The translations under genes were made by a program, and so were the position numbers. From Acidobacteriota bacterium (GTDB lineage Bacteria; Acidobacteriota; Aminicenantia; Aminicenantales; Saccharicenantaceae): a stretch of 64,000 nt of DNA. The notes below the pieces were generated by a model, which worked only from the letters and a program-made list of their open reading frames with translations, did not search any database and was not told the origin of the DNA. Numbering within the stretch: the stretch's first letter is position 1; each line of letters opens with the position of its first letter. The stretch is taken from positions 218,293-282,292 of the forward strand of contig JBDKSB010000012.1 in assembly GCA_039683095.1 (NCBI GenBank). Direction: 5' to 3'. Below are positions 1-64,000 of the stretch, piece by piece.

Positions 1-995
1 CCGGTGAGGAAGTCCGATTCCTCCGATTCGATGGCTCCGAGCGCGGAGGCGTTCAGGAGCGGCTCGTAGTAGATGTTGTCGAAGATCTTCCCCTTGGCAT
101 TCTTCCCAAGGCCCGAGGCGAAGTGAAGCCTGAAGAAGGCCACAATGTAGACCGACTCCCGGTCGGCCGCGAGGTCGTCTGTACAGCGGACGTAGAGCTT
201 CTTGGACGTCGCGTCGTAATAGTAACTGCCGGCCGCCCCGTCGACGGCCGCGCTCGAGGTCTTGAGGGTGAGCGCCGTCCCGTTGTGCTCGACGGCCGTG
301 AGCGCCCGGTAGGTCGCCCCATAGGAGCCCATCAAGGGCAGATCATTCCAGTCGATTTCGTAGGTGTAGACGAGGCCCGAGGTCTTCGTCCAGCCCCGCA
401 GCTGCTCTTTCGGGGTAATCCGGAGGAGGAGGTCGCGCTGGCACGCCGGCGAGGCGACCAGGTCCTCATACGTCGCCGGGCCGAGTTCCTCCAGGTAGAC
501 GTCATCGACATAGAACGACGAGGAGGCGGCTGCCCTATTGAAGGCGCCCCAGAGCATGTTGAGATTGTCGGGAGCGGCCGGCGTCTTGAAGATGAAGGAG
601 TGCCGGGCCCAGGCCCCGGCGCTATCCAGGCCGCCCGAGTAGTCGTAGTCATAGGAGCCGCCGTTTGGCTGCCAGGTCCCATCGTCCTGCAGGTACTTGT
701 TGTACCCGCCGATCATGATCCTCGCGAAGCCGGCGACGGTCTTGCCGGCGGCCGTCCGATACCACATCGTAGCCCGGTACCAGGTCGAGGGCTTCACGAC
801 CCGGGTCTGATAGAACTCGGCCCACCCATTCGACGCGTCGACGTCGCCGCGAATGCAATATACCCCGGAATGGACAACGGTCGCCTCGCGGTTAAGGGAC
901 GACGCGCCGGTAAGAAGCTTGGTCCAGTTGGTAGGATTCGTCGCCGACGACCAGACTTCGAAGCCGCCGTCGACAAGAAGGTTCGGCCCGGGCAT
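1..995 (-). CDS. phage tail protein with CBM-like jelly-roll region (partial)
   Basis: This frame stays open from an ATG at 995 to the window edge, giving 331 residues with the C-terminus missing. The ATG follows the upstream tail gene's stop codon directly. The first 180 residues (starts MPGPNLLVDGGFEVW, later SSFYVDDVYLEE) look like the carbohydrate-binding jelly-roll (CBM_4_9-like) common in phage tail-tip and fibre proteins: a leading NLL-GGFE segment, aromatic-rich strands and a closing FYVDDV strand. Its place after the tape measure gene suggests a distal tail or host-recognition role. The function is inferred from fold-like features and position; no catalytic motif is visible. Confidence 0.75.
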   Translation of the reverse strand, partial: MPGPNLLVDGGFEVWSSATNPTNWTKLLTGASSLNREATVVHSGVYCIRGDVDASNGWAEFYQTRVVKPSTWYRATMWYRTAAGKTVAGFARIMIGGYNKYLQDDGTWQPNGGSYDYDYSGGLDSAGAWARHSFIFKTPAAPDNLNMLWGAFNRAAASSSFYVDDVYLEELGPATYEDLVASPACQRDLLLRITPKEQLRGWTKTSGLVYTYEIDWNDLPLMGSYGATYRALTAVEHNGTALTLKTSSAAVDGAAGSYYYDATSKKLYVRCTDDLAADRESVYIVAFFRLHFASGLGKNAKGKIFDNIYYEPLLNASALGAIESEESDFLT

Positions 996-1745
996 CTACA
1001 GGACCTCCCTCATGGTGAGGGCCGCACTCCGCCGCTTCATGTAGATATAGCCATACTCGGGGAGCTCCTCGAGCCGGACATACGCGGTGAGGTCGTGCGC
1101 GCCATCCGTCTCGATCTCGTTGCCGTAGTCTGCGATAACCCAGAAGAATTCCTTGAGGCCCACGGCCTTGACCAAATTCTCGATCTCGTCTGGGAGTACG
1201 TTCGACCAACCGAACGTGTAGATGTGATAGGAGGACTTATCCTCGAAGGCTTCGGCGCCGTCTGTCGATTCCGAGATGACGGTCGGGTCGACGAGGCGTC
1301 GGGTGTGGGAGGAGAAGTTCCGTTCCGGAGACGGGGCGGTGCCGATGTAGACCCGGCCGATTGAGACATAGCCGTCCGGGTTCGCGGGGTCAGCAAACGT
1401 GAACCTCCACCAGCGGTAGGACTGGTTCGCGGCCCAGAGATAGAGGATATCCCTGGCGTTCCAGGTCATCGTGACATCTACGCTCGGCGCCGTCCAGACG
1501 TCGGTCGCATTGGCCTGGACATGGACCGTCGCGCCCGACGTCAGGTTGTGGCCGGTGATGATGACAGCCAGGATCGCCTTGGCCGAGCCCAGGTCGAACT
1601 TCAGCCACTCCGACGTGCAGCCAGTCGCGCGCCAGGGCTTTGAGCGCCAGGCACTCTGGACGTTCGCGGCCGGCAGGGTCGCGACCGCCGAGGAGGCCGA
1701 AACAATGCCGGCATCCGAATGGTTGGTGTAGCAGAAGCGGATCAT
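996..1745 (-). CDS. phage tail protein, discoidin-like
   Basis: A 249-residue protein whose ATG overlaps the tape measure stop codon (ATGA), so the two are probably translationally coupled. The first 150 residues (EWLKFDLGSAKAILAVIITGHN, then SYRWWRFTFADP) match the pattern of F5/8 type C (discoidin-like) domains: a W-x-x-FDLG strand, an early I-x-G-HN element and an RWWRF strand near the end. Such domains bind glycans, and phages use them in distal tail or adhesion proteins. The gene sits between the tape measure and another carbohydrate-binding-like tail gene, so a role at the tail tip is likely. The assignment is by pattern only. Confidence 0.7.
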   Translation of the reverse strand: MIRFCYTNHSDAGIVSASSAVATLPAANVQSAWRSKPWRATGCTSEWLKFDLGSAKAILAVIITGHNLTSGATVHVQANATDVWTAPSVDVTMTWNARDILYLWAANQSYRWWRFTFADPANPDGYVSIGRVYIGTAPSPERNFSSHTRRLVDPTVISESTDGAEAFEDKSSYHIYTFGWSNVLPDEIENLVKAVGLKEFFWVIADYGNEIETDGAHDLTAYVRLEELPEYGYIYMKRRSAALTMREVL

Positions 1746-3685
1746 GCCTCACTCCTCACGAGCGTCCGGACGTTCATCCCGCCGCGGCCGCGGCTCGAGA
1801 GCTTGTTGATGCTCGGGAGCAGGGCCCGGCCGACCTGCTTGCCGTCCATATAAAGGTTGATGATGGCCGGGAGGGTTGCCGCCTCCGCGCTCCTGGCCGC
1901 CACGCCTTCCCTAGCCGCGGCCGGCGCCGTCAGCTGGGCCATCTGTACGATCTGAATAAGCTTCTTCTCCGGCAGCACATACTCGGTCCCGTGGCCGATC
2001 TCGGCAATCGTAGGCTTGGTGAAGACGCCGCCCTGCTCGAACTTCAGGATCTTCGAGAACAGGGCGTTGATGATGGCGAACGATCCAGCCGCGACGGGCA
2101 AAGCTACGAACCAGGGCATCGAGCCGAAGATGCTAGCCAAGGCGCCCGACTGGGCCTCGCCCTGCTTGGCTGTCTTGACGACCTTCGATTCCCATATGTA
2201 CTTGAGGACCATCGCCTCGATCCCGCTGATGGCCGATTTAACGAAGTTGGAGAAGACCTTACCGACGTTGTCCACGACCGTCGCATTGGCGTCCCCGAAA
2301 GAAACAAGGCCGGCCGTCATCGATTGCATGGCCGCGTCCCAGACCGAGGCCATCCCCTCTGCCTCGGTCTTCGCGTCGGCCGTCCCAGTCTTGATACCTT
2401 CAAAGAGGCCCGGGACCTTCTCGGTGAAGTTCACGACCTGGCCGGTCATCCCGCCGATCATGTCGCCGAGGGAGCCCAGGTTGTCGTTGACGGGGGCAGA
2501 TATCGACACAGAGCCGAGCATCCGGAGCCAGCGGATCTCCCGCTCGAGGGCCTCGTCTGACTCGGAGAGCTTGGCGTTCAGATCCTTGGTTGCCTCCGTG
2601 TGCGATCGTGTCCCTTTCTCGGCCGCCGCCCAGCCATCCTTAAGGGCCTTCAGTTTCGCGATGGTCCCCGCCCGCTCCTTGTTCCATTCCGCCTCGAGCT
2701 CCTTGCCGTAGGCACCCTCCCCGATAAGCTTAATGAGCGTCTCGTAGTTGTAGTTGTAGAGGGTCGCCAGGTTCCGGACGTACTCCTGTGTCCGGCCGGC
2801 CCGGGCCGTGATTAGGAAGAAAGTGTCCGCGTAGACTTCATTTGTCTTCGCGTTTCGGGCAGCCCGTCCGTCGACGTCCTCAAGCTGCTGGTTGAGACCG
2901 GCCAGTTTGGCGACCAGATTGCCGACGGCCTGTGCCCCGGCCGAGATCGCCGGAAGGAAGGCATTCCCGAGCTTCTCCTTGGCATCAGAGATCGTGTTCC
3001 TCATCTGGGCCAGGCTTCCCTCGGCCGTATTGGTCTGGGCCGTGGCCCGTTGGAAGAGCCCTTCGAGCTTCTCCATCAACGCGGCCCGCTTCTCCTCGAG
3101 CGGCAGGGTCTCATCGACCTTGATGCCATAGCGCTGAAGGGCCTGGAAGTTCCCCTCCATCGCTTTCGTGACCATCATCGCCGCGGAGTCGAGATCGATC
3201 CCCAGGGCCGAGGCAAGCCCGACCGTGCTCCGGGTCGCCTTTTTAATGCCCTCCTCATCGAGGTCGGTCATCTGCGCCAGGAGCGTCTCAGTCTTCTTGA
3301 TTGCCTCGTCGTCGTATATGGTCTTCCGCTGAAGCTCCGAGGCATAGGCAGAGAGATCTTCGGCCAAGCCCGGGACGGTCCGGCCCGTGATCGCGAGCGC
3401 GGAGTTGAGCGCGCTGTCAACCCGTTCGGCCTCCATCCCGGCCTCGGCCACGCTGACGATCTGATCCTTGACGAACGCGAGGCTCTTCTTGATGGCGTCG
3501 GCAGCTAGGCTCGCCGCGGTGAAGGACGGAATCAGATGCCCGGAGAGTTCCTGGCCGAAGGACTGGCCCTTGCCCCGCGCGCCCTCCGTCTGCTTCCCCA
3601 GGGCCTCGACCGCCTTGTCAAAGTTCTCGACGTTCTTGACCGCGCCGGCGCTGTCGACGGTGATGACATACTTGATATCCGCCAT
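1742..3685 (-). CDS. phage tail tape measure protein
   Basis: A 647-residue protein that sets tail length and is threaded through the tail tube. It has long helical, Ala/Lys/Glu-rich segments and hydrophobic stretches around residues 490-550 (including WFVALPVAAGSFAIINALF), typical of tape measure proteins. The segment EQGGVFTKPTIAEIGHGTEYVLPEKK near residues 560-590 is a common C-terminal tape measure motif. It lies directly downstream of the frameshifted tail chaperone pair, the usual place in long-tailed phages. At 647 residues it predicts a short tail of very roughly 100 nm, using the common rule of about 1.5 angstroms per residue. Confidence 0.9.
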   Translation of the reverse strand: MADIKYVITVDSAGAVKNVENFDKAVEALGKQTEGARGKGQSFGQELSGHLIPSFTAASLAADAIKKSLAFVKDQIVSVAEAGMEAERVDSALNSALAITGRTVPGLAEDLSAYASELQRKTIYDDEAIKKTETLLAQMTDLDEEGIKKATRSTVGLASALGIDLDSAAMMVTKAMEGNFQALQRYGIKVDETLPLEEKRAALMEKLEGLFQRATAQTNTAEGSLAQMRNTISDAKEKLGNAFLPAISAGAQAVGNLVAKLAGLNQQLEDVDGRAARNAKTNEVYADTFFLITARAGRTQEYVRNLATLYNYNYETLIKLIGEGAYGKELEAEWNKERAGTIAKLKALKDGWAAAEKGTRSHTEATKDLNAKLSESDEALEREIRWLRMLGSVSISAPVNDNLGSLGDMIGGMTGQVVNFTEKVPGLFEGIKTGTADAKTEAEGMASVWDAAMQSMTAGLVSFGDANATVVDNVGKVFSNFVKSAISGIEAMVLKYIWESKVVKTAKQGEAQSGALASIFGSMPWFVALPVAAGSFAIINALFSKILKFEQGGVFTKPTIAEIGHGTEYVLPEKKLIQIVQMAQLTAPAAAREGVAARSAEAATLPAIINLYMDGKQVGRALLPSINKLSSRGRGGMNVRTLVRSEA

Positions 3686-3686
3686 G

Positions 3687-4022
3687 TCACGATCCCTTTG
3701 CTGCCTTGGCCTTCTCCAGGCCTACGCGCTCGAACGTCTCATAGATGAGCCCCGCGGCCCGGACAAAGAACGCCCGGGCCGCCCCCTTCAGCCCTTCCTC
3801 GAGGAGGAACGGGCCGAGCGCGCCGGCGGCCAGGGTGAAGCCGTTGACGTTCTCCTGGTACCAGTTCCAGCATGCGATCTCGAACGCGCTCATCTTCTCC
3901 CCAGCCGCCTCCATCCGGCAGTTATCGCATCCCCCTGTGTCCTCCCCTACCTCGTGCCGGTGATCCTCCGGCCGGAGGAGCCGCGGCCAGGATCCCTCGT
4001 AGAGCTCGAGGTAGCGGATCAG
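3687..4022 (-). CDS. tail assembly chaperone C-terminal extension (gpT-like), made by -1 frameshift
   Basis: This segment continues the upstream chaperone in the -1 frame after the slippery site at 4022-4028. The joined product would be about 232 residues (121 plus 111). The added part begins LIRYLELYEGSW and contains a Cys pair (CDNC) and an aromatic stretch (ACWNWYQENVNGF). No good start codon with a ribosome site opens it: the ATG at 4181 lies deep inside the chaperone gene. A second possible start is the internal Met of MSAFEIACWNW. In lambda and many other tailed phages the equivalent gpGT binds the tape measure during tail assembly, and the gene order here is the same. Confidence 0.75.
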   Translation of the reverse strand: MIRYLELYEGSWPRLLRPEDHRHEVGEDTGGCDNCRMEAAGEKMSAFEIACWNWYQENVNGFTLAAGALGPFLLEEGLKGAARAFFVRAAGLIYETFERVGLEKAKAAKGS

Positions 4023-4384
4023 TTTTTTAGGAAGTTCCCCTCGTTCTGGACGAACTCGAAGAGCGCGATCCCGAGCAAGACGCCGTCCGGGATAATCTCC
4101 TTGCCGGCCGCATCGCGCTTCGCCTTGATCGGGAGTGCGACGAGCTGCGGCAGGAGCTTGCCCTTCGTCGCGGCGTCGCACTCCCAGGGCGTCCCGTCGT
4201 CATGGGCAAGGTTCCAGGCTACGATCGCTTCGGCCAGAAAGACACGGACCTTGTCGCTCAGCTTCATCCAGCGGTGGTCGAGGGCGATCCGGTCCTTGGC
4301 CACGTACTCGACCTCAAACCGGAGTTCCCCGTCGTCGGTCTCGAACGTGACCTCCGCCGTGGGTTTGATCTCTTTCAGTTCCAC
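4019..4384 (-). CDS. phage tail assembly chaperone (gpG-like)
   Basis: A 121-residue protein beginning MELKEIKPTAEVTFETDDG. Its N-terminal beta-rich part and helical C-terminal half (FLAEAIVAWNLAHDDG, then GIALFEFVQNEGNFLKN) resemble small tail chaperones of siphoviruses. It ends exactly at the slippery sequence that allows the longer G-T fusion. It lies 9 bases below the tail tube gene and above the tape measure. Such chaperones coat the tape measure before the tube assembles. The call rests on position, size and the frameshift site more than on sequence. Confidence 0.8.
   Translation of the reverse strand: MELKEIKPTAEVTFETDDGELRFEVEYVAKDRIALDHRWMKLSDKVRVFLAEAIVAWNLAHDDGTPWECDAATKGKLLPQLVALPIKAKRDAAGKEIIPDGVLLGIALFEFVQNEGNFLKN
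4022..4028 (-). promoter_or_regulatory. programmed -1 ribosomal frameshift site (A AAA AAC)
   Basis: On the minus strand the zero-frame codons are CTA AAA AAC TGA. The heptamer A AAA AAC is in the exact X XXY YYZ register needed for simultaneous tRNA slippage, and the zero-frame stop follows at once. After slippage the next codon is CTG and the -1 frame stays open for 111 codons. The G-rich sequence just downstream could form a stimulatory hairpin, which I did not fold. The site lies between the tail tube and tape measure genes, where such signals are conserved in tailed phages. Confidence 0.85.
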
Positions 4385-4393
4385 GGCTCCTCC

Positions 4394-5434
4394 TTACGCC
4401 AGCAGGGACGTCGCCCGGGTGTTCATCAGGTCGGCATAGACGGGGAGCGTCAGGCCGGTCATGCCCGTGGGAGCGGCGTCCGCCTCGAGACCGCGGAGGA
4501 TGACCTTGGCCGGAATGATCTTCGAGTCGGCGAATTCGACGTCCTCGATGACGAGCCGCGGCAGCTGGAACTTCTTGTAGTAGTAATAGGTCGAGGCGAT
4601 CAGGGGACCGGTGATGACCACGTCGGCCTTGTACTCGCTCGCGGCGGTCCAGGCGGCGAACCACGCGGCGTTGACCGCGTCCATCCGGGCGAACTCTAGC
4701 ATGAGCTTCACCTTCGGCTTCGCGTTCTCGAGGGATTCGATGATGGCCTGGCTCCCGGCAACATGCTCCCCGTCGAAGGAGCGCTCGATCTCCAGATTGA
4801 ACGCCTTGGGTTTGAGCACGTCAGTCGGCGTCGCGAGGCCGGCGCCCGCCTGGGCATTCATGCGAAAGACGGCCTGGTAGGCCTTCGCCCGATGGTGGGC
4901 GTTGGCCGGGACCGTGACCGAGGACATGGACGTGATCACGGAGGAGTTGTCGATGACCCGCGAGCCCCGGACCGAATAGCTCGACCGGATGAGTCCGTTG
5001 TTGAACGAGAAGGCGGCCTTCATGACCTTGATCGACGGCACGACGTGGATCTTCGTCCCCTTCTCCGTCGCGTAGGTCGCGAACAGGCCGGCGACCGAGT
5101 CCTTCAGGGACAGCGCGTGGAGATAGGCCGACGTCGCGGCCTGCTGCGCCGGGGCCGCGGTGGTCCCCATGAGAAGCGCGAGGAGGACATTCTCCAGGCC
5201 GTCATAGCGATCGTCGAAGTCGAGCTGAAAGTCTGAGGGGTTGATGTTGCCGACATCCAGGTTCTTCGCGTGCGCCGTGGCCGACTCGTCCTCGAGCATG
5301 GCCACCCCGAGCTTAGGGGCGCCCGGGTTCAGGACATAGATACCGTTGCCGGCGGCGTTGACGTCGACCTCGGTGTCCCAGGTCACGCCCTTCTTGATGG
5401 CTGTCTTGTTCAGCCTGGCTTCGATATCGCCCAT
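4394..5434 (-). CDS. phage major tail tube protein
   Basis: A 346-residue protein starting MGDIEARLNKTAIKKGVTW. The opening N-x-T-x-I-K-K-G-x-x-W-x-T pattern, the repeated strand segments and the length fit the tail tube family of siphoviruses, which forms stacked hexameric rings. The C-terminal half looks like a second, tandem tube-like module (FNLEIERSFDGEHV, later LPRLVIEDVEFADSK), which would explain a length above the usual 150-200 residues. It stands just before the tail chaperone pair, as in most long-tailed phages. Confidence 0.85.
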   Translation of the reverse strand: MGDIEARLNKTAIKKGVTWDTEVDVNAAGNGIYVLNPGAPKLGVAMLEDESATAHAKNLDVGNINPSDFQLDFDDRYDGLENVLLALLMGTTAAPAQQAATSAYLHALSLKDSVAGLFATYATEKGTKIHVVPSIKVMKAAFSFNNGLIRSSYSVRGSRVIDNSSVITSMSSVTVPANAHHRAKAYQAVFRMNAQAGAGLATPTDVLKPKAFNLEIERSFDGEHVAGSQAIIESLENAKPKVKLMLEFARMDAVNAAWFAAWTAASEYKADVVITGPLIASTYYYYKKFQLPRLVIEDVEFADSKIIPAKVILRGLEADAAPTGMTGLTLPVYADLMNTRATSLLA

Positions 5435-5435
5435 G

Positions 5436-5615
5436 TCAGACCTCCTCGCCGCTGTGCGCGGCCTTCTTCTGCTTGACTTCCGCGGCGTCGCCGTCGCGGA
5501 CCCAGACCTTCGCGGCTTCGTCGGGAATCCCGAGCTCGGCCGTGTCGATCACGTCTCCCGGCTTCGCGAGAACCCGGTCCAGGTGCTGTGCCGGGCCCTT
5601 CCACTTGATGACCAT
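5436..5615 (-). CDS. small phage protein between tail terminator-like and tail tube genes
   Basis: A 59-residue protein starting MVIKWKGPAQHLDRVLAKPG. The ATG at 5615 has a strong AGGAGG ribosome site six bases upstream, and the TGA stop lies 2 bases before the tail tube start codon. The composition is hydrophilic, with a basic then acidic C-terminus (KQKKAAHSGEEV). Many siphoviruses carry a similarly small protein of unknown role here. I cannot assign a function. Codon use and third-position GC match the flanking structural genes. Confidence 0.75.
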   Translation of the reverse strand: MVIKWKGPAQHLDRVLAKPGDVIDTAELGIPDEAAKVWVRDGDAAEVKQKKAAHSGEEV

Positions 5616-5630
5616 GTTGCCTCCTGTCCT

Positions 5631-6101
5631 TTATGCTCCGAAGGGGTCGCCGGCGATCTGGACCAGGAACTCCTGCCAGAAGTAGCCGAGCCCGCTCGCA
5701 ACGTTCTCGCCCTCGTCCGTCCAGCTGCGCCCGACGCGCACGTAGACGGTCAGGGTCCCGAGCGCGCCGGCCGTGGCCCCGTCCCTCGAGTCCGTGTCGA
5801 CGGCCCTGCGGACGTCCGCCAGGGCATGCTCCATCTCCGTCACGGTGTCGGTCGCGGACTTGACGACGCCCTCGACGACCACGGCGAACTCTTCCCGGTA
5901 CTCGCCGGCGTCCTCTTCGGGGGCCTGGCCGTCGCTCGCGTGGACGCCGTAGACCGGGAAGGCGATGGCCTCATTCGGGGCGATCCATCGCCTCGCGACC
6001 TGGCCGGTCGTCTTCCAGAACGAGTCGCCTTCGACGATCGCCTGGAGGACGACGATGATGCGGTCGATGACCTGGAGGCGGAGCGGCTTCACGGGCGCCA
6101 T
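5631..6101 (-). CDS. tail terminator / tail completion-like protein
   Basis: A 156-residue protein (starts MAPVKPLRLQVIDRIIVVLQ) located between the gp10-like connector gene and the tail genes, where tail terminator proteins are usually coded. The pattern of an N-terminal helix, a central strand region (EFAVVVEGVV, LTVYVRVG) and a C-terminal helix agrees with the small alpha-beta fold of these proteins. In related phages this protein caps the tail tube and joins it to the head. The sequence match is weak, so position carries most of the weight. Confidence 0.6.
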   Translation of the reverse strand: MAPVKPLRLQVIDRIIVVLQAIVEGDSFWKTTGQVARRWIAPNEAIAFPVYGVHASDGQAPEEDAGEYREEFAVVVEGVVKSATDTVTEMEHALADVRRAVDTDSRDGATAGALGTLTVYVRVGRSWTDEGENVASGLGYFWQEFLVQIAGDPFGA

Positions 6102-6102
6102 G

Positions 6103-6639
6103 TCACTTCACCCCGGCCATTCCCTGGGCCACCTTGAGGACGTGGTCCGGGTCCATCATCTCGCTCAGGTCCCGCTCCCGGTACTCGAGCACCCCGGAAA
6201 ACCACTTCGTCTCCGGGATCTTGACGTCGAGCTTCTTCTTCGAGGTCAGGGCGATCCCCCTGTACATCTCGTTCCCGGTCTCCTTGAACATGAACCAGGC
6301 CCAACGCCTCATGCGCTTGGTGACCCGGGGGTGCGTCGTCCCGCCCTCGTCCTGGATCTTCGCGTACCGGACGCTCTGCGTCCCCCCGATCCCTGTGCCG
6401 ACGACGACGGTCCAGCGGTCCTCCTCGGCACCGACGAGCTTGTCGATGTTCCGGGCGAGCTGGCCGGTCTTCTTCTTCCAGGGGCTGATGGACTTCTGCA
6501 TCGCCCGGGCCCGCATCTTCAGGATCCGGACGGTGTCGGACGCCCACTCCGTCGCGACGAACTTGTGAGCCCGGTTGAGCTTGAGAAGGGTCGCCGTCTG
6601 CCGGATGGCCCCGGAGAAGTCCGCGGTGATCTGGGTCAT
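6103..6639 (-). CDS. HK97 gp10-like head-tail connector / minor tail protein
   Basis: A 178-residue protein starting MTQITADFSGAIRQTATLL at 6639; the ATG overlaps the upstream stop (ATGA). An in-frame ATG at 6771 lies inside the upstream gene and is unlikely. The central sequence VGTGIGGTQSVRYAKIQDEGGTTHP matches the G-x-x-Y-A-x-x-x-x-G-G-x-x-x-P pattern of HK97 gp10-like putative tail-component proteins, which sit at the head-tail interface. The basic helix KKKTGQLARNIDKL before it is also typical. Neighbours on both sides are head-tail joining genes. Confidence 0.8.
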   Translation of the reverse strand: MTQITADFSGAIRQTATLLKLNRAHKFVATEWASDTVRILKMRARAMQKSISPWKKKTGQLARNIDKLVGAEEDRWTVVVGTGIGGTQSVRYAKIQDEGGTTHPRVTKRMRRWAWFMFKETGNEMYRGIALTSKKKLDVKIPETKWFSGVLEYRERDLSEMMDPDHVLKVAQGMAGVK

Positions 6640-7238
6640 ACGCGGTACCTCCGGTACTTCTGGAGGATCTCTTCGACCTCCTTGAGGAGGCCTCGCTCGA
6701 CGTGGCTCGTCGACCCGTCCGGGAAGCTGCGCGATGTCTCGCCCCACTCGCTGCCCTGGGACTTCTTCCACTCGCGGGCGACCTGGATCATGCAGCCGAG
6801 CTTCAGGTCGGCCGGCAGGGCCGTCTCCCCCGTCCCCGGGCTCGCGCCCTGGACGACGTAGCCGGCCGCGTAGGTGATCTTGACGGTCTGCCTGCCGCGG
6901 AGCCAGACCCCTCCGACCCGGTGGACGATCCCCGAGGCGTGGTCGACGACGTAGTCGGCCGCCGCGCCCTCGGTGAGCAGGACCCCGTCCTCGTAGATCG
7001 AGGTGATCGAGATGACCGGGTAATTCGGTAGGAAGAGATCCGTCTTCCCGTTCCCGTCGAAGTACTGGTCCGTGTAGGTCGTCTTCGCCAGCGTCCGCCC
7101 GATGCGGCTGTTGAACATCTCCGAGACGGAATCGATGAGCAGCTCGAAGAGGCTGTCGTTCCCGGTGCCGGAATACTCCGGCCCCAGGTACGTCTTGAAC
7201 TGGGCGGCTGTGATCAGGGAGGACGCGGCAACGGACAT
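6636..7238 (-). CDS. phage head-tail connector (gp6-like)
   Basis: A 200-residue protein starting MSVAASSLITAAQFKTYLG at 7238. The segment FELLIDSVSEMFNSRIGRTL, followed by YFDGNGKTDLFLPNYPVISI and TSIYEDG, matches the gp6-like connector fold: N-terminal helices that define the binding ring, then a strand region with P-V-x-S-I. These proteins form a ring beneath the portal after packaging. The open frame extends upstream to 7448 but runs through the preceding gene, so the internal ATG is preferred. The next gene overlaps by four bases. Confidence 0.8.
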   Translation of the reverse strand: MSVAASSLITAAQFKTYLGPEYSGTGNDSLFELLIDSVSEMFNSRIGRTLAKTTYTDQYFDGNGKTDLFLPNYPVISITSIYEDGVLLTEGAAADYVVDHASGIVHRVGGVWLRGRQTVKITYAAGYVVQGASPGTGETALPADLKLGCMIQVAREWKKSQGSEWGETSRSFPDGSTSHVERGLLKEVEEILQKYRRYRV

Positions 7239-7239
7239 G

Positions 7240-7596
7240 CTACTTCCCCTGGCCCTTGGCGCCTTTGTTCTCGGGGGCGCCCGGGTCCATCTTGTTGGCC
7301 GGAGCTCCGCCCTCCATCTTTCCCTCGGCCACGGGGACGGCCCTCTTGTCCTTGACCAGGACCGTGGCGATGTGGGCGGGCAGCTCCACGGTTTCCTTTG
7401 CCTTGAACGACTCCGGATGGATGCCGTCCCGGCAGACCGTGTAATCAATGTTGAGCTTGACCTTCATGGTCTCCTCCTGCGGCTCGGCCGGGATCTCCCT
7501 CCCGTCCAGGGTCGTGCGGCGGACCCTCGTGGGGACCGTCAGCGGCTTCCCGTCGAACGGATCGAAGTCCTTTTCGGCCGGCGCTGTCTTTCTCAT
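7240..7596 (-). CDS. small phage structural-region protein
   Basis: A 118-residue protein if it starts at 7596 (MRKTAPAEKDFDPFDG), or 75 residues from the ATG at 7467 (MKVKLNIDYTVCRDG). The inner start has a far better ribosome site (AGGAGGAG six bases upstream). The upstream segment nevertheless has coding-like codon use. The C-terminus is low-complexity, rich in Gly, Lys and Pro (GAPENKGAKGQGK). It sits just past a predicted terminator and before the head-tail connector. No family is recognised. Confidence 0.65.
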   Translation of the reverse strand: MRKTAPAEKDFDPFDGKPLTVPTRVRRTTLDGREIPAEPQEETMKVKLNIDYTVCRDGIHPESFKAKETVELPAHIATVLVKDKRAVPVAEGKMEGGAPANKMDPGAPENKGAKGQGK

Positions 7597-7605
7597 GTTT
7601 CACTG

Positions 7606-7640
7606 AAAAGAGGAGGGGGCCCGGGTTCCGAGCCCCCTCC
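7606..7640 (-). terminator. intrinsic terminator after the capsid gene block
   Basis: Positions 7632-7640 and 7612-7620 are a perfect 9-base inverted repeat (GGAGGGGGC / GCCCCCTCC) with an 11-base loop. On the minus strand the stem is followed by TCTTTT. It lies between the small capsid-associated gene and the connector genes. A terminator here would raise capsid transcript levels over tail transcripts, a common phage arrangement, with partial read-through to the tail genes. Confidence 0.7.
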
Positions 7641-7670
7641 AATCGTTCATGCCGCTGCCTGCCCTCTGCG

Positions 7671-8054
7671 CTAGACGGCCGGCGCGTGCCGGGGAGCGCC
7701 CTTGATGACGGCGGCCCAGCCGATGCCCGTGCCGCCCGTGGTGTCGACCCGGAGGTACCGCTTGGAGCCCTTGTACCCGAAGGTCTTGATCTCGTTGTCC
7801 GTGGCCTGGAGGAGCGTGGGCTCCGTCCCGATGAGGTCGGCGTCGGCGACCGCCGCGGCGTCCGCCAGGTTGGCCGTGTCCCCCTCCATGAGCTGGAAGG
7901 GCATGTCCACGGTGAGGGCCCCTGAGCCGCAGACGATGAGAGCGCCGTCGAAACCCTTGAGGTCGATGATGGCGTCCCCGGTCTTGGCGGCCGCGCCGAG
8001 GGCGGCCGGGTAGATGGAGTACTCGGCCTTGAGGTCGTGGTAAAGATCTTTCAT
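7671..8054 (-). CDS. small head protein downstream of the major capsid gene
   Basis: A 127-residue protein starting MKDLYHDLKAEYSIYPAALG. It contains a beta-rich core (FDGALIVCGSGALTVDMPFQ) and ends with YKGSKRYLRVDTT followed by a Gly-rich strand. Proteins of this size and pattern follow the major capsid gene in many HK97-type phages and are thought to decorate or stabilise the head, although a function is rarely proven. The gene is 38 bases below the capsid gene and directly above the predicted terminator, so it is likely made at high level with the capsid. Confidence 0.65.
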   Translation of the reverse strand: MKDLYHDLKAEYSIYPAALGAAAKTGDAIIDLKGFDGALIVCGSGALTVDMPFQLMEGDTANLADAAAVADADLIGTEPTLLQATDNEIKTFGYKGSKRYLRVDTTGGTGIGWAAVIKGAPRHAPAV

Positions 8055-8092
8055 GGTGTCTCTCGCTTTCCTTTCAGTTCAGAGACTCGCCT

Positions 8093-9250
8093 CTACGCCT
8101 TCAGCGTGAGGACCTTGATAGCTTCGGCCAAAACCACCTGGCCGCCGACCCGGCGCCGGAAGAGCAGCCCCACCTGGCCGACCTCGGCGTACTTCTCGAT
8201 GAGCCGCTGCGTCTCCATGCCCAGGCGGTCGACGATGACGTAGCCCTTCTTGAAGTCGCCGAACGCGACAGCCTTGGCGCTCGCGGCCTCGGCCGGCATG
8301 TCCGGGCACTCGGTGTAGGGGCGGCCCAGCACCGTCGCGGCGGATCCGTCCTTGAGGCCGGGCTGCCACAGGTACTCGGTCGTGGTCGTGTTCTTGAGAA
8401 GGGAGATGGCCAGGGTCGAGGAACGCCGCCAGATCCACGAGGCGTTCTTGGCGTAGAAGTCCTTGAGCGAGTAGAAGAGCTGCTTGAGGTCGTCGGCCAG
8501 GATCTTGCCGCTCGTGGTCACGCCGGTGAAGCCGGTGATGGAGCTGTTCATGAGGATGCCCTCCATCTGGCCGGCCGCGCCGGTGCCCGAAATACCTTCG
8601 GTGCCTTCCTTGACGCCGAACTGCTCGGCCGCCTCGGAAACGATGAACGACTCGAGCGGGAACGCGGAGTCCTCGATGTTCTGCTTCGAGACCTTGACCA
8701 GGGCGTACATCTCGTCCGCCGGGATCTTCTCGAGCCCGAAGGCCAGGCCCGTGGTCTCGGTCCGCGTGCCGATCTCGGACGTGCGGTAGGCCGCGAACGT
8801 CCCGGTCTTCTTCGGCCAATCGAGGCCGGGGGCGCCCGTGGGGATGACCCGGGCGAGGGACCGGATCGGCGAGTACTCGGTGACGTTGGCCAGGATCTCC
8901 CGGACCATCTCGTTGGGGGTGGCCAGGTAGCCGCCCGTGGTCAGATCGGAGATCGTCATCACCTTGACCTCGTCCGCCGTGAGGGCGCCCGCGCCCTTGC
9001 GAACGAAGTTCTCGAAGGCTTTCTTGTGGAAGGCGGCCTTCTTGTCCGGTTCGGCGGGGACGCCGGGGCCGGGGGCCTTGAGCTTGACGACTTCCGCGGA
9101 CAGCTCCGCGTACTTCGCCTCGAGGTTCGTCTTGTACTCCTCGAAGGCCGCCTTGGAGATCAGGTTCTCCTTGACCTCCCGGTCCTTCTGCTGGAGCTGC
9201 GCGACGAGCCCGTTGATCTGCTCGTTAAGCGCTTTGAGCTTCTCTTCCAT
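8093..9250 (-). CDS. HK97-type major capsid protein
   Basis: A 385-residue protein. Residues 1-70 form a charged coiled-coil (EEKLKALNEQINGLVAQLQQ) that acts as the delta/scaffold domain and is cut off by the prohead protease. The mature part begins near residue 85-100 and shows HK97-fold signatures: the VREILANVTEYSPIRSLARV segment, the GTRTETTGL E-loop area, and SWIWRRSSTLAISLLK followed by LGRPYTECPDMP in the P- and A-domains. Packaging protease, portal and terminase genes lie upstream in standard order. Confidence 0.95.
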   Translation of the reverse strand: MEEKLKALNEQINGLVAQLQQKDREVKENLISKAAFEEYKTNLEAKYAELSAEVVKLKAPGPGVPAEPDKKAAFHKKAFENFVRKGAGALTADEVKVMTISDLTTGGYLATPNEMVREILANVTEYSPIRSLARVIPTGAPGLDWPKKTGTFAAYRTSEIGTRTETTGLAFGLEKIPADEMYALVKVSKQNIEDSAFPLESFIVSEAAEQFGVKEGTEGISGTGAAGQMEGILMNSSITGFTGVTTSGKILADDLKQLFYSLKDFYAKNASWIWRRSSTLAISLLKNTTTTEYLWQPGLKDGSAATVLGRPYTECPDMPAEAASAKAVAFGDFKKGYVIVDRLGMETQRLIEKYAEVGQVGLLFRRRVGGQVVLAEAIKVLTLKA

Positions 9251-9262
9251 GTGTGTGTCTCC

Positions 9263-9856
9263 TTATGAATCGAGATATGACTTGATCCGGGCGATCGATT
9301 CGTCGACCAAGTGGATGTGCTCCGGCTTGATCTCGGGAGTGGGCTCTCCGCCCGGCTCCGTGCCCGGCTGTCTGCTCTTGATCTCAGCGACGACGGCCCC
9401 AGGGCAGGCCTGGAAGACGCATGCCGAGATCTCCCAGAGGTTGATCTCCTTGAGCGTGCGGATCCCCGTCTCGCGGTCGATGAGCTCCTTGACGACGTTG
9501 TAGCCGATCGACAGGCCGTTGACGCTGCCCTGCTTCATGGCCGAGCGGACGTCCCGCGCCAGCTCGATGTCGAGGTTCAGGCTCCCCGCGATCTTCAGGC
9601 CGTGGTCGTCTTCCTCCCCCGTGATGATGCCGATCGGGACGAGGAAGGAATCGTGCGACCACAGCAGCGGGAACTTCTTCTTCTCCCGGAGGGTCTTCTT
9701 GAACGCCCCCTTCTGAACGGCGTCGCCGTAGGAGTCGATGGCATCGAAGACCGACCCGTAACCGGTGAACGACCCGGGCTCCGCGTCGCCTTCGGCCATC
9801 GTGAACTTGAACTCGATCTGCTTATGCTCCATCGGGATCTCTTTCTTGTCGGCCAT
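9263..9856 (-). CDS. HK97-family prohead protease
   Basis: A 197-residue serine protease that matures the procapsid by cutting the scaffold part of the capsid protein. Family features are present: the FTGYGSVFDAIDSYGD opening, catalytic His68 in LLWSHD and Ser116 in NGLSIGY, plus the closing LKEINLWEISACVFQACPGA strand. The usual family motif reads W-E-x-S-x-V-x-x-P-A; here the segment after the strand has extra Cys residues. It lies 12 bases above the capsid gene, so the two are co-transcribed. Confidence 0.93.
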   Translation of the reverse strand: MADKKEIPMEHKQIEFKFTMAEGDAEPGSFTGYGSVFDAIDSYGDAVQKGAFKKTLREKKKFPLLWSHDSFLVPIGIITGEEDDHGLKIAGSLNLDIELARDVRSAMKQGSVNGLSIGYNVVKELIDRETGIRTLKEINLWEISACVFQACPGAVVAEIKSRQPGTEPGGEPTPEIKPEHIHLVDESIARIKSYLDS

Positions 9857-9868
9857 GTTCGGTCTCCT

Positions 9869-12055
9869 TTAGCTCTCCGGCACGACGGGATAGGTCGTGC
9901 AGAGCTCGTTGCAGACGTTCTCCGGCGACCCCTTCGGATCCCCGGGATAGGCCAGCGCCTCGCCGCCGACGATGAAGTCCTCGTCGAGCGCGACCTCCTG
10001 GCCGTCGGCTTCCTTGTGGGTCTCCCGGCTGTCCGGGACGAACGAGCACATCCAGGCCTTCTTCTCGACGAACTCGGTCTGCTTGTAACCCTCGGTCTGG
10101 CCGTAGTTGTCGACCTTCGCGCTCTCGGTCCGGGCCCACAGGCGGGAGCGCCAGGGCGCGAAGTCCGCGACCTTGTCGCCGATCTCCTGGGCGAACTTGC
10201 CGACGCTCCAGTTCTCGACGTTCGCCTTCCGGATGAGCTTGTTGATGACCTCGAGGGTGGTCTCCCCGACCTTCGTCCCCGAGTTGAAGATCATGTCCTT
10301 GAGCTCGGCGTCCTGCTCAGGGGTCATGGTGAAGACCCAAGACGTCGGCTTCTTGGGATCGTCCTTCCACGCGAGCGCCTTGAACTCGGCGTCGTCGAAG
10401 AGTTCGCCCTTCGATGCCCGCATGCCGGCGTTCCCGGCCCGGATGAAGTGGTCGACGTACCAGGCGGAGAAGGCCTTCGAGTACCGCTTGGCCTCGTCCT
10501 TGACGCTGAAGATGTCCGTACCGTAGAGCCCGGAAAGGGACCCCAGGCGGCCGGCCCGCTGGCTCACGGCCTCGGCCTGGGCCTTGATGTAGGCCTTGGC
10601 GATCTGCTCGAAGCTCTTCTCCCTCGTCTTGACCCGGCCCTCGAACGACTTCCAGAGCCGCTCCTTGCGCTCCGGGGCCGCCCAGAAGGACTTGACCTGG
10701 GGGGCCGCCTTGCCGGCGCCGACCTTGGAATCCTTGCCCTCGTCGCCGGCTTCCGGCTCGTCGACGTCCTCGGGATCCTCGTCTGGATCGCCCTGGGCGT
10801 TAGGGTCGTCCGCGGGCGGCTCGGCCGCAGGGGCCGGCTCGGGATCCGGCTCGGGCTCGGCCGCGGCCTGCTCGAGCGGGATCTTGCCGAGGGGGACGAA
10901 GATCGTCTCGCCCTCCACCCCGCCGACGGGATCCTGGCCGGTGAGCTTGCGCAGCTCGTCGACCCTCAACCACCAGGCGCCGTTGAGGTACGAGAACAAC
11001 TTCTCCCGGCTTTCCTGGAGGGCCGCGATCTTGTCCTTGTTGATGCCGAGGACCAGGCCGTCCGAGTACATCGGCGCAAGCCAGGCATTGAGGTCGTCAC
11101 AGAACTCTTCCATGAGAGGGATGATGACGTCCTCATAGGCGCCCTTCCGGGCCTCGATCTTGTTCGAGTAGGTCGCGTATTCCGAGTCGCCGACGAGGCA
11201 GGGGTCCAGGTTGTAGACAGTGCAGATGTCCCGCTTCGTGACCTTCGTGGTGTTGAGCCAGTCCATCTCCTTGGCGGTCAGCATGAAGTTGACCCACTTG
11301 AGCCCGCCCTCGAGGAGCATAGGCTGGCCGGCGTTCTCGTAACCCTGCCACTCCGACTTCATCATGTCCTTGAGGCGGATGAACTGCGCGTCGTCCAGCT
11401 TGCCGTCCGTGGACAGCGCCCCCGGCGGCCTCATGTCGTTCTGGAGGAGGCGCATATTCCACTCGTTCGCCATGTTCGAGATGTCGACCGCGTGGCTCGC
11501 GACGCTCAGGGGCGACAGGCCATAGAAGTTCTCCGTCGGATGGAAGAGCTTCGAGTGCAGGACGAGCGACGGGTCGATCTTCAGAGGGTCGCTCGTCTTC
11601 CCGAACTCATAATGGTCGACGATCTGCCCGCGGCCCCCGCCCGGGACGATCGTCATGAGGTCCGGCCTGGGGCACCACAGGGCCAGGGGCGGCTGCTTGC
11701 CGATCCGGCCGGCCAGGATGTAGCGGTTCCCGCTGATGAGGAGGGAGGCGAAGCTCCTGAAGATGAAGGCCCGCCGGCCCTCGGCGTCGTTCGGACGGCC
11801 CAGGAGCTTGAGGATGGCGTGATCCGGGGCGTCCTTCTTGCCGACGGTGGCCGTCCACTCGATCCCGGCCGCAGCCCGGCAGATGTAGTTCACGCAGGCA
11901 TAGAGGGTGACGCAGTTCTCGTACCCAGCTTTGCTGAGAGCAGTGTAATCCGCGGGGGTCCAGAGCGCGGTCTTCCCGAGGCCGAAGAGGATGATCCGGG
12001 CGAGAGGGTTGTCGATACCCGAGACCGCCTTCCTGAGTCTGGCGATAAGGTTCAC
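9869..12055 (-). CDS. portal protein fused to a MuF/SPP1 gp7-like head morphogenesis domain
   Basis: A 728-residue protein starting with GTG at 12055 (VNLIARLRKAVSG). The GTG overlaps the TerL stop (GTGA) and has AAGGAG upstream. Residues 1-400 are an HK97-type portal: YENCVTLYACVNYICRAAA, then RDICTVYNLDP-type and SNKIEARKGAYEDVIIPLMEEF motifs. A Pro/Glu/Asp-rich linker (about 420-490) leads to a C-terminal MuF-like domain ending RTESAKVDNYGQTEGY, then KAWMCSFVPDSRETHKEADG and ENVCNELC. Portal and MuF are usually separate neighbouring genes, so this is a fusion. The portal is the head vertex ring; MuF-like proteins are carried in the head. Confidence 0.9.
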   Translation of the reverse strand: MNLIARLRKAVSGIDNPLARIILFGLGKTALWTPADYTALSKAGYENCVTLYACVNYICRAAAGIEWTATVGKKDAPDHAILKLLGRPNDAEGRRAFIFRSFASLLISGNRYILAGRIGKQPPLALWCPRPDLMTIVPGGGRGQIVDHYEFGKTSDPLKIDPSLVLHSKLFHPTENFYGLSPLSVASHAVDISNMANEWNMRLLQNDMRPPGALSTDGKLDDAQFIRLKDMMKSEWQGYENAGQPMLLEGGLKWVNFMLTAKEMDWLNTTKVTKRDICTVYNLDPCLVGDSEYATYSNKIEARKGAYEDVIIPLMEEFCDDLNAWLAPMYSDGLVLGINKDKIAALQESREKLFSYLNGAWWLRVDELRKLTGQDPVGGVEGETIFVPLGKIPLEQAAAEPEPDPEPAPAAEPPADDPNAQGDPDEDPEDVDEPEAGDEGKDSKVGAGKAAPQVKSFWAAPERKERLWKSFEGRVKTREKSFEQIAKAYIKAQAEAVSQRAGRLGSLSGLYGTDIFSVKDEAKRYSKAFSAWYVDHFIRAGNAGMRASKGELFDDAEFKALAWKDDPKKPTSWVFTMTPEQDAELKDMIFNSGTKVGETTLEVINKLIRKANVENWSVGKFAQEIGDKVADFAPWRSRLWARTESAKVDNYGQTEGYKQTEFVEKKAWMCSFVPDSRETHKEADGQEVALDEDFIVGGEALAYPGDPKGSPENVCNELCTTYPVVPES

Positions 12056-13533
12056 GACTTGAGGCTCCTTATGTTCGGACCGTTCTCTTTCGGGTTGTAA
12101 AGCGTGAGCAGGAAAGCGTCGGCCTTGTCCGGGCTTCTGAAGCCGCGGGCCTTGTAGTCGTCCTTGGACTCGACGCACCGCCTCCCCTTCTTATCGAGAG
12201 ACTTGGACTTCCGATTGACGAGCTCGGCCTTGAGCCGATCGTCCGCCGGCCAGGCGACCTCGTGGAGGATCTTCCCGGCCCCGAACCACATCTCGGCCGC
12301 GACGCTCGGATACTTGTCCGGCTCCGAGGGTTCGCCGCCGAAGCAAACGGGGACGATGTTGTAGCCGCGGGCCTGGAGGATGTCGGTCAGGCCGCCGCCG
12401 ACGCCCGTGTCGTCGACCTTGATCCGGGTCTTCTTGTTGAAGGCAAAGAACCGCTCAACCTCGGTGGCGATGAAGACGAGCTTCGCCTTCTCGGGCAGCT
12501 GGGGCGAGGCCAGGACCTTCTCCTCAAGGAACTTGAGGCCCTTGCGGCGGTACATGACTGTGTCGTCAGTCCCGCCCCTGGCCACGTCGATGCCGCCCTC
12601 CTCCTGGCCCTCGGCATTGAAGGCCTCGTCCGCGGCGTTCTTGACCATCTGCTCGACCTGGGAGAGCTTGATGATCGAGTCGGCGCCGGCGTCCACGATC
12701 TCGCCCTTGACCTTGGTCTGGAAGAGAGGCGACTCCTCGCCCCACTCGTCCCGGCACTCAGCGATCCAGGCCGGCCCGGCCATCTGGACCTGGAGGTCCT
12801 TCGGGTCGACCAGGTGCCGGCTGAAGCGGTCCGGCCGCGCAGGGTCCGGCATGGCGAGCCCGCGGAACTTCTCCCCCGTCACGTAGGGCGAGTCGAAGGC
12901 TGAGATGTGGATCCTGTTCCACTGCTTCTGCTCGGACTGAAAGATCTTCCAGTACTGCTCGCCGACCTGGACCCCGTCCGTCGTCGAGATCACGAGCTCG
13001 CGGCAGAAGCCGCCCGTCATCGAGCCGCGGACCGAGTCCCAGAGCCACTGCGGGATCCCCTTGGCCTCGTCCAGGATGAACAGGATGGCCGGCGCGTGCC
13101 AGCCCTCGGCCCTGGTCGGCCTGTCTGTCGAGAAGCCGATCGCGTAGTGGTCCGGGTCGTCGGTCTTGATCTCGGTGATCAGGCACTCGCCCTCGAGGGT
13201 AAGCCGGCTGCGGACATAGATGGACCGGATCTCGGCCCACAGGAGCTTGGCCATCTGCGTCCACGTCGGGGCCGTCGTGACGACTCTGGAGTTCGGGAAG
13301 CAGTTCAGGAACCAGACCGCGACCTCGGCGGCCGTGTAGGTCTTCGAGACGCTATGGGAGGCCCGGACGGCCGTCCTCTCGTGCACGGCGACCGAGTGCA
13401 GGATCGCGCGCTGCTTTGACCAGGTCAGGTGCCCCAGGGCATGCTCGACGAAGAAGACCGGGTCCCGCCGATAATTGACCAGCAGGGCGGCCATCACCTG
13501 GCGGGTCTCCGGGTCAAGCGTCTGCGCCTGCAT
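12052..13533 (-). CDS. terminase large subunit
   Basis: A 493-residue DNA-packaging motor. The N-terminal ATPase has a degenerate Walker A (RASHSVSKTYTAAE, Lys64) and Walker B ILFILDEAKG (Asp155, Glu156). The C-terminal RNase H-like nuclease shows GGIDVARGGTDDT (Asp316) and KVDDTGVGGG (Asp374). Both Gly residues that usually flank the Walker A loop are replaced by Ser, which is unusual. It overlaps TerS by 20 bases and portal by 4, so translation is likely coupled. A GAGG lies directly against the ATG with almost no spacer, so the start could be slightly different. Confidence 0.93.
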   Translation of the reverse strand: MQAQTLDPETRQVMAALLVNYRRDPVFFVEHALGHLTWSKQRAILHSVAVHERTAVRASHSVSKTYTAAEVAVWFLNCFPNSRVVTTAPTWTQMAKLLWAEIRSIYVRSRLTLEGECLITEIKTDDPDHYAIGFSTDRPTRAEGWHAPAILFILDEAKGIPQWLWDSVRGSMTGGFCRELVISTTDGVQVGEQYWKIFQSEQKQWNRIHISAFDSPYVTGEKFRGLAMPDPARPDRFSRHLVDPKDLQVQMAGPAWIAECRDEWGEESPLFQTKVKGEIVDAGADSIIKLSQVEQMVKNAADEAFNAEGQEEGGIDVARGGTDDTVMYRRKGLKFLEEKVLASPQLPEKAKLVFIATEVERFFAFNKKTRIKVDDTGVGGGLTDILQARGYNIVPVCFGGEPSEPDKYPSVAAEMWFGAGKILHEVAWPADDRLKAELVNRKSKSLDKKGRRCVESKDDYKARGFRSPDKADAFLLTLYNPKENGPNIRSLKS

Positions 13534-13918
13534 CCTCGGCTTCTTTCATGGACTTCTTCATAGCTTCGAGCGAGAGCTTGCCTGTGAGGGTCAAACTGCC
13601 GTCTATCTGCTGCCGGTCTCGCCAGAGATCCGGGCGGCGATTCTTGAGCCAGAAGATGGCTGCCGCGTCGCTTCCGGCAAGGGCCCGCTTATAGAGGCTC
13701 TGCGTGACTTGGAAGTCGGCTTTGAGCTTTCCCCTTTTTAGGGACTGCAAAAAGTCGGGGCTCGTTTTCTTCCAGTAATTGAGGGTCCGCTCGGAAATCC
13801 CCAGGATGACGGCTATCTCCTCGTCGGTGAGGCCCATGCTGGCGATAACCTCGACCTGGTCGAGGCTCACGTGGTCGGCCTTTGTGGGCCGGCCGAGCTT
13901 TGCGAGGGGGACCTTCAC
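13514..13918 (-). CDS. terminase small subunit
   Basis: A 134-residue protein from a GTG at 13918 that overlaps the methyltransferase stop (GTGA). Residues 15-55 form a helix-turn-helix (LDQVEVIASMGLTDEEIAVILGISERTLNYWKK), followed by helical oligomerisation segments containing AIFWLKNRRPDLWRDRQQ, a motif typical of small terminase subunits. It recognises phage DNA and regulates the large subunit. The C-terminal tail is Lys/Glu-rich and probably contacts TerL, which is encoded immediately downstream. Confidence 0.88.
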   Translation of the reverse strand: MKVPLAKLGRPTKADHVSLDQVEVIASMGLTDEEIAVILGISERTLNYWKKTSPDFLQSLKRGKLKADFQVTQSLYKRALAGSDAAAIFWLKNRRPDLWRDRQQIDGSLTLTGKLSLEAMKKSMKEAEDAGADA

Positions 13919-15129
13919 TTCGCGCTCCTCCGGATCTCGCGCTCGGAGACGCCGGTGTACTTGGCGAAGCGCTGGATGATGACGTCGCAGTACTTGGGAT
14001 CGAGCTCCATCCCGTAGCAGGCGCGGTCGGAGATCTCCGCTGCGATGAGGGTGGAGCCAGAGCCGAGGAAGAGGTCGAGGACGACCTGGCCGGGTTTACT
14101 CGAGTTGACGATGCCCTTGGCGCAGAGCTCGACCGGCTTCATCGTCGGGTGCTGATCGGAGGCCGTGGGCCGGTTGACCTCCCAGATCTCGGTCTGCTTG
14201 CGATCGCCCCGGAAGCTGCTCTTCTTGAGCCAGCCATAGAAGCAAGGCTCATAGATCCGCTGATAGCGGGCCGGAGAGAGGACAAGTTGCTGCTTCTTCC
14301 AGATGATCGTCGCGGACCAGTGGAGACCGGCCTCGACGAGGGCCAGACGCTGCCGCATGCCGGCAGGCCCGGAGGCGCCCCAGATGTAGACGTCGCCACC
14401 CCGGAGGTAAGCCTTGATGGCCTCGATCAGGGCCTGGTTGAACTTCGCCCAGCTGGCGTCATCCATGCTATCGTTGGCGATGGAGCGGACCTTCCAGGTC
14501 GGATGGTTCTTCGAGGCTCCGTAGTCGACGTTGTAGGGCGGATCCGTGAAAACGAGATCGGCCTTCTTCCCGTCCATGAGCCGGGCGACGTCGTCAGGAT
14601 TAAGGCTATCACCGCACATGAGCCGATGTCGGCCGAGCTGGAAGATCTGGCCGCGGCGGGACTTCGCCGGCGAGTCGTCGACAGGAGGAACCGCGTCGGC
14701 CTTCGCGTCGAGATCAGGCCCGAAGCGCTCGAGGAGGGAAGTCAGGTCCAAGGCCGGCCCGAGATCGACCCGGAAGTCCCCGAGCTCGATCTTGGCCATA
14801 TAGGGCTGCAGGAGCTCGGCGAGTTTCTCGTCCTCGTAGTAGCCGGCCCGATCGTTGTCGGAGAGGGCGAATTCGATCCTCTCCGCCTCGTCCCTTGGCC
14901 GGACGATCGAGATCTCGACCTCTTTGACCCCGAGCTCCTGGAGCGCCCGGATCCGTATGTTGCCGCCTAGGACGATGTAATTGTCCTTCTCGCGGAAACA
15001 GACCAGCGGCTTGTAGACGCCGAGCTTCAGAATCTGGCGTTTCAAGCGCTCAAAGTCCAAGGTCTTGATGCCCCGGGGATTCTTGTCCCAGGGGACGACC
15101 TTGGAGATCGGGACTTTGCGGATATCCAT
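13915..15129 (-). CDS. ParB-like nuclease domain fused to a DNA methyltransferase (DPPY type)
   Basis: A 404-residue protein starting MDIRKVPISKVVPWDKNPRG at 15129; in-frame codons up to 15264 lie inside the upstream gene. Residues 1-120 are a ParB/Srx-type domain (YKPLVCFREKDNYIVLGGNIRIRAL). Residues 160-400 are a methyltransferase with DPPY at 196-199 before DLFLGSGST at 352-360, the order seen in beta-class N4-cytosine or N6-adenine enzymes. Such fusions are common just upstream of TerS in phages. They probably modify phage DNA for protection or packaging control; the target sequence is unknown. Confidence 0.88.
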   Translation of the reverse strand: MDIRKVPISKVVPWDKNPRGIKTLDFERLKRQILKLGVYKPLVCFREKDNYIVLGGNIRIRALQELGVKEVEISIVRPRDEAERIEFALSDNDRAGYYEDEKLAELLQPYMAKIELGDFRVDLGPALDLTSLLERFGPDLDAKADAVPPVDDSPAKSRRGQIFQLGRHRLMCGDSLNPDDVARLMDGKKADLVFTDPPYNVDYGASKNHPTWKVRSIANDSMDDASWAKFNQALIEAIKAYLRGGDVYIWGASGPAGMRQRLALVEAGLHWSATIIWKKQQLVLSPARYQRIYEPCFYGWLKKSSFRGDRKQTEIWEVNRPTASDQHPTMKPVELCAKGIVNSSKPGQVVLDLFLGSGSTLIAAEISDRACYGMELDPKYCDVIIQRFAKYTGVSEREIRRSAK

Positions 15130-15136
15130 GTCCTGC

Positions 15137-15406
15137 TTACTTCTCTCCCTGGCGGGCATTAATGGTCCGTTCGATGGCCTTGACCGTGGCCTCGATCCCT
15201 GCGACCTGGGCCGGCAACGGCCTGAGCGACAGGACGCACTCCTCAAGGCGGGCGATCTTCTCACCCTGGGCGTTGATCTTCTCCTCGAGCTTCGACTTCC
15301 CCGCCCCGCCGCTGAACAGGCCCTGGGCGATGATCGTGAGCAGCGCGACGATGAGGCCGATTGTCTTTAGGGCCTCGACGTTGAACTTGGAGTTGCCGTT
15401 CGTCAT
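15137..15406 (-). CDS. small membrane protein with coiled coil in the lysis region
   Basis: An 89-residue protein starting MTNGNSKFNVEALK. One membrane helix (about residues 15-33, IGLIVALLTIIAQGLFSGG) is followed by a charged coiled-coil (KLEEKINAQGEKIARLEECV) that ends at the C-terminus. Only one membrane segment is visible, with a soluble coiled coil behind it, which fits a pinholin-like or accessory lysis or superinfection protein. It lies between the spanin-like gene and the methyltransferase. The lysis role is inferred from position. Confidence 0.6.
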   Translation of the reverse strand: MTNGNSKFNVEALKTIGLIVALLTIIAQGLFSGGAGKSKLEEKINAQGEKIARLEECVLSLRPLPAQVAGIEATVKAIERTINARQGEK

Positions 15407-15417
15407 GCCCGCGTCTC

Positions 15418-16116
15418 CTACCTGTGGAATAGGGATTTGACCTTCCCCGCCAGCTTCTCGGCCGCATAGAGGGCCAGCGGCAGGGGGTCCTTGTGCTTGA
15501 CGGCTGACCAGACGCCAACGCCGAGACCTTCGACGTCATGGGCGGTGCGTTCGAACTTTGCGGCCCTGACGACCCGGAGGGCATCCTCGGCCAGGCCCTC
15601 GGCGGCGATCCGAAGGACGCGTTCGTTCTCATACTGCCGCTGCCAGGATTCGGATATGTCAACCTGGGCGTCGAACTTCACCTGCCATGAGCTATCGAGC
15701 TCTGCGATGGCTGCTTTGTGCCGATCCTCGGCGAGGCTGAACTTCTCGGCCCAGGCTGAATTCTCCGTTTTGGCCGCGGTTAACGCGCTTGCGAGATCGC
15801 CCTGAGCCTCATAGGCGGCGAGATGATCCTCGAGGGTGGCGATCTGCTTGTCCTTCTCGAGCTCGGCGGGGCTGGGCTTGCCGGCCGCAGCGAGGAGCCC
15901 GGAGATCTCGGCCGTCTGCGCGGCGATCACCTCGTTCTGCATGGCCATCGCGGCCTGATCCTGGGCATGACTCGCCTCGGTGGCCGCGGCCAGCTTGTCA
16001 TATTCGGCCTTGGCGACCCAGAAGGCCGGGTCTGGCTCGGATGTCTTCCTGGCCAGGAAGTAGCCGGCGAGGATTCCGACGGCCAGGGTGATGAGGAAGG
16101 CCAGGACCTTTTTCAT
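15418..16116 (-). CDS. inner-membrane spanin-like protein
   Basis: A 232-residue protein starting MKKVLAFLITLAVGILAGYF at 16116; the ATG overlaps the amidase stop (ATGA). One N-terminal membrane helix (residues 4-22) is followed by a long Ala/Glu/Lys-rich coiled coil (about 40-180), the layout of i-spanins such as Rz, which bridge the envelope and help disrupt the outer membrane. No separate outer-membrane partner with a lipobox was found inside or next to the gene, so this could also be another membrane-anchored coiled-coil protein. Confidence 0.6.
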   Translation of the reverse strand: MKKVLAFLITLAVGILAGYFLARKTSEPDPAFWVAKAEYDKLAAATEASHAQDQAAMAMQNEVIAAQTAEISGLLAAAGKPSPAELEKDKQIATLEDHLAAYEAQGDLASALTAAKTENSAWAEKFSLAEDRHKAAIAELDSSWQVKFDAQVDISESWQRQYENERVLRIAAEGLAEDALRVVRAAKFERTAHDVEGLGVGVWSAVKHKDPLPLALYAAEKLAGKVKSLFHR

Positions 16117-16592
16117 AGCGCCACTCTCACGGCCTGGAGGAACTTCTCCCACGGGAAAAGCTTGCCCGGGCAATCGGTATCGTTGAATTTCCGGTGCGGG
16201 CAGATGCTCTCGAGCGGGATCCGGAAGATGTCCGCGAGCATCGCGACGCCGCGGGCCCCGATGATTAGCTGGCTCAGAGGCGGCTCGCCCTGGTTGAAGT
16301 CACCGACGAAGGCGAAGCCGAGCGAATCCTGGTTATGGCCCTTGCAGTGCGCGCCCTGGAAGATCCACGGCCGGCCGAGGACGAGCTCGCAGGAATCGCC
16401 CAGTCGCTCGACAAGGAGGTGATAGGCGATGTCCGCATAGGGCCCGTCGGCCGGCCCGTTGGGCGGCGTCCCCATGTGCCAGTGCCGAATCCCGGGGACA
16501 GAGCAGTCGGGTCCGTCCGTTGAGCCGGTATGATGGATGATGATCCGGCGGGGATTGATAAGCGGGGCCATCCCCAGGCTAGCGGGCGTCAC
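16113..16592 (-). CDS. endolysin: N-acetylmuramoyl-L-alanine amidase (Amidase_2/PGRP)
   Basis: A 159-residue peptidoglycan amidase that frees progeny by cutting the bond between muramic acid and the stem peptide. Zinc-site signatures are visible: IIIHHTGSTDG near residues 17-26, HCKGHNQDSLGFAFVGDF at 82-99, and CPHRKFNDTDCPG at 131-143 with His133 and Cys141. The preferred start is the GTG at 16592, with GAGG eight bases upstream. No signal peptide is seen, so release needs the holin encoded just upstream. Confidence 0.92.
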   Translation of the reverse strand: MTPASLGMAPLINPRRIIIHHTGSTDGPDCSVPGIRHWHMGTPPNGPADGPYADIAYHLLVERLGDSCELVLGRPWIFQGAHCKGHNQDSLGFAFVGDFNQGEPPLSQLIIGARGVAMLADIFRIPLESICPHRKFNDTDCPGKLFPWEKFLQAVRVAL

Positions 16593-16625
16593 TGGCGCGC
16601 CTCTATCGCTGTCATGAGCCGGCGG

Positions 16626-17039
16626 CTAGACCGCCGGCGTGCTGGGCGTCCCCGTGGCCTTCTTGTAGAGGTGGAACCAGCCGGTCGACTCGCCGAGGAT
16701 CGCGCCGGCGTAGACGGCGTACTTCAGCCACTCCCAAGGATGCATCGGGTGGAGTAGGAGGAAGTAGATTGCGGTCACTGCACCGGTCGTGAAGATCGTG
16801 AAGAAGAAGGCACCGACTCCCTCGCCGATGAACTTGATCTTCTTCTTCAGGAACTGCACGATCAGGGTGACGATTCCACCGGCCAGGATCGAGACGACGG
16901 CATCGACGACCGAGACATCGATTTCGACGCCGAAGATAGAGACGGTGGTCGTCTCCTGGGCCAGGGCGGCCAGAGGCATGAAGAAAACGAGTGCGGCCGC
17001 GATGAAGACGACCGCCAGGGCGGCGAAGAACTTTTTCAT
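16626..17039 (-). CDS. holin-like membrane protein
   Basis: A 137-residue protein with AGGAGGT nine bases before its ATG. It has an N-terminal hydrophobic, signal-like segment (FFAALAVVFIAAALVFFMPL), then two or three membrane helices (VVDAVVSILAGGIVTLIVQF, FFFTIFTTGAVTAIYFLLL, YAVYAGAILGESTGWF) and a short polar tail. Placement directly before the amidase strongly suggests a holin that permeabilises the inner membrane. The signal-like N-terminus resembles signal-arrest or secreted holin types. It is the first gene of the late (lysis-packaging-structure) run. Confidence 0.7.
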   Translation of the reverse strand: MKKFFAALAVVFIAAALVFFMPLAALAQETTTVSIFGVEIDVSVVDAVVSILAGGIVTLIVQFLKKKIKFIGEGVGAFFFTIFTTGAVTAIYFLLLHPMHPWEWLKYAVYAGAILGESTGWFHLYKKATGTPSTPAV

Positions 17040-17106
17040 GGAGACCTCCTATAGACTGGCGACATGTCACCTAGGAGGATAAGGGGTAGGATTTTGGCCG
17101 AACCAG

Positions 17107-17172
17107 GAAACCTGTCCAAAATGGACAAGAAACCTGTCCTAACGGGACAGGAAACCTGGGCAAATTGCGCTA
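17107..17172. repeat. three tandem 22-bp repeats upstream of the late genes
   Basis: GAAACCTG starts at 17107, 17129 and 17151, exactly 22 bases apart. The first two units each carry an inverted repeat: TGTCC-aaaat-GGACA at 17113-17127, and CCTGTCC-taacg-GGACAGG at 17133-17151. The third unit keeps the 8-base head but diverges after it. A spacing of 22 is close to two DNA turns, so a bound protein would repeat on one face. The array lies 68-133 bases before the holin start, so it may bind a late activator or repressor, or act as paired hairpins in RNA. Confidence 0.75.
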
Positions 17173-17225
17173 TTGACAGAAATCTAGATAGGGGGGCTAA
17201 TTACATATCAGGGATGCTTGCGTTT

Positions 17226-17510
17226 CTATTTCGGTTTGCCGAAGATCAGTACAAATAATGGTCTTAGCGTATGAACGTAGACCTTCACCGTAATAAAAAG
17301 AATCTTAGGCTTGTATAAGATTACAGACTTGTGTTTTTCATAAAGGGTCCAGAAGTCATCTTTGAGATCTTGCGGAATTCCCTTCTTCCCGCCCAATAGT
17401 CCCGAAAGGCCCGTCGCAAAAGGATGGCTCGCTGGAAGAACAAACTTGAGATTTCGCTCTACAGCGTTCAACTCCTCTATGTCGACAACGATCTCATCAT
17501 CAGCTTTCAT
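17226..17510 (-). CDS. hypothetical 94-residue protein with its own promoter (moron-like)
   Basis: The protein begins MKADDEIVVDIEELNAVERN, with an acidic N-terminus, and ends in a hydrophobic segment (ILFITVKVYVHTLRPLFVLIF) that could be a membrane anchor. The ATG has a strong purine-rich ribosome site (GGGGGGAGGAAAAAT). A near-consensus sigma-70 promoter lies at 17571-17599, and local GC content is clearly lower than in the flanking phage genes. Such independently transcribed, low-GC insertions between early and late modules are typical of morons expressed in lysogens. No family is recognised. Confidence 0.7.
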   Translation of the reverse strand: MKADDEIVVDIEELNAVERNLKFVLPASHPFATGLSGLLGGKKGIPQDLKDDFWTLYEKHKSVILYKPKILFITVKVYVHTLRPLFVLIFGKPK

Positions 17511-17570
17511 ATTTTTCCTCCCCCCAAGGAAAACAGTACCAACAGTGATATTGTTTCCCCTTATAGGAAT

Positions 17571-17599
17571 AAATTAGGAATTCTAAGGTGTGTTGTCAA
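17571..17599 (-). promoter_or_regulatory. sigma-70-type promoter for the 94-residue gene
   Basis: On the minus strand TTGACA (17594-17599) is followed by a 17-base spacer and TAATTT (17571-17576). Transcription would start near 17563, about 55 bases before the ATG. The spacing is ideal and the surroundings are AT-rich. It is one of the clearest promoters in the window and lies inside the otherwise leftward phage transcript. Confidence 0.75.
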
Positions 17600-17688
17600 G
17601 GTTTTTCTATAGTGACGATGCTACGCCTTGAGGACCTGTTTACGGGATCATAATTCAGGAATTCGTTTCCCAATTCATCGTGCATAGA

Positions 17689-17970
17689 TTATCTGACCTC
17701 AGTAATTCTGAACCCAGATTCATTCGGCCGCTTACACCAAATCTCCTTCGTGCAGATTCCGGGCAGACGGCAAACACGGACCTTCTGCTCATCTTCTGGC
17801 TTGACGGCATCTATGACCACGCGGATCTTCCGGATCTCTCGTTCACGGAGAGCTTCAAGGTTGAAGACCTCGCCTTGGAGCAGCGTGATCCTGTAATTGC
17901 TATTGATGAGGACATCGGCTGCGCGTTTCACGGCCCGGGCCAGCCTCCTCTTGAGTGCCGCGTCGCTCAT
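17689..17970 (-). CDS. hypothetical phage protein, 93 residues
   Basis: Starts MSDAALKRRLARAVKRAADV with GGGAGG seven bases before the ATG. The N-terminal third is a basic helix (RRLARAVKRAADVL), and the C-terminal part contains CRLPGICTKEIWC, where three Cys could form a disulphide or metal site. It lies 10 bases below the membrane protein gene in the early-to-middle run. I do not recognise a family. A small nucleic-acid-binding protein is possible because of the basic helix. Confidence 0.65.
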   Translation of the reverse strand: MSDAALKRRLARAVKRAADVLINSNYRITLLQGEVFNLEALREREIRKIRVVIDAVKPEDEQKVRVCRLPGICTKEIWCKRPNESGFRITEVR

Positions 17971-17980
17971 TAATCCTCCC

Positions 17981-18361
17981 TCATACGACGTCCGGGAACG
18001 GCTTTTTTACAAACAGGCGCACCGGCCAGGGCTTCCGGGCCCAGACTTCGTTGGCCGTCCGCTTCGCCTGGGCCTCGGCCGTCACGAGTTCGTCGGCGAG
18101 CTGCTTGGATCCTGTACCGCCGCCCTCCGCTCCGTCGATCGCCGCGTCAGGGCTCACGGCGGCCCGTCGATCCGGGTGCTCAGATTCCAGACTGCTTTCG
18201 ATATCCGGAAAGCACGGCTCCTCGTGCTCGATAAGCCATCGTCTATAAGCCTCGCTCACGTACATCTTGTTCCGCTGTGTCCGCCGGATCTGCCACAGGC
18301 AGTAGCGGCCGAGCGCGACGATGAGCATGACGACGAGCGTGATGAGGATGAGCGTCTTCAT
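17981..18361 (-). CDS. hypothetical membrane-anchored phage protein
   Basis: A 126-residue protein starting MKTLILITLVVMLIVALGRY at 18361, overlapping the upstream nuclease stop by four bases. It has one N-terminal membrane helix (residues 2-20) and a soluble remainder with an acidic middle (EHEEPCFPDIESSLESEHPD) and a helical, basic C-terminus (RKPWPVRLFVKKPFPDVV). The function is unknown. A longer frame up to 18409 lies inside the upstream gene and has no good ribosome site. Confidence 0.65.
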   Translation of the reverse strand: MKTLILITLVVMLIVALGRYCLWQIRRTQRNKMYVSEAYRRWLIEHEEPCFPDIESSLESEHPDRRAAVSPDAAIDGAEGGGTGSKQLADELVTAEAQAKRTANEVWARKPWPVRLFVKKPFPDVV

Positions 18362-18675
18362 AGTTCGATCTCCCCGAAGATCCCGCTCGTCGGGTAATAC
18401 CTCTCGCAAAGAATGACCCCGCGCTTCGGCCTGGATGCTTTGATGGGGACGCTGCTGTATCTGTGCGCGGCCGCAGCCAGGGCCCGGCGCTCTGCCGGAT
18501 CCATGCGCCCGTTCGATTTAGCCTGGACCAGCCAGGCCCGGCCGGCCGGCCAGAGCGCGATGATGTCCACGATGCCGTGAGAGCCGGCGGACCGGATGCA
18601 GAGCGCGCCCTTGCCGGCGAGGTAGGCGCAGACGGCCCGCTCGAAGTCGGCGCCGCGGCGGTAGTGGCTGCTCAT
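18358..18675 (-). CDS. Holliday-junction-resolvase-like nuclease (Hjc/VRR-type PD-(D/E)xK)
   Basis: A 105-residue protein with the compact layout of archaeal-type Hjc resolvases: Glu12 in RRGADFERAVCAYLAGKG, a Gly-Ser-His-Gly turn (31-34), Asp37 in IVDIIAL and QAKS with Lys53. Glu-Asp-(Q/E)xK is the metal-binding nuclease core; here Gln replaces the usual Glu before the Lys, as also seen in some family members. It would cut four-way junctions before packaging or during recombination. It sits in the recombination/replication part of the run. Confidence 0.8.
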   Translation of the reverse strand: MSSHYRRGADFERAVCAYLAGKGALCIRSAGSHGIVDIIALWPAGRAWLVQAKSNGRMDPAERRALAAAAHRYSSVPIKASRPKRGVILCERYYPTSGIFGEIEL

Positions 18676-19097
18676 TCGCTGTCCTTCACTAGAAGCACTA
18701 GGCCTCGGTCCCTGCTCTTACCGGCCCGCTCCCAGCCGGCCTGAAGAAAGCAGCAGCCCGGATTCGTCGAGCGGATCTTCTTTGCGTCTACATAGGTAAA
18801 TTTCCGGCCCGTCACGAACCCCTCGCAACGGAGGATGATTTTCGATGAAAGTTCGACCGACTCGTTTCTGAAGATCGAACACTCCCAGCCCTCCTGTCCG
18901 TCGAGCCTGTACTTAGCATTGCGCCAGACGAAGAGCCATGTTCCCTCAGGATTCCGGAGAACGATGATCTTGCCGGGGCCTGAGAACTTCGGGGCTCCCG
19001 GCGTCTTGCGCGAATAGTGGCGATCGGCCAATGGGCGGAGCTCTGGGTCGGCATCCCGGCTGATGATGACATCGGAGAACGGAAGCATCGGGCTCAT
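18672..19097 (-). CDS. GNAT-like phage protein, possibly related to Mu Mom DNA-modification proteins
   Basis: A 141-residue protein starting MSPMLPFSDVIISRDADPEL at 19097, with GGGGAGGAG upstream. The layout is HYSRKTPGAPKFSGPGKIIVL, then WLFVWRNAKYR, then CSIFRNESVELSSKII, then KFTYVDAKKIRSTNPGCCFLQAG. This pattern (His-Tyr-Ser near the start, FRNE in the middle, NPG-CF-x-x-AGW near the end) recalls GNAT-fold phage proteins that have been compared with Mu Mom, which adds an acyl group to adenine. I recognise the pattern from memory and cannot test it here. A plain acetyltransferase or unknown protein is possible. Confidence 0.5.
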   Translation of the reverse strand: MSPMLPFSDVIISRDADPELRPLADRHYSRKTPGAPKFSGPGKIIVLRNPEGTWLFVWRNAKYRLDGQEGWECSIFRNESVELSSKIILRCEGFVTGRKFTYVDAKKIRSTNPGCCFLQAGWERAGKSRDRGLVLLVKDSE

Positions 19098-19477
19098 CTG
19101 TCTCCTCCCCCTATCGCGGCCGCTGATTCCTCCTTCCGCCTCTCGAAGAGGTTCTGCTGCGTCATGCTTGCCGGGGTCAGATGCGGGTAATACGCCAGCA
19201 CGATCTTCACCCTCTTGTGCGCGAGCTCGTGGCCCCATCCCCTGGTGATGTATTCCCGGAACTCCTGGACCTCAGCCGGCGTCCTCGGAAGGAACATCCC
19301 GCCCTGGCACGTGCAGACTGGGAGGTTCGCGTAGAGGTCCCGGAAACGGCGATCATCGAGCGTAGGCTCGTAGCACTGGAGCTCGTAGAGGAGCCGCTTG
19401 CGGTCGATCGCATTGGCCCGGCCGCGGTGCCGCTGCATGATCTCCATGAAGCGCGTGCGGAGAAGGTCAGCGTTCAT
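19094..19477 (-). CDS. phage winged-helix-like regulatory protein
   Basis: A 127-residue protein starting MNADLLRTRFMEIMQRHRGR. The segment NAIDRKRLLYELQCYEPTLDDRRFRDLYANLPVCTCQGGMFLPRT has the layout of a small winged helix (two helices, a turn and a Gly-rich wing) that phages use in replication or gene control. It overlaps both neighbours by four bases, so it belongs to the same operon. DNA binding is an inference from the predicted secondary structure. Confidence 0.6.
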   Translation of the reverse strand: MNADLLRTRFMEIMQRHRGRANAIDRKRLLYELQCYEPTLDDRRFRDLYANLPVCTCQGGMFLPRTPAEVQEFREYITRGWGHELAHKRVKIVLAYYPHLTPASMTQQNLFERRKEESAAAIGGGDR

Positions 19478-19740
19478 CGTTCGAACCTCCCATCGGCCGG
19501 CCCTGGCGCGAAGCCTAGGAACCGCCCGTCCTTGACCAGGATCTCGTCGAGCTGACCGTCCGAGTCGAAGTAGTAGAGCTGCTGCCCCTCACGCAGATGG
19601 CCCTCGGCGACGAGTTCCTGGACGACGGCCTCGACGTCATTGGTCACGCTCGGATGTTCGTCCCAGGGCCCGATGTCGCGGATTACGACCCGGGCCGGGC
19701 CGGCGTATTCAAAGCTGTAGTTCGCTCTGCACTTTTTCAT
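19474..19740 (-). CDS. hypothetical phage protein, 88 residues
   Basis: Starts MKKCRANYSFEYAGPARVVI at 19740; the longer in-frame reading up to 19941 overlaps the upstream gene. Features are a beta-rich start, an acidic helix (SVTNDVEAVVQELVAEGHLR) and a strand pair (QQLYYFDSDGQLDEILV). It looks like a small folded alpha-beta protein of unknown role. Start and stop codons overlap both neighbours (ATGA type), which argues for translational coupling in the operon. Confidence 0.65.
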   Translation of the reverse strand: MKKCRANYSFEYAGPARVVIRDIGPWDEHPSVTNDVEAVVQELVAEGHLREGQQLYYFDSDGQLDEILVKDGRFLGFAPGPADGRFER

Positions 19741-20219
19741 GGTTTCTCCTTTTGGCCGGCGCCAGTCCCGAGGACCTGAATCTCGTGGACCGGGAGGGCC
19801 TTGAAGCCGTTGCTCTTCATGCGGGCATAGAGGGTTTCCTGCCCCGTCCAAACGTAGGGCAGGAAGACTTGCAGGGCTTCGACCTGCTGAAGCTCGATGA
19901 GGCTCAGTTGGACTTCTACCCAGTCCTGCATTAACTTCCACGCCGTCCGGCGAGATTGCTCCCAGAGACGCTTGTTCCGTTCTGCGGAATTCCTCTTCAC
20001 GCCCGACGATAGGACCCGCATGACGGCGCCGATATTGGCCGGCAGCCGGACCGGGATGGATGAGCCTTGGAGCGTCGGATGAGGGAGCGTGAAATAGAGA
20101 GCAGCCACTTCCCCATCGCTGTAGTCCTTGAGGATATTCCGGATCCCGGCCTTGGCCAGGATCTGCTCAATCCGGCTGACCGTCAGCGATACGGGAACCT
20201 GGCTCGTGTAGTTCTTCAT
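19737..20219 (-). CDS. conserved phage protein of unknown function
   Basis: A 160-residue protein starting MKNYTSQVPVSLTVSRIEQI. The pattern VSRIEQILAKAG, then IRNILKDYSDGEVAALYFTL, then WKLMQDWVEVQLSLIELQQ and VFLPYVWTG matches a protein found in many temperate phages near the replication genes, usually listed as hypothetical. It likely has an N-terminal alpha-beta domain and a helical hairpin. Its conservation suggests a role in replication or its control, but no function is established. Confidence 0.75.
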   Translation of the reverse strand: MKNYTSQVPVSLTVSRIEQILAKAGIRNILKDYSDGEVAALYFTLPHPTLQGSSIPVRLPANIGAVMRVLSSGVKRNSAERNKRLWEQSRRTAWKLMQDWVEVQLSLIELQQVEALQVFLPYVWTGQETLYARMKSNGFKALPVHEIQVLGTGAGQKEKP

Positions 20220-20368
20220 CGCACGATCCTTTCCCCGGCGATCTGGCGCGCGTTGAGATTCGCGGCCGCACGCTCGACCTTCGCCCCGAGGACCAGGCCC
20301 AGGGCGAAGACCAGGATGATGCCCAGTCCGACGAGGACCAGGGCAGGCTCCCGCTTGCTCCTTCTCAT
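20216..20368 (-). CDS. small single-pass membrane protein
   Basis: A 50-residue protein starting MRRSKREPALVLVGLGIILV at 20368. The ATG overlaps the replication gene's stop (TGATG) and has GAAGGAGG upstream. It is a basic N-terminus, one membrane helix (ALVLVGLGIILVFALGLVLG) and a short helical tail. The function is unknown. Tiny membrane proteins inside phage early operons sometimes block superinfection or modulate host membranes, but nothing here proves that. Confidence 0.65.
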   Translation of the reverse strand: MRRSKREPALVLVGLGIILVFALGLVLGAKVERAAANLNARQIAGERIVR

Positions 20369-21213
20369 CAACCCCTCCTTCCCCCGACGTACGGATCCTC
20401 GGGGGCCCGTCGGGCAGCGTCCCCGATCCGGTTTTTGACGTACGCCCGCTCCATGATCTTGGTGAGGTTCTTCGGGCTGAGAATCCAATCGAATGTCACC
20501 AACCATCCCCGGTCATTGTCGCCGCACAAAAAGGGTTGTTCGTGGATGGCCCGCAGAACGTTTTCGATATCGAAGTCAGGCGTGCACAATCGCGCGATGA
20601 GGGATTTTTCCCTGGCGCTCCCTGGTTCAATCTTTTCGATCGTCGAGAGCTTGTGTCCTTTAGCGAACACGTTCCAGATACCGGCGATGATCTCGACGGG
20701 CCTCGCCGGCGGCGACTCGCCCTTCTTAACCCGCTTCCAGATTTCGGTCAGCTCTTCGGCGACTTGGGGCGGGATTTGGGCAGGAGAGTGCCCCTTGTTC
20801 TTTAAACTTAGACTTGAACTTAGACTTAAACTTAAAGAGGGAGTACTCCCGGAGTGCTCCGGAGTAGGTCCGGAGTACGCCGGGATTTTTGATTCAGCCT
20901 CCCTGTCGGCGCGGATTCCGGTCTGAAAGTCCTCGAACCTGGTGATCTCCAGATATCTCTGGCCTTCGACTTCGTAGAGGATAAGCAGGCCAGCTTCATT
21001 GAGATCCCGTAGCGACTCCTCGACCTGGGCGACCGAATACTTCAGCCGAGGGCAGCAGTCCTCTTTGATGTCGCGCGGATCGGCAGAGTACCTGCCGGCG
21101 ACATCGGTGTGCGGGTAGATCATGAAATAGAGAACGCGGGATCGGTCCCGCTTCAGCGACGCGAGCTTATCCGACTTCGATATCCGCTTGTCGATCAATC
21201 TGCCTCGTGCCAT
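20368..21213 (-). CDS. phage replication initiation protein with internal origin-like repeats
   Basis: A 281-residue protein starting MARGRLIDKRISKSDKLASL. The N-terminal domain (1-110) has the winged-helix pattern RVLYFMIYPHTDVAGRYSADP and SVAQVEESLRDLNEAGLLILY seen in phage replication proteins. A low-complexity linker rich in Ser and Leu (about 120-140) is coded by the hexamer repeat at 20806-20835. The C-terminal half (FNVFAKGH-like, WLVTFDWILSPKNLTKIMERAY) matches the helical end of phage replisome organisers. As in lambda O, the origin may lie inside the gene. Confidence 0.8.
   Translation of the reverse strand: MARGRLIDKRISKSDKLASLKRDRSRVLYFMIYPHTDVAGRYSADPRDIKEDCCPRLKYSVAQVEESLRDLNEAGLLILYEVEGQRYLEITRFEDFQTGIRADREAESKIPAYSGPTPEHSGSTPSLSLSLSSSLSLKNKGHSPAQIPPQVAEELTEIWKRVKKGESPPARPVEIIAGIWNVFAKGHKLSTIEKIEPGSAREKSLIARLCTPDFDIENVLRAIHEQPFLCGDNDRGWLVTFDWILSPKNLTKIMERAYVKNRIGDAARRAPEDPYVGGRRG
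20806..20877. repeat. iteron-like repeats inside the replication gene (possible origin)
   Basis: Two adjoining repeat arrays are visible. Five tandem hexamers of the ACTTAG/ACTTGA/ACTTAA type fill 20806-20835 and form the most AT-rich stretch nearby. Next to them GGAGT occurs at 20840, 20851, 20861 and 20872, spaced 11, 10 and 11 bases apart, that is, one per helical turn. An AT-rich unwinding tract beside helically phased binding sites, inside the initiator gene, is the classic layout of a lambdoid origin. Binding has not been shown. Confidence 0.6.
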
Positions 21214-21235
21214 ATGAACTCCTGGGATAGATGAC

Positions 21236-21355
21236 AGGCCGGGGCGGGGTCCGCAGGTGACCAGCCCGCCGACCCGATGCGAGAGTCGCCTCGAATACGG
21301 CGAAAGGAGTCGCGCGGCAAAGGAGAACCGCGCCGCATCATGGACTCCCCGGCCT
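21236..21355. ncRNA. candidate structured RNA between replication and coiled-coil genes
   Basis: A 9-base inverted repeat (AGGCCGGGG at 21236-21244 with CCCCGGCCT at 21347-21355) encloses about 100 bases with at least three local hairpins: GGTC/GACC at 21248-21262, CGCC/GGCG at 21287-21302 and GCGCGG/CCGCGC at 21312-21333. It fills the only sizeable gap (154 bases) inside an otherwise tightly packed operon. The strand is uncertain because all pairings are symmetric. I did not compute folding energies. Confidence 0.45.
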
Positions 21356-21367
21356 GGCCGTTCATGC

Positions 21368-22120
21368 TTACTTCCTCGATCCCTTGTCCGCGATCGCGGT
21401 CTTCTTGATGGCCCGGATCCCGGGGATGTCAGTCTGGTGCTTCATTGCCCGGACGACCTTGCCGATCGTGACGAGATCCGGAACCATGTATTTCCGCGGG
21501 ATCTTGTCCACGTCCACGATCTCGAAGTCCCAGAGCTCCCGGAGTGAGACGTTGGCCATCGGCTTCTCCGGGATGGCCGGCGCCGTGGCCTGGATCGCCT
21601 CGGCCTCCTTGCCGGCCTTCTGGACGATGTCTTCGGCCTCGCCGGCCTTATCCTGGTCGACGAGTTCCCAGGCCTTGTCCACCGCCTTCTCCGTGAGCCG
21701 CTTCGCCTCCTGCCGCTTGAGCTCGGCCTCGCGTTCGGCCTGGAATCTGAGCCGGTCCTGCTCCTGGAGGTAGTCCGCGATCTTCGGCTTGATGATGTCG
21801 AGGGCCTGGTTCGGCAGATCGGCGAACTTCTTCTTCTCCTCGAGGAGCGACTTGTGGAGTGCGTGGGCCCGGGAGATCTGAGGGTCGAACGTTTCGTCGA
21901 TCGACTTCAGGAGGCCCATAATGTCCTGCCGGAACAGGTCGGCCGCCGTCAGATCCTCCTGGGTCTTGATGACCAGGGCCCGGGCCTTATCGAGCGCCGA
22001 GCTCGAGCGGGCGACGATCGCCGTGATCGCCTTAGGCTCGGGCTTCGCCGGGAAAGGAGCCCCGGCCGCGGGCGCCGGGGACTCCTCGGGGAATATCATG
22101 TTGGAGGCAGGCGTGCTCAC
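21368..22120 (-). CDS. phage coiled-coil protein of the recombination operon
   Basis: A 250-residue protein starting with GTG at 22120, overlapping the ATPase stop (GTGA), with GGGAGG upstream. It is mostly coiled coil: DKARALVIKTQEDLTAADL, then LHKSLLEEKKKFADLPNQAL and a long Glu/Lys/Arg-rich helix (about 110-180). The C-terminal 70 residues (VSLRELWDFEIVDVDKIPRK) look folded. Proteins like this are frequent beside phage recombination genes but have no proven role. The neighbouring genes suggest a partner of the annealing/recombination ATPase. Confidence 0.7.
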   Translation of the reverse strand: MSTPASNMIFPEESPAPAAGAPFPAKPEPKAITAIVARSSSALDKARALVIKTQEDLTAADLFRQDIMGLLKSIDETFDPQISRAHALHKSLLEEKKKFADLPNQALDIIKPKIADYLQEQDRLRFQAEREAELKRQEAKRLTEKAVDKAWELVDQDKAGEAEDIVQKAGKEAEAIQATAPAIPEKPMANVSLRELWDFEIVDVDKIPRKYMVPDLVTIGKVVRAMKHQTDIPGIRAIKKTAIADKGSRK

Positions 22121-23172
22121 GAGGCCCTCCCGTTGCCGGCATCCTGGGCGGGCTTGGCCTTCAGATGTTCGGCCCAAGCATCGAGGTAGGAGACGACCAG
22201 GTCGGCCTCGTCCGAGGTCAGATCGTCAAGCTCGGTGACCTCGCGGTTCTTGGCTTTCATGACGTGGGCCGTGATGCCCTGCCAGATCGTCTCGTCCTTG
22301 CGGCCGAGGTCGTGGAGGGCCTTGATGCCGCGCAGGACCTTCTCCCGCTGCGTCGCGGTGATCATCTGCGGCCCGGGCTGCGGCGACGTCGTCGCGGCCT
22401 CGGGGAACTCCTCGGCCGGCGCGGGCGCCTGGGGCTGCGGCTTCAGAGCGGCGGCCGGCTTCGGCGCCGGGGCCTTCGCGCCCTTCAGCCACTTCATGAG
22501 CTTCGCTCCTGTATCCTTCGAGATTTTGAAGATCTGGCCGTCGAAGAGCGAAGTCCGGTCCTTGGAGGCGGCGGCGTTGTGATCCATCGCGATGTCGAAT
22601 ACCGTCGTGAACTCGTACTCCATGCCGTCGCGCTGGATCGGCGCGAGGCCGACTTTCTTCGGGACGGATTTGCCCTTGTCGTTCTGCTCGAGGACGTAAT
22701 CCTGTTTGCTCCGCATCGTGCAGATGACGTGGATGCCCGCCTGGAGGATCCGGGCCTTGAAGCGCTCCTGCTCGGGCGTGATCGTTGCCCAGTTCGTGTA
22801 GGAGTTGCCTCCCCGCTGGTCGAGGGCCGCTTTCTTGTCGAGCAGCCCGCCCTCCCCCGCCCAGGCGTGGGAGATTGAATCGATCAGGAGGACGTCATAG
22901 CCGGCCTTCTCGGCGGCCTCGATCGCCTCGGCGTACTTGACGATCGTGTAGGGCGGCTCGAGGTCCAGGACATCGAAGACGATGCCGGCCAGCGGGCCCT
23001 TGTCCATGTCGGCATAGAGGGAGGCGGACTTGTTCTCGGTGTCCACGACCGCGATCTTCTTTCCGAGCGCGGCCGCGAGGATGAGCCCGCTGAAGGTCTT
23101 GCCGGAGCCCGAGGGCCCGGTCAGGGCGATCTTCAGCGTGGCCTGAGTGCGTTCTGCCTTTTTAAAGGTCAT
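22117..23172 (-). CDS. phage RecA-like ATPase (AAA_24 / Sak4-type recombination protein)
   Basis: A 351-residue P-loop ATPase: Walker A GPSGSGKT at residues 19-26 and Walker B VLLIDS at 94-99. Other family marks are TEN near residue 45, ISHAWAG, and RSKQDYVLEQNDKGK. Residues 1-230 form the RecA-like core; a Pro/Ala linker and a helical C-terminal domain follow. Sak4-type proteins promote single-strand annealing with a phage SSB, and an SSB-tailed protein is encoded 24 bases upstream, which supports this. A nucleotide-binding protein of the same Pfam group without annealing activity is the alternative. Confidence 0.82.
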   Translation of the reverse strand: MTFKKAERTQATLKIALTGPSGSGKTFSGLILAAALGKKIAVVDTENKSASLYADMDKGPLAGIVFDVLDLEPPYTIVKYAEAIEAAEKAGYDVLLIDSISHAWAGEGGLLDKKAALDQRGGNSYTNWATITPEQERFKARILQAGIHVICTMRSKQDYVLEQNDKGKSVPKKVGLAPIQRDGMEYEFTTVFDIAMDHNAAASKDRTSLFDGQIFKISKDTGAKLMKWLKGAKAPAPKPAAALKPQPQAPAPAEEFPEAATTSPQPGPQMITATQREKVLRGIKALHDLGRKDETIWQGITAHVMKAKNREVTELDDLTSDEADLVVSYLDAWAEHLKAKPAQDAGNGRAS

Positions 23173-23196
23173 GGTTAGTGCTCCTTTCTCATGGAC

Positions 23197-23484
23197 CTAG
23201 AACGGGATGTCGTCGTCGGGCCCGGGCCCAGCCCCTTCTTCGCCGGGGAACTCAGCCGGGCCGGCCTTTGCGGTGGCGCCCTCGGCCGAGGCTTCCTTCG
23301 GCGCGTTGAGGTAGAGGATGAAGTCCGGCTGACCGTCCTTCTCCTTGAAGCCGTTCTGGAACATCACGAGGTTGATGTCCGGAGAGAGGCCTCCGTTGAT
23401 GACGATCGAGACGTACTTCTTCGTCCCGTCCTGGGAGGTTCGGGCCCACCCGACTCCCACTTTCTTGCGCTTGGAGTCTGCCAT
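23197..23484 (-). CDS. small protein with SSB-type acidic C-terminal tail
   Basis: A 95-residue protein: a compact beta-rich N-terminal domain (KKVGVGWARTSQDGTKKYVS, then INLVMFQNGFKEKDG and FILYLN), a Gly/Ala/Pro linker and the C-terminal end GPDDDIPF. The end matches the DDDIPF tip of bacterial SSB proteins, which binds partner enzymes. It probably acts as a single-stranded DNA-binding or loading protein for the RecA-like ATPase encoded just downstream. The domain itself is not a standard OB-fold SSB by eye. Confidence 0.7.
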   Translation of the reverse strand: MADSKRKKVGVGWARTSQDGTKKYVSIVINGGLSPDINLVMFQNGFKEKDGQPDFILYLNAPKEASAEGATAKAGPAEFPGEEGAGPGPDDDIPF

Positions 23485-23538
23485 TCGATTTCCTTTCAGG
23501 CCTTGACAGCGACCGCGGTCCGCGCTACGGTTGGACCG

Positions 23539-23790
23539 TCAGCCGGCTTCAGGCCGGTCATGAGTTTTTTCCTTCCCCGCTCTCGCGAAGCGGGGAACCT
23601 TTGCCATCACAGTCGTATCTTCGTCATCGTCCTCCTTGATGGGCTCCGCGCAGTCCGCGCAGTAGCCTCCGTTCAACTCGGCCAGGTGGCCGCAACCGCA
23701 GCATCGGCCTAGTTCCAGGATGTCGTCCGGGATCTCGGCCATTCGGCAGTCCTCGATGAAGTCCTCGTCGAAGCGCAGTTGGCGGCTCAT
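23539..23790 (-). CDS. small zinc-ribbon-like protein
   Basis: An 83-residue protein starting MSRQLRFDEDFIEDCRMAEI. The segment CCGCGHLAELNGGYCADC provides two CxxC-type pairs separated by 10-12 residues, a pattern for one zinc ion. The N-terminus is acidic, the C-terminus basic (RFARAGKEKTHDRPEAG). Phages use such ribbons to contact nucleic acids or RNA polymerase. No specific family is recognised. It overlaps the next upstream gene by four bases. Confidence 0.6.
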   Translation of the reverse strand: MSRQLRFDEDFIEDCRMAEIPDDILELGRCCGCGHLAELNGGYCADCAEPIKEDDDEDTTVMAKVPRFARAGKEKTHDRPEAG

Positions 23791-24002
23791 CGGTCGGCTC
23801 GTATCGACGCCATCGAAGTCACAGGCTCGATATCTGCCATCGTGACGACGTCGTAACCATCGCCGTTTGGGAGGCGACGATCGAACCTGACAACGATGGC
23901 TGGATCGTCAAGGACAACGCTCTTGACGGCGGAATACACTCGAACAATGGTCCCCGTTACATCGTGTTCGCGGACCCTTACCCTATCGCCGGCGCGGACC
24001 AT
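23787..24002 (-). CDS. hypothetical SH3/KOW-like small protein
   Basis: A 71-residue protein starting MVRAGDRVRVREHDVTGTIV. The pattern of a basic strand, the turn DVTGTIVRVY, and the following strands VVLDDPAIVVRFD and YDVVTMADIEPV looks like an SH3-like barrel of the KOW or DUF4926 type. The function is unknown. It lies in the early leftward operon, in which its stop overlaps the next gene. Confidence 0.6.
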   Translation of the reverse strand: MVRAGDRVRVREHDVTGTIVRVYSAVKSVVLDDPAIVVRFDRRLPNGDGYDVVTMADIEPVTSMASIRADR

Positions 24003-24003
24003 T

Positions 24004-24189
24004 TCAAGCCTCCTTCGGCCGGAGAAGGCTCTTCACGTAGTCGAGGTAGACGATCACCCCGCCGGCCGTGGTGATCCCGTTCTTCGGGAAGTCGTCGTGA
24101 ATCATGTCCTCAGCCACGGCCCGAGCTACGCTGAGGCTGTAACCAAACTTGAAGGCGATGAGCTTCGCCAGAACCGAGACGTTGATCAT
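24004..24189 (-). CDS. hypothetical early phage protein, 61 residues
   Basis: Starts MINVSVLAKLIAFKFGYSLS with GGGAGG before the ATG. It is mostly helical (AKLIAFKFGYSLSVARAVAEDM, then VIVYLDYVKSLLRP). Codon use matches the neighbouring early genes, and it is separated from the next gene by one base. I do not recognise it. Confidence 0.6.
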   Translation of the reverse strand: MINVSVLAKLIAFKFGYSLSVARAVAEDMIHDDFPKNGITTAGGVIVYLDYVKSLLRPKEA

Positions 24190-24220
24190 TCGAGGCCTCC
24201 CCTTGATGAATGCTGAGAGG

Positions 24221-24685
24221 TCATCTGCCGACCTCTTTCTTGATCTTCTCGCGGAGCTCAGCCGACTTCTGCTGAAGGCGGGCCAGGGCCCGCTCCATCC
24301 GGCGGAGCTCCGACTTGTCGACCTTTCCGTCCGCGTACGCTTCCTCGATTTCCTTGAGCGCCTCGCCGGTCAGGATGGACAACCGGATCTGGTCCTTCTC
24401 GCGTTCCGCCACGGAGGGCTTGCCGTTGACGGCCTGGACGGGAATGAAGCCGCAGGGCTCACAGAAGAACTCGAGGAGCTCCACATCCCCCGTCGCTTTG
24501 ACCAGGTCGACGACACGGTCCGGCGGGATGACGTTCTCGCCGCGGACGTAGCGGTAGAGCGTGTCCGTGGCGATTTGCATGTCCTTAGCCACGGCGTCGA
24601 CACGGTACTTCTTCTTGATGATGAAATTGACGTAGAGAAGGGCCGAGAATCCTGAAATCGGAGAGGAATTTAGGTTGAGGTTCAT
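24221..24685 (-). CDS. CII-like phage regulator (CP76 family)
   Basis: A 154-residue protein. Residues 20-80 (VNFIIKKKYRVDAVAKDM, then IATDTLYRYVRGENVIPPDR and VVDLVKATGDVELLEFF) fit the phage regulatory CII/CP76 pattern: a helix-turn-helix plus the VDLVKATGD segment. A Cys pair (CEPCGF) and a charged coiled coil (about 95-154) follow. The protein could activate genes that establish lysogeny or control early transcription. It is the third gene of the leftward early transcript, the expected place for such a regulator. Confidence 0.75.
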   Translation of the reverse strand: MNLNLNSSPISGFSALLYVNFIIKKKYRVDAVAKDMQIATDTLYRYVRGENVIPPDRVVDLVKATGDVELLEFFCEPCGFIPVQAVNGKPSVAEREKDQIRLSILTGEALKEIEEAYADGKVDKSELRRMERALARLQQKSAELREKIKKEVGR

Positions 24686-24927
24686 GACACTCTCGCGCTA
24701 GTCTGAGTGCGGAGGGCAGACTTGCGGTGAAAGAAGCTCCGATGCGCCGGGTAAAAGTTGGCCTTCAGAAGCTTGGCAATCCCCTCGCGCGAGATGAAGA
24801 TCCTGCCGCGGATGCGGTAGTGATCGATCTCCCCAGCCGCCGCCATCGAATAGACGACATCCCTCGAGAGGCGGAGCTCGGCCGCCGCTTCGCGAATCGT
24901 GAGGCGGTCAGACTTGCTGGCGTCCAT
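24682..24927 (-). CDS. small helix-turn-helix protein (excisionase / HTH_17 type)
   Basis: An 81-residue protein: TIREAAAELRLSRDVVYSMA then GEIDHYRIRGRIFISREGI is the MerR-type HTH_17 layout (helix-turn-helix followed by a wing with R-I-x-x-R-x-x-I). Excisionases and small transcription regulators of phages share it. The C-terminal tail is basic and may be disordered. An excisionase role is plausible because the prophage has a tyrosine integrase, but the gene is not next to it. Confidence 0.75.
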   Translation of the reverse strand: MDASKSDRLTIREAAAELRLSRDVVYSMAAAGEIDHYRIRGRIFISREGIAKLLKANFYPAHRSFFHRKSALRTQTSARVS

Positions 24928-25129
24928 CGTGCGTCTCCTGGGGATAAAGCAGGTTGAGGACCGGGATGCCCGTCTTCTCGCTGATGCGCTGCGCCAGTTT
25001 CTTGGAAGGCGATCTCTTGCCCGACATCAGCATCGAAAGATGGGCGGTTGTTATGCCGAACTCCTTGGCCAGGTCTGCCCCAGAGAGTCCGCGCTTCTCT
25101 TTGTACTCAGCCAGGTTAGCTATTCGCAT
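24908..25129 (-). CDS. Cro-like repressor
   Basis: A 73-residue protein starting MRIANLAEYKEKRGLSGADL at 25129, with GGAG nine bases upstream; an upstream in-frame ATG at 25156 lies inside the promoter. The helix-turn-helix is SGADLAKEFGITTAHLSMLMSGKRSPSKKL. It is the first gene leftward from the divergent promoter and faces the CI-like gene, the standard Cro arrangement. It would bind the same three operators at 25150-25236. Confidence 0.82.
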   Translation of the reverse strand: MRIANLAEYKEKRGLSGADLAKEFGITTAHLSMLMSGKRSPSKKLAQRISEKTGIPVLNLLYPQETHDGRQQV

Positions 25130-25146
25130 TTTCGTGCTCCGGCATG

Positions 25147-25175
25147 ATATTAACAATTTGCTATTGTCCTGTCAA
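25147..25175 (-). promoter_or_regulatory. early leftward promoter (PR-like)
   Basis: The minus strand reads TTGACA (25170-25175), a 17-base spacer, then TAATAT (25147-25152). It drives the Cro-like gene and, by read-through, the early operon. Operator 1 (25150-25164) overlaps the -10 edge and spacer, so a bound repressor would block RNA polymerase. Confidence 0.85.
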
Positions 25176-25236
25176 GCAAAACATATACAATTTGCTATTT
25201 TTTTTCTATCCCCCTTGTTTTTTAACGATTTGTTAA
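25150..25236. promoter_or_regulatory. three repressor operators
   Basis: Three 15-base sites share the pattern T-t-A-A-C-R-A-T-T-T-G-Y-T-A-W: 25150-25164, 25184-25198 and 25222-25236. The third is a near-perfect palindrome (TTAAC-gattt-GTTAA). Centre-to-centre spacings are 34 and 38 bases. Site 1 overlaps the early promoter -10, site 2 the repressor promoter -10, and site 3 lies just before the repressor start codon. This is the lysis-lysogeny switch. Confidence 0.8.
25164..25191 (+). promoter_or_regulatory. repressor maintenance promoter (PRM-like)
   Basis: The plus strand reads TTGTCC (25164-25169), a 16-base spacer, then TACAAT (25186-25191), about 50 bases before the CI-like gene. The two divergent promoters stand back to back, and operator 2 (25184-25198) covers this -10, which would allow autoregulation. 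It is weaker than the leftward promoter. Confidence 0.65.
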
Positions 25237-25242
25237 TTTAGG

Positions 25243-25995
25243 ATGTCTCTGAATATGGGGATTCGAGAGAACATCCGGAATGAAATCGCCAGACTTGGCT
25301 ATGGGACAAATCTGACCAAGTTCTGTCGGGAAAAAGGGCTTTCCACCGTCTACCTGAACCAGCTCCTAAACGGGAAGCGTCGGTACAACGAAGACCTGCT
25401 CAACAAGATCGCAAAAGCCCTGGGCATTCCAATCTACCAGCTCTTCATCGACGAGCCCGTCGTCCCGAAATCCCAGGCTGATAAAGAGCCGGCAATCGTC
25501 GAGATCTTCCCCGACCAGGAGACTCAATCCGAGTTCGCTAAGTTCAGCAGCCGTGACGATTTCCTTCCGATCCGGATCCTGGCGGACGCCGCATCGCTCG
25601 GACACGGCGCGATCGTCTCCCAGGAACGCACCGGCGGCTACGCCCTGATCTACCGCAGCGCCCTTCCGCGGAAGGCTCTCAAGCAGAAGAGGACGGCCGA
25701 GAAAATCGTCTGCCTCTTCGCGACGGGCGACTCCATGTCCCCTACCATTCAAGATAAGAGCCTCGTCGCGATCGACGTCGAGGACAAGGTCGAGATCCGG
25801 AACAAAAGGATCTACGCGATCGAGATCCCCGACGAAGGGGTCACGATCAAGCGGATTCTCCAGCATAACGACCATCTGCTCCTATTTGCGGACAACCGGG
25901 ATTTCCCGGGATATCCGCGAGCTCTGTGCCTAAAGGAACTGAACTACAACCCGATTTGCGGAAGGGTTGTCTGGACCTGGAATAAACTCGACTAG
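25243..25995 (+). CDS. CI-like phage repressor with S24 peptidase domain
   Basis: A 250-residue repressor. The N-terminal helix-turn-helix (about 23-65) has LTKFCREKGLSTVYLNQLLN, and the C-terminal LexA/S24-type domain has catalytic Ser164 in GDSMSPTI and Lys203 in GVTIKRI. It should keep the prophage silent and be inactivated after DNA damage. I see no plain Ala-Gly cleavage pair in the hinge before the catalytic domain, so self-cleavage may use another site or not occur. A second possible start is the Met at residue 5. Ribosome-site spacing is poor for both. Confidence 0.88.
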   Translation: MSLNMGIRENIRNEIARLGYGTNLTKFCREKGLSTVYLNQLLNGKRRYNEDLLNKIAKALGIPIYQLFIDEPVVPKSQADKEPAIVEIFPDQETQSEFAKFSSRDDFLPIRILADAASLGHGAIVSQERTGGYALIYRSALPRKALKQKRTAEKIVCLFATGDSMSPTIQDKSLVAIDVEDKVEIRNKRIYAIEIPDEGVTIKRILQHNDHLLLFADNRDFPGYPRALCLKELNYNPICGRVVWTWNKLD

Positions 25996-26049
25996 CAACG
26001 CCCCAAGGGACCAAGGGGCTGAGCATATCACCCGATCGAGGAGGTCTAG

Positions 26050-26385
26050 ATGGGAGCTTATTTCCAGATCTTCAAGGACAGTGCTGGCGAATTCAGGTTC
26101 AACTTACGCGCACCGAACCATGAGAAGATTCTGCACAGCGAAGGATACGTTCAAAAACAGGGTTGCCTGAATGGGATTGCTTCTGTCAAAGCGAACGCAC
26201 CAGCCCGGGATAAATACGAGTCCTTTACGGATGCTGCGGGGATGTATCGTTTTCGTCTTCGCGCCCGCAACAATGAGATCATCGGAACCAGCGAGGCTTA
26301 TGTCACTCCGCAGGGACGCGATAACGGGATCGCAGCCGTTATGCAATATGCGCCAAGTGCCACAATTGAGGATCTTCCTGCCTGA
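26050..26385 (+). CDS. YegP-like protein with two DUF1508 repeats
   Basis: A 111-residue protein made of two similar halves: AYFQIFKDSAGEFRFNLRAP then NGIASVKANAP, and YESFTDAAGMYRFRLRARN then NGIAAVMQYAP. The repeat matches DUF1508 (YegP), a small alpha-beta fold with unknown function. GAGGAGG lies seven bases before the ATG. Phages and plasmids often carry such proteins as accessory genes. It is the first cargo gene after the repressor and is read in the same direction. Confidence 0.85.
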   Translation: MGAYFQIFKDSAGEFRFNLRAPNHEKILHSEGYVQKQGCLNGIASVKANAPARDKYESFTDAAGMYRFRLRARNNEIIGTSEAYVTPQGRDNGIAAVMQYAPSATIEDLPA

Positions 26386-26414
26386 ATAACTCTAAAAAGG
26401 CTAAGGAGGTCGCG

Positions 26415-27200
26415 GTGGAAAAGGAACTTAAGAAGAAGTTGTCTACCTATGCTGGGATATTCAGGGAGGCCCAGACGCTCGGGAAAAAGGAAGCAGACAT
26501 CGTTATGTATATCGTGGAGTTCCTCAAGGACGCACTTAAGTACGATGTCTTCAAGGAAATCAGCAAAGAGTACCAAATCAAGGACAAGTACTGCGACATA
26601 GCCGTAAAGCTCGACGGGAAGGTCGAATTCCTTATCGAGGTAAAACAGCCTGGGATTAAGCTTTCGGACAAGCATATAGAACAAGCTGAGAACTACGCTA
26701 TGAGGAATGGCACAGAATGGGCGATCCTCACTAATGGCTGTGAATGGCGCCTTTACCACATGCAGTTGACCGATGATGGGATAGAGAGCTCGGTCGCCTT
26801 CCAGGCCGACCTGGTTGCCGAGTTCGGGGAAAACCCGGATGAAGTCGTTTCCAAGTTCGCACTCCTTCATCGGAAAAACTACGCCAAAGGCGCCCTTGAT
26901 GAATACTGGCAAAAGCTGAATCTCTTAACTCCCCAGTCCCTTCTTCAGGCCATATTCACCGAGTCCGTTTGCAGGACCATAGCTAGGGAATTAAACAGGG
27001 GAGCGAAGGTTCGGGTCGGGATCCAGGAAATTGAGCGAGAACTGAAGAACGTGCTGGATAAAAGTATTCTCGCTGAACTGGCTGACCTCAAGCTCAGGAA
27101 GAAACGAAAAGTAAAGAGGGGTCCCAGAAGGCCAAAAGAAACAGCAGGCCTAGCAGCTCCCGGAGAAGAGACGAAACCGGAAAATGAGCCAGAGCAATAG
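26415..27200 (+). CDS. stand-alone HsdR N-terminal-type nuclease domain protein
   Basis: A 261-residue protein. Residues 35-110 show the PD-(D/E)xK core of the type I restriction HsdR N-terminal domain: YDVFKEISKEY, CDIAVKLDG with Asp61, and IEVKQPG with Glu75 and Lys77. The QAENYA and WAILTNGCEWRLYHM segments follow as usual. No helicase part and no HsdM or HsdS partner is present. The C-terminus is basic and low-complexity. Such orphan domains occur in restriction-like defence; whether it cuts DNA alone is unknown. GGAGG precedes the GTG start. Confidence 0.8.
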   Translation: MEKELKKKLSTYAGIFREAQTLGKKEADIVMYIVEFLKDALKYDVFKEISKEYQIKDKYCDIAVKLDGKVEFLIEVKQPGIKLSDKHIEQAENYAMRNGTEWAILTNGCEWRLYHMQLTDDGIESSVAFQADLVAEFGENPDEVVSKFALLHRKNYAKGALDEYWQKLNLLTPQSLLQAIFTESVCRTIARELNRGAKVRVGIQEIERELKNVLDKSILAELADLKLRKKRKVKRGPRRPKETAGLAAPGEETKPENEPEQ

Positions 27201-27567
27201 TGGTGAAACGTCTCGTAGCGGCTGCGGTCACGCTGGTGGTGTGCGGCCTGGCGATGGGGCAAGACGCGGAGTGGACGAAGACGGAAGCCGGATCTTTCAA
27301 GATCGAACGATTCTGGGAGAAAACGGTGGGCGACTACACATGCTCCTATACGATCGTAACCTACAGAAATACGACCCAAGGACATTCACTAAGAATGTCA
27401 CGATACGGGCAAGCGTCTATGATTCCCAAAAAAGGATGGTGGACACGAATACCCGGTCTCTTTTCGCGCACGAATATGCACCCATCAAACCGGGCTTCGA
27501 GGGAACGGTGAAGATACCGATTGAGTGCGCAAGAGGGCAAGCAAAAAGCTGTTTCCGTAAAAATTGA
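27200..27567 (+). pseudogene. exported protein gene with an apparent frameshift
   Basis: Two overlapping frames together make one sensible protein. The first (from GTG at 27200) gives a signal peptide (VKRLVAAAVTLVVCGLAMGQ) and then EKTVGDYTCSYTIVTYRNTT. The second frame takes over near 27380 with TFTKNVTIRASVYDSQKRMV, then FAHEYAPIKPGFEGTVKIPI, and ends at 27567. The joined sequence has the FxLYD/immunoglobulin-like strand pattern of small secreted proteins. No slippery heptamer is seen at the junction (CAAGGACA), so a one-base indel or a sequencing error is more likely than programmed shifting. Confidence 0.65.
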
Positions 27568-27607
27568 TAACGCGAATTGATTGTATTAATGGCAGGAGGA
27601 GGTTTTA

Positions 27608-28003
27608 GTGAAACGCCAACTCGCGATCTTTGCGCTCCTTGTGCTGTGTGTCTCTTGTGTATCTACGAATGCCGTCCAGATCGGGACAGCCCCGCGTCGG
27701 GCAGCCGTGCCGTGGACCCAAGTCGCGGTCTATAGGACGGCAGACCAGGTGCCGGGCAAGTACGAGGAAGTTGCCATGCTGGTTTCGACGGGAGACGCCC
27801 TCTGGACGAATGAGGCCGCGATGTGGAATTCGATGAAGAAACGGGCTGGGAAGATGGGGGCCAACGCTATCATCCTCGACGCTATGTCCGAGCCGGGCGC
27901 CGGCGCGAAAGTGGCGGCGGCATTCCTGGGCGTCGGCGGAGCAGACAGAAAAGGGAAGGCCGTGGCGATCTTTGTCTTGCCGCCGGAGACGAAACACCCT
28001 TGA
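27608..28003 (+). CDS. prophage-encoded lipoprotein
   Basis: A 131-residue protein with a lipoprotein signal (IFALLVLCVSC, modified Cys at residue 19) and a compact domain: KYEEVAMLVSTGDALWTNEA, then MKKRAGKMGANAIILDA and KGKAVAIFVLP. The G-A-N-A-I-I-L motif is shared by a group of small bacterial lipoproteins; the host lipoprotein at 40929-41312 has a similar GADALVIVA segment. AGGAGGAGG precedes the GTG start. As cargo expressed from the lysogen it could change the cell surface; that role is inferred. Confidence 0.75.
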   Translation: MKRQLAIFALLVLCVSCVSTNAVQIGTAPRRAAVPWTQVAVYRTADQVPGKYEEVAMLVSTGDALWTNEAAMWNSMKKRAGKMGANAIILDAMSEPGAGAKVAAAFLGVGGADRKGKAVAIFVLPPETKHP

Positions 28004-28179
28004 AGTTCGTTGCCATCATCGACGGGAAGAAAAAGGGTTCTGACCGGATCACCTCGTTCATCTACACAGACGACGGCCATGTCCCGCCGATCGTGGACCC
28101 AGAGAAGCCGGATGAAGCCAAGGACGGCGGAGTGCCGGGGCCTGAGGTAGAGGGTTCCGGGAAGCCCAAGCCGAGCTGA
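28000..28179 (+). CDS. small hypothetical protein, TTG start
   Basis: A 59-residue reading frame from a TTG that overlaps the lipoprotein stop (TTGA). It begins LKFVAIIDGKKKGSDRITSF and ends in a Pro/Glu/Lys-rich tail (EGSGKPKPS). The frame is open further upstream, but that part is a shadow of the lipoprotein gene. The sequence looks like a short strand pair plus a disordered tail. The call is tentative because the start is weak. Confidence 0.4.
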   Translation: MKFVAIIDGKKKGSDRITSFIYTDDGHVPPIVDPEKPDEAKDGGVPGPEVEGSGKPKPS

Positions 28180-28239
28180 TCATGGATAATATTCTTTACT
28201 ACGCCGACCACTCAGCAGCGTAGTCTATGGGACTATCGA

Positions 28240-29133
28240 ATGCGATACTACTTCACTAAGCGGCAAGCCGCCGCATTGAAGGATAAAAGGCTCACACCTA
28301 GCATACACATCCCTCTTCGTAATGCCATCCTCCGTGTGCTGCGCGATTTTTCGGATTATGATGGCCCCCCTGATTGCTCAGATAACTGGTCCTTTATAAA
28401 GGCCGAAGACAAACTTAAGAAATATTACGGGAGAGATTACCTTGTTGCTTTCGACAATAAGGGTCTACTCGTTTCGTCTCCTATTCATGATGTTATCTTG
28501 AGCGGGCTACCTGAACATGTCTTCGACTTCATCGAAGCCTGGTGCGATAGTGTGGATGAGCCGAGAGCAGCATCGTTCGAACACGAACTCAATTCGATTT
28601 TAGATATCCACGGTTCACCGTGGAGACTCCTGAATAAAACGATGATTCTCCTTGATTCGCAATATGTGCGAGAGGAGATAATCGCCAAGACACACTATCT
28701 TCTAAAGGAAGCTTCGGCTTCCGGGGCGCTGGAGGAGTTCGGAGAGGCAATTTCCTGCCTAACAGGCGGCCAGCCAAAAGAAGCGATTATCAACGCTCAC
28801 AAGTCTGTTGAAAGCGTTATGAAGAAATGCTTAGGGATTGAGAGGGCAAAATTCGGGACGCTGCTCACGCACCTTATAAAGTCGGGCATTATTCCAGAAT
28901 ATTACCAAGATTTTTTAATTCATTTTGAAAAGCTCGCCTTGGGCGCTGTCAAGGAACGAAATCAACCAGCTCGGGCGCACGGCCAGGGGGCCGAGCCTAC
29001 TAGCGTGGACCGCAGCCTTGCGGAATTCGCAGTGCATCTCGCTGGCGTAATTAATCTTTTCATCATTAAGCGCTGGATCGAATCTCGTCCAAAACAAGAT
29101 GAACCTCCGGCAGACAACGATATTCCCTTTTAG
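28240..29133 (+). CDS. Abi_C-domain (abortive infection-like) protein with SSB-type tail
   Basis: A 297-residue protein. The C-terminal part (about 180-280) matches the abortive-infection C-terminal (Abi_C) pattern: PKEAIINAHKSVESVMKKCL, then FGTLLTHLIKSGIIPEYYQD and KERNQPARAHGQG. The N-terminal part (1-170) is not recognised. The last eight residues, ADNDIPF with a Pro before them, copy the DIPF end of bacterial SSB proteins and of the phage's own small SSB-tailed protein. Its job may be to sense or reach replication complexes of invading phages. It is AT-rich compared with the flanks, as expected for acquired defence cargo. Confidence 0.75.
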   Translation: MRYYFTKRQAAALKDKRLTPSIHIPLRNAILRVLRDFSDYDGPPDCSDNWSFIKAEDKLKKYYGRDYLVAFDNKGLLVSSPIHDVILSGLPEHVFDFIEAWCDSVDEPRAASFEHELNSILDIHGSPWRLLNKTMILLDSQYVREEIIAKTHYLLKEASASGALEEFGEAISCLTGGQPKEAIINAHKSVESVMKKCLGIERAKFGTLLTHLIKSGIIPEYYQDFLIHFEKLALGAVKERNQPARAHGQGAEPTSVDRSLAEFAVHLAGVINLFIIKRWIESRPKQDEPPADNDIPF

Positions 29134-29137
29134 AAAT

Positions 29138-29167
29138 GAGGCGACTGGGTCCGGGCCGGTGGCCGCA
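29138..29167 (+). repeat. partial copy (A) of the repeated leader element
   Basis: This copy keeps only the 5' part: GAGGCGA at 29138-29144 followed by a GC hairpin (CTG...GGCC-ggt-GGCC...CAG). The conserved CGCTCC...GGAAGCG hairpin and the GCGCCTC closing arm are missing. It lies 4 bases after the stop codon of the Abi_C gene and before the next small gene. It may be a decayed copy. Confidence 0.4.
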
Positions 29168-29234
29168 GCGCGACTAACTTCTGCCCGTAACGGAACATGG
29201 GAGGTCCGAAACGACTTTTCTTTAAGAGGAGAGA

Positions 29235-29555
29235 ATGCCAATGACCGCCACTCGGATCTGTAAACTCGCCTACGGTGATGAGATTATTGACGGAAATGCT
29301 GTCTGTACGATTTACGAGATTCAGAAGGCCTCGCTTCTGGGGGGAGCAAGGGGAGGATCCGGCCGTCTACAATTGCTCAATGCTCTACCATTCCTCTTCA
29401 CGGAAATCGTGGGAAAGCAGTTCTACTTAATCTTCGATCCCGCAGCCATCATCGAGGATTTTGGGCGAGTTGAGAAGATGCCCATCTTTTTTGAGGAGGT
29501 TCATAGCACGTCATTGCTATCCCTGGATTTTAGAATTGGCAACATACGGGAGTGA
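29235..29555 (+). CDS. hypothetical phage cargo protein, 106 residues
   Basis: Starts MPMTATRICKLAYGDEIIDG with AAGAGGAGAG before the ATG. It is mixed alpha-beta with hydrophobic segments (LLNALPFLFTEIVGKQFYLIF) that look like a folded core rather than membrane helices. No motif is recognised. Its stop codon overlaps the start of the repeated leader element B (TGAGGCGC), so gene and element are adjacent units. Confidence 0.6.
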   Translation: MPMTATRICKLAYGDEIIDGNAVCTIYEIQKASLLGGARGGSGRLQLLNALPFLFTEIVGKQFYLIFDPAAIIEDFGRVEKMPIFFEEVHSTSLLSLDFRIGNIRE

Positions 29556-29685
29556 GGCGCCTGGGCCCGGGCCGGCGGCCGCGGGCCCCCAGATGATAAG
29601 GACGCTCCACGATGGGAAGCGGAATCGCGCCTCATAAGAGGAGACGCATGGCAGAGGCGGATTTTCTCAGAGGAGAAACTGACAT
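29554..29685 (+). promoter_or_regulatory. repeated structured leader element, copy B
   Basis: The element begins at the upstream stop codon. Helix P1 pairs GAGGCGC (29554-29560) with GCGCCTC (29627-29633). P2 is a GC-rich hairpin directly after the first arm (CTGGG at 29561 with CCCAG at 29588, CCCG with CGGG). P3 is the conserved hairpin CGCTCC (29603-29608) with GGAAGCG (29615-29621). A tail ending TTTTCTCA and an AGAGGAG ribosome site follow before ATG at 29686. The core-to-ATG distance is 83 bases. Confidence 0.7.
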
Positions 29686-29859
29686 ATGAAAAGGGATTTG
29701 TTCTGGAAGTTTATCGTAAGTGTCCTCGTTGTATGGCTATTCCTCTTCCTGTGGATGAGCCAATGGCATTATGGCGGGGAGGGACTGATCAAAACCAGCC
29801 GGATAACCGGGAGGACCTACAACTGGCGGGGGGGCGAGTGGAAGCTTTTTATGAACTGA
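29686..29859 (+). CDS. small single-pass membrane protein behind leader B
   Basis: A 57-residue protein starting MKRDLFWKFIVSVLVVWLFL. It has one membrane helix (about residues 8-24), then a short outside segment with several aromatic and Gly residues (SQWHYGGEG, then YNWRGGEWKLF). The ATG has AGAGGAG upstream and lies 83 bases after the leader core. Single-pass proteins of this size could act at the membrane as toxin-like or exclusion factors; this is speculation. Confidence 0.65.
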   Translation: MKRDLFWKFIVSVLVVWLFLFLWMSQWHYGGEGLIKTSRITGRTYNWRGGEWKLFMN

Positions 29860-29930
29860 TGAATCCAACACCCTTTCCTTCAACGATAAGGACGGCCGGC
29901 TGACTAAATAGTAAGAAAGGGAGGCGCACT

Positions 29931-30161
29931 ATGTCAGGAAGAACCAAGTATCACATCACTCACCAGGATGACCACTGGAACGTCAAACGAGAAGGCGCTG
30001 ATCGTCCGGCCAGAACTTTCGACAACAAGGATGATGCCGTCGACTTCGGCCGGGACATCGCTGGGAAGCAGGATAAAGGCCAACTGATCATCCACCGGAA
30101 GGACGGAGTTATCCAGACAGAACACACGTACGGGGACGATCCGTACCCGCCGAAGGGGTAG
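29931..30161 (+). CDS. DUF2188 protein
   Basis: A 76-residue protein starting MSGRTKYHITHQDDHWNVKR. The layout W-N-V-K-R-E-G-A-D-R-P, then FDNKDDAVDFGRDIA and GQLIIHRKDGVIQTEHTYGDD, is that of DUF2188, a small alpha-beta protein of unknown role found in phages, plasmids and many bacteria. It has GGGAGG before the ATG. Leader element C starts right after its stop codon. Confidence 0.9.
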   Translation: MSGRTKYHITHQDDHWNVKREGADRPARTFDNKDDAVDFGRDIAGKQDKGQLIIHRKDGVIQTEHTYGDDPYPPKG

Positions 30162-30163
30162 TT

Positions 30164-30290
30164 GAGGCGCCAGGGCCAGGGCCGAAGCCCAGGGCCTTGT
30201 TTCAGATAGCCGCTCCTCGACGGGAAGCGAATTTTGCGCCTCATTGATAAAGACGGGCGGTCCCGCCATTTTTTCTCAAAGGAGGGCAGC
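30164..30290 (+). promoter_or_regulatory. repeated structured leader element, copy C
   Basis: P1 pairs GAGGCGC (30164-30170) with GCGCCTC (30236-30242). P2 follows at once: CAGGGCC (30171-30177) with GGGCCTTG's GGCCTTG part (30193-30199), then GGGC-cgaa-GCCC (30179-30190). Its sequence differs from copy B but the pairing is kept, as expected from compensatory change. P3 is CGCTCC (30211-30216) with GGAAGCG (30223-30229). A small GGCG/CGCC stem, TTTTTTCTCA and GGAGG come next, before ATG at 30291. The distance from core to ATG is 80 bases. Confidence 0.72.
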
Positions 30291-30683
30291 ATGGCCAAAG
30301 GCACTCTCGTCTTCGTCAAGGTCTTTCAGAACTCCCAGGATCTCGGGACGGACGACGACCACCTCGTCTCCCGTGTGTTCTACGACCTCGAAACCCCTAC
30401 GGGGACTCTCGCCGGACTCTTCTCCGACGTCAAGCTGACGCCGGGGGCGGATTTCAGCCAAGACCCGCTCGAGGTTTCCTACCCGGAGGAGCTCAACGGC
30501 ATCCTCGGCTATGGGATTCTCAGGCCCTTGGTCGAGCGGTACTACCGAGCCAACATCGGGGAGACCGGCAGCGGGATCCGGATCGGCCCGGGGTGTAAGG
30601 GCATCGTCATGAGGGACAATACCTGTATCATGAGGATGGCCTTCCCGGTCGAGCTCACGAGCACCGGAAAAGTCGGGTGGTAA
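30291..30683 (+). CDS. hypothetical cargo protein behind leader C
   Basis: A 130-residue protein starting MAKGTLVFVKVFQNSQDLGT at 30291, with AAGGAGG upstream; the longer in-frame reading from 30234 lies inside the leader. It is beta-rich (VFYDLETPTGTLAGLFSDVK, then GSGIRIGPGCKGIVMRDNT) with a hydrophilic surface, and looks like a small soluble all-beta or alpha-beta domain. I do not recognise it. The next gene starts one base after its stop, so they are coupled. Confidence 0.6.
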   Translation: MAKGTLVFVKVFQNSQDLGTDDDHLVSRVFYDLETPTGTLAGLFSDVKLTPGADFSQDPLEVSYPEELNGILGYGILRPLVERYYRANIGETGSGIRIGPGCKGIVMRDNTCIMRMAFPVELTSTGKVGW

Positions 30684-30684
30684 G

Positions 30685-30951
30685 ATGAAGCGCGTATTTA
30701 GCGGACTTAACGTAGCCCTCATGCTCGGCCTAATCGGCGTAGCAACGTGGAGGCAGGGCAATCTCCTTTCGGGAATCGGATACGCCCTCGGCGTCTTCGC
30801 CGTCGCCGGGATCCTCTTCGGCGTTCTGCTGCTCAGCCTCTACCGCTTCGTTAGGAACATCCTCAACCCGGACAATAAGTTCTCGCCCGAGATCAAGGAC
30901 CGGATCTCCGCGGGCCTGGTCGGAGGGATCCTGGCCGTTCTGATTAGGTGA
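30685..30951 (+). CDS. small two-helix membrane protein
   Basis: An 88-residue protein with two membrane helices (about 8-22, GLNVALMLGLIGVATW; and 28-52, GIGYALGVFAVAGILFGVLL) and a charged C-terminal segment that ends in a third, weaker hydrophobic stretch. It follows its upstream neighbour after one base and precedes the two helix-turn-helix genes. The function is unknown. Confidence 0.6.
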   Translation: MKRVFSGLNVALMLGLIGVATWRQGNLLSGIGYALGVFAVAGILFGVLLLSLYRFVRNILNPDNKFSPEIKDRISAGLVGGILAVLIR

Positions 30952-30957
30952 GGGGGC

Positions 30958-31188
30958 ATGGCAGCCGAAAGTCTATCCGGCCGCATCCTCCGGCACATCC
31001 GCGTCCAGATGGCTATCAAGAACTGGAAGCAAATCGACCTCGCGGCCCGGATGGGGAAAAAAGGGGCCTGGGTAAGCAAGATCATGGCCGGCCGGATTAA
31101 GCTCAGGGTCGATGACGTATCCGAGTTCGCTCGGGCCCTCGAGGTAAGCGAGGACACATTACTCAGGGGGGAAGGGAAGAGGGGATGA
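30958..31188 (+). CDS. XRE-family helix-turn-helix regulator
   Basis: A 76-residue DNA-binding protein. The helix-turn-helix is WKQIDLAARMGKKGAWVSKIMAG followed by the recognition-scaffold helix VDDVSEFARALEVSEDTLL, the usual XRE/lambda-Cro layout. It overlaps the next regulator gene by four bases. It probably controls the small cargo genes around it, or forms a pair with the next protein. Confidence 0.8.
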   Translation: MAAESLSGRILRHIRVQMAIKNWKQIDLAARMGKKGAWVSKIMAGRIKLRVDDVSEFARALEVSEDTLLRGEGKRG

Positions 31189-31571
31189 GAGAGAAAGAGG
31201 CTAGGAACCCGCAGGAGACTATTGATCTGATCGAACGCCTTGCTCACGAAAAGCGGTTCAACCCATCCTCATTCGCCAAGGCCCTGGGTTACACACGGCC
31301 GTGGGGCTATTCATTCATGAAGAACGAGATCGTCATCACTCTCTCCCTGCTGAAAAGGATCGCCAAGCTCCTCGAGGTCCCGGTGACGTCCCTTGTGGCC
31401 GAAGGCGAGGAATCCATGCCGGAGAAGAATAAGCAACTTCCGGGCCAGGGATTCAAGTCCGTCGACCTATTGCTCGGCGGGAAGAAGGTAGGGATGCTTC
31501 TTGTGCCGCCAGAACTCGAGGTCAATATCAGGGTCGGTTGTTGGCCTAAACAGAACGAAGGTGATGAGTGA
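31185..31571 (+). CDS. second helix-turn-helix regulator
   Basis: A 128-residue protein. Residues 10-70 resemble an XRE domain (PSSFAKALGYTRPWGYSFMK, then LSLLKRIAKLLEVPVTSLV). The tail from residue 75 (QGFKSVDLLLGGKKVGMLLV, then LEVNIRVGC) forms a beta-rich end domain of unknown role, perhaps for ligand or partner binding. The ATG overlaps the stop of the first regulator, so both are made together. Leader element D starts near its stop codon. Confidence 0.7.
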   Translation: MREKEARNPQETIDLIERLAHEKRFNPSSFAKALGYTRPWGYSFMKNEIVITLSLLKRIAKLLEVPVTSLVAEGEESMPEKNKQLPGQGFKSVDLLLGGKKVGMLLVPPELEVNIRVGCWPKQNEGDE

Positions 31572-31685
31572 AACCTGGGATGGGATTTAGGAGAAAGGGA
31601 ATTGCGCTCCTCGATGGGAAGCGATTTCGCGCCTCATTATGAGAGACGTGGGTAAGCACTGTTTTTTCTCATTTTGGGAGGCCAT
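31567..31685 (+). promoter_or_regulatory. repeated leader element, copy D (P3 and tail only)
   Basis: The conserved hairpin CGCTCC (31605-31610) with GGAAGCG (31617-31623), the arm GCGCCTC (31629-31635) and the tail TTTTTTCTCA are kept, but the 5' arm is reduced to GAG and P2 is weak. The distance from core to the ATG at 31686 is 81 bases, against 83 and 80 in copies B and C. The constant spacing suggests a function tied to the following start codon. Confidence 0.6.
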
Positions 31686-31973
31686 ATGGGAGATGCGGAG
31701 TTATCTGATCTGATCAGGGCGATAGCCTGCAGAGAGTTTATCGAGCCAGCCCGGGCCCGCTCTAGAAAGGAGGTGACTATCCGGGCCGGAGATCTTCATG
31801 AGAAGATGCGCCTTGTCGGCCGCATGCCGGCCGTCTGTGGAGCCCTGGGGACTTTGAAATTTCAGAGAGAAAATGGGATTAAGCTGATAAGTAGAGAAGG
31901 GCCGTCTAACGGGCCCAATGCTATATTCAAATTCCTGATTGAATATGCCTCAGATGACGATATAATGAGCTAA
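31686..31973 (+). CDS. hypothetical cargo protein behind leader D
   Basis: A 95-residue protein starting MGDAELSDLIRAIACREFIE at 31686 (GGGAGG upstream); a TTG at 31674 is in frame but would hide the ribosome site. The middle (VTIRAGDLHEKMRLVGRMPA, then VCGALGTLKFQRENGIKLIS) looks like a winged-helix or small nucleic-acid-binding fold. It ends 34 bases before the DGQHR gene. The function is unknown. Confidence 0.6.
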   Translation: MGDAELSDLIRAIACREFIEPARARSRKEVTIRAGDLHEKMRLVGRMPAVCGALGTLKFQRENGIKLISREGPSNGPNAIFKFLIEYASDDDIMS

Positions 31974-32007
31974 GCTGAGTGTTTCGGTCCTCGGCGAAAG
32001 GAACGAT

Positions 32008-33456
32008 GTGGCGAGAATGTCTCCAGACGAAACAGTAACGGACAAACTCAGTTCAGTTGCAGGGATTACAAAAATTTCGGTAATCGTTCCCAAGAATCCC
32101 TTTGCACCACCAAACCTGCAAGGCAAATCCCAATGCTTATGTGCTCTGGACGTCATCGATCTGATGCGGTGGTGGCCCGGAGAACCGCACTCACCTCACC
32201 GTAAAGCCGATAAGGTCAGGGCTATCCAGAGATCGCTAGATTGGAAGCGTGTTGCAGAGATAGCTGCATATTTGCTGCAACAGGAAATCACCGACGCTCA
32301 AAATCGAATCAACAAGTATTTCAAGAAGATTTATCAGCCGAAGGAAAATGAACCGGGAAGACAATGGCCTCCGAGAATTAGTTCAGTGATTGGATATCAG
32401 CGCAGTTCCTTTCCTACTTTCTCAAATGTATTGCTTCACGTCACCGGGGCCAAGATAGACAGCAATCCTAACGAACCAAAAGCCGCAAATCTGGTCTTCA
32501 ATGAGAAGGACAAGAACCTGAACTTCACCGTAATAGATGGTCAGCATCGCATTAATGGCGCTTATTTTGCAGTAAACATAAGACGAGAAATGGATCCCGC
32601 CGCTAGTTGGGAGATTCCCGCAGAGGTGTTTTTGGACTTAGATCCTCCAGGAAGCGCCCCACGTATTCAAGCGCAGATTTTCATTGACGTGAATTTCTAT
32701 CAGAAGAAGGTCGACCGCTCGCTTGTGGCAGATCTATTCCCGACAGCCCGGATACCGCTTGAAGGCGAAAGGAAAGACGATGATTTGTTTCGGATAGAGC
32801 GCGCGCAAGACATCGGCCGCAGACTAATGCTCGAGACCGGCCCACTCGTCGGAATGATTCAAATCCCTGGCATTCGTTATGGAGTTAAGGATGTAATTAC
32901 GCTGGCCACGCTGAATAGCGCCATTCGGGATGTCCTCCCGGAGCTAGATGCACAGGGAATTCATAGCTTGGACGGCCAGACCGAATTTCTTGCACAGTGC
33001 CTCACCGCGTGGCTTGAGGCGTCAGGAAGATTCGAAAGCAAGCAGGGAGCATGTGGCACCGAGCTCACTCCGGAAAATGTGGCATATCAAGGCCGCATAT
33101 TGGTGTCGGTGCTTGCCTTAGTTCCCGCAATGATCTGGAGACTCAAGAAGGCAAGCGTTCCGCACTTGGTCTCCGATAGCGCTCTGGACGTCCTGATAAA
33201 GTGGCTAAGAAATGTCACCAAGCGCGCGGGCCTAATCGAAGATGGCATGTTTATAGGGAAGAAGAAGTTCAAGGCCCGTGGTTATTATGGAAGTGGAGGC
33301 ATAGGGCGCTTTCGGAATACCCTGTGGGCGGCCGTCGAAGGAACACACAGGATTACGGCTGTTACCAAGTCTGAACGGATCGCCAAAATTGCCGAGAAGA
33401 ACCGAGCACTCATAATGTCCGAACTTCACACGCAGCCGACTGATGCCACCAAGTAG
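32008..33456 (+). CDS. DGQHR-domain protein (DndB/DpdB-like), first gene of a modification-type operon
   Basis: A 482-residue protein with the signature FTVIDGQHRINGAYFA (DGQHR at 177-181). DGQHR proteins belong to the ParB/Srx-related group and include DndB (sulfur modification control) and relatives in 7-deazaguanine systems; they are thought to act on or regulate DNA modification. The N-terminal part (CALDVIDLMRWWPGE, then RAIQRSLDWKRVAEIAAYLL) and the VNFYQKKVDRSLVADLFPTA segment also fit the family. It overlaps the next gene by 14 bases. GC content is clearly below the structural genes. The exact role is not established. Confidence 0.82.
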   Translation: MARMSPDETVTDKLSSVAGITKISVIVPKNPFAPPNLQGKSQCLCALDVIDLMRWWPGEPHSPHRKADKVRAIQRSLDWKRVAEIAAYLLQQEITDAQNRINKYFKKIYQPKENEPGRQWPPRISSVIGYQRSSFPTFSNVLLHVTGAKIDSNPNEPKAANLVFNEKDKNLNFTVIDGQHRINGAYFAVNIRREMDPAASWEIPAEVFLDLDPPGSAPRIQAQIFIDVNFYQKKVDRSLVADLFPTARIPLEGERKDDDLFRIERAQDIGRRLMLETGPLVGMIQIPGIRYGVKDVITLATLNSAIRDVLPELDAQGIHSLDGQTEFLAQCLTAWLEASGRFESKQGACGTELTPENVAYQGRILVSVLALVPAMIWRLKKASVPHLVSDSALDVLIKWLRNVTKRAGLIEDGMFIGKKKFKARGYYGSGGIGRFRNTLWAAVEGTHRITAVTKSERIAKIAEKNRALIMSELHTQPTDATK

Positions 33457-34300
33457 TTCAGACCTTCAAATCGCCGCGATGTTCAGCATTCTTCAGAAGA
33501 GGAATGCTTCAGGTTCTCTCCCCGCCGCAGGAGCTTTGTCTGAAAAGCTGGCCAATCTCGCTGATATAACAACGGGAGATTCCGCAGCGGTCGGTTCGGA
33601 CGTACTCGGCCTTTTTGCTACCGCCTCGGTCGAGATGTGGCTCCGCGCAGTTCATAGTTTTTTAATATCTGCTTCCCTAACTGACGCAAGTCCTATTTGG
33701 GCGTCCGTGGCTGGATACTATTCCAGTCACTATTCCGTCCGGGCTTTTGCACATCTGCTCGGCTACTTCTTGTTGGCTAAGACAAGAAAGATGGCTCTTC
33801 GCGTTGAAGTGGACGGGAGGCAATTCCTCTGCCATATGCGGCCAAAGAAGTCGGGAGATGCCGAACATAAGTTCTATTGGAGATCTGTAAAGGAACACAG
33901 TCCGTTCGATAGCGATCCGCTCTATAACAGAAATGACGAGGATCAGGGAAACGGATCGGATTCGGGACACAGATGTAGGGCTAATTATCTGGATCATATC
34001 GACAAGTTTCCGGTCTTTGCCGTTCTTGACGAGGCAGCTCTAATTCAAAGGGTCCAGAGGATCGCGAATATGCACTATTCAGATCCTCCCATTCCCAGAG
34101 TAGACTCATACCCCGATATCGCAAATGTTCAGCTCATTGCCTATCATAGAATGGTCGGTTTTAGGAGCTACTTAGATAATCGGGTAGCTGGGAATCGGTT
34201 TTGGGAAATATATAGAAATCCGAGTTGGAGCCATAAATATCTTGATTTCCAGGTAGTAGAGCCCAGTTTCGTATCCTCATATAGAGAACATCTCCCATGA
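33443..34300 (+). CDS. unknown middle protein of the DGQHR-methyltransferase operon
   Basis: A 285-residue protein. Residues 55-115 are helical with an HEPN-like flavour (ASVEMWLRAVHSFLISASLT, then GYYSSHYSVRAFAHLLGYFL). The exact HEPN R-x4-6-H motif is not present, since R-AFA-H has only three residues between, so a toxin call is not justified. The remainder contains a segment rich in Asp, Asn and Gly (SDPLYNRNDEDQGNGSDSG) and an aromatic C-terminus (FWEIYRNPSWSHKYLDFQ). It overlaps both neighbours, which ties it to the same system. Confidence 0.65.
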   Translation: MPPSSSDLQIAAMFSILQKRNASGSLPAAGALSEKLANLADITTGDSAAVGSDVLGLFATASVEMWLRAVHSFLISASLTDASPIWASVAGYYSSHYSVRAFAHLLGYFLLAKTRKMALRVEVDGRQFLCHMRPKKSGDAEHKFYWRSVKEHSPFDSDPLYNRNDEDQGNGSDSGHRCRANYLDHIDKFPVFAVLDEAALIQRVQRIANMHYSDPPIPRVDSYPDIANVQLIAYHRMVGFRSYLDNRVAGNRFWEIYRNPSWSHKYLDFQVVEPSFVSSYREHLP

Positions 34301-35520
34301 AATATATGGGGTCCAAGCGCTGGATGCTGAAGAATGGACTTGGTGATCTTATTTGCGCACAAGCGAAGAGTGCAACGCGTTTCATCGATCTTTTTACCGG
34401 ATCGGGAGCTGTAGCCTGTTTTGCAGCTCAGCGGACTTCTTTGCCGGTGAAAGCCTATGACCTACAGGGATTTGCGGTTGTCCTAGCTGAGGCTGTGATC
34501 GGCCGCGACAAGGCGTGCGACGCGAATCAAATATGGGCGGACTGGTTCGATTCGGCCCAAAGGTTTCGAAAAGAGCATAGAATCCCCAGAGCAGAAAAAC
34601 TGACCCGCTCGGAAGTAGCAAAGTGTCGGGCTTGGAGTGCAGCCCGACAGGGTCAACCGATAACCAAGGCATACGGGGGGTATTATTATAGCCCCTTGCA
34701 GGCTATCTGGATTGATTCCTTTCGAAAGGCCCTCCCCAAGACTGACCCCGAGAGTAGCGTAGCTCTTGCCGCCCTAATCGATGCTGCGAGCCGGTGCGCT
34801 GCTGCGCCGGGGCATACAGCTCAGCCATTCCAGCCGACTCAGACGGCAAAACGCTTTCTTCAGGAAGCATGGGAAAAGGATATTACGAACTACCTAAAAC
34901 GAGCCCTGATTAGCATTGCCTCCCAGCATGCCAACGCAAAGGGATCGGCGCAAATTGCGAACGCGAACGACGCCGCACAGTCAATAGAGAAAGGCGATCT
35001 TGTTTTTGTCGATCCGCCCTATTCTGGCGTCCAATATAGCCGCTTTTACCATGTCCTTGAGACTATCGCGAGAGGAACTTCGAGCGACGTCTTCGGGACA
35101 GGCAGGTACCCAGCTCGAGATGAACGTCCCCAATCGAAATATAGTAATAAAACGCAATCACGCGGCGCAATAAAGGAGCTGCTCAAGATATTGGCAAATC
35201 ACGAAGCAACTGTAATACTGACCTTTCCCGATCATGTCTGTTCAAATGGCCTATCCGGGGGAATTATCAGGAGGGCCGCGGCGCCATTCTTCGAGGTTCA
35301 TCGAAAATCAGTGAAAACCAGATTCAGTACGCTGGGCGGGAACTCTGCCGAACCGGATAAGAATGGCGGACGTCAATCCAGGCAGACTGCCAAGGAGCTC
35401 ATCCTGGTTCTAGCTCCCACAAAGAAGGCTGATTCAGGCTTAGGAATGAAAGATACCAAGGAACAGTCAGACGTGGAGCCAGATGCCCGGCACGGCCGCC
35501 GACTCCGTGTGCTGACCTGA
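34297..35520 (+). CDS. D12-class adenine-specific DNA methyltransferase
   Basis: A 407-residue enzyme: the KYMGSKRWM opening, SAM motif I DLFTGSGAV at 31-39 and catalytic DPPY at 239-242 (FVDPPYSGVQYSRFYHVLE) show a Dam-like class D12 N6-adenine methyltransferase. It is longer than typical Dam because of an insert between the motifs (about 60-230), which may be a target-recognition or partner-binding region. It overlaps the previous gene by four bases (ATGA). Together with the DGQHR protein it forms a candidate modification or defence unit. It ends nine bases before the integrase start. Confidence 0.87.
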   Translation: MKYMGSKRWMLKNGLGDLICAQAKSATRFIDLFTGSGAVACFAAQRTSLPVKAYDLQGFAVVLAEAVIGRDKACDANQIWADWFDSAQRFRKEHRIPRAEKLTRSEVAKCRAWSAARQGQPITKAYGGYYYSPLQAIWIDSFRKALPKTDPESSVALAALIDAASRCAAAPGHTAQPFQPTQTAKRFLQEAWEKDITNYLKRALISIASQHANAKGSAQIANANDAAQSIEKGDLVFVDPPYSGVQYSRFYHVLETIARGTSSDVFGTGRYPARDERPQSKYSNKTQSRGAIKELLKILANHEATVILTFPDHVCSNGLSGGIIRRAAAPFFEVHRKSVKTRFSTLGGNSAEPDKNGGRQSRQTAKELILVLAPTKKADSGLGMKDTKEQSDVEPDARHGRRLRVLT

Positions 35521-35529
35521 GTCTGAACC

Positions 35530-36651
35530 GTGCCCCGCCGCTCTGAAGGCCCTGTTCTCAATAAACAGACGGGCTACTATTTTCTGAGCCTGCGAATAGG
35601 GTTCCCGCCGAACCGCCAACGAGTTCGTTTTTCCCTCCACACGCGAGATCGCGCCCGCGCAGTCATCCTTTTTGAGCGGGAATACAAGAGGCTTTGGGCC
35701 GAGTATTACGGGGCCCGCCCTAACCGCCGGCCAGGGGAGCTCCCGGACTTCGAGAAGGCCGCCGAAGAATACGTCCGGTACGAGCGCGACGTCCGCAGGG
35801 TCAAGGGCTGGGGAACGATTGAAATGCGGCTGGGCGTCGCGTCCGGAATCTTCGGCCCGGCCCGCCGCCTCGGGACGATCGGCGACAAGGACTTTGCGGC
35901 GCTCGATGCGTCGCTCCGGAAGGATGGCCGCGAGCCCGGGACAGTGAACCACTACATGAAGCTTCTCAAGAGCTTCTTCACATGGGCCATCGACAAGGGC
36001 TATCACCCGGGGCCGAACCCTGCCCGGGCGGTCCGGCCTTACGTCATCGACCAGCGGCGCCGGGCCTATTCGGCCGAGGAGGTCGAGCGCATCCTGGCGG
36101 CCGCCCGCGCGATCGAGGCCGGGGCCAGGCCCCAGGACGGGATCATGCGGCACGCCGAACGAATTGTCCGGCTGCTGCTCCTGACGGGCATGCGCGCCGG
36201 CGAGCTCCTGAACCTCAAGTGGTCCGCGATCCGCGGCGACAGGATCGTCCTCGAGCGGACCGAGACCAAGCAACGCCGGGAGAAGACGATCCCCGTCACT
36301 CCGGCGATACGTACGATCCTGGACGGACTCGAGCGGAAGGACGATTACGTGCTCCCTCTTCGCCGGCGCAGGGGAATCATGGAGCCGGCATATGCCTACG
36401 GTCTCATCCGGGCGATCCGAGAGAAGACGGGGATCTCGGACTTCATCCTCCACGGCCTGCGCCACACCGCCTCGACGATCATGGTCTCTGAGGCCCTGGG
36501 AAAGGGAGTCGGCCTGGCGGACATCATGAGGATCCTCGGCCATTCCCAGGTCCAGACGACACTCCGATACCAGCACGCCGACCTTGAACGCATGAAAAAG
36601 GCGATGCGGGTGCTCGGGAAAAAGACAACAGAACGGCCCGCTTCATCTTGA
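35530..36651 (+). CDS. tyrosine-type phage integrase
   Basis: A 373-residue recombinase from a GTG at 35530. An N-terminal arm-binding part (PVLNKQTGYYFLSLRIGFPP) and a core-binding SAM-like domain (FEKAAEEYVRYERDV) precede the catalytic domain with Arg222 (LTGMRAGELL), His308-x-x-Arg311 (ILHGLRHTA), His338 (GHSQVQTT) and Tyr347 (LRYQHA). The enzyme inserts and, with an excisionase, removes the prophage. It is the last prophage gene, so the attachment site should lie just beyond it. Confidence 0.93.
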   Translation: MPRRSEGPVLNKQTGYYFLSLRIGFPPNRQRVRFSLHTRDRARAVILFEREYKRLWAEYYGARPNRRPGELPDFEKAAEEYVRYERDVRRVKGWGTIEMRLGVASGIFGPARRLGTIGDKDFAALDASLRKDGREPGTVNHYMKLLKSFFTWAIDKGYHPGPNPARAVRPYVIDQRRRAYSAEEVERILAAARAIEAGARPQDGIMRHAERIVRLLLLTGMRAGELLNLKWSAIRGDRIVLERTETKQRREKTIPVTPAIRTILDGLERKDDYVLPLRRRRGIMEPAYAYGLIRAIREKTGISDFILHGLRHTASTIMVSEALGKGVGLADIMRILGHSQVQTTLRYQHADLERMKKAMRVLGKKTTERPASS

Positions 36652-36863
36652 CCAAATCTTGCCCAACAATTCCCTCGCAGGATATAATATGGTCAACGTG
36701 AGCAGACGATATCTTATGGGTAAAACGACACTTAGGAAAGCTTATCAGATATGCCAGAATTGGACTAGCGGGCCAAAAAAACGCCTCTAGTTTAGTGAAG
36801 TCGGGCTCGCTTGTCAAACGGGAAACTGTGTTTTTCGGGGCCGGTTTGGGCTAGAATCGCATC
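36652..36863. other. prophage-chromosome junction region (one attachment site expected)
   Basis: This 212-base gap separates the integrase from the first chromosomal gene. Its first two thirds are AT-rich; the last third is like the chromosome. No tRNA gene or tRNA end is visible. The other prophage end lies outside the window, so I cannot search for the matching direct repeat. The core could be anywhere between about 36655 and 36860. Confidence 0.5.
36659..36688 (+). promoter_or_regulatory. candidate sigma-70-type promoter
   Basis: TTGCCC (36659-36664), an 18-base spacer and TATAAT (36683-36688) point rightward, away from the integrase and towards the Smr gene about 170 bases on. The -10 is perfect. 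Whether it belongs to the phage end or to the chromosome depends on the exact junction. Confidence 0.5.
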
Positions 36864-37211
36864 ATGGCCGGGAAGCGGAAGGACCGCCCGCAGGATGCTC
36901 CCGGCGAGGCCTCTTGCGTCGACAGAGCCCCGACGGCCGGCCATGATCCCTTCGAGCTGCCCATCGACGGCGTCCTCGATCTCCACACCTTCAGCCCCAA
37001 GGACGTCAAAGACCTGGTCCCCGAATACATCGGCGAATGCCTGCGGCGCGGCATAGTCGAGATCCGCATCATCCACGGCAAGGGCACCGGCACGCTCAAG
37101 GCGACCGTTCATTCGATCCTTAAGAAGGACCCGCGCGTCGCCGGCTTCGAGGACGCGGACATGGGAGCCGGCGGCTGGGGCGCGACCGTCGTCCGGCTGG
37201 CGGAACCGTGA
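36864..37211 (+). CDS. Smr/MutS2-type domain protein
   Basis: A 115-residue protein. The Smr domain is seen in LDLHTFSPKDVKDLVPEYIG with the family LDLH motif, and in IIHGKGTGTLKATVHSIL with the H-G-K-G motif. Smr domains bind or nick nucleic acids; free-standing ones have been tied to RNA cleavage at stalled ribosomes or to DNA recombination control. The first 30 residues are a disordered tail. It is the first chromosomal gene after the prophage. Confidence 0.88.
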   Translation: MAGKRKDRPQDAPGEASCVDRAPTAGHDPFELPIDGVLDLHTFSPKDVKDLVPEYIGECLRRGIVEIRIIHGKGTGTLKATVHSILKKDPRVAGFEDADMGAGGWGATVVRLAEP

Positions 37212-37318
37212 TGAACAGGGACTTCCCCATTATTTAAACGCCCCAGTTTTTTCTTTCCTCCCGCGGCGATCTGGTGTAATAATCCCATTGTTGGCAGGCA
37301 GCAGACAAGGAGGAAATC

Positions 37319-38263
37319 ATGAGCAGGATGATCAAGAGACGGGACTTCATCCGGGTCGGCGCGGTCGCCGGCGCCGCCGCGCTGGCCGGAGGCCTCCGGG
37401 GCCAGGCCAAGCCCTCCGCCGGCGCCCCGCCGAGGCGGGCCAGGCCCGACCTGGCCGTCGTCACGGGAGCCGACCGCGTCGCCGCCGTGAACGCGGGCCT
37501 GGCCGCCCTCGGCGGCATGAGCAACTTCGTTCCCAAGGGCTCGTCGGTCGGACTGCTCATCAACGCGCCGGCCTGGTGGAAGAGGCCCGGCAGCCATACC
37601 CACCCCGACCTCACCCTGGCCGTCATCCTGGCCTCGCTCGAAGCCGGGGCCCGGGAGATCCGCTACCTCGTCGATCCCCTGCCGGGCTACTTCGATCGTG
37701 CCGCGCTCGCCCCCAAGTACGGGGCCGAGATCGGCTCGGTCAAGAAGTCGTCCGGCAACTACGTCGAGACGCCCGTCGCCCGGAACAAAACCGTCAAGAA
37801 GACCAGCGTGATCAAGGAATTCCTCGACTGCGACGTCCTCGTCAACCTGCCGATCATCAAGCACCATGTCGGCGTCGGCATGTCGGGCTGCCTCAAGAAC
37901 ATGATGGGCGCCAACTCCGGCGCCTCGAACCAGTTCTTCCACGCCGGTTCGGGGGCCAAGGGCGAATACGACGATATCCCCTTCCTGTCCCAGTGCATCG
38001 CCGATCTCAACACCCTGCGCAAGCCCAACCTGTGCCTCGCCGACGCCACCGAGTTCCTGTTGACGAACGGCCCGGCCGGCCCGGGCGAGCTGCGCCGCCT
38101 CGACAAGGTCATCCTCGGCGCCGACCCCGTGGCCGTGGACGCCTATGGCGCCCCCCTGGTCAACCTGAAGGCCGCCGACGTCCTGATGATCGCCAAGTCG
38201 GTCGAATGGGGCCTCGGCCGGATGGATATCGACAAGCTGGCGATCGAAGAGCTTAAAGTCTGA
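37319..38263 (+). CDS. Tat-exported DUF362 protein
   Basis: A 314-residue protein beginning with a twin-arginine signal (IKRRDFIRVGAVAGAAALAG). The body matches DUF362: FVPKGSSVGLLINAPAWWKR, then CDVLVNLPIIKHHVGVGMSG, LKNMMGANSG and LILG-type PVAVDAYGA motifs. Many DUF362 proteins carry ferredoxin-type Cys clusters; this one lacks them. The function of the family is not settled. It has GGAGG before the ATG and probably folds before export to the periplasm. Confidence 0.85.
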   Translation: MSRMIKRRDFIRVGAVAGAAALAGGLRGQAKPSAGAPPRRARPDLAVVTGADRVAAVNAGLAALGGMSNFVPKGSSVGLLINAPAWWKRPGSHTHPDLTLAVILASLEAGAREIRYLVDPLPGYFDRAALAPKYGAEIGSVKKSSGNYVETPVARNKTVKKTSVIKEFLDCDVLVNLPIIKHHVGVGMSGCLKNMMGANSGASNQFFHAGSGAKGEYDDIPFLSQCIADLNTLRKPNLCLADATEFLLTNGPAGPGELRRLDKVILGADPVAVDAYGAPLVNLKAADVLMIAKSVEWGLGRMDIDKLAIEELKV

Positions 38264-38310
38264 TCCGGCGCCCGTTCCGGGAAACTCGGCGCCGGACGAT
38301 CGGAGGGATC

Positions 38311-40335
38311 ATGCGCACGCACGGAAAATCTCGTCTTGCGGCCGCGGCGGGCTTCTGCGTCGCCGGCCTGTCACTCCTCCTGCTGCCGGGCGCGACCGCG
38401 CCCCAGGCCGCCAAGACCGCCGGCGGCCGGCCCGGCCCCATCGACCCCCAGCGGGTCCAGGACCAGGACACGATGACCTGGGCCGATTATCGTCCGATCC
38501 CCGGCCGCGACTGGGCCGACCCGTCCCTCAGGCCCGCCCGTGGCTTCAAGCTGGCCGTCGTCGGCATCGATTTCCCGGGCCAGCCCTTCGTCATGACCCT
38601 GCCCAAGGGCTCGGATCCCTTCGGCAACCCCCAGATCGACCCCGTCCCTCGCGACCGGGTCCCGCAGTTCTTCGCCGATTTCTGGATGAAGCCGAGCGGA
38701 TACAATCACGGCCAGACCATCAACGGCTACTGGATGGAGCAGTCGCGCGGCCGCTTCGGCATCACCGAGGTCGCGGTCTACGGGCCGTACCTCATGCCCA
38801 GCCCCATCTGGCACTACGGCCTCAATGAGTACGGCCAGAACGACCAGACGCCTGACGGCAGCCGGGCCAACGGCTGGATGGAGAAGGACTGCGACGCGCT
38901 CTGGACGGCCGCCGTCGGCAAGGACATGCGCAAGGACTTCGACGCCGTCCTCCGCCTCTACGCCAGCTACGACGAGACGGGCGTCTGGCAGGAATTCGGA
39001 GAGATGAAGTTCGCCTCGAAAGACGACATCCCGGCCGCCTGGGGCAATCCGAACCCGGCCAGGCCCCGCTGGGTCCCGACCCGCTACGTCCCGTGGACTA
39101 GCTGGCTGGCCGGCTCCCAGCAGTGGGGCCTGTCCTCCATGCGCCAGGGCGAGAACTCGGGCACTATCACCCACGAGCTGGGGCACTTCGCCTTCGATCT
39201 TCCCGACCTCAACAACAATCCCTACGTCAAGCCCTACCGCCGGGTCGCCGCCGGGCCCTGGGACATGATGGACCGCGGCTGCTTCAACGGGCCGGGCGGC
39301 CCGCACAAGCGCTGGGTGGTGCCTCCGGCGCAGGGAGCCTTCATGCCGGCCGGCCTGATGGTCCGCAACCGCCTCGAGAACAAGTTCATCGACCAGGCCT
39401 CGCTCCTGACGCTCGGCCGGGACGTCCTGGCCCGGGCGGGCCTGGCCGTGGCCGAGGTCACGGCCCGGGCCGTCGATCCCCTGCCCGGGACCTACACAGG
39501 CCTCGTCGTCAAGTTCGACGGGGCCCGGCCCGGTGACCTGACGCCGCCCGACGACCCGGCCCTGGATCCCCTCTCCCCGGGGAAGCCTAACTACGCCTAC
39601 TACACGGTCGAGGTCGTCCAGCGCGTCGGCTACGATTCCTTCACGCCCGACAACGGCGTCCTCATCGCCAAGAACAAGGCCACCCTGCGCGGCATGAACG
39701 GCGGCCCCAACGCCTTCAACAGCTACATCTGGGTCATCGACGCCCACCCCGAAGACATCGGCATGGTCGACTACGTCAAGCCCGGCGGCGAGAAGGTGAT
39801 GCGGACGATCGCCGATTTCCGCCAGCTCAACGACGCCCTCTTCCACGCCGGCCTCGACTCCGGCAGCCAGTGCGAGTGGGTCGACGAGCCCAACCGCCTT
39901 CACTTCTATGTCGTCGACCTGCGGCGCGACGCGGACGGCATCCTCGTCTACAAGCTGGCCGTCCGCTCGCTCGACGGCTCCGGGCCGCAGGCGCGCGGCG
40001 CTTCCCTCGAGCCGGCGGCGGGCCGTCTGAAGGCAAAAGAGGATGCGACCCCCGTGACGTTCAAGCTGGCCAATACGGGCGCTCCCTCGTCCGCGGGAGC
40101 CGGCCAGGCCTTCGATGCCGACGTCTACCGGCTCGCCGTCTCCGTCGAAGGCGCGGGCTGGAGCGCGCGGCTGCTCAATGCCCTGGCCGCGGTGAGGGCC
40201 GGCGCCTCGCAGGATGTGACCGTTTACGTCTCCGGCGAAGCGGGCGCCTCGAAGACGGCGACGGTCAGCCTGCGGGCCGTATCTGAAAGCGACCCGTCGC
40301 GGGCCGCGACGGCCGCCGTGCAGATCTCGCGCTGA
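38311..40335 (+). CDS. secreted M6-like (immune inhibitor A-type) metalloprotease
   Basis: A 674-residue exported protein with an N-terminal signal (SRLAAAAGFCVAGLSLLLLP). The zinc site is THELGHFAFDLPD (His288, Glu289, His292), as in M6 peptidases, and the following DMMDRGCFNGPGGPHK segment resembles the family's conserved loop. The C-terminal 130 residues (about 540-674) look like an immunoglobulin-like or NEW3-type beta domain. GGAGG precedes the ATG. It likely degrades extracellular proteins for nutrition; a substrate cannot be read from sequence. Confidence 0.82.
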   Translation: MRTHGKSRLAAAAGFCVAGLSLLLLPGATAPQAAKTAGGRPGPIDPQRVQDQDTMTWADYRPIPGRDWADPSLRPARGFKLAVVGIDFPGQPFVMTLPKGSDPFGNPQIDPVPRDRVPQFFADFWMKPSGYNHGQTINGYWMEQSRGRFGITEVAVYGPYLMPSPIWHYGLNEYGQNDQTPDGSRANGWMEKDCDALWTAAVGKDMRKDFDAVLRLYASYDETGVWQEFGEMKFASKDDIPAAWGNPNPARPRWVPTRYVPWTSWLAGSQQWGLSSMRQGENSGTITHELGHFAFDLPDLNNNPYVKPYRRVAAGPWDMMDRGCFNGPGGPHKRWVVPPAQGAFMPAGLMVRNRLENKFIDQASLLTLGRDVLARAGLAVAEVTARAVDPLPGTYTGLVVKFDGARPGDLTPPDDPALDPLSPGKPNYAYYTVEVVQRVGYDSFTPDNGVLIAKNKATLRGMNGGPNAFNSYIWVIDAHPEDIGMVDYVKPGGEKVMRTIADFRQLNDALFHAGLDSGSQCEWVDEPNRLHFYVVDLRRDADGILVYKLAVRSLDGSGPQARGASLEPAAGRLKAKEDATPVTFKLANTGAPSSAGAGQAFDADVYRLAVSVEGAGWSARLLNALAAVRAGASQDVTVYVSGEAGASKTATVSLRAVSESDPSRAATAAVQISR

Positions 40336-40347
40336 AGTTCCCGGCCC

Positions 40348-40872
40348 TCAGCGGCCGGACCGCGCCGCGAGCACGGCGCGGCAGGCGTCGACGATCCCGC
40401 CGCAACCCACCCGGGCCTCGAGTCCGGGAAGGCGGCGGGCCGTATCCATCGGGATCTTCTCGAGGGCCGCGGCGCCCAGCCGAGGCTCGACGGAAAGCGC
40501 CAGGGCGGCCACGCCCGGGGCTTCCTTGGACCCGGCACAGGCGATGGCGATCCGCAGCTCGGCCAGGTCCTCGGGCGTCGCGCCGCTGACGAAGCCGCTC
40601 CAGTTGATGACCCGGGCGCTGTTGTCGGCGGCGTAGCGGATGGCCCGGGCCGCCCGTCCGGGCCGAAGCGCCTCTTTCTCGTTCCGGCCGATCCCCCGGG
40701 CGCCGATCTTGAGCAGCATCAGCGACACGTCCCAGTTGATCCCGGCGACGCCGACGCCGTTATTGCCGCGGGCGCCGATGATGCCCAAGGCCAAGACGCG
40801 GCCGGACCGGGTTTGGGCGGACAGGGCCAGGGCCAGGAGGAGGACCGGGGCGGTCTTTTTCATGATGACCAT
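40348..40872 (-). pseudogene. degenerate subtilase (S8) remnant
   Basis: A 174-residue open frame with pieces of a subtilisin-like protease but no active site. LALGIIGARGNNGVGVAGINWDVSLM matches the region after the catalytic His, yet the HGTH motif is replaced by RVLAL. AIRYAADNSARVINWSGFVS matches the strand before the oxyanion Asn. AGSKEAPGVAALALS stands where GTSMAAPHVAG should be, so the Ser is lost. It begins with a signal-like segment (MKKTAPVLLLALALSAQT). It is a decaying gene or a pseudo-enzyme. Confidence 0.65.
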
Positions 40873-40928
40873 TCTACGTCCCGGGAGCCTCGGATGTTAA
40901 GGCGGCGCGGGCGGCCGCACCGGCGGGC

Positions 40929-41312
40929 TCAACGCCGGTAGCTGATGGCGATGCCGACGATCTGCCGCTCGTAGACGGCCCGCGGGCCGTGCCAGTAGCT
41001 GAAGACGACGCCTTCACGGAAGAAGCGGTCGGCCACGATGACCAGGGCGTCCGCGCCCATCGCGGCCGCCTTTTCGCGGAGGATGCCCTCGACATAGAAG
41101 CGGTCCATGCGCCAGGTCGGCCGGATCCAGACCTCGCCCAGCTGGATATGATCGCGCCGCGGCTCGCGCCGGAGCAGATCGACCCGGGCCGGGTCGGTCG
41201 GCTGGAAGCGGGGCCGGTCGGGATAGAGCCGGTAGCCGTAGGGGCGGTAGCAGGAGATCGTCCCGGTCGCGAGCAGGGCCAGGACCAGGACCGAGATCTT
41301 TTTCGCGTTCAT
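40929..41312 (-). CDS. lipoprotein of unknown function
   Basis: A 127-residue protein with a lipoprotein signal (LVLALLATGTISC, Cys21). The mature part holds QLGEVWIRPTWRMDRFYVEG and KAAAMGADALVIVADRFF, a pattern shared with small bacterial lipoproteins and with the prophage lipoprotein at 27608-28003. GAAAGGAGAAG precedes the ATG. Its role is unknown. Confidence 0.72.
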   Translation of the reverse strand: MNAKKISVLVLALLATGTISCYRPYGYRLYPDRPRFQPTDPARVDLLRREPRRDHIQLGEVWIRPTWRMDRFYVEGILREKAAAMGADALVIVADRFFREGVVFSYWHGPRAVYERQIVGIAISYRR

Positions 41313-41586
41313 CGCTCTTCTCCTTTCCTTTCCGCGCGCTTAAAGTGCGAGAAGCGTGCCAAGGGGGCGGCGGGCGCCGAGATCCATCCTGTATTCGATT
41401 TGCTATCTTTATGATATAGGCTGCGCCGAAGCTCCGGATCCGATCTCCCCAATGGGCCCCAGGACAGGCCGGCGACGGGGGGAATGTCCCATCCGGAGGA
41501 CAGCGCCGTGCCGCATTGACGCGCCTCTCCGCCGCCGGTTCTCGAAGGGAACCCGCCGCGGGCAACCGGGTTGGCGACAGGCCCGC

Positions 41587-42300
41587 TCAGGCCTTTTTCG
41601 AAACGTGGACCGCCGCGGCGCCGAACATGAGGCGCTCGAAAGAAACATCGTAGAATCCCGCTGCGCGAAGGATGTCCGCAAGCTCCCCGGCCCCGTAGAA
41701 GCCGCGGATCGACGAGGCCAGATAAGCGTAGCCGGCCTGGGCCCCGGACATCCGCAGGCCGACGCGCCGGACGACGAGCCCGACGTACCCGCGGAAGAGG
41801 GCCCGGATGACCCGGACCGCCGGCTGGCTCGTCTCCAGGTTGACGAACCGGCCGCCCGGCCTGAGCACGCGCCGGAACTCGCGGAACGTCGATTCCAGGA
41901 TCTCCCGCGACAGGTTGATGTTCCTCGTCGCGAACGAGATCGTGACCAGGTCGAACGCCGCGTCGGGGAACGGCAGCCGCTTGACGTCGGCCAGGACGAA
42001 GCCGGCCCGCTCCAGCCCCGGCTTGGCCCGGGCCCGGGCCAGCATCGGCAGGGAGAAGTCGACGGCCACGAGCTCCGTCCCCTCCGGCGCCCGGCGGGCC
42101 AGGTCCTGGGCCATCTCCCCCGTTCCCGAGCAGACATCGAGCCAGCGCGTCCCGCCGCCGCCGGCCGCCAGCCGGGCCGCCCGGCTCCGCCAGCCGCGGT
42201 CCAGGCCGAGCGTCAGGACGCGGTTCACCCGCTCGTAGCTCCCGGCGATCTCGCCGAAGATCTCCCGGAGCGGCCGGCCCGAGGGCGTGGGCTTGTCCAT
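41587..42300 (-). CDS. ubiE: demethylmenaquinone methyltransferase (UbiE/MenG)
   Basis: A 237-residue SAM-dependent C-methyltransferase that makes menaquinone from demethylmenaquinone in the final step of the pathway. The family motifs are all seen: IAGSYERVNRVLTLGLDRGWR, then LDVCSGTGEMAQDLARR (SAM site), LPFPDAAFDLVTISFATRNI and SREILESTFREFRRVLRPGGRF. Length and order agree with UbiE/MenG. The organism therefore likely respires with menaquinone. The gene stands alone here, with the neighbours on the opposite strand. Confidence 0.9.
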   Translation of the reverse strand: MDKPTPSGRPLREIFGEIAGSYERVNRVLTLGLDRGWRSRAARLAAGGGGTRWLDVCSGTGEMAQDLARRAPEGTELVAVDFSLPMLARARAKPGLERAGFVLADVKRLPFPDAAFDLVTISFATRNINLSREILESTFREFRRVLRPGGRFVNLETSQPAVRVIRALFRGYVGLVVRRVGLRMSGAQAGYAYLASSIRGFYGAGELADILRAAGFYDVSFERLMFGAAAVHVSKKA

Positions 42301-42451
42301 CGGGCCCGGATGTTACGTTTTTCCGGGCCTTTTGGCAACCCCTCCCCGGCCGGCGCGGCCGGCCCGCATCGCCTTGACAGGGGCTCCCGGATGCGCCTAC
42401 TATCGCCTCGACGCGAAACGACGCCGCCGCCCGCGGCAAGGAGGTTCCGAC

Positions 42452-44281
42452 ATGCATTCCCGCAAGACATCCGCCCGGTCCTTCCGATCCCTGGCCCCCG
42501 CCCTGGCCGCCCTGTTGGCGTTGACCGCCCTGCCGCGGCTCGGGGCCCAGACGCCCGACCAGGACGCGGCCAAGAAGCTCCGCGGCGTCGACGCCTACAT
42601 GGCCAAGGTCCTCAAGGACTGGAACGCGCCGGGCGTCGGCGTCGGCGTCGTAGCCGGCGACAAGCTCGTCTTCGCCAAGGGCTACGGCTACCGCGACTAC
42701 GGGAAGAAGCTGCCTTTCACGCCCGCGACCCTGTGCCAGATCGCCTCCAACACCAAGCTGTTCACGGCCGTCGCTTCGGGCCTGCTCGTCGACGAAGGCA
42801 GGCTGACCTGGGACAAGCCGGTCAAGGGATCGGTCCCCTCCATCCGCTTCTACGACAACGAGCTCGACAACACGGTCACGCTCCGCGACATGCTGGCCCA
42901 CCGAACCGGCGTCACCCGCCACGACACGATCTGGTACCAGTCCGACGACAGCCGCAAGCAGCTCTTCGACAAGCTCCGTTACCTCGAGCCGCAGGAGCCG
43001 CTGCGCCAGACCTTCCTCTACAACAACCTCATGTACGCCGCCGCCGGCTACATCATCGAGCTCCAGTCGGGGAAGCCGTGGGAGGAGTTCGTCCGCGAGC
43101 GCATCCTCAGGCCGCTGGACATGGCCGCGACGGTCTATTCCATCGCCGACATGACCAAGGCGCCCGAATACGGGGTGCCCTTCACCGAGAAGCGCGACTC
43201 CTTCGAGCTCTACCAGATCCCCTACTACGAGGACATCGGCGGCGTCGCCCCCTGCGGCGCGATCATCTCCAACGTCCAGGACCTCTCGCACTGGCTCATC
43301 GCCCTGATGAACGACGGCCGGTACGCCGGCAAACAGGTCCTGCCCCCGGACGTGCTCAAGGCGACCCTGGAGCCGGCCATCGCCCTGCCTAACACGGCGG
43401 CCGAGGCGCGGGGCTTCTGGGAGGCCCTCAACGCCGCCTACGGCATGGGCCGCGAGACCGTGTCCTACCGCGGCCGCCTCCTGACCTTCCACGGCGGCGA
43501 CCTGCCCGGCTTCCATTCCCAGATCTCGTTCATGCCCCGCGAGAAGCTGGGCGTCATCGTCCTGGTCATCGGCGACCACTGCGCCAGCCTCTACAACACC
43601 GTGAGCTACAACGTCTACGAGCGGCTGCTGGGCCTGGACCAGACGCCGTGGAGCGAGCGCCTGCTCGACAGCCGGCTCAAGAGCAAGAAGGCCGGAACCG
43701 AGGCCCGGGCCAATGCCGGAGCGGACCGCGTGCCGAACACCCGGCCGTCCCACGCCCTGGCCGACTACGCCGGCGAATTCGAGCACCCGGCCTACGGCGT
43801 CCTCGAGGTCGGAATGAAGGACGGCGCCCTGGCCATGGACTTCCACAAGATCCGGCTGCCGCTTAGCCATTTCCACTACGACCGCTTCGTCACGCCCGAC
43901 GACGAGACCTACGGCCGGACGTCCATCAACTTCCAGACCAATCCCCAGGGCGACGTCGACAAGGCCGTTATCTCGCTCGACGAGGCCGAGGTCGTCTTCA
44001 CCCGCAAGCCCGCGACCCCGGCCCCCGAGCTCCTGGCCAAGCTGGCCGGAGCCTACGAGCTGCCGACCGGGGTGAAGCTCCAGGTCGTCGCCGGGGAGAA
44101 CGGAACCCTCGTCCTGAACGTTCCGGGCCAGACGCCCGAGCCGCTCATCCCCTACAAGGGTCTGCAGTTCCGGATCAAGCTCTTCGCCGACGTCGTTTTC
44201 GAGTTCGTGGTCGAGGACGGCGTGGTCAAGGCGCTCAAGCAGAGGGACCCGTCCGGGGAGTACGTCTTCCCGCGGAAGTAG
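42452..44281 (+). CDS. secreted beta-lactamase-like serine hydrolase (class C / S12)
   Basis: A 609-residue exported protein starting MHSRKTSARSFRS at 42452, with AAGGAGG upstream. The serine hydrolase triad is visible: Ser99-x-x-Lys102 (ASNTKLFT), Tyr190-Asn-Asn (FLYNNLMYAAAGY) and His-Gly-Gly at 347-349 (FHGGDLPGF). The last 150 residues contain a DUF3471-like beta domain (ADYAGEFEHPAYGVLEVG). Members act as peptidases, esterases or amidases on D-amino-acid or ester substrates; the true substrate is unknown. Confidence 0.86.
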   Translation: MHSRKTSARSFRSLAPALAALLALTALPRLGAQTPDQDAAKKLRGVDAYMAKVLKDWNAPGVGVGVVAGDKLVFAKGYGYRDYGKKLPFTPATLCQIASNTKLFTAVASGLLVDEGRLTWDKPVKGSVPSIRFYDNELDNTVTLRDMLAHRTGVTRHDTIWYQSDDSRKQLFDKLRYLEPQEPLRQTFLYNNLMYAAAGYIIELQSGKPWEEFVRERILRPLDMAATVYSIADMTKAPEYGVPFTEKRDSFELYQIPYYEDIGGVAPCGAIISNVQDLSHWLIALMNDGRYAGKQVLPPDVLKATLEPAIALPNTAAEARGFWEALNAAYGMGRETVSYRGRLLTFHGGDLPGFHSQISFMPREKLGVIVLVIGDHCASLYNTVSYNVYERLLGLDQTPWSERLLDSRLKSKKAGTEARANAGADRVPNTRPSHALADYAGEFEHPAYGVLEVGMKDGALAMDFHKIRLPLSHFHYDRFVTPDDETYGRTSINFQTNPQGDVDKAVISLDEAEVVFTRKPATPAPELLAKLAGAYELPTGVKLQVVAGENGTLVLNVPGQTPEPLIPYKGLQFRIKLFADVVFEFVVEDGVVKALKQRDPSGEYVFPRK

Positions 44282-44310
44282 CGGCCGGCCGCGGGGCCTG
44301 CCGGGACCGG

Positions 44311-45405
44311 CTAGAGCGGCTGCCAGCGGCCCTTGAGCTTGTCCATCGTCTGTGGCAGGGTCGTGTATTCCATCTCCTCGAGCGGCAGCCGGTGCGGCTC
44401 GAACGGCCCGTGCCGGCGGAGATGATCGGCCAGCAGGTTGGCCTCGCGGCGCGCCTCGTCCCAGGACGGATCGTCGAACATGTCGCGCGGGCCGACCAGC
44501 CGGGCGTCCGAGACCTGGAAGCCCAGGCAGATGACCCGAGGCGGGCCGTCGAAACGGGCCGGAGTCGCCTGCTTCTGGGCGACGGCCATGAGGGGGCCGT
44601 AATGCGAGCCCCTCATCCAGCCCTCGATGATCCAGGGATAGCGGAAAGGCTCCAGGACCTCGCCGACGGCCGGGAAGTAGTGCTGGGAGCGGACGATCAT
44701 CACCGGGTCGTCCTTGCCGACGTACTTGCCGGCGATGAGCGACAGCCGCTCGGTCGAGGAGACCGCGGCGATCGTCCCGTCGTGGCGGGAAAAGACGTGC
44801 TTGATCGTGAACCTGCTCGGCGTGCCGATGAACATCAGGAGGTCGTAGATCTCCTCGGGCGTGTCGAAGAAGATCTTCCGGTGCTCGCGGATGTCATGGA
44901 TCTCGAAGCGGAAGCCGGCATGTAGCGGCGGCGCGATGACCAGGCCGGCCGTGTTGAAGGGATCGACGAAGATCTTGTAGAGCGGCAGGTTCCAGGACCC
45001 CGCGGACGTCTTGTCGGCCATGAAGATGAGGACCGGCTCCGACGTCCTCTCCTCGAACTCCATCTCCGCGACCCCCGGCCCCTGGCCCTTGACGTTGCCC
45101 GAGAAGGCGTCGGCCAGGAGGTCCTGGCCCGCGCCGTAGAGCTTGAGCTTCCGGGCCACCTCGGTCCCCGTCATGAAGGTGTCCCAGGCCAGATGGTGGA
45201 TGGGTTCGGAATCCACGCCCCTGGTGTGGGTCATGATCAGCTGCAGGTCGTCGCCGCACGAGGTCACGAAGAAATCGAGGATCTGGCCCTGGGACCGGGC
45301 CGTTTCGAGGCTGCGGCGGGCCGATTCCTCGAGGGCCGGGTGCATGGCCGAATGGCCGACCCAGCCGCCGATGTCCGCCTTGATGACGCTGAGAGTGACC
45401 TTCAT
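44311..45405 (-). CDS. fructose-1,6-bisphosphate aldolase/phosphatase (archaeal type V)
   Basis: A 364-residue bifunctional gluconeogenic enzyme that condenses triose phosphates and then removes the C1 phosphate. The N-terminus MKVTLSVIKADIGGWVGH is diagnostic. Other marks are DFFVTSCGDDLQLIMTHTRG, LAWDTFMTGTEVARKLKLYG and PGVAEMEFEERTSEPVLIFM. The Asp residues at the start and in CGDD bind magnesium. This enzyme is typical of archaea and some deep-branching or thermophilic bacteria, which is informative about the host. GGAGG precedes the ATG. Confidence 0.93.
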   Translation of the reverse strand: MKVTLSVIKADIGGWVGHSAMHPALEESARRSLETARSQGQILDFFVTSCGDDLQLIMTHTRGVDSEPIHHLAWDTFMTGTEVARKLKLYGAGQDLLADAFSGNVKGQGPGVAEMEFEERTSEPVLIFMADKTSAGSWNLPLYKIFVDPFNTAGLVIAPPLHAGFRFEIHDIREHRKIFFDTPEEIYDLLMFIGTPSRFTIKHVFSRHDGTIAAVSSTERLSLIAGKYVGKDDPVMIVRSQHYFPAVGEVLEPFRYPWIIEGWMRGSHYGPLMAVAQKQATPARFDGPPRVICLGFQVSDARLVGPRDMFDDPSWDEARREANLLADHLRRHGPFEPHRLPLEEMEYTTLPQTMDKLKGRWQPL

Positions 45406-45587
45406 GGTTCCTCCTTTGAAAGAAAGAGTGGTCCCCCTGTCCTTTTCCGGGGCTTTTGCTGCGGTCTAACTATACGGCCGGTCTTTTTGTCCTGTCAATG
45501 GGCCCGCCTCGGGCCGCCGGTCGCGGAACGGGCGCGGAATCGGCTATAATGCCGCCCATGGCTCGAAGAAATTGCTCGGGAGGCATC

Positions 45588-47486
45588 ATGAGAACGAAGC
45601 GGACGCTCGGCATCGCCGCATTCCTCGTCGGCATCATCGCGGCCGCGGCCCTGGCCGCGGGCCCGGACCCGGCGGCCCGGACGGTCGCCACGAACCGGGA
45701 CAGGGTCCTGGCCGTGGCCGTCCAGGGCCAGGTCGCGCCGGCCCAGCCCTCGCGCGGGTATTTGGCGACCTGGGACGGCAAGCCCAAGATGGCCGTCGGC
45801 ACGGGCGGCATCAACTACAACCTGCGGCTCGGCGACCGCGTCTTCGGCTGGGCCGGAGGCGACCGGGCGACCGTGGGCGTCGCGGCCGAAAGCGTCGGCG
45901 AGAACCGTTCGGGCTCGGACGCCTGGCTGTCCCACGCCGGCATCGGCAACGAGGTCCGCGTCGTCGGCGGGGAGGCCCGCGGCGGCAAGGGCGTCGTCGT
46001 CGGCAAGTTCGGGAGCTACGTCCTGACCCAATTCCCCGAGGACGTCCTGGACCGCCTGGCTGTCGGCGATCGCCTCCAGGTCAAGGCCGACTCGATGGGC
46101 CTGGAGATCGAGGGCTTCAAGGACGTCTTCATCCACGGCCTGTCGCCCGATCTGCTGGACAAGCTTGGCCTGCGCATCGTCGGCGACAGGATCGAGGCCC
46201 CGGTCGTCAAGAAGATCCCGGCCGAGATCGTCGGCCAGGGCTCGGGCTCCCTGGCCCTGTCCGGCAACTGGCACATCCAGACCTGCTTCCCGCCAGACAT
46301 CAGGAAGTACGGCCTCGACGAGCTGCGCTTCGGCGACTTGGTCCTTCTCGAGGACACCCAGTCGGACTACGGCCGGGGTTACTACAAGGGCGGCGCCACG
46401 GTCGGCGTCGTCTGCGCCGGGCCCAGCGACCAGTCGGGGCTGGGGATAGGCGTGACGGCCATCCTGTCCAGCCGGTTCGGCAAGCTCGCCGGCCGGCTCG
46501 ACCCGGAGGCCAACATCGGGAAGTTCCTCGGCCTGCCGCTCTCGAACGGCGGGTCGGCCGCGCCGCCGGCCCCAGCCCCGGCCAGGGCCGCGGCCCGCAA
46601 GCCGGTCACGAGCCTGAGGATCAACAAGGACAGCCTGATCGTCACCGCGGTAGAAGGCGTGGTCCAGCCCGCCTCGTCGCGCGACTACACCGTGACCTAC
46701 GACGGCCAGCCGTCGCTCCTCATCGGCATGGCTTCGATCAACTACCGGGTCTCCATCGGCGACTCGGTCTATGGCTGGGCCCAGGGCGACCACGTCGAGC
46801 CCGACGTCACGATCCAGGGCCGGGACCGGCCGTCGCCGAGCGAGTGCGCCCTGGCCCTGCTGGCCTGCATCGGCAACGAGGCCGAGGTCCTGAGCGGCGA
46901 GGCGCGCGGCGCGAAGGGGATCTACATCGGCCGTCACGCCGGCGCCGACGACAAGGTCTGGTTCCCCAGGGAAGCCGTCGAGAAGCTGGCCCTGAACGAC
47001 CGCGTCCGGGTCAAGGCCAAGGGCGTCGGCCTCAGGATCGAGGGCTTCGAGGACGTCAAGGTCAACAAGCTCTGCCCCGAGGTTTTCGAGAAGCTCGGCC
47101 TGACCGTCGAGAACGGCGAGATCGTCGTGCCCGTGGTCATGGAGGTGCCCGGATACATCATGGGCTCCGGGTTCGGCGCCCAGCCGGTCGAGATGGTCGA
47201 TTACGACATCCAGACGACCTGCCCGGAGGTCGTCGAGCAGTTCGGCCTGAAGAAGCTCCGGATCGGGGACGTCGTGGCCATCCGGGACCACTCGGACGTC
47301 TACTCACCCGGCCGGTACGCGGGCGCGGTGACCATCGGCACGATCATCCACGGCTTCAGCGCCATGGCCGGGCACGGCCCCGGCGTCAACCCCATCCTCA
47401 GCGCGATGCCCGGCCGGATCAGGGTCAAGATCGATCCGAACGCCAACCTGGCCTATTGCCTCGGGATCAAGCCCCGGCCGAACTGA
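45588..47486 (+). CDS. secreted protein with tandem DUF4438 domains
   Basis: A 632-residue protein starting MRTKRTLGIAAFLVGIIAAA (signal peptide) at 45588, with GGGAGG upstream. Two related halves, about 30-310 and 330-632, each carry the DUF4438 pattern: TNRDRVLAVAVQGQVAPA versus INKDSLIVTAVEGVVQPA, GIGNEVRVVGGEARGGKG versus CIGNEAEVLSGEARGAKG, and NWHIQTCFPP versus DYDIQTTCPE. DUF4438 proteins are normally single-domain; this is an internal duplication joined by a Pro/Ala linker. The function is unknown. Confidence 0.85.
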   Translation: MRTKRTLGIAAFLVGIIAAAALAAGPDPAARTVATNRDRVLAVAVQGQVAPAQPSRGYLATWDGKPKMAVGTGGINYNLRLGDRVFGWAGGDRATVGVAAESVGENRSGSDAWLSHAGIGNEVRVVGGEARGGKGVVVGKFGSYVLTQFPEDVLDRLAVGDRLQVKADSMGLEIEGFKDVFIHGLSPDLLDKLGLRIVGDRIEAPVVKKIPAEIVGQGSGSLALSGNWHIQTCFPPDIRKYGLDELRFGDLVLLEDTQSDYGRGYYKGGATVGVVCAGPSDQSGLGIGVTAILSSRFGKLAGRLDPEANIGKFLGLPLSNGGSAAPPAPAPARAAARKPVTSLRINKDSLIVTAVEGVVQPASSRDYTVTYDGQPSLLIGMASINYRVSIGDSVYGWAQGDHVEPDVTIQGRDRPSPSECALALLACIGNEAEVLSGEARGAKGIYIGRHAGADDKVWFPREAVEKLALNDRVRVKAKGVGLRIEGFEDVKVNKLCPEVFEKLGLTVENGEIVVPVVMEVPGYIMGSGFGAQPVEMVDYDIQTTCPEVVEQFGLKKLRIGDVVAIRDHSDVYSPGRYAGAVTIGTIIHGFSAMAGHGPGVNPILSAMPGRIRVKIDPNANLAYCLGIKPRPN

Positions 47487-47528
47487 CGCGGCCGGCGGCG
47501 GCGCCGCGGGCCGGAGGCCGGCCGGGCC

Positions 47529-48733
47529 TCACTCGTGGCGCAGGGCGACGATGGGATTGAGCTTGGCCGCGCGCCGGGCCGGCATGAACCCGAAGAGGAT
47601 CCCGATCGCGGCCGAGAAGAAGAACGACAGGATGTTGATGCCGGGGTTGAAGACGTAGGGCACGTCCATGGCATGGGCCAGGATCATGGATGTGCCGGTC
47701 GCCCCGGCGATCCCGACCAGCCCGCCGACGCAGGCCAGGGTGATGGCCTCGACCATGAACTGGAGCAGGACCTCGTTCTCCAGGGCCCCGACGGCCAGGC
47801 GGATGCCGATCTCGCGGGTCCGCTCGGTGACCGAGACCAGCATGATGTTCATGATGCCGATGCCGCCGACGAGCAGGCTGACCGCCGCCACGGCGCCGAG
47901 GAGCCCGGTCAGCGTCTTGGTCGTGCCTGACAGGGTCTGGGCGATCTCCTTGGTGTCCATGACCTCGAAGTCGTCCTCCTCGCCGGCCGTGATCCGGCGC
48001 CGCTCCCGCAGCAGGAGCTTGAGCTGATTGACGACGTCGTCGGACAGGACGCCGTCCTTGACCGAGAGCATCATCATGTTGATCTTCTGGTTGCCGGCGA
48101 TCCGCCGCTGGACCGTGCGCAGCGGCATGACGATCATGTCGTCCTGGTCGCGGCCCATGCCGCCCTGGCCCTTGCTCTTCAGCACGCCGATGACCTCGGC
48201 GCCGAAGCCCTTGACCCGCAGCGAGGCGCCGACCGGGTCCTTGCCGGCGAAGAGCTCCTTGCGGATGGTCTCGCCGATGACGCAGACGGCCTTGCCGCTC
48301 TGGATCTCGGCCTCGCTGAACGGCCGGCCGGCGGCGAACGTCCAGTTCGAGGCCGTGAAATAGTCGTTGGTCGTGCCTGTGGCCGACGTGGACCAGTTGT
48401 TGGCGCCGTAGACGACGGTGGCGCTGCTCTCGACCATGGGCGCCACGGCCTTGAGCGAGCTGATCTGCTCCCGGATGGCCTCGACGTCGCGGTTCTCGAA
48501 CGGCTGGGCCGTCGCGCTCGAGCCGGGGCGGAACTCCATCCGGGGCATGACCATGAGCAGGTTGCTGCCCAGGCTGGCGATCTGGTTGGAGATGGCCTTG
48601 GTCGCGCCATTGCCCAGCGTGACCATGGTGATGACCGCGGCGACGCCGATGACGATGCCGAGCATCGTCAGGAAGGACCGCATGACGTTGCGCTTGATCG
48701 ACTGGAGGGCCAGCAGGATGGATTTTAGAAGCA

Positions 48734-48734
<1 letters not shown>
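47529..48734 (-). CDS. MacB-like ABC exporter permease
   Basis: A 401-residue membrane protein. One membrane helix (about 20-42, SFLTMLGIVIGVAAVITMVT), a periplasmic MacB_PCD domain (about 45-270) and an FtsX-like end with three helices (LGAVAAVSLLVGGIGIMNIM, then LACVGGLVGIAGATGTSMIL and ILSFFFSAAIGILFGFMP) are seen. The EIGIRLAVGA and PARRAAKLNPIVALRHE motifs are characteristic. It forms an energy-driven exporter with the ATPase, adaptor and outer-membrane protein of this operon. Confidence 0.92.
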
Positions 48735-49444
<710 letters not shown>

Positions 49445-49455
49445 CGGGGGCCCCG

Positions 49456-50766
49456 TTACTTCACGGCCACGGCCGTTTCGGTGATGACCTTGGCGCCCGG
49501 CTCTATGCCGCCCGAGGTGATCTCGGTCAGGCGGCCGTTGGAGGCGCCGACCGTGACGCGGACCGCTTCCGGCCGGCCGTCCTTGAGGGCCCAGAGCGTC
49601 TGCTCCTTGTCCGTCGAGGTGACCGCGCCGGCGACCTTCTGCTGGCGGTCCCGGTCGGGAGGGCCCGGCATCAGGCTGCCGACCAGGCCGCCGTTCTTGC
49701 GGGCCGGCGCCCCGGCGGCGGCCGCCGGCGGGGACCAGCGGAAGGCCGCGGCCGGCGCCAGGACGACGTTCTCACGGTTGAGGGTGACGATCTCGGCATT
49801 GGCGGTCATGCCGGGACGGAGGCTCAGGTCGTCGTTGCTGAAGGTCAGGACGGCCTCGTAGGAGACGATGCCCGACGTCGTCGTCGAGCCCAGGCGGACC
49901 CGCTGGACGACCGCCTGGTAGGTCCGATTCGGGTAGGTGTCTACCTTGAAGGTCGCGGTCTGGCCGGCCCGGACGTCGCCCACGTCGGCTTCGTCGACAT
50001 CGACCTCGAGCTTCATCTGGGCCAGGTTCTCGGCGATGGTGAATAGCTCCGGGGCCGAGAACGAGGCCTGGACCGTCTGGCCGGGCTCGACCTTGCGCTC
50101 CAGGACGACGCCGTCCACGGGCGAGGTGATGGTCGCCTTCTTGACGTTCGTCTGGTTGTAGTTCAGCGTGGCCCGGGCGTTCTCGACGTTGGCCCGGGCG
50201 CTGGCCTCGTCGGCCACGGCCCGCTGGTAGCTCGCCTCGGCCGAGTCCATCTCCGTCTTGGCCGGCACCTTGCCGCCGGACAGGGTCTGGACATCCTTCA
50301 TCCGGTCGAGGGTGGCCTTGGCCTCGGCCACGGTCGCCCGGGTCTGGGTCAGCGTCGCCTCGGCCGAGGTCAGGCTGGCCTTCGACCGGGCCACTTCGTC
50401 GTTGAGCTTCGACAGGTCGATCTGGGCCAGGACCTGGCCCTTGGTGACCTTGTCGTTGTCGTCGACGTTGACCTCGATGATCTGCCCGGAGACCTCGCTG
50501 CCGACCGTGATCTCCTTGGTCGGGGCCAGGTTGCCCGTCGCCTGGACCGTGACCGTCAGGTTGCCCCGGACGACGTCGGCGGTGACGTATTCGACCTTGG
50601 CGCCGCTGCGGCGAAGCCAGCCGGCGACCAGCACGGCCAGCGCCAGGATAACGATCACGGCCGCGGGGATAAGCCAGCGTTTCAGCCGGCGGACGCGGCC
50701 GGACTGTTCGTCCGTCCCCAGGACCTTGGCCATCAATTCGTCGGAATTCGTCTTGGCATTGCTCAT
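49456..50766 (-). CDS. periplasmic adaptor (membrane fusion protein, MacA/HlyD family)
   Basis: A 436-residue protein starting MSNAKTNSDELMAKVLGTDE at 50766, overlapping the outer-membrane gene's stop (ATGA). One N-terminal membrane anchor (about 34-53, LIPAAVIVILALAVLVAGWL) is followed by a lipoyl/barrel part (TKEITVGSEVSGQIIEVNVD), a long helical hairpin (about 110-195) and the matching half NVKKATITSPVDGVVLERKV. The C-terminus has a beta-barrel domain with a Gly/Ala/Pro-rich insert. It bridges the ABC permease to the outer-membrane factor. Confidence 0.92.
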   Translation of the reverse strand: MSNAKTNSDELMAKVLGTDEQSGRVRRLKRWLIPAAVIVILALAVLVAGWLRRSGAKVEYVTADVVRGNLTVTVQATGNLAPTKEITVGSEVSGQIIEVNVDDNDKVTKGQVLAQIDLSKLNDEVARSKASLTSAEATLTQTRATVAEAKATLDRMKDVQTLSGGKVPAKTEMDSAEASYQRAVADEASARANVENARATLNYNQTNVKKATITSPVDGVVLERKVEPGQTVQASFSAPELFTIAENLAQMKLEVDVDEADVGDVRAGQTATFKVDTYPNRTYQAVVQRVRLGSTTTSGIVSYEAVLTFSNDDLSLRPGMTANAEIVTLNRENVVLAPAAAFRWSPPAAAAGAPARKNGGLVGSLMPGPPDRDRQQKVAGAVTSTDKEQTLWALKDGRPEAVRVTVGASNGRLTEITSGGIEPGAKVITETAVAVK

Positions 50767-52166
50767 CGGGTCTTTCCTTCGTCGGATGTCCAGCCGCCGC
50801 CGAACGCCTTGTAGAGCTGAACGAGCGACGTCGTGATGTCGGCCTCGCAGGTCTTCAGGCTGTCGGAGGCGGATATCAGGTTCTGCAGCGTGCTGACGAC
50901 GCTGGTATAGTCGACGAGGCCGGCCTGGTAGCGCTGCCGCGCGTAGAGAGCCGCGCTGCGGGCGGCCTCGTCGGCCGTCTTCAGGTGCCCGTACCGCTCG
51001 CGGTTGCGGGCCAGGGAAACGAGGGCGTTCTCCACGTCCTCGAGGGCGGTGAGCACGGTCGACTCGTAGCTGGCCAGGGCCTGCTCCTGGACCGCACTCT
51101 GGACCTTGATCTGCTGGCGGATGCGGCCGCCGGCGAAGATCGTCTGGGCGACCGAGGCGGCCAGCGAGCGGATCAGGGGGGCGCCGCCGGTCAGGGCGGC
51201 CAGGGTCACGCCTTCGATCCCCAGCGAGCCGCTGAGGCTGAAGCTGGGGAACTGCGCCGCCACGGCCGCGCCGAGCCGGGCCGTCTGGGCGGCCAGCGTG
51301 CGCTCGGCGGCCCGGACATCGGGCCGCTGCCGCAGGACGTCGGCCGGGATGCCGACGATGACGGCCTCGGGGAGGGCCGGAACGGGGGCCGGGGCGGCCA
51401 GGCGCTCGTCGGCCGCGCCGGGCGGCCGGCCGAGCAGGACGGCGATCCGGTTCCGGGCTTCGGCCAGGCTCGTCTCGAGCGACGGGATCTGGGCCCGCGT
51501 CTGGGCTTCCGACGACTTGGCCTGCTCGTAATCCTGCTCGCTGACGAGTCCGGCCTGGTAGCGCCAGCCGGCGATCTCGCGGGTTTCCGCCTGGAGGGCC
51601 AGATTCTCCGTGGCGTTCGCGATCCGGGACTGCAGCGATCTGACCTGGATATAATTGGTCGCCACCTCGGCGGCCAGCGAGACCTGGGTATCGTGCAGGT
51701 TGGCGGAGGCGGCCTGGAGCTCGGCGGTCGAGGCCTGGAGGGAGCGCCGCGTCGCGCCGAAGACGTCCGGCTCCCAGCTGGCGTCGAAGCCGGCCTGGTA
51801 CATCGTGTTCGCCCCCGCGTCCCCCGTCCTGGAGGTCGTCGCGCTTCCCCGGCCGCTGACCGTCGGGTAGAGGGCGGCCGCGGCCACCTTGCGCTGGGCC
51901 CGCGATTCGCGCAGCCGGGCCCGGGCCAGATCCATGGTCGGGCTGTTCTTGACGGCCTCGTCGACAAGCCCGGTCAGGACCGGATCGTCGAGCGTCGTCC
52001 ACCAGGCCGCCAGCTCGCCGGCGTGCGCCCCCTCGGGCAGGGCGGCGTGCCAGGCCGCCGGGACGTTCATCTGTTCGGGCGTCCGGGCCCGGTACTTCGG
52101 CCCGACGGCGCACGAGGCCAGCGCCAGCCCGGACAAGAGGATGATCAGCCAAGCATTTTTCTTCAT
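50763..52166 (-). CDS. outer-membrane efflux lipoprotein (NodT/TolC-like)
   Basis: A 467-residue protein with a lipoprotein signal (LIILLSGLALASC) and the repeated TolC/NodT layout: MNVPAAWHAALPEG, AAWWTTLDDPVLTGLVDEAV, then the second-half counterpart PALPEAVIVGIPADVLRQRPDVRAAER. It is the outer-membrane exit duct for the exporter and is the first gene of the leftward operon. A promoter for the operon should lie in the AT-rich stretch at 52170-52260; I cannot fix it exactly. Confidence 0.92.
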   Translation of the reverse strand: MKKNAWLIILLSGLALASCAVGPKYRARTPEQMNVPAAWHAALPEGAHAGELAAWWTTLDDPVLTGLVDEAVKNSPTMDLARARLRESRAQRKVAAAALYPTVSGRGSATTSRTGDAGANTMYQAGFDASWEPDVFGATRRSLQASTAELQAASANLHDTQVSLAAEVATNYIQVRSLQSRIANATENLALQAETREIAGWRYQAGLVSEQDYEQAKSSEAQTRAQIPSLETSLAEARNRIAVLLGRPPGAADERLAAPAPVPALPEAVIVGIPADVLRQRPDVRAAERTLAAQTARLGAAVAAQFPSFSLSGSLGIEGVTLAALTGGAPLIRSLAASVAQTIFAGGRIRQQIKVQSAVQEQALASYESTVLTALEDVENALVSLARNRERYGHLKTADEAARSAALYARQRYQAGLVDYTSVVSTLQNLISASDSLKTCEADITTSLVQLYKAFGGGWTSDEGKTR

Positions 52167-52347
52167 GACCGTGCTCTTAATCGGAACTTATGACGTGGCC
52201 ACAGAGGTTTTCTTCCTGCTCGCAAGTCGATAATATACAATGCTTTAAATATTATTTCAAGTGGAATGATCCGGCCCGCCGGCGTGTCTAATACGCTAGG
52301 CGGCGGTTCGTTCCGCGGCCCGATCTCATGCTTAAAAAGGAGTTCTG

Positions 52348-52773
52348 ATGTCCCCCAAACCGGCACTCATCATCCTGGCCATCGGCTGCCTTGCGCTCGG
52401 GGCCGCGGCCCAGTCGAAGCCCGCGAACGTCGGCGGATCCTGGGAGATGGCCATGGTCGGCGGCCCGGAAGGGCCGGGCGGCGAGCCTCCCGGCGGCGGC
52501 GACCGTCCCGCGATGATCATCACCTTCGTCCAGAACGGCGAGGCCCTCGAGGTCTCGATGCAGGGAGGCCCCGGCCCCGAAGGCGGCGAGGTCAAGGGCA
52601 CAGGCAAGATCGTCGGCAACGACATCGAGTTCACCTTCACCATGACCGGCGGCCCCATGGGCGACATGGCCATCGTCCACAAGGGCAAGGTCGACGGCGA
52701 CACGATGAAGGGCACCATCGCCATGGGCGACATGGGCGAGATGGAGTGGACGGCCAAGAGGGTCAAAAAGTAG
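52348..52773 (+). CDS. small secreted protein
   Basis: A 141-residue exported protein with a signal peptide (PALIILAIGCLALGAAAQ) and a beta-rich domain: GGSWEMAMVGG, then AMIITFVQNGEALEVSMQGG, KGTGKIVGNDIEFTFTMTGG, and MKGTIAMGDMGEMEWTAKRV. The repeated strands with Gly and Met look like a lipocalin-like or avidin-like half barrel that is often joined to hydrolases in related bacteria. The function is unknown. AAAGGAG precedes the ATG. Confidence 0.7.
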   Translation: MSPKPALIILAIGCLALGAAAQSKPANVGGSWEMAMVGGPEGPGGEPPGGGDRPAMIITFVQNGEALEVSMQGGPGPEGGEVKGTGKIVGNDIEFTFTMTGGPMGDMAIVHKGKVDGDTMKGTIAMGDMGEMEWTAKRVKK

Positions 52774-52860
52774 ATCGTTTTCTCGCGTTGACAGGCCTCC
52801 GGACGGGACGTTATGATGGTGCCGAACCATTCTAGCGATCCTTGATCGTCCGGGGGTCTC

Positions 52861-55239
52861 ATGAAGAACGGAATCCGGGCTGTCGCGGCCGCCGCCCTCG
52901 CCCTGGTCCTTATCGCCGCGGCCTGCACCGTCAAGAAGGAAGAGCCCGAGCCGACCACGGTCGCGGCGCCGGCGTTCAGTCCCCAGGCCGCGACCTACTC
53001 GGCGGAGATCGATGTCGCGATCTCGACGGCCACGTCGGGCGCGACCATCCGCTACACGACCGACGGCTCGACGCCGGCCGAGACGAACGGCACGGTCTAC
53101 ACGGCCCCCGTTCACATCGCCGCTTCGCTGACGCTCAAGGCCGTCGCTTACCGCTCGGGCTGGACGACCTCGCAGCTGACCTCGGGGGATTACACGATCG
53201 CCCCCCTGGTCTCGACGCCGGCCTTCAACCCGGCGCCGGGCGAATACCTGGCCGCCCAGGACGTCACGATCACGACGGCGACGGTCGGCGCCTCCATCCG
53301 CTACACGACCGACGGCTCGACGCCGACCGAGACGAACGGCGCCCCGTACGCGGGCCCGGTGGCGGTCTCCCACAGCCTGACCCTCAAGGCCGTCGCCTAT
53401 CAGTCCGGCTGGACGACCTCTCCGGTCAGGTCCGGCGAGTACCTGATCGGCCCGCCGGCCGAGGCCCCGGTCTTCAGCCCGCCGGCCGGGGAATACGCCG
53501 ACGCCCAGGACGTCACGATCACGACAGCGAGCTCGGGCGCGTCCATCCGCTACACGACCGACGGCTCGACGCCGACCGAAGCGTCCGGCACGCTGTACAC
53601 GGGCCCTGTGCCTGTCGCCGCATCGCTGACGCTCAAGGCCGTCGCCTTCGGGACGGGCTACCGGGCCTCGGCGGTCACGTCCGGGGCCTACGTGATCGGC
53701 TTCAACGTCGTCGCCCCGGCCTTCAGCCCGGCCCCCGGCACCTATCAGGAAGCCCAGGACGTCGCCATCTCGACCACGACGGCCAACGCGGCGATCCGCT
53801 ATACGACCGACGGCTCGACGCCGACCGAAGCCGCCGGCGCCCTGTACACGGCCCCCGTGCGCCTGTCCGCGTCGGCGACCCTCAGGGCCGTCGCCTACCG
53901 GACCGGCTGGGCGACCTCGCCGGTCACGTCCGGCGACTACGTGATCGGCGAGACCGTCGCGGCGCCCCAGTTCGGCGTCACGCCCGGCTACTACGCGACG
54001 GCCAGGGACGTCGCCATCACGACGACGACCGCGGGCGCCTCCATCCGCTACACGACGGACGGCTCGACGCCTACGGAAGCAGCCGGGACCCTCTATACGG
54101 CGCCGGTCCACGTCGCCCGGACGCTGACGCTCAAGGCCGTGGCCTACCGCTCCGGCTGGACGACCTCCTCCGTGGCCACGGGCGAATACAAGCGGGCCGG
54201 CATCGCGGCCGGCCGGTTCCACACCATGCTGGCCAAGAGCGACGGGACCTGCTGGACATGGGGCGGGAACTACGAGGGACAGATCGGCGACGGGACGACC
54301 ACGCCCCGGCCCGCGCCGGCCCGGGTCGAGGGCCTCTCGAACATCGTCGCCGTGGCCGCCGGGTTCTATCACTCGGTCGCGTTGACCAGCGACGGCGCGG
54401 TCTGGGCCTGGGGGCGGAACCAGTACGGCCAGATCGGCGACAATTCGACGACCGAACGGCTGTCGCCGGTCGAGATCACGGCCATCACCGGCGTCACGGC
54501 CGCCGCCGGCGGCGAGAACAGCACCTACGCGCTGAAGAGCGACGGCACGGTCTGGGCCTGGGGCGGCAACGGCGACGGCCAGCTCGGCGACGGCACGACC
54601 AACAACCGCTATCTGCCGGTCCGGGTCCAGGGATTGACGTCGGTGACGGCCATCGCGGCCGGGAACATCTTCGGCCTGGCCCTCAAGTCCGACGGCACGG
54701 TCTGGGCCTGGGGCAACAACCTCTACGGCCAGCTCGGCGACGGCACGACCAACCCGCGCCTCGTCCCCGTGCAGGTGCCGGGCCTCGCGGGCGTGACGGC
54801 CATCGCCGCGAGCGGCTATCACGCCGCCGCGGTCAAGGGCGACGGGACCGTCTGGTGCTGGGGCTCGGGTTCCTATGGCGAGCTCGGGAACGGCGCCCAG
54901 CCGATGTCCCAGACGACGCCGGTCCTGGCGACGGGGCTGACGACCGGCGCGGCGGCCGGGGCGGGCGTCGGTCACACCGCCGTCATCCTCGCCGACCGGA
55001 CCCTCCGCGCCTTCGGCTGGAACCTCTACGGGCAGCTGGGCGACGGAACGAACTCCAACTCCTCGACCGCGGTCGCCGTTCCGGGCGTCTCCGCCGTCGT
55101 CGCCGCGGATGGCGGCGTCGACGACACGATCGCGATCCTGGGCGACGGGTCGGTCTGGGCCTGGGGCCACAACGCCGATTATCAGCTGGGCGACGGCACG
55201 ACCACGGACCGCTGGACGCCGGTCCGGATCATTCAGTAG
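52861..55239 (+). CDS. lipoprotein with five chitobiase-C-type repeats and RCC1-type propeller
   Basis: A 792-residue lipoprotein (signal with LIAAAC). Residues 35-445 are five about 83-residue repeats, each with IRYTTDGSTPTE and LTLKAVAYRSGWTTS, the CHB_HEX_C_1 (chitobiase/beta-hexosaminidase C-terminal) pattern. Residues 445-792 carry about seven RCC1-like blades (TVWAWGGNGDGQLGDGTTNN, with W-x-W-G-x-N and GQLGDGTT), a beta-propeller. Such secreted repeat proteins probably bind surfaces or partner proteins. It overlaps the GH92 gene by seven bases at its 3' end, in convergent orientation. Confidence 0.88.
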   Translation: MKNGIRAVAAAALALVLIAAACTVKKEEPEPTTVAAPAFSPQAATYSAEIDVAISTATSGATIRYTTDGSTPAETNGTVYTAPVHIAASLTLKAVAYRSGWTTSQLTSGDYTIAPLVSTPAFNPAPGEYLAAQDVTITTATVGASIRYTTDGSTPTETNGAPYAGPVAVSHSLTLKAVAYQSGWTTSPVRSGEYLIGPPAEAPVFSPPAGEYADAQDVTITTASSGASIRYTTDGSTPTEASGTLYTGPVPVAASLTLKAVAFGTGYRASAVTSGAYVIGFNVVAPAFSPAPGTYQEAQDVAISTTTANAAIRYTTDGSTPTEAAGALYTAPVRLSASATLRAVAYRTGWATSPVTSGDYVIGETVAAPQFGVTPGYYATARDVAITTTTAGASIRYTTDGSTPTEAAGTLYTAPVHVARTLTLKAVAYRSGWTTSSVATGEYKRAGIAAGRFHTMLAKSDGTCWTWGGNYEGQIGDGTTTPRPAPARVEGLSNIVAVAAGFYHSVALTSDGAVWAWGRNQYGQIGDNSTTERLSPVEITAITGVTAAAGGENSTYALKSDGTVWAWGGNGDGQLGDGTTNNRYLPVRVQGLTSVTAIAAGNIFGLALKSDGTVWAWGNNLYGQLGDGTTNPRLVPVQVPGLAGVTAIAASGYHAAAVKGDGTVWCWGSGSYGELGNGAQPMSQTTPVLATGLTTGAAAGAGVGHTAVILADRTLRAFGWNLYGQLGDGTNSNSSTAVAVPGVSAVVAADGGVDDTIAILGDGSVWAWGHNADYQLGDGTTTDRWTPVRIIQ

Positions 55240-57497
55240 CCGTTCGGCGGGGCGGAGCCTTCGGCCGCGCCCCAGCTCTTGTTCGGACGGTCGCCCATCT
55301 CGATCTCGACCGTCCCGCCGCCGGCCACGACGTCATGGCCGAGCCAGGCCTTGTCCCATGGCCGGCCGTTGATCCTGACCGACCGGATGTACTTGTTCTC
55401 GCGGCCGGCCCGGGGCGCCGAAAGGACGAACGTCCGGCCGTTCTCGAGACGGATGGCCACCCTGGTGAACACCGGGCTCCCGAACGCGTAAACCGGCAGC
55501 CCGGCCGTGGCCGGATAGAAGCCCATCGCCGAGAACACGACGAAGGCCGACATGCCGCCGCCGTCCTCGTCGCCGGGAACGCCCATGAGGTCGTTGCGGA
55601 ACCAGGCCTCGAGCAGCATGCGGACTCGCTTCTGCGCCTTCCAGGGCTCGCCGGCGTAATCGTAGAGATAGGGGATGTGGAAGCTCGGCTCGTTGCCCAT
55701 CACGAACATGCCGACGTTGCCGGTCGAGTCGGGGAACTGGCTCATGAACTCCCAGCGCGGCCGGTCATAGCCTTCCGCGAACATCCGGTCGAGCTTGTCG
55801 ACGAAGGCCCGGCGGCCGCCCAGGAGGGCGACGAGGTCGGCGACGTTGTGGGGCACGTCCCAGAGGTAGGTCCAGGCGTTGTTCTCGTCGTAATAGTCGC
55901 GCCCGCCCTGGCCGCCCGAGGACTTGTAGTCGAAGGGCAGGATCCAGTCGCCGCGGGCGTCCTTCGGATGGAAGAAGCCCGTGTCCGCCTTCCAGAGGTT
56001 CCGGTAATCGAGGGACCGGCCCCGGAAATAGGCGGCCTCCTCGCGGCGGCCGAGCTCGGCCGCGATCTGCGACAGGCACCAGGCGTCGTAGGAGGCCGCC
56101 AGGGTCACGGCCACGGCCTGCCGCTTCTCGCCCCGGCTGACCTCCCGGACCGTCTCGGCCTCGCCCGGCCTGAGGGCGGGGAAATAGCCCTTGTCCCGCA
56201 GGAAGCGGTCGAGCTCGGTGGCCGGGCCGCGGTACCAGGGGATCAGGCTCTCTTCCCGGAGGGTCTTGACGGCGAAGTCGAAGGCCTTGGCCAGGTCGAA
56301 GCCGCGGACGCCCTTGCGCCAGGCATCGAGGAAGAGGGCCACGGCGTGCTGGCCGTTCATGCAGTGGTCGTCGCCGAAGACCGTCGGGAAGGTCGGCAGC
56401 CAGCCCGACTGCCCGGCCATGCGGATATAAGACGCGAGCTTTTCCCCCTCGGCCGCCGGATGGAGCAGGGTCATCAGCGGGTGCAGGGCCCGGTAGGTGT
56501 CCCAGGTCCAGTCGTCGGTCCAGAAGGGCACGCCCTGGTCCTCGTGGACCCGGCCGTCCCAGGCGCTGAAATAGCGGCCGTCCTCCGAGATCGGGACCAT
56601 GCGCTCGTGCGAGCGGTAGAGCGCCGTGTAGAAGACCGTCTTCTCGTCCTCCGTCCCGCCCTCCACCGCGATCCGGCCGAGGACCTCGTTCCAGGCCGCC
56701 CGGGCCCGGTCCGCCAGCCGGTCGAGGTCGAAGTCCCGGATCTCGGCGCGCAGGTTCTTCGCGGCCTGTTCGGCGCTGATAAAAGAGATGCCGTAGCGCA
56801 GGCGCACGGTCTTCGTCGACGGGGCGAACTCGGCCACGACCGGCTTGCCGGAGCCCGCGGTCGCGGCGCGGCCGAAGCCGACCGTGTCCCCCGCCGCGAA
56901 GGCGCCGACCCTCGCCGGAGGCGTGTCGAACTCGAGGTGGACATAGACCTTGAAGCCCTTGATGTCCTCGAAGCCGCTGATCGTCGACCCTTCGATCGCA
57001 AGCGAGCCCGTCCCGTTCGGCCGGAGCATGATGAAGCGCGGCTGGCCGGCCCCGCCCTCGAAGGTCACCGCGAAAACGGCGGCCTTGCCGGCCGGCGCCA
57101 TCTCCACCGCGGCCTCGGGATCGTCGAGGAAGACGGAATAGCGATAGGGCCGGGCCTTCGCCTGGTCGTAGCGGGAGCTCCAGCCGGGACGGAGCTCCGA
57201 GGCCGGGCCGCTCGCGGGCATCATCCGGAAGGCCGGGGCCCAGCGGTGCGACGGGACGGCCAGGCCGAAGCCGTCGATGCGGTCGGCCGTGAAGCTCTCG
57301 TTAGGCGCGGTCACCCGAAGCATGCCGTTCGGGAGGTGGATCGTCGGGAAGGTCGGCACCAGCATGTGGCTGATCGTCCCGATGGCCGTATTGACGTAGT
57401 CGACGGGTTCCTTGACCGGCGCGACCGCCGCTCCCCGGCCCGGGGCCGTCGGCGCGAGGGTCAGCGCGGCCGCGGCGAAGATGATCTCCCGTTTCAT
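55233..57497 (-). CDS. GH92-family alpha-mannosidase (exported)
   Basis: A 754-residue protein with a signal peptide. GH92 landmarks are present: VDYVNTAIGTISH near the start, the central EDQGVPFWTDDWTWDTYRAL, and the C-terminal run GNEPSFHIPYLYDYAGEPWK, GVPGDEDGGGMSAFVVFSAMG and FYPATAGLPVYAFGSPVF. GH92 enzymes remove alpha-linked mannose from glycans using calcium. It is transcribed away from the GH38 gene (134-base gap), which suggests a shared mannan or N-glycan breakdown unit. Catalytic Asp/Glu residues lie in the GDEDGG area. Confidence 0.9.
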   Translation of the reverse strand: MKREIIFAAAALTLAPTAPGRGAAVAPVKEPVDYVNTAIGTISHMLVPTFPTIHLPNGMLRVTAPNESFTADRIDGFGLAVPSHRWAPAFRMMPASGPASELRPGWSSRYDQAKARPYRYSVFLDDPEAAVEMAPAGKAAVFAVTFEGGAGQPRFIMLRPNGTGSLAIEGSTISGFEDIKGFKVYVHLEFDTPPARVGAFAAGDTVGFGRAATAGSGKPVVAEFAPSTKTVRLRYGISFISAEQAAKNLRAEIRDFDLDRLADRARAAWNEVLGRIAVEGGTEDEKTVFYTALYRSHERMVPISEDGRYFSAWDGRVHEDQGVPFWTDDWTWDTYRALHPLMTLLHPAAEGEKLASYIRMAGQSGWLPTFPTVFGDDHCMNGQHAVALFLDAWRKGVRGFDLAKAFDFAVKTLREESLIPWYRGPATELDRFLRDKGYFPALRPGEAETVREVSRGEKRQAVAVTLAASYDAWCLSQIAAELGRREEAAYFRGRSLDYRNLWKADTGFFHPKDARGDWILPFDYKSSGGQGGRDYYDENNAWTYLWDVPHNVADLVALLGGRRAFVDKLDRMFAEGYDRPRWEFMSQFPDSTGNVGMFVMGNEPSFHIPYLYDYAGEPWKAQKRVRMLLEAWFRNDLMGVPGDEDGGGMSAFVVFSAMGFYPATAGLPVYAFGSPVFTRVAIRLENGRTFVLSAPRAGRENKYIRSVRINGRPWDKAWLGHDVVAGGGTVEIEMGDRPNKSWGAAEGSAPPNGY

Positions 57498-57631
57498 GTC
57501 GGACCTCCTGTCCCCTCTCTATACACCTCCGGACCGGCGATCTCAATGCCGGCGCGGGTTCCTTTTTGACCCGGGTTGGATTATCCTAGACTGCTGATGT
57601 CCCGCCGTCGGGACAGGAATGCGAGGTCAAT

Positions 57632-60600
57632 ATGCTCAGCTCGTTCCGCCGATCCCTTCACGCCGCCTCCGTCGCCCTGGCCGTCCTGGCCGCCCTCTCC
57701 GCTCCGGCCGCCGGCCAGTCCGCGAGATCCGATCAGCCGGCAAAGCTCGATCCAAAGACGCCGACGCTCTACGTCGTCGGCTACGCCCACCTGGACACCC
57801 AATGGCGCTGGGACTACCCGACGACCATCCGCGAGTACCTGCCCAAGACCATGCGGACCAACTTCGATCTCTTCGAGAAGTACCCGCACTACGTCTTCAA
57901 TTTCAGCGGCGCCAACCGCTACCGGATGATGAAGGAGTACTACCCGGAGGCGTTCGAGAAGGTCCGCAAGTACGTCGCCGCCGGCCGCTGGCATCCGGCC
58001 GGCTCCTCGATGGAAGAGAACGACGTCAACTCGCCCTCGGCCGAATCGACCATCCGCCAGATCCTCTACGGCACGCAGTGGTTCCGGGCCGAGTTCGGCA
58101 AGACCAGCGCCGAATACATGCTGCCCGACTGCTTCGGCTTCCCGGCCTCGCTGCCCAGCATCCTGGCCCACTGCGGCATCCTCGGCTTCTCGACCCAGAA
58201 GCTGTCCTGGGGCTCGTTCGCCCCGGTCGGCGGCCCGGATTCGCCCGAAAAGACGCCGGCCGGCATTCCCTTCAACGTCGGCGTCTGGGAGGGCCTGGAC
58301 GGCCGGAGCGTCGTCGCCGCCCTCAACGCCGGCGATTACACGGGATCGGTGACCTATGACCTGACCAAGACCCCGCCTCCGCCGGCCCCGGCCAAGGACG
58401 GCCGCCAGCCGGGCCGGGCCCTGGCCGACTGGCCCGCCCGGATCGCCCTTGACGGAGCCGCCTCCGGGCTCTTCGCCGATTACCTCTACTACGGCACCGG
58501 CGACACCGGCGGCTCGCCCAACGAGCGCTCGGTCAAGCTCATGGAGGCTATCGTCACCCGGGGCGAGGCCGTCCTCGAGCCCGGCGCCGCCGCGGCCAAG
58601 GTGGGCGACGGCCCGGTCCGCGTCCTCTCGGCCGCCTCCGACCAGCTTTTCCGCGACATCGGCCCCGACGTTAAGTCGAGGCTCCCCCGCTACAAGGGCG
58701 ACCTGGAGCTGACCAACCACTCGGCCGGCTCCATCACCTCCCAGGCCTACATGAAGCGCTGGAACCGCCGCAACGAGGTCCTGGCCGACGACGCCGAGCG
58801 GGCCTCGGTCGCCGCCGAATGGCTCGGCGGCCGCGCCTATCCGCGGCGCCGGCTCAACGACGCCTGGACGCTGGTCATGGGCGGCCAGTTCCACGACATC
58901 ATCCCCGGGACAAGCATCCCCAAGGCTTACGAATATTCCTGGAACGACGAAGTCCTGGCCCTCAACCAGTTCGGCGGCGTGCTCACGAGCGCCGTCGGAT
59001 CGGTCGCCGCGGCCCTCGACACGCGGGTCCGGGGCGCGGCCGTCGTCGTCACCAACGGCCTGTCCGTCCCGCGCGAGGACATCGTCGAGGCGGCCGTGGA
59101 GTTCCCGGGCGGGACGCCCAAGGCCGTGCGCGTCTTCGGGCCCGACGGCCGGGAGACGCCGGCTCAGCTCGAGAACGGCCGGGCCGTCTTCGCGGCCAAG
59201 TCGCCGTCGGTCGGGTTCGCCGTTTACGACGTCCGGCCGGCCGAGACGCCGGCGGCCTCGGCCCTCAAGGTCTCGCCCTCGTCCCTCGAGAACGCCCGCT
59301 ACCGCGTCGCCCTGAACGCCGCCGGCGACGTCTCGTCCATCTTCGACAAGTCCGTCGGCCGGGAGCTCCTGGCCGCGCCGGCGCGCCTGGAGATCAAGAC
59401 CGACCGGCCGGCCCAGTGGCCGGCCTGGAACATGGACTGGGCCGACCAGAGCCGCGCGCCCCGGGCCTACGTCGGCGGCCCGGCCAAGGTCCGGGTCGTC
59501 GAGAACGGGCCGGCCCGCGTGGCCGTCGAGGTCCGCCGCGAGGCCGAGGGCTCGGTCTTCGTCCAGACCGTGCGCCTGGCGGCCGGCGGCGCGGCCGACC
59601 GGGTCGAGTTCGCCACGGTCGTGGACTGGAAGACCCCGGCCGCGCACCTCAAGGCCGTCTTCCCGCTCGCCGCGAAGAACAAGGTCGCGACCTACAACTG
59701 GGACATCGGCACGATCGAGCGGCCGACGAACAGCGAGAAGCAGTTCGAGATGCCCTCGCACCAGTGGGTCGACCTGACCGACGCCTCGGGCGCGTTCGGG
59801 GCCGCCATCCTGACCGGGGCCAAGTTCGGCTCGGACAAGCCGGACGACCACACCCTGCGCCTGACCCTGATCCGCACGCCGGGCATCGAAGGCAACCGCG
59901 GCTACACCGACCAGACCTCGCAGGACTGGGGCCGGCACGAGTTCGTCTACGGGATCGCCGGCCACGCCGGCGACTTCCGCAAGGGCGGCGCCGACTGGCA
60001 GGCACTGCGGCTCGACCAGCCGCAGGCCGCGTTCCTGGCCCCGGCCCACGCCGGGGCGCTGGGCAGGTCGCTGTCCCTGATGTCGATCTCGAACGGCCGC
60101 GTCCGGGCTTTGGCCCTGAAGAAGGCCGAGCGGAGCGACGAAGTCGTCGTCCGCCTGGTCGAGATGAGCGGCCGGCCGGCCAAGGGCGTCAAGGTTTCGT
60201 TCGCGGCTCCACTGCTGGCCGCCCGGGAGGTCAACGGCGTCGAGGACGAGGCCGGCCCGGCCAAGCTCGCCGGCGGCGCGCTCGTCGCCGACTTCGGGCC
60301 TTTCGCTGTCCGCTCCTTCGCCGTCAAGCTGGGGCCGGCCCCGGCGCGCCTGGCCGCGCCGAAGTTCGAGACCGTTCCCCTCGACCATGACGTCTACGCC
60401 TCGACCCGTGACGGCGAGATCCCGGTCGGCGGCTTCGACGGCGAGGGCCGGTCGCTTCCGGCCGAGATGCTGCCGGCCCGGATCAGCTGCGGCGGCGTCG
60501 AGTTCGCGCTCGGGCCTTCCGGCCGGCGCAACGCCATGACGGCCCGCGGCCAAGTCCTGACCCTCCCGGCCGGGACGAAGGGCCGGATCTACATCCTGGC

Positions 60601-61042
60601 CGCCTCGGCGGCCGGCGACCAGAAGGCCGTGTTCAGGATCGGCGGCGAGCCGGTCGAGCTCACGATCCAGGATTGGGGCGGCTACATCGGCCAATGGGAC
60701 AACCGCGTCTGGACCACCCGGCAGGAGATCGCCCCGGCCAGGCCCGGCGCGCCGGCGGGCGCGCCGCGCTTGCGGACGATCGAGGAGTACGCGGCCCTCG
60801 TCCCCGGCTTCGTCAAGCCGGCGCCGGTGGCCTGGTTCGCCTCGCACCGGCACCTTCAGGACGGCACGAACGACCCCTACGCCTACGCCTACCTGTTCGC
60901 CTACGCCATCGACGCGCCGGGCGGGGCGGCGACGCTGACGCTGCCGAGCGACGAGCGGATCCGGGTCCTGGCCGTCACAGTCTCGGATGAAGGCCCGATG
61001 GTCCGTCCGGCGGCGCCGCTCTTTGACACGCTCGAGCGCTGA
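57632..61042 (+). CDS. GH38-family alpha-mannosidase (exported)
   Basis: An 1136-residue protein with a signal peptide. The GH38 catalytic domain starts at about residue 46: YVVGYAHLDTQWRWDYPTTI with metal-binding His53 and Asp55, then the nucleophile region EYMLPDCFGFPASLP with Asp166, and QWFRAEFGKTSAEY. The WNRRNEVLADDAERASVAA segment marks the middle helical domain, and beta-rich domains fill the rest. It hydrolyses alpha-mannosides and may work with the GH92 enzyme encoded divergently next to it. The ATG lies 134 bases from the GH92 start. Confidence 0.93.
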   Translation: MLSSFRRSLHAASVALAVLAALSAPAAGQSARSDQPAKLDPKTPTLYVVGYAHLDTQWRWDYPTTIREYLPKTMRTNFDLFEKYPHYVFNFSGANRYRMMKEYYPEAFEKVRKYVAAGRWHPAGSSMEENDVNSPSAESTIRQILYGTQWFRAEFGKTSAEYMLPDCFGFPASLPSILAHCGILGFSTQKLSWGSFAPVGGPDSPEKTPAGIPFNVGVWEGLDGRSVVAALNAGDYTGSVTYDLTKTPPPPAPAKDGRQPGRALADWPARIALDGAASGLFADYLYYGTGDTGGSPNERSVKLMEAIVTRGEAVLEPGAAAAKVGDGPVRVLSAASDQLFRDIGPDVKSRLPRYKGDLELTNHSAGSITSQAYMKRWNRRNEVLADDAERASVAAEWLGGRAYPRRRLNDAWTLVMGGQFHDIIPGTSIPKAYEYSWNDEVLALNQFGGVLTSAVGSVAAALDTRVRGAAVVVTNGLSVPREDIVEAAVEFPGGTPKAVRVFGPDGRETPAQLENGRAVFAAKSPSVGFAVYDVRPAETPAASALKVSPSSLENARYRVALNAAGDVSSIFDKSVGRELLAAPARLEIKTDRPAQWPAWNMDWADQSRAPRAYVGGPAKVRVVENGPARVAVEVRREAEGSVFVQTVRLAAGGAADRVEFATVVDWKTPAAHLKAVFPLAAKNKVATYNWDIGTIERPTNSEKQFEMPSHQWVDLTDASGAFGAAILTGAKFGSDKPDDHTLRLTLIRTPGIEGNRGYTDQTSQDWGRHEFVYGIAGHAGDFRKGGADWQALRLDQPQAAFLAPAHAGALGRSLSLMSISNGRVRALALKKAERSDEVVVRLVEMSGRPAKGVKVSFAAPLLAAREVNGVEDEAGPAKLAGGALVADFGPFAVRSFAVKLGPAPARLAAPKFETVPLDHDVYASTRDGEIPVGGFDGEGRSLPAEMLPARISCGGVEFALGPSGRRNAMTARGQVLTLPAGTKGRIYILAASAAGDQKAVFRIGGEPVELTIQDWGGYIGQWDNRVWTTRQEIAPARPGAPAGAPRLRTIEEYAALVPGFVKPAPVAWFASHRHLQDGTNDPYAYAYLFAYAIDAPGGAATLTLPSDERIRVLAVTVSDEGPMVRPAAPLFDTLER

Positions 61043-61125
61043 CCGCCGACTCGGCTCTGCGACACGACGGACCACCCCCAAGGACCTCATCGCCGACCTG
61101 GCCCGCGCCCTGGCCCGGGCATAAA

Positions 61126-61171
61126 GACGGGGTCCAGCCAAAAAGCGCGCGGGTGTAGGTTTGACCCCGTC
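61126..61171. repeat. 9-bp inverted repeat between GH38 and TldE genes
   Basis: GACGGGGTC (61126-61134) and GACCCCGTC (61163-61171) are perfect inverted copies, separated by 28 bases that contain a GCGCGC core and AAAAAG. The pattern resembles small REP-like palindromes linked to RAYT transposases in several GC-rich phyla, or a simple bidirectional transcription stop between the convergent genes. Only one copy is seen in the window. Confidence 0.5.
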
Positions 61172-61193
61172 GGGGGCCGCCGTTGCCGCACCT

Positions 61194-62528
61194 TCATTCG
61201 CCGCCGATCTGCAGCAGCTTGATCCGCACGGTCGGAGCGGCGACGGTTTCGTTCTGGTCGAGGTCGCCGGCGACCAGGTCGATGCCGTTGAGGATCTCGT
61301 CGGCCGTCCCGGCGATGGTCAGGCCCCGCACCGGGAAGGCGATCCGCCCGTTCTCGATCCAGAAGCCGGACGCGCCGCCGCTGAAGTTGCCGTTGACCGG
61401 GTTGATGCCGTAGCCGGTGACCTCCTTGACCAGGAGCCCGGTCTCGGTCGCCGCGATGACGTCGTCGTACTTGGCCGTTCCGGCCAGCATGAAGAAGTTG
61501 TGCGGCCCGATCCCGGGCAGGCCGTCGAAGCCGCCGCGCGAGGCGTTGCCCGTGCTCCGGACCCCGGCCCGCCTGGCCACGGCGGTGTTGTACATAAACC
61601 CCTTGAGCACGCCCTTGTCGACGATGACCCGCTTCCGGGTCGGCACGCCCTCGCCGTCGAACGGCGCGCTGGCCATGCCCTTCTCGCGGGTGCCGTCGTC
61701 GACGAGCGTCAGGAGCTCCGAGCCGATCCTCTGGTCCATCTTCCCGGCCAGGAAGCTCGCGCCCTGCAGGACGCGCTCGCCGTTGACCGCCCCGAGGATG
61801 CCGCCCAGCAGCGCGCCGGCGACGTCGGCGTGGAAGATGACGGCGGCCTTCTGCGTCTTGACCGGCCGCGGATCGAGCGCCTCGCAGGCCGTCCGGGCCG
61901 CCTTGGCGGCGACGTCCTCGGCCGGCTTGAGGTCGCCGTAGAACCGCCGGCTGCAGGAATCCGACCCCGACGACTTCTGTTCGCCCTTCTCGGCCACGAC
62001 CGAGACGCCGAAGCCGCAGCCCGAGAACCTGTAGCCCTTGAGGAGCCCGTTAGAGTTGGCGATGGCCACCTCGCCCTCCGACTCGCGGTAGCCGGCGCCG
62101 TCGCTCTTGGTGACCCGGGGGTCCTTCATGGCCAGCTTCTCCAGGCGCTTGGCCAGCTCGATCTTCTCCTCCATCGGCGCCTGGGCGATGCGCGGGTCGT
62201 AGAGCCCGGCCACCGCCGTCTCGCCTTTGTCGTCGGGCAGGACGTTGTTCGGGTCCGCCGTCGTGATCCGGGCGAACTCGACGGCCCGGCCGGCGGCGTC
62301 CTCGAGCGCTTTCTCCCCGAGGTCGTTGGAGCAGGCGAAGGCCATCCGGCCCTTGACGAAGACCCGGATGCCGGCCCCGGCGGCAACCGCCTCCTGGACG
62401 GTCTCGATGTCGCCCTTGCGCACGTCGAGGCTCAGGTTCCGGCCCGTTTCGATATAGACCTCGGCCGCGTCGGCGCCTTTCTTCAGGCACCGCTTGACCA
62501 GCTGTTCGGCTGTTCCCTTGATGTCCAT
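61194..62528 (-). CDS. TldE/PmbA-type peptidase-like protein
   Basis: A 444-residue partner of TldD. The N-terminal domain (GADAAEVYIETGRNLSLDVR, IETVQEAVAAGAGIRVFVKG) and C-terminal end (FFMLAGTAKYDDVIAATETG, then GINPVNGNFSGGASGFWIEN) match the PmbA/TldE group. TldE lacks the metal site and forms a heterodimer with TldD, which clips unfolded peptides such as antitoxins or modified peptide precursors. It lies 27 bases below the tldD-like gene, in the usual operon order. Confidence 0.92.
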   Translation of the reverse strand: MDIKGTAEQLVKRCLKKGADAAEVYIETGRNLSLDVRKGDIETVQEAVAAGAGIRVFVKGRMAFACSNDLGEKALEDAAGRAVEFARITTADPNNVLPDDKGETAVAGLYDPRIAQAPMEEKIELAKRLEKLAMKDPRVTKSDGAGYRESEGEVAIANSNGLLKGYRFSGCGFGVSVVAEKGEQKSSGSDSCSRRFYGDLKPAEDVAAKAARTACEALDPRPVKTQKAAVIFHADVAGALLGGILGAVNGERVLQGASFLAGKMDQRIGSELLTLVDDGTREKGMASAPFDGEGVPTRKRVIVDKGVLKGFMYNTAVARRAGVRSTGNASRGGFDGLPGIGPHNFFMLAGTAKYDDVIAATETGLLVKEVTGYGINPVNGNFSGGASGFWIENGRIAFPVRGLTIAGTADEILNGIDLVAGDLDQNETVAAPTVRIKLLQIGGE

Positions 62529-62555
62529 CGTCCTTGTCCTTTCTTCGTCCCGCGC

Positions 62556-64000
62556 TTATCTGGCCCGCGAGCCGCCGACGTTGATGCCCCGGATCCTGAC
62601 CGTGGGCTGCCCGGCCGTGACCTCGGCCGCCTGTCCCTTGCCGCAGATGCCCGGCCCGAAGTCCAGGTCGTCACCGACCGCGTCCACGCCCCGGATGACG
62701 TCGAGGCAGCTGCCGATGAGCGTCGCCCCCTTGACCGGGGTCGTCTTCTTCCCGTTCTCGATCAGGTAGGCCTCGCGGCAGGTGAAGTTGAAGACGCCGT
62801 CCGTGGGGTTGACGCTGCCGCCGCTCAGGCTCTGGACGTAGATGCCGCTCTTCGTCGAGGCCAGGATGTCGGCCGGCTTGTCCGTCCCCTTCTCGATGAA
62901 GGTGTTGGTCATGCGGACGATCGGCATGTAGCGGAACGACTCGCGCCGGCCGTTGCCGGTGCGCTCCGCCCTGATCTGCTTGGCCGAGAGGATGTCGGTC
63001 ATGTACTTGACCAGCTTGCCGTCCTGGATGAGGACATTGCGCTTCATGGGCGTGCCCTCGTCGTCCCAGTTGGTCGTGCCGCGGAAGCAGGGCAGGGTGC
63101 CGTCGTCCACCATCGTGAATTTCGGGCCGGCCACCTGCTGTCCGAGCTTGCCGACGAAGACGCCGGTCTCGCGGGCGATGTTGTCGCCCTCGAGCGGGTG
63201 CCCGACGGCCTCGTGGGCAAGGACCCCGCCCCAGCCGTTCTGCATGACGACGTCCATCTTGCCCGCCGGCGCGTCCTTGGCCCCGAGCATGACGATGGAC
63301 TCGCGGGCGCAGTTCCGGGCCGCGTCCTCGGGCCGGAGCTCGTCGAACATCTCGATCCCGGCGTGCCGGCTCAGGCGCTCGCGCCCCATGTGGGACGTGC
63401 CGTCGCCCGCGGCCAGGGCCTGGACGATGAAGAACAGGAGCGGCAGCTCGTCCCTCAAGTAGAGGCCTTCGCTGTTGGCGATCGTCCGGCCGCGGACCTC
63501 GTCGTAGTAGTCGATCGAGGCCATCTTGATCCGGGGGTCGTAGGCCAGGGCCGCGTCGTGGGCCCGCTTCATGATCTCGAGGCGCTTCTCGTCGGCCACC
63601 GCCTGGAGCGGGACCTTGACCGTGATGTACGACGGCCGCTTGCCTTCCCTGACGTCGACCGGCTTGACGGCCTTGGCCCCGCGGGCGACGTACGAGGCGA
63701 CGTCGGCCGCGCGCAGGAAGGCGTCCAGGGTCAGGTCGTCGGTGTAGGCGTAGCCCGTCTTGTCCCCGGATATGACCCGGACGCCCGCGCCCTGGCTGAT
63801 GCCGAAGACGGCGCTCTTGAACTTGCCCTCCTCGAGGAGGATCGAGCGCGAGACGCGGTTCTCGATGTAGATCTCGCCGAACTCGCCGCCCTTGGCCAGG
63901 GCGCGCCGGATGACCCGGTTCAGGTCCTCGAACGCGAACTGCGGGCGCGACGGCGCCTGCCCGGCCAGGGCGCCGCGCAGCAGCGACGGCGCCGCGGCCA
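62556..64000 (-). CDS. TldD-type metallopeptidase (partial, cut by window edge)
   Basis: This frame is open from the window edge; about 481 residues are visible and the N-terminus is missing. The zinc-binding HEAVGHPLEGD motif (HExxxH) and NSEGLYLRDELPLLFFIVQA, MPIVRMTNTFIEKG and SVNPTDGVFNFTCREAYLIE are typical of TldD. Just inside the edge the sequence APSLLRGALAGQAPSRPQ looks like the end of an export signal, which would place this TldD outside the cytoplasm. A GTG at 63599 is in frame but internal to the domain, so it is not the true start. Confidence 0.92.
   Translation of the reverse strand, partial: AAAPSLLRGALAGQAPSRPQFAFEDLNRVIRRALAKGGEFGEIYIENRVSRSILLEEGKFKSAVFGISQGAGVRVISGDKTGYAYTDDLTLDAFLRAADVASYVARGAKAVKPVDVREGKRPSYITVKVPLQAVADEKRLEIMKRAHDAALAYDPRIKMASIDYYDEVRGRTIANSEGLYLRDELPLLFFIVQALAAGDGTSHMGRERLSRHAGIEMFDELRPEDAARNCARESIVMLGAKDAPAGKMDVVMQNGWGGVLAHEAVGHPLEGDNIARETGVFVGKLGQQVAGPKFTMVDDGTLPCFRGTTNWDDEGTPMKRNVLIQDGKLVKYMTDILSAKQIRAERTGNGRRESFRYMPIVRMTNTFIEKGTDKPADILASTKSGIYVQSLSGGSVNPTDGVFNFTCREAYLIENGKKTTPVKGATLIGSCLDVIRGVDAVGDDLDFGPGICGKGQAAEVTAGQPTVRIRGINVGGSRAR

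Follow-up and report, generated by a model that had tools for sequence, protein, structure and literature searches.

The window analysed here, a 64,000-nucleotide stretch of Acidobacteriota DNA, contains a prophage that carries a member of the AbiJ-NTD4 HEPN abortive-infection family, and the C-terminal tail of this protein appears, with good support from sequence comparisons, to be a selected mimic of the SSB tip. This support comes from the likeness of a Halanaerobium tail to its host SSB and from the specificity of the tip genome-wide. We consider it reasonably probable that the protein is a single-protein abortive-infection effector, in which docking of the tip in an SSB-tip pocket would place or trigger a dormant HEPN RNase at sites of phage replication. 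The family itself is already known, and the paper describing it makes no mention of SSB (PMC3710099). The original prediction named no earlier Abi protein with such a tail, and our search of the open-access literature likewise found no earlier description of an SSB tip on any Abi or HEPN protein; as far as that literature shows, an SSB-tip mimic on an abortive-infection protein is new. The relevant features of the window are as follows.

22117..23172, minus strand: AAA_24 or weakly Sak4-like phage annealing protein, adjoining the gene for the 95-residue protein
23197..23484, minus strand: phage protein of 95 residues ending in GPDDDIPF, with a weak DUF736 match
25243..25995, plus strand: CI-type repressor (HTH and S24 peptidase), left border of the cargo region
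28240..29133, plus strand: AbiJ-NTD4/HEPN abortive-infection protein with an SSB-like C-terminal tip, 297 residues
28249..28686, plus strand: AbiJ_NTD4 domain, residues 4-149 (Pfam PF18863, 38.8 bits, above the cut-off of 34)
28705..29085, plus strand: HEPN domain, residues 156-282, from predicted-structure comparison (VIA-align, fold over residues 156-283)
28957..28980, plus strand: HEPN motif R240-x6-H247, fitting the R-x4-6-H pattern
29086..29112, plus strand: short charged/proline linker RPKQDEPPA, residues 283-291, coil in the model
29113..29130, plus strand: SSB-like tip DNDIPF, residues 292-297
35530..36651, plus strand: phage tyrosine integrase (Pfam PF00589, 2.4e-22), right border of the cargo region

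The AbiJ open reading frame runs from an ATG to a TAG, and its product terminates in KQDEPPADNDIPF, that is, in PADNDIPF. The protein resembles the AbiJ-NTD4 HEPN family (type CBY_0614, PMC3710099; PADLOC PDC-S32) in its AbiJ_NTD4 domain, its C-terminal HEPN domain with R-x6-H, its single-gene organization and its mobile-element setting; membership in this family suggests a protective role. It differs from most members (the classic STM4504 type) in being tailed. The Abi_C-type C-terminal domain originally proposed holds in part: the region is Abi_C-like and is predicted to adopt a HEPN fold, but the Pfam Abi_C match stays below its cut-off (18.4 bits against 24). Matches to DUF7014 (24.4 bits, cut-off 27, which the Geothrix and Halanaerobium relatives pass) and to NCBIfam STM4504_CBY0614 (71.5 bits against a curated cut-off of 150, over residues 115-276 in the C-terminal half only) also fall short. 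The PADLOC phage-defence candidate model PDC-S32, which gives no cut-off, matches residues 78-217 only (E 1.6e-8), and is matched nearly full length by the tailed relatives L012, L148 and L023. In the predicted structure (pLDDT 87.7), the top VIA-align rows are all HEPN domains (Z 12.0 to 9.5), including sacsin 3o10 (12.0), 2hsb (12.0) and TT1696 1ufb (11.5), followed by HepT-type toxins, Csm6 and AbiV; a search for a solved structure of a sequence relative found none. In family alignments H247 and G248 are invariant and the R/N position is nearly so. Given this motif and what is known of the HEPN family, the domain is probably a metal-independent RNase.

The gene is indeed prophage cargo, as originally proposed, since it sits in the stretch between repressor and integrase. 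Because head, portal, terminase, connector and tape-measure genes lie to the left, in addition to the CI-type repressor and the integrase, we regard the element as a prophage. GC content is lower in the cargo stretch (0.50-0.59) than in the right flank (0.64-0.73). The 95-residue SSB-tailed protein of the phage itself was also recovered on the minus strand; it has no PHROG match and no recognised OB domain. The product of the adjoining gene matches Pfam AAA_24 (1.5e-20), phrog_1366 (2.2e-85) and the Sak4-like phrog_124 (9e-7), and the 95-residue protein is a probable phage SSB-like partner of Sak4. This arrangement of a tip-bearing small protein beside a Sak4-like gene recalls the SSB-Sak4 pair of phage HK620 (PMC5928155), where the SSB tip recruits Sak4; that pair is phage recombination machinery, unlike the defence protein of the window.

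The resemblance of ADNDIPF to SSB-type ends stood up to inspection of the whole 3.29-Mb assembly, where the DIPF-stop pattern (GAYATHCCNTTYTRR) occurs at three places only: the host ssb gene (C1:215529), whose product terminates in GGPDDDIPF, the gene for the 95-residue phage protein and the AbiJ gene. The reversed control pattern occurs nowhere in the same genome. Of 2,533 distinct ORF ends in the collected DNA, 34 fit [DEN][DE][ILV]PF, and besides AbiJ_NTD4 proteins and SSBs the only carriers are the phage SSB-like protein and a further small family, represented by a neighbour gene in Ensifer. As with the bacterial SSB tip (DDDIPF), the likeness consists of a variable linker followed by acidic residues and a strictly C-terminal [ILV]PF. 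Unlike bacterial SSB, the window protein has no OB fold (within the genome, PF00436 is matched by the host ssb alone) and attaches the tip to a HEPN protein; a HEPN dimer would likely present two tips, versus the four of an SSB tetramer.

Homologues, many of which stem from MAGs, carry comparable ends. Tailed homologues with 24-35% identity occur in Acidobacteriota, Alphaproteobacteria, Halanaerobium and Leptospira, and their ends read [DE][DE][ILV]PF after a variable linker. Our Acidobacteriota sample comprises 396 genomes, including that of Geothrix fermentans (L002, identical to L060), and 21 of them hold 22 AbiJ_NTD4 proteins. Five of these 22 have a [DEN]DIPF tip: the window protein, the Geothrix protein (FDEDIPF), two proteins from genomes of the same family as the window genome (LEEDIPF, SKEDIPF) and a protein with a different HEPN subtype (WLDDDIPF). 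The corresponding count is about 2 among 2,501 other ORF ends (binomial p about 1e-11, with proteins treated as independent). A scan of GTDB contigs, run with a query alignment from which tails had been removed beforehand, still returned tailed proteins from Mesorhizobium (DDDIPF, DEIPF), Chelativorans (DDDLPF), Magnetospirillum (DELPF), Geothrix and Halanaerobium (FDVPF), with EEIPF also among the tips. Leptospira plasmid proteins end in TDDEIPF and TNDEIPF.

Most relatives are tailless and stop directly after the HEPN helix; in the classic STM4504 type, found on plasmids, viruses and chromosomes, the last HEPN helix is the terminus. The original prediction took an acidic DIPF end missing from the closest homologues as the mark of a chance match. 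Recurrence of the end in several phyla and at four places in the tree excludes such a match, although L003 (the nearest relative by path) and L004 lack it. When the family tree is built with the tip residues left out, the window protein's group (98% support) contains ten tailed, four tailless and two degraded members. Overall, the tip occurs at at least four separate places in the tree, where long branches leave exact numbers of gains and losses unsure, and it is more clustered than in any of 500 shuffles. As some of the nearest relatives are without it, the tip seems to be readily gained or lost and inessential to the family. Tailless near relatives thus make it an optional module and, since most members, L003 included, have no tail, the family's defence should not generally need it. 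In the alphaproteobacterial set, identity is 65% in the tip, 40% in the linker and 73% in the core. A search of IMG/VR for viruses with close relatives of the tailed clade found none; for the classic untailed type, 17 viral relatives were found.

That an acidic tail merely happens to end in IPF is extremely improbable: relatives without the tip do exist, but all three occurrences in the genome are meaningful, the background is very low, and the tip turns up again in distant relatives belonging to four bacterial phyla and at four places in the tree, which led us to reject a chance match and to treat the tip as a real feature.

Several side observations concern individual loci. Degraded tips occur in tailed clades, namely DEDIPS, DDAALF, DEEI followed by the stop, and DDDNPF (L136, L061, L069 and L037), DDAALF belonging to a Rhodospirillales protein and the DEEI end to Telmatospirillum; they give the impression of a tip undergoing loss or change. 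Chelativorans carries tandem overlapping AbiJ_NTD4 genes (L067:2195-4002), the first tailless and the second ending in ADDDLPF. A frame change interrupts a Nitratireductor homologue (L075:5911-6910), the last frame of which still ends in ADDDLPF.

The likeness to SSB reaches beyond the tip in Halanaerobium congolense, where the Abi protein ends in DDWDEDFDEEFNEEDFDVPF and the host SSB in DDFDAQFDDNFDADDFDVPF (the tails read SDDWDEDFDEEFNEEDFDVPF and QDDFDAQFDDNFDADDFDVPF, respectively). The two proteins share 12 of their last 22 residues, which only 1 in 100,000 shuffles attained; when the last four positions are left out the similarity is weaker, with 8 identities in 18 (attained by 573 in 100,000). 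At the DNA level 47 of 63 bases agree, which is not decisive for copying of the tail from ssb because both tails are AT-rich and acidic. Both proteins have a tail of about 20 residues that is acidic, rich in F and D, and unusual (L062:5962-6942, L101). Three Mesorhizobium proteins have the same EIPF end as the SSB of their host. In other cases the tips belong to the SSB type without being letter-for-letter copies of the host SSB, with mismatches such as DELPF versus DDDIPF in Magnetospirillum and EDIPF versus DEVPF in genome G381. The idea that Abi and host SSB tips covary strictly was thus set aside, as such matching is seen only in Halanaerobium and in the three Mesorhizobium proteins.

SSB biology is a plausible sensing point because phage SSB acts as the trigger of other defence systems. 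Hna is one such system. AbpAB (PMC10732053) and Retron-Eco8 (PMC12887533) are triggered in the same way. All three resemble the window protein in linking defence triggering to SSB biology, but what they sense is the phage SSB protein, while in the window it is the defence protein that bears the SSB tip. In the mechanism that we favour, AbiJ-NTD4 would be a regulatory or sensor domain and HEPN the effector, and the C-terminal peptide would imitate the SSB tip and dock into the basic/hydrophobic SSB-tip pocket of at least one DNA-replication or recombination protein, as the known role of the SSB tip suggests. Docking would put the dormant HEPN dimer where SSB-dependent phage DNA replication proceeds; alternatively, an SSB-seeking phage protein would bind the effector's tip. 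The NTD would then free the RNase activity and the cell would be stopped. HEPN dimerisation and the trigger are likewise putative steps. Our best inference is that the protein is recruited to SSB-dependent phage replication or triggered there; the tip probably tells the enzyme where, or by what, to switch on during infection. If so, this would be one more entry in the growing list of defence systems watching SSB-coated DNA, and an immune effector would have acquired a copy of a hub peptide, a bacterial counterpart of the integrated decoys in plant receptors. For the AbiJ-type HEPN proteins, a widespread family, a conserved SSB-tip mimic narrows the candidate partners to a small set.

We considered three readings of how the tip would act. 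We tentatively place first the possibility that it docks on host SSB-interacting proteins (RecO, RecQ, PriA, ExoI, DnaG and HolC are candidates), parking the effector at replication or repair sites while the NTD senses the phage. Consistent with this, all tailed members have a canonical tip sequence, host SSBs of the same genomes have tips of matching type, and one tailless member comes from a genome with an atypical SSB tip (G328, DGDPF); genome G056, however, pairs a canonical SSB tip with a tailless relative. Somewhat more doubtful is the possibility that phage proteins needing the SSB tip, such as Sak4, Red-beta/Orf-type mediators, and phage primases or loaders, bind the Abi tip instead and thereby trigger the HEPN RNase. 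Phage recombinases do use SSB: binding of phage HK620 Sak4 to ssDNA covered by SSB depends on the SSB tail (PMC5928155), and lambda Red-beta is an SSB binder whose recombination is lost once that contact is disrupted (PMC8303780). In addition, the carrying phage has its own tip protein adjoining a Sak4-like gene, the Halanaerobium tail reproduces that of its host SSB far beyond the minimal tip, and the tip is an add-on at separate tree places; on the other hand, strict matching to the host SSB is confined to few cases. Such a bait fits equally well as the fork-recruitment, phage-SSB competition and tethering proposals made originally, and would mean a HEPN suicide RNase fused to a host hub peptide, the tip having been added repeatedly to AbiJ-NTD4 proteins.

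Autoinhibition is a weaker rival than either, and in our view an unlikely one. Here the acidic hydrophobic tip would lie on the protein's own NTD or basic HEPN groove until displaced by phage or host SSB tips in infection. The SSB tip does act on SSB's own OB core, and the window protein's tail is modelled at intermediate confidence (pLDDT 70-83), so that the tail may dock on the protein itself. Autoinhibition by an acidic tail is also documented for Hfq (PMC5606850). However, autoinhibition alone predicts neither the exact C-terminal PF nor the SSB-like I/L/V variation, tailless relatives are common, and the last 20 residues of the long-linker relative L066 are predicted to be unfolded (pLDDT 46-51), as in SSB.

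SSB-like tips (EDEDIPF, LDDDIPF, LDDEIPF and PDDEVPF) also occur in an unrelated alphaproteobacterial family of about 250 residues (L146:2057-2800; L149 and L150:2992-3753; L151-L155), for which no Pfam family scores over cut-off. In Ensifer, a gene of this family overlaps the end of a tailless AbiJ_NTD4 gene (L146). In Methylobacterium currus, another follows a gene with GGVRHG in its C-terminus, and profile comparison of this neighbour with the AbiJ_NTD4 family was negative. Supply of the tip in trans to tailless AbiJ proteins by a partner gene was considered and not retained, Ensifer being the one clear case and the partner family lying mostly elsewhere.

The cargo region of the window holds other genes besides AbiJ. 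A stand-alone HsdR_N-type protein of 261 residues is encoded at 26415-27200. A gene run at 32008-35520 encodes a DndB/DGQHR-domain protein, a protein without family match (33443-34300) and an adenine methyltransferase, and is possibly a second defence or modification cluster of the prophage.
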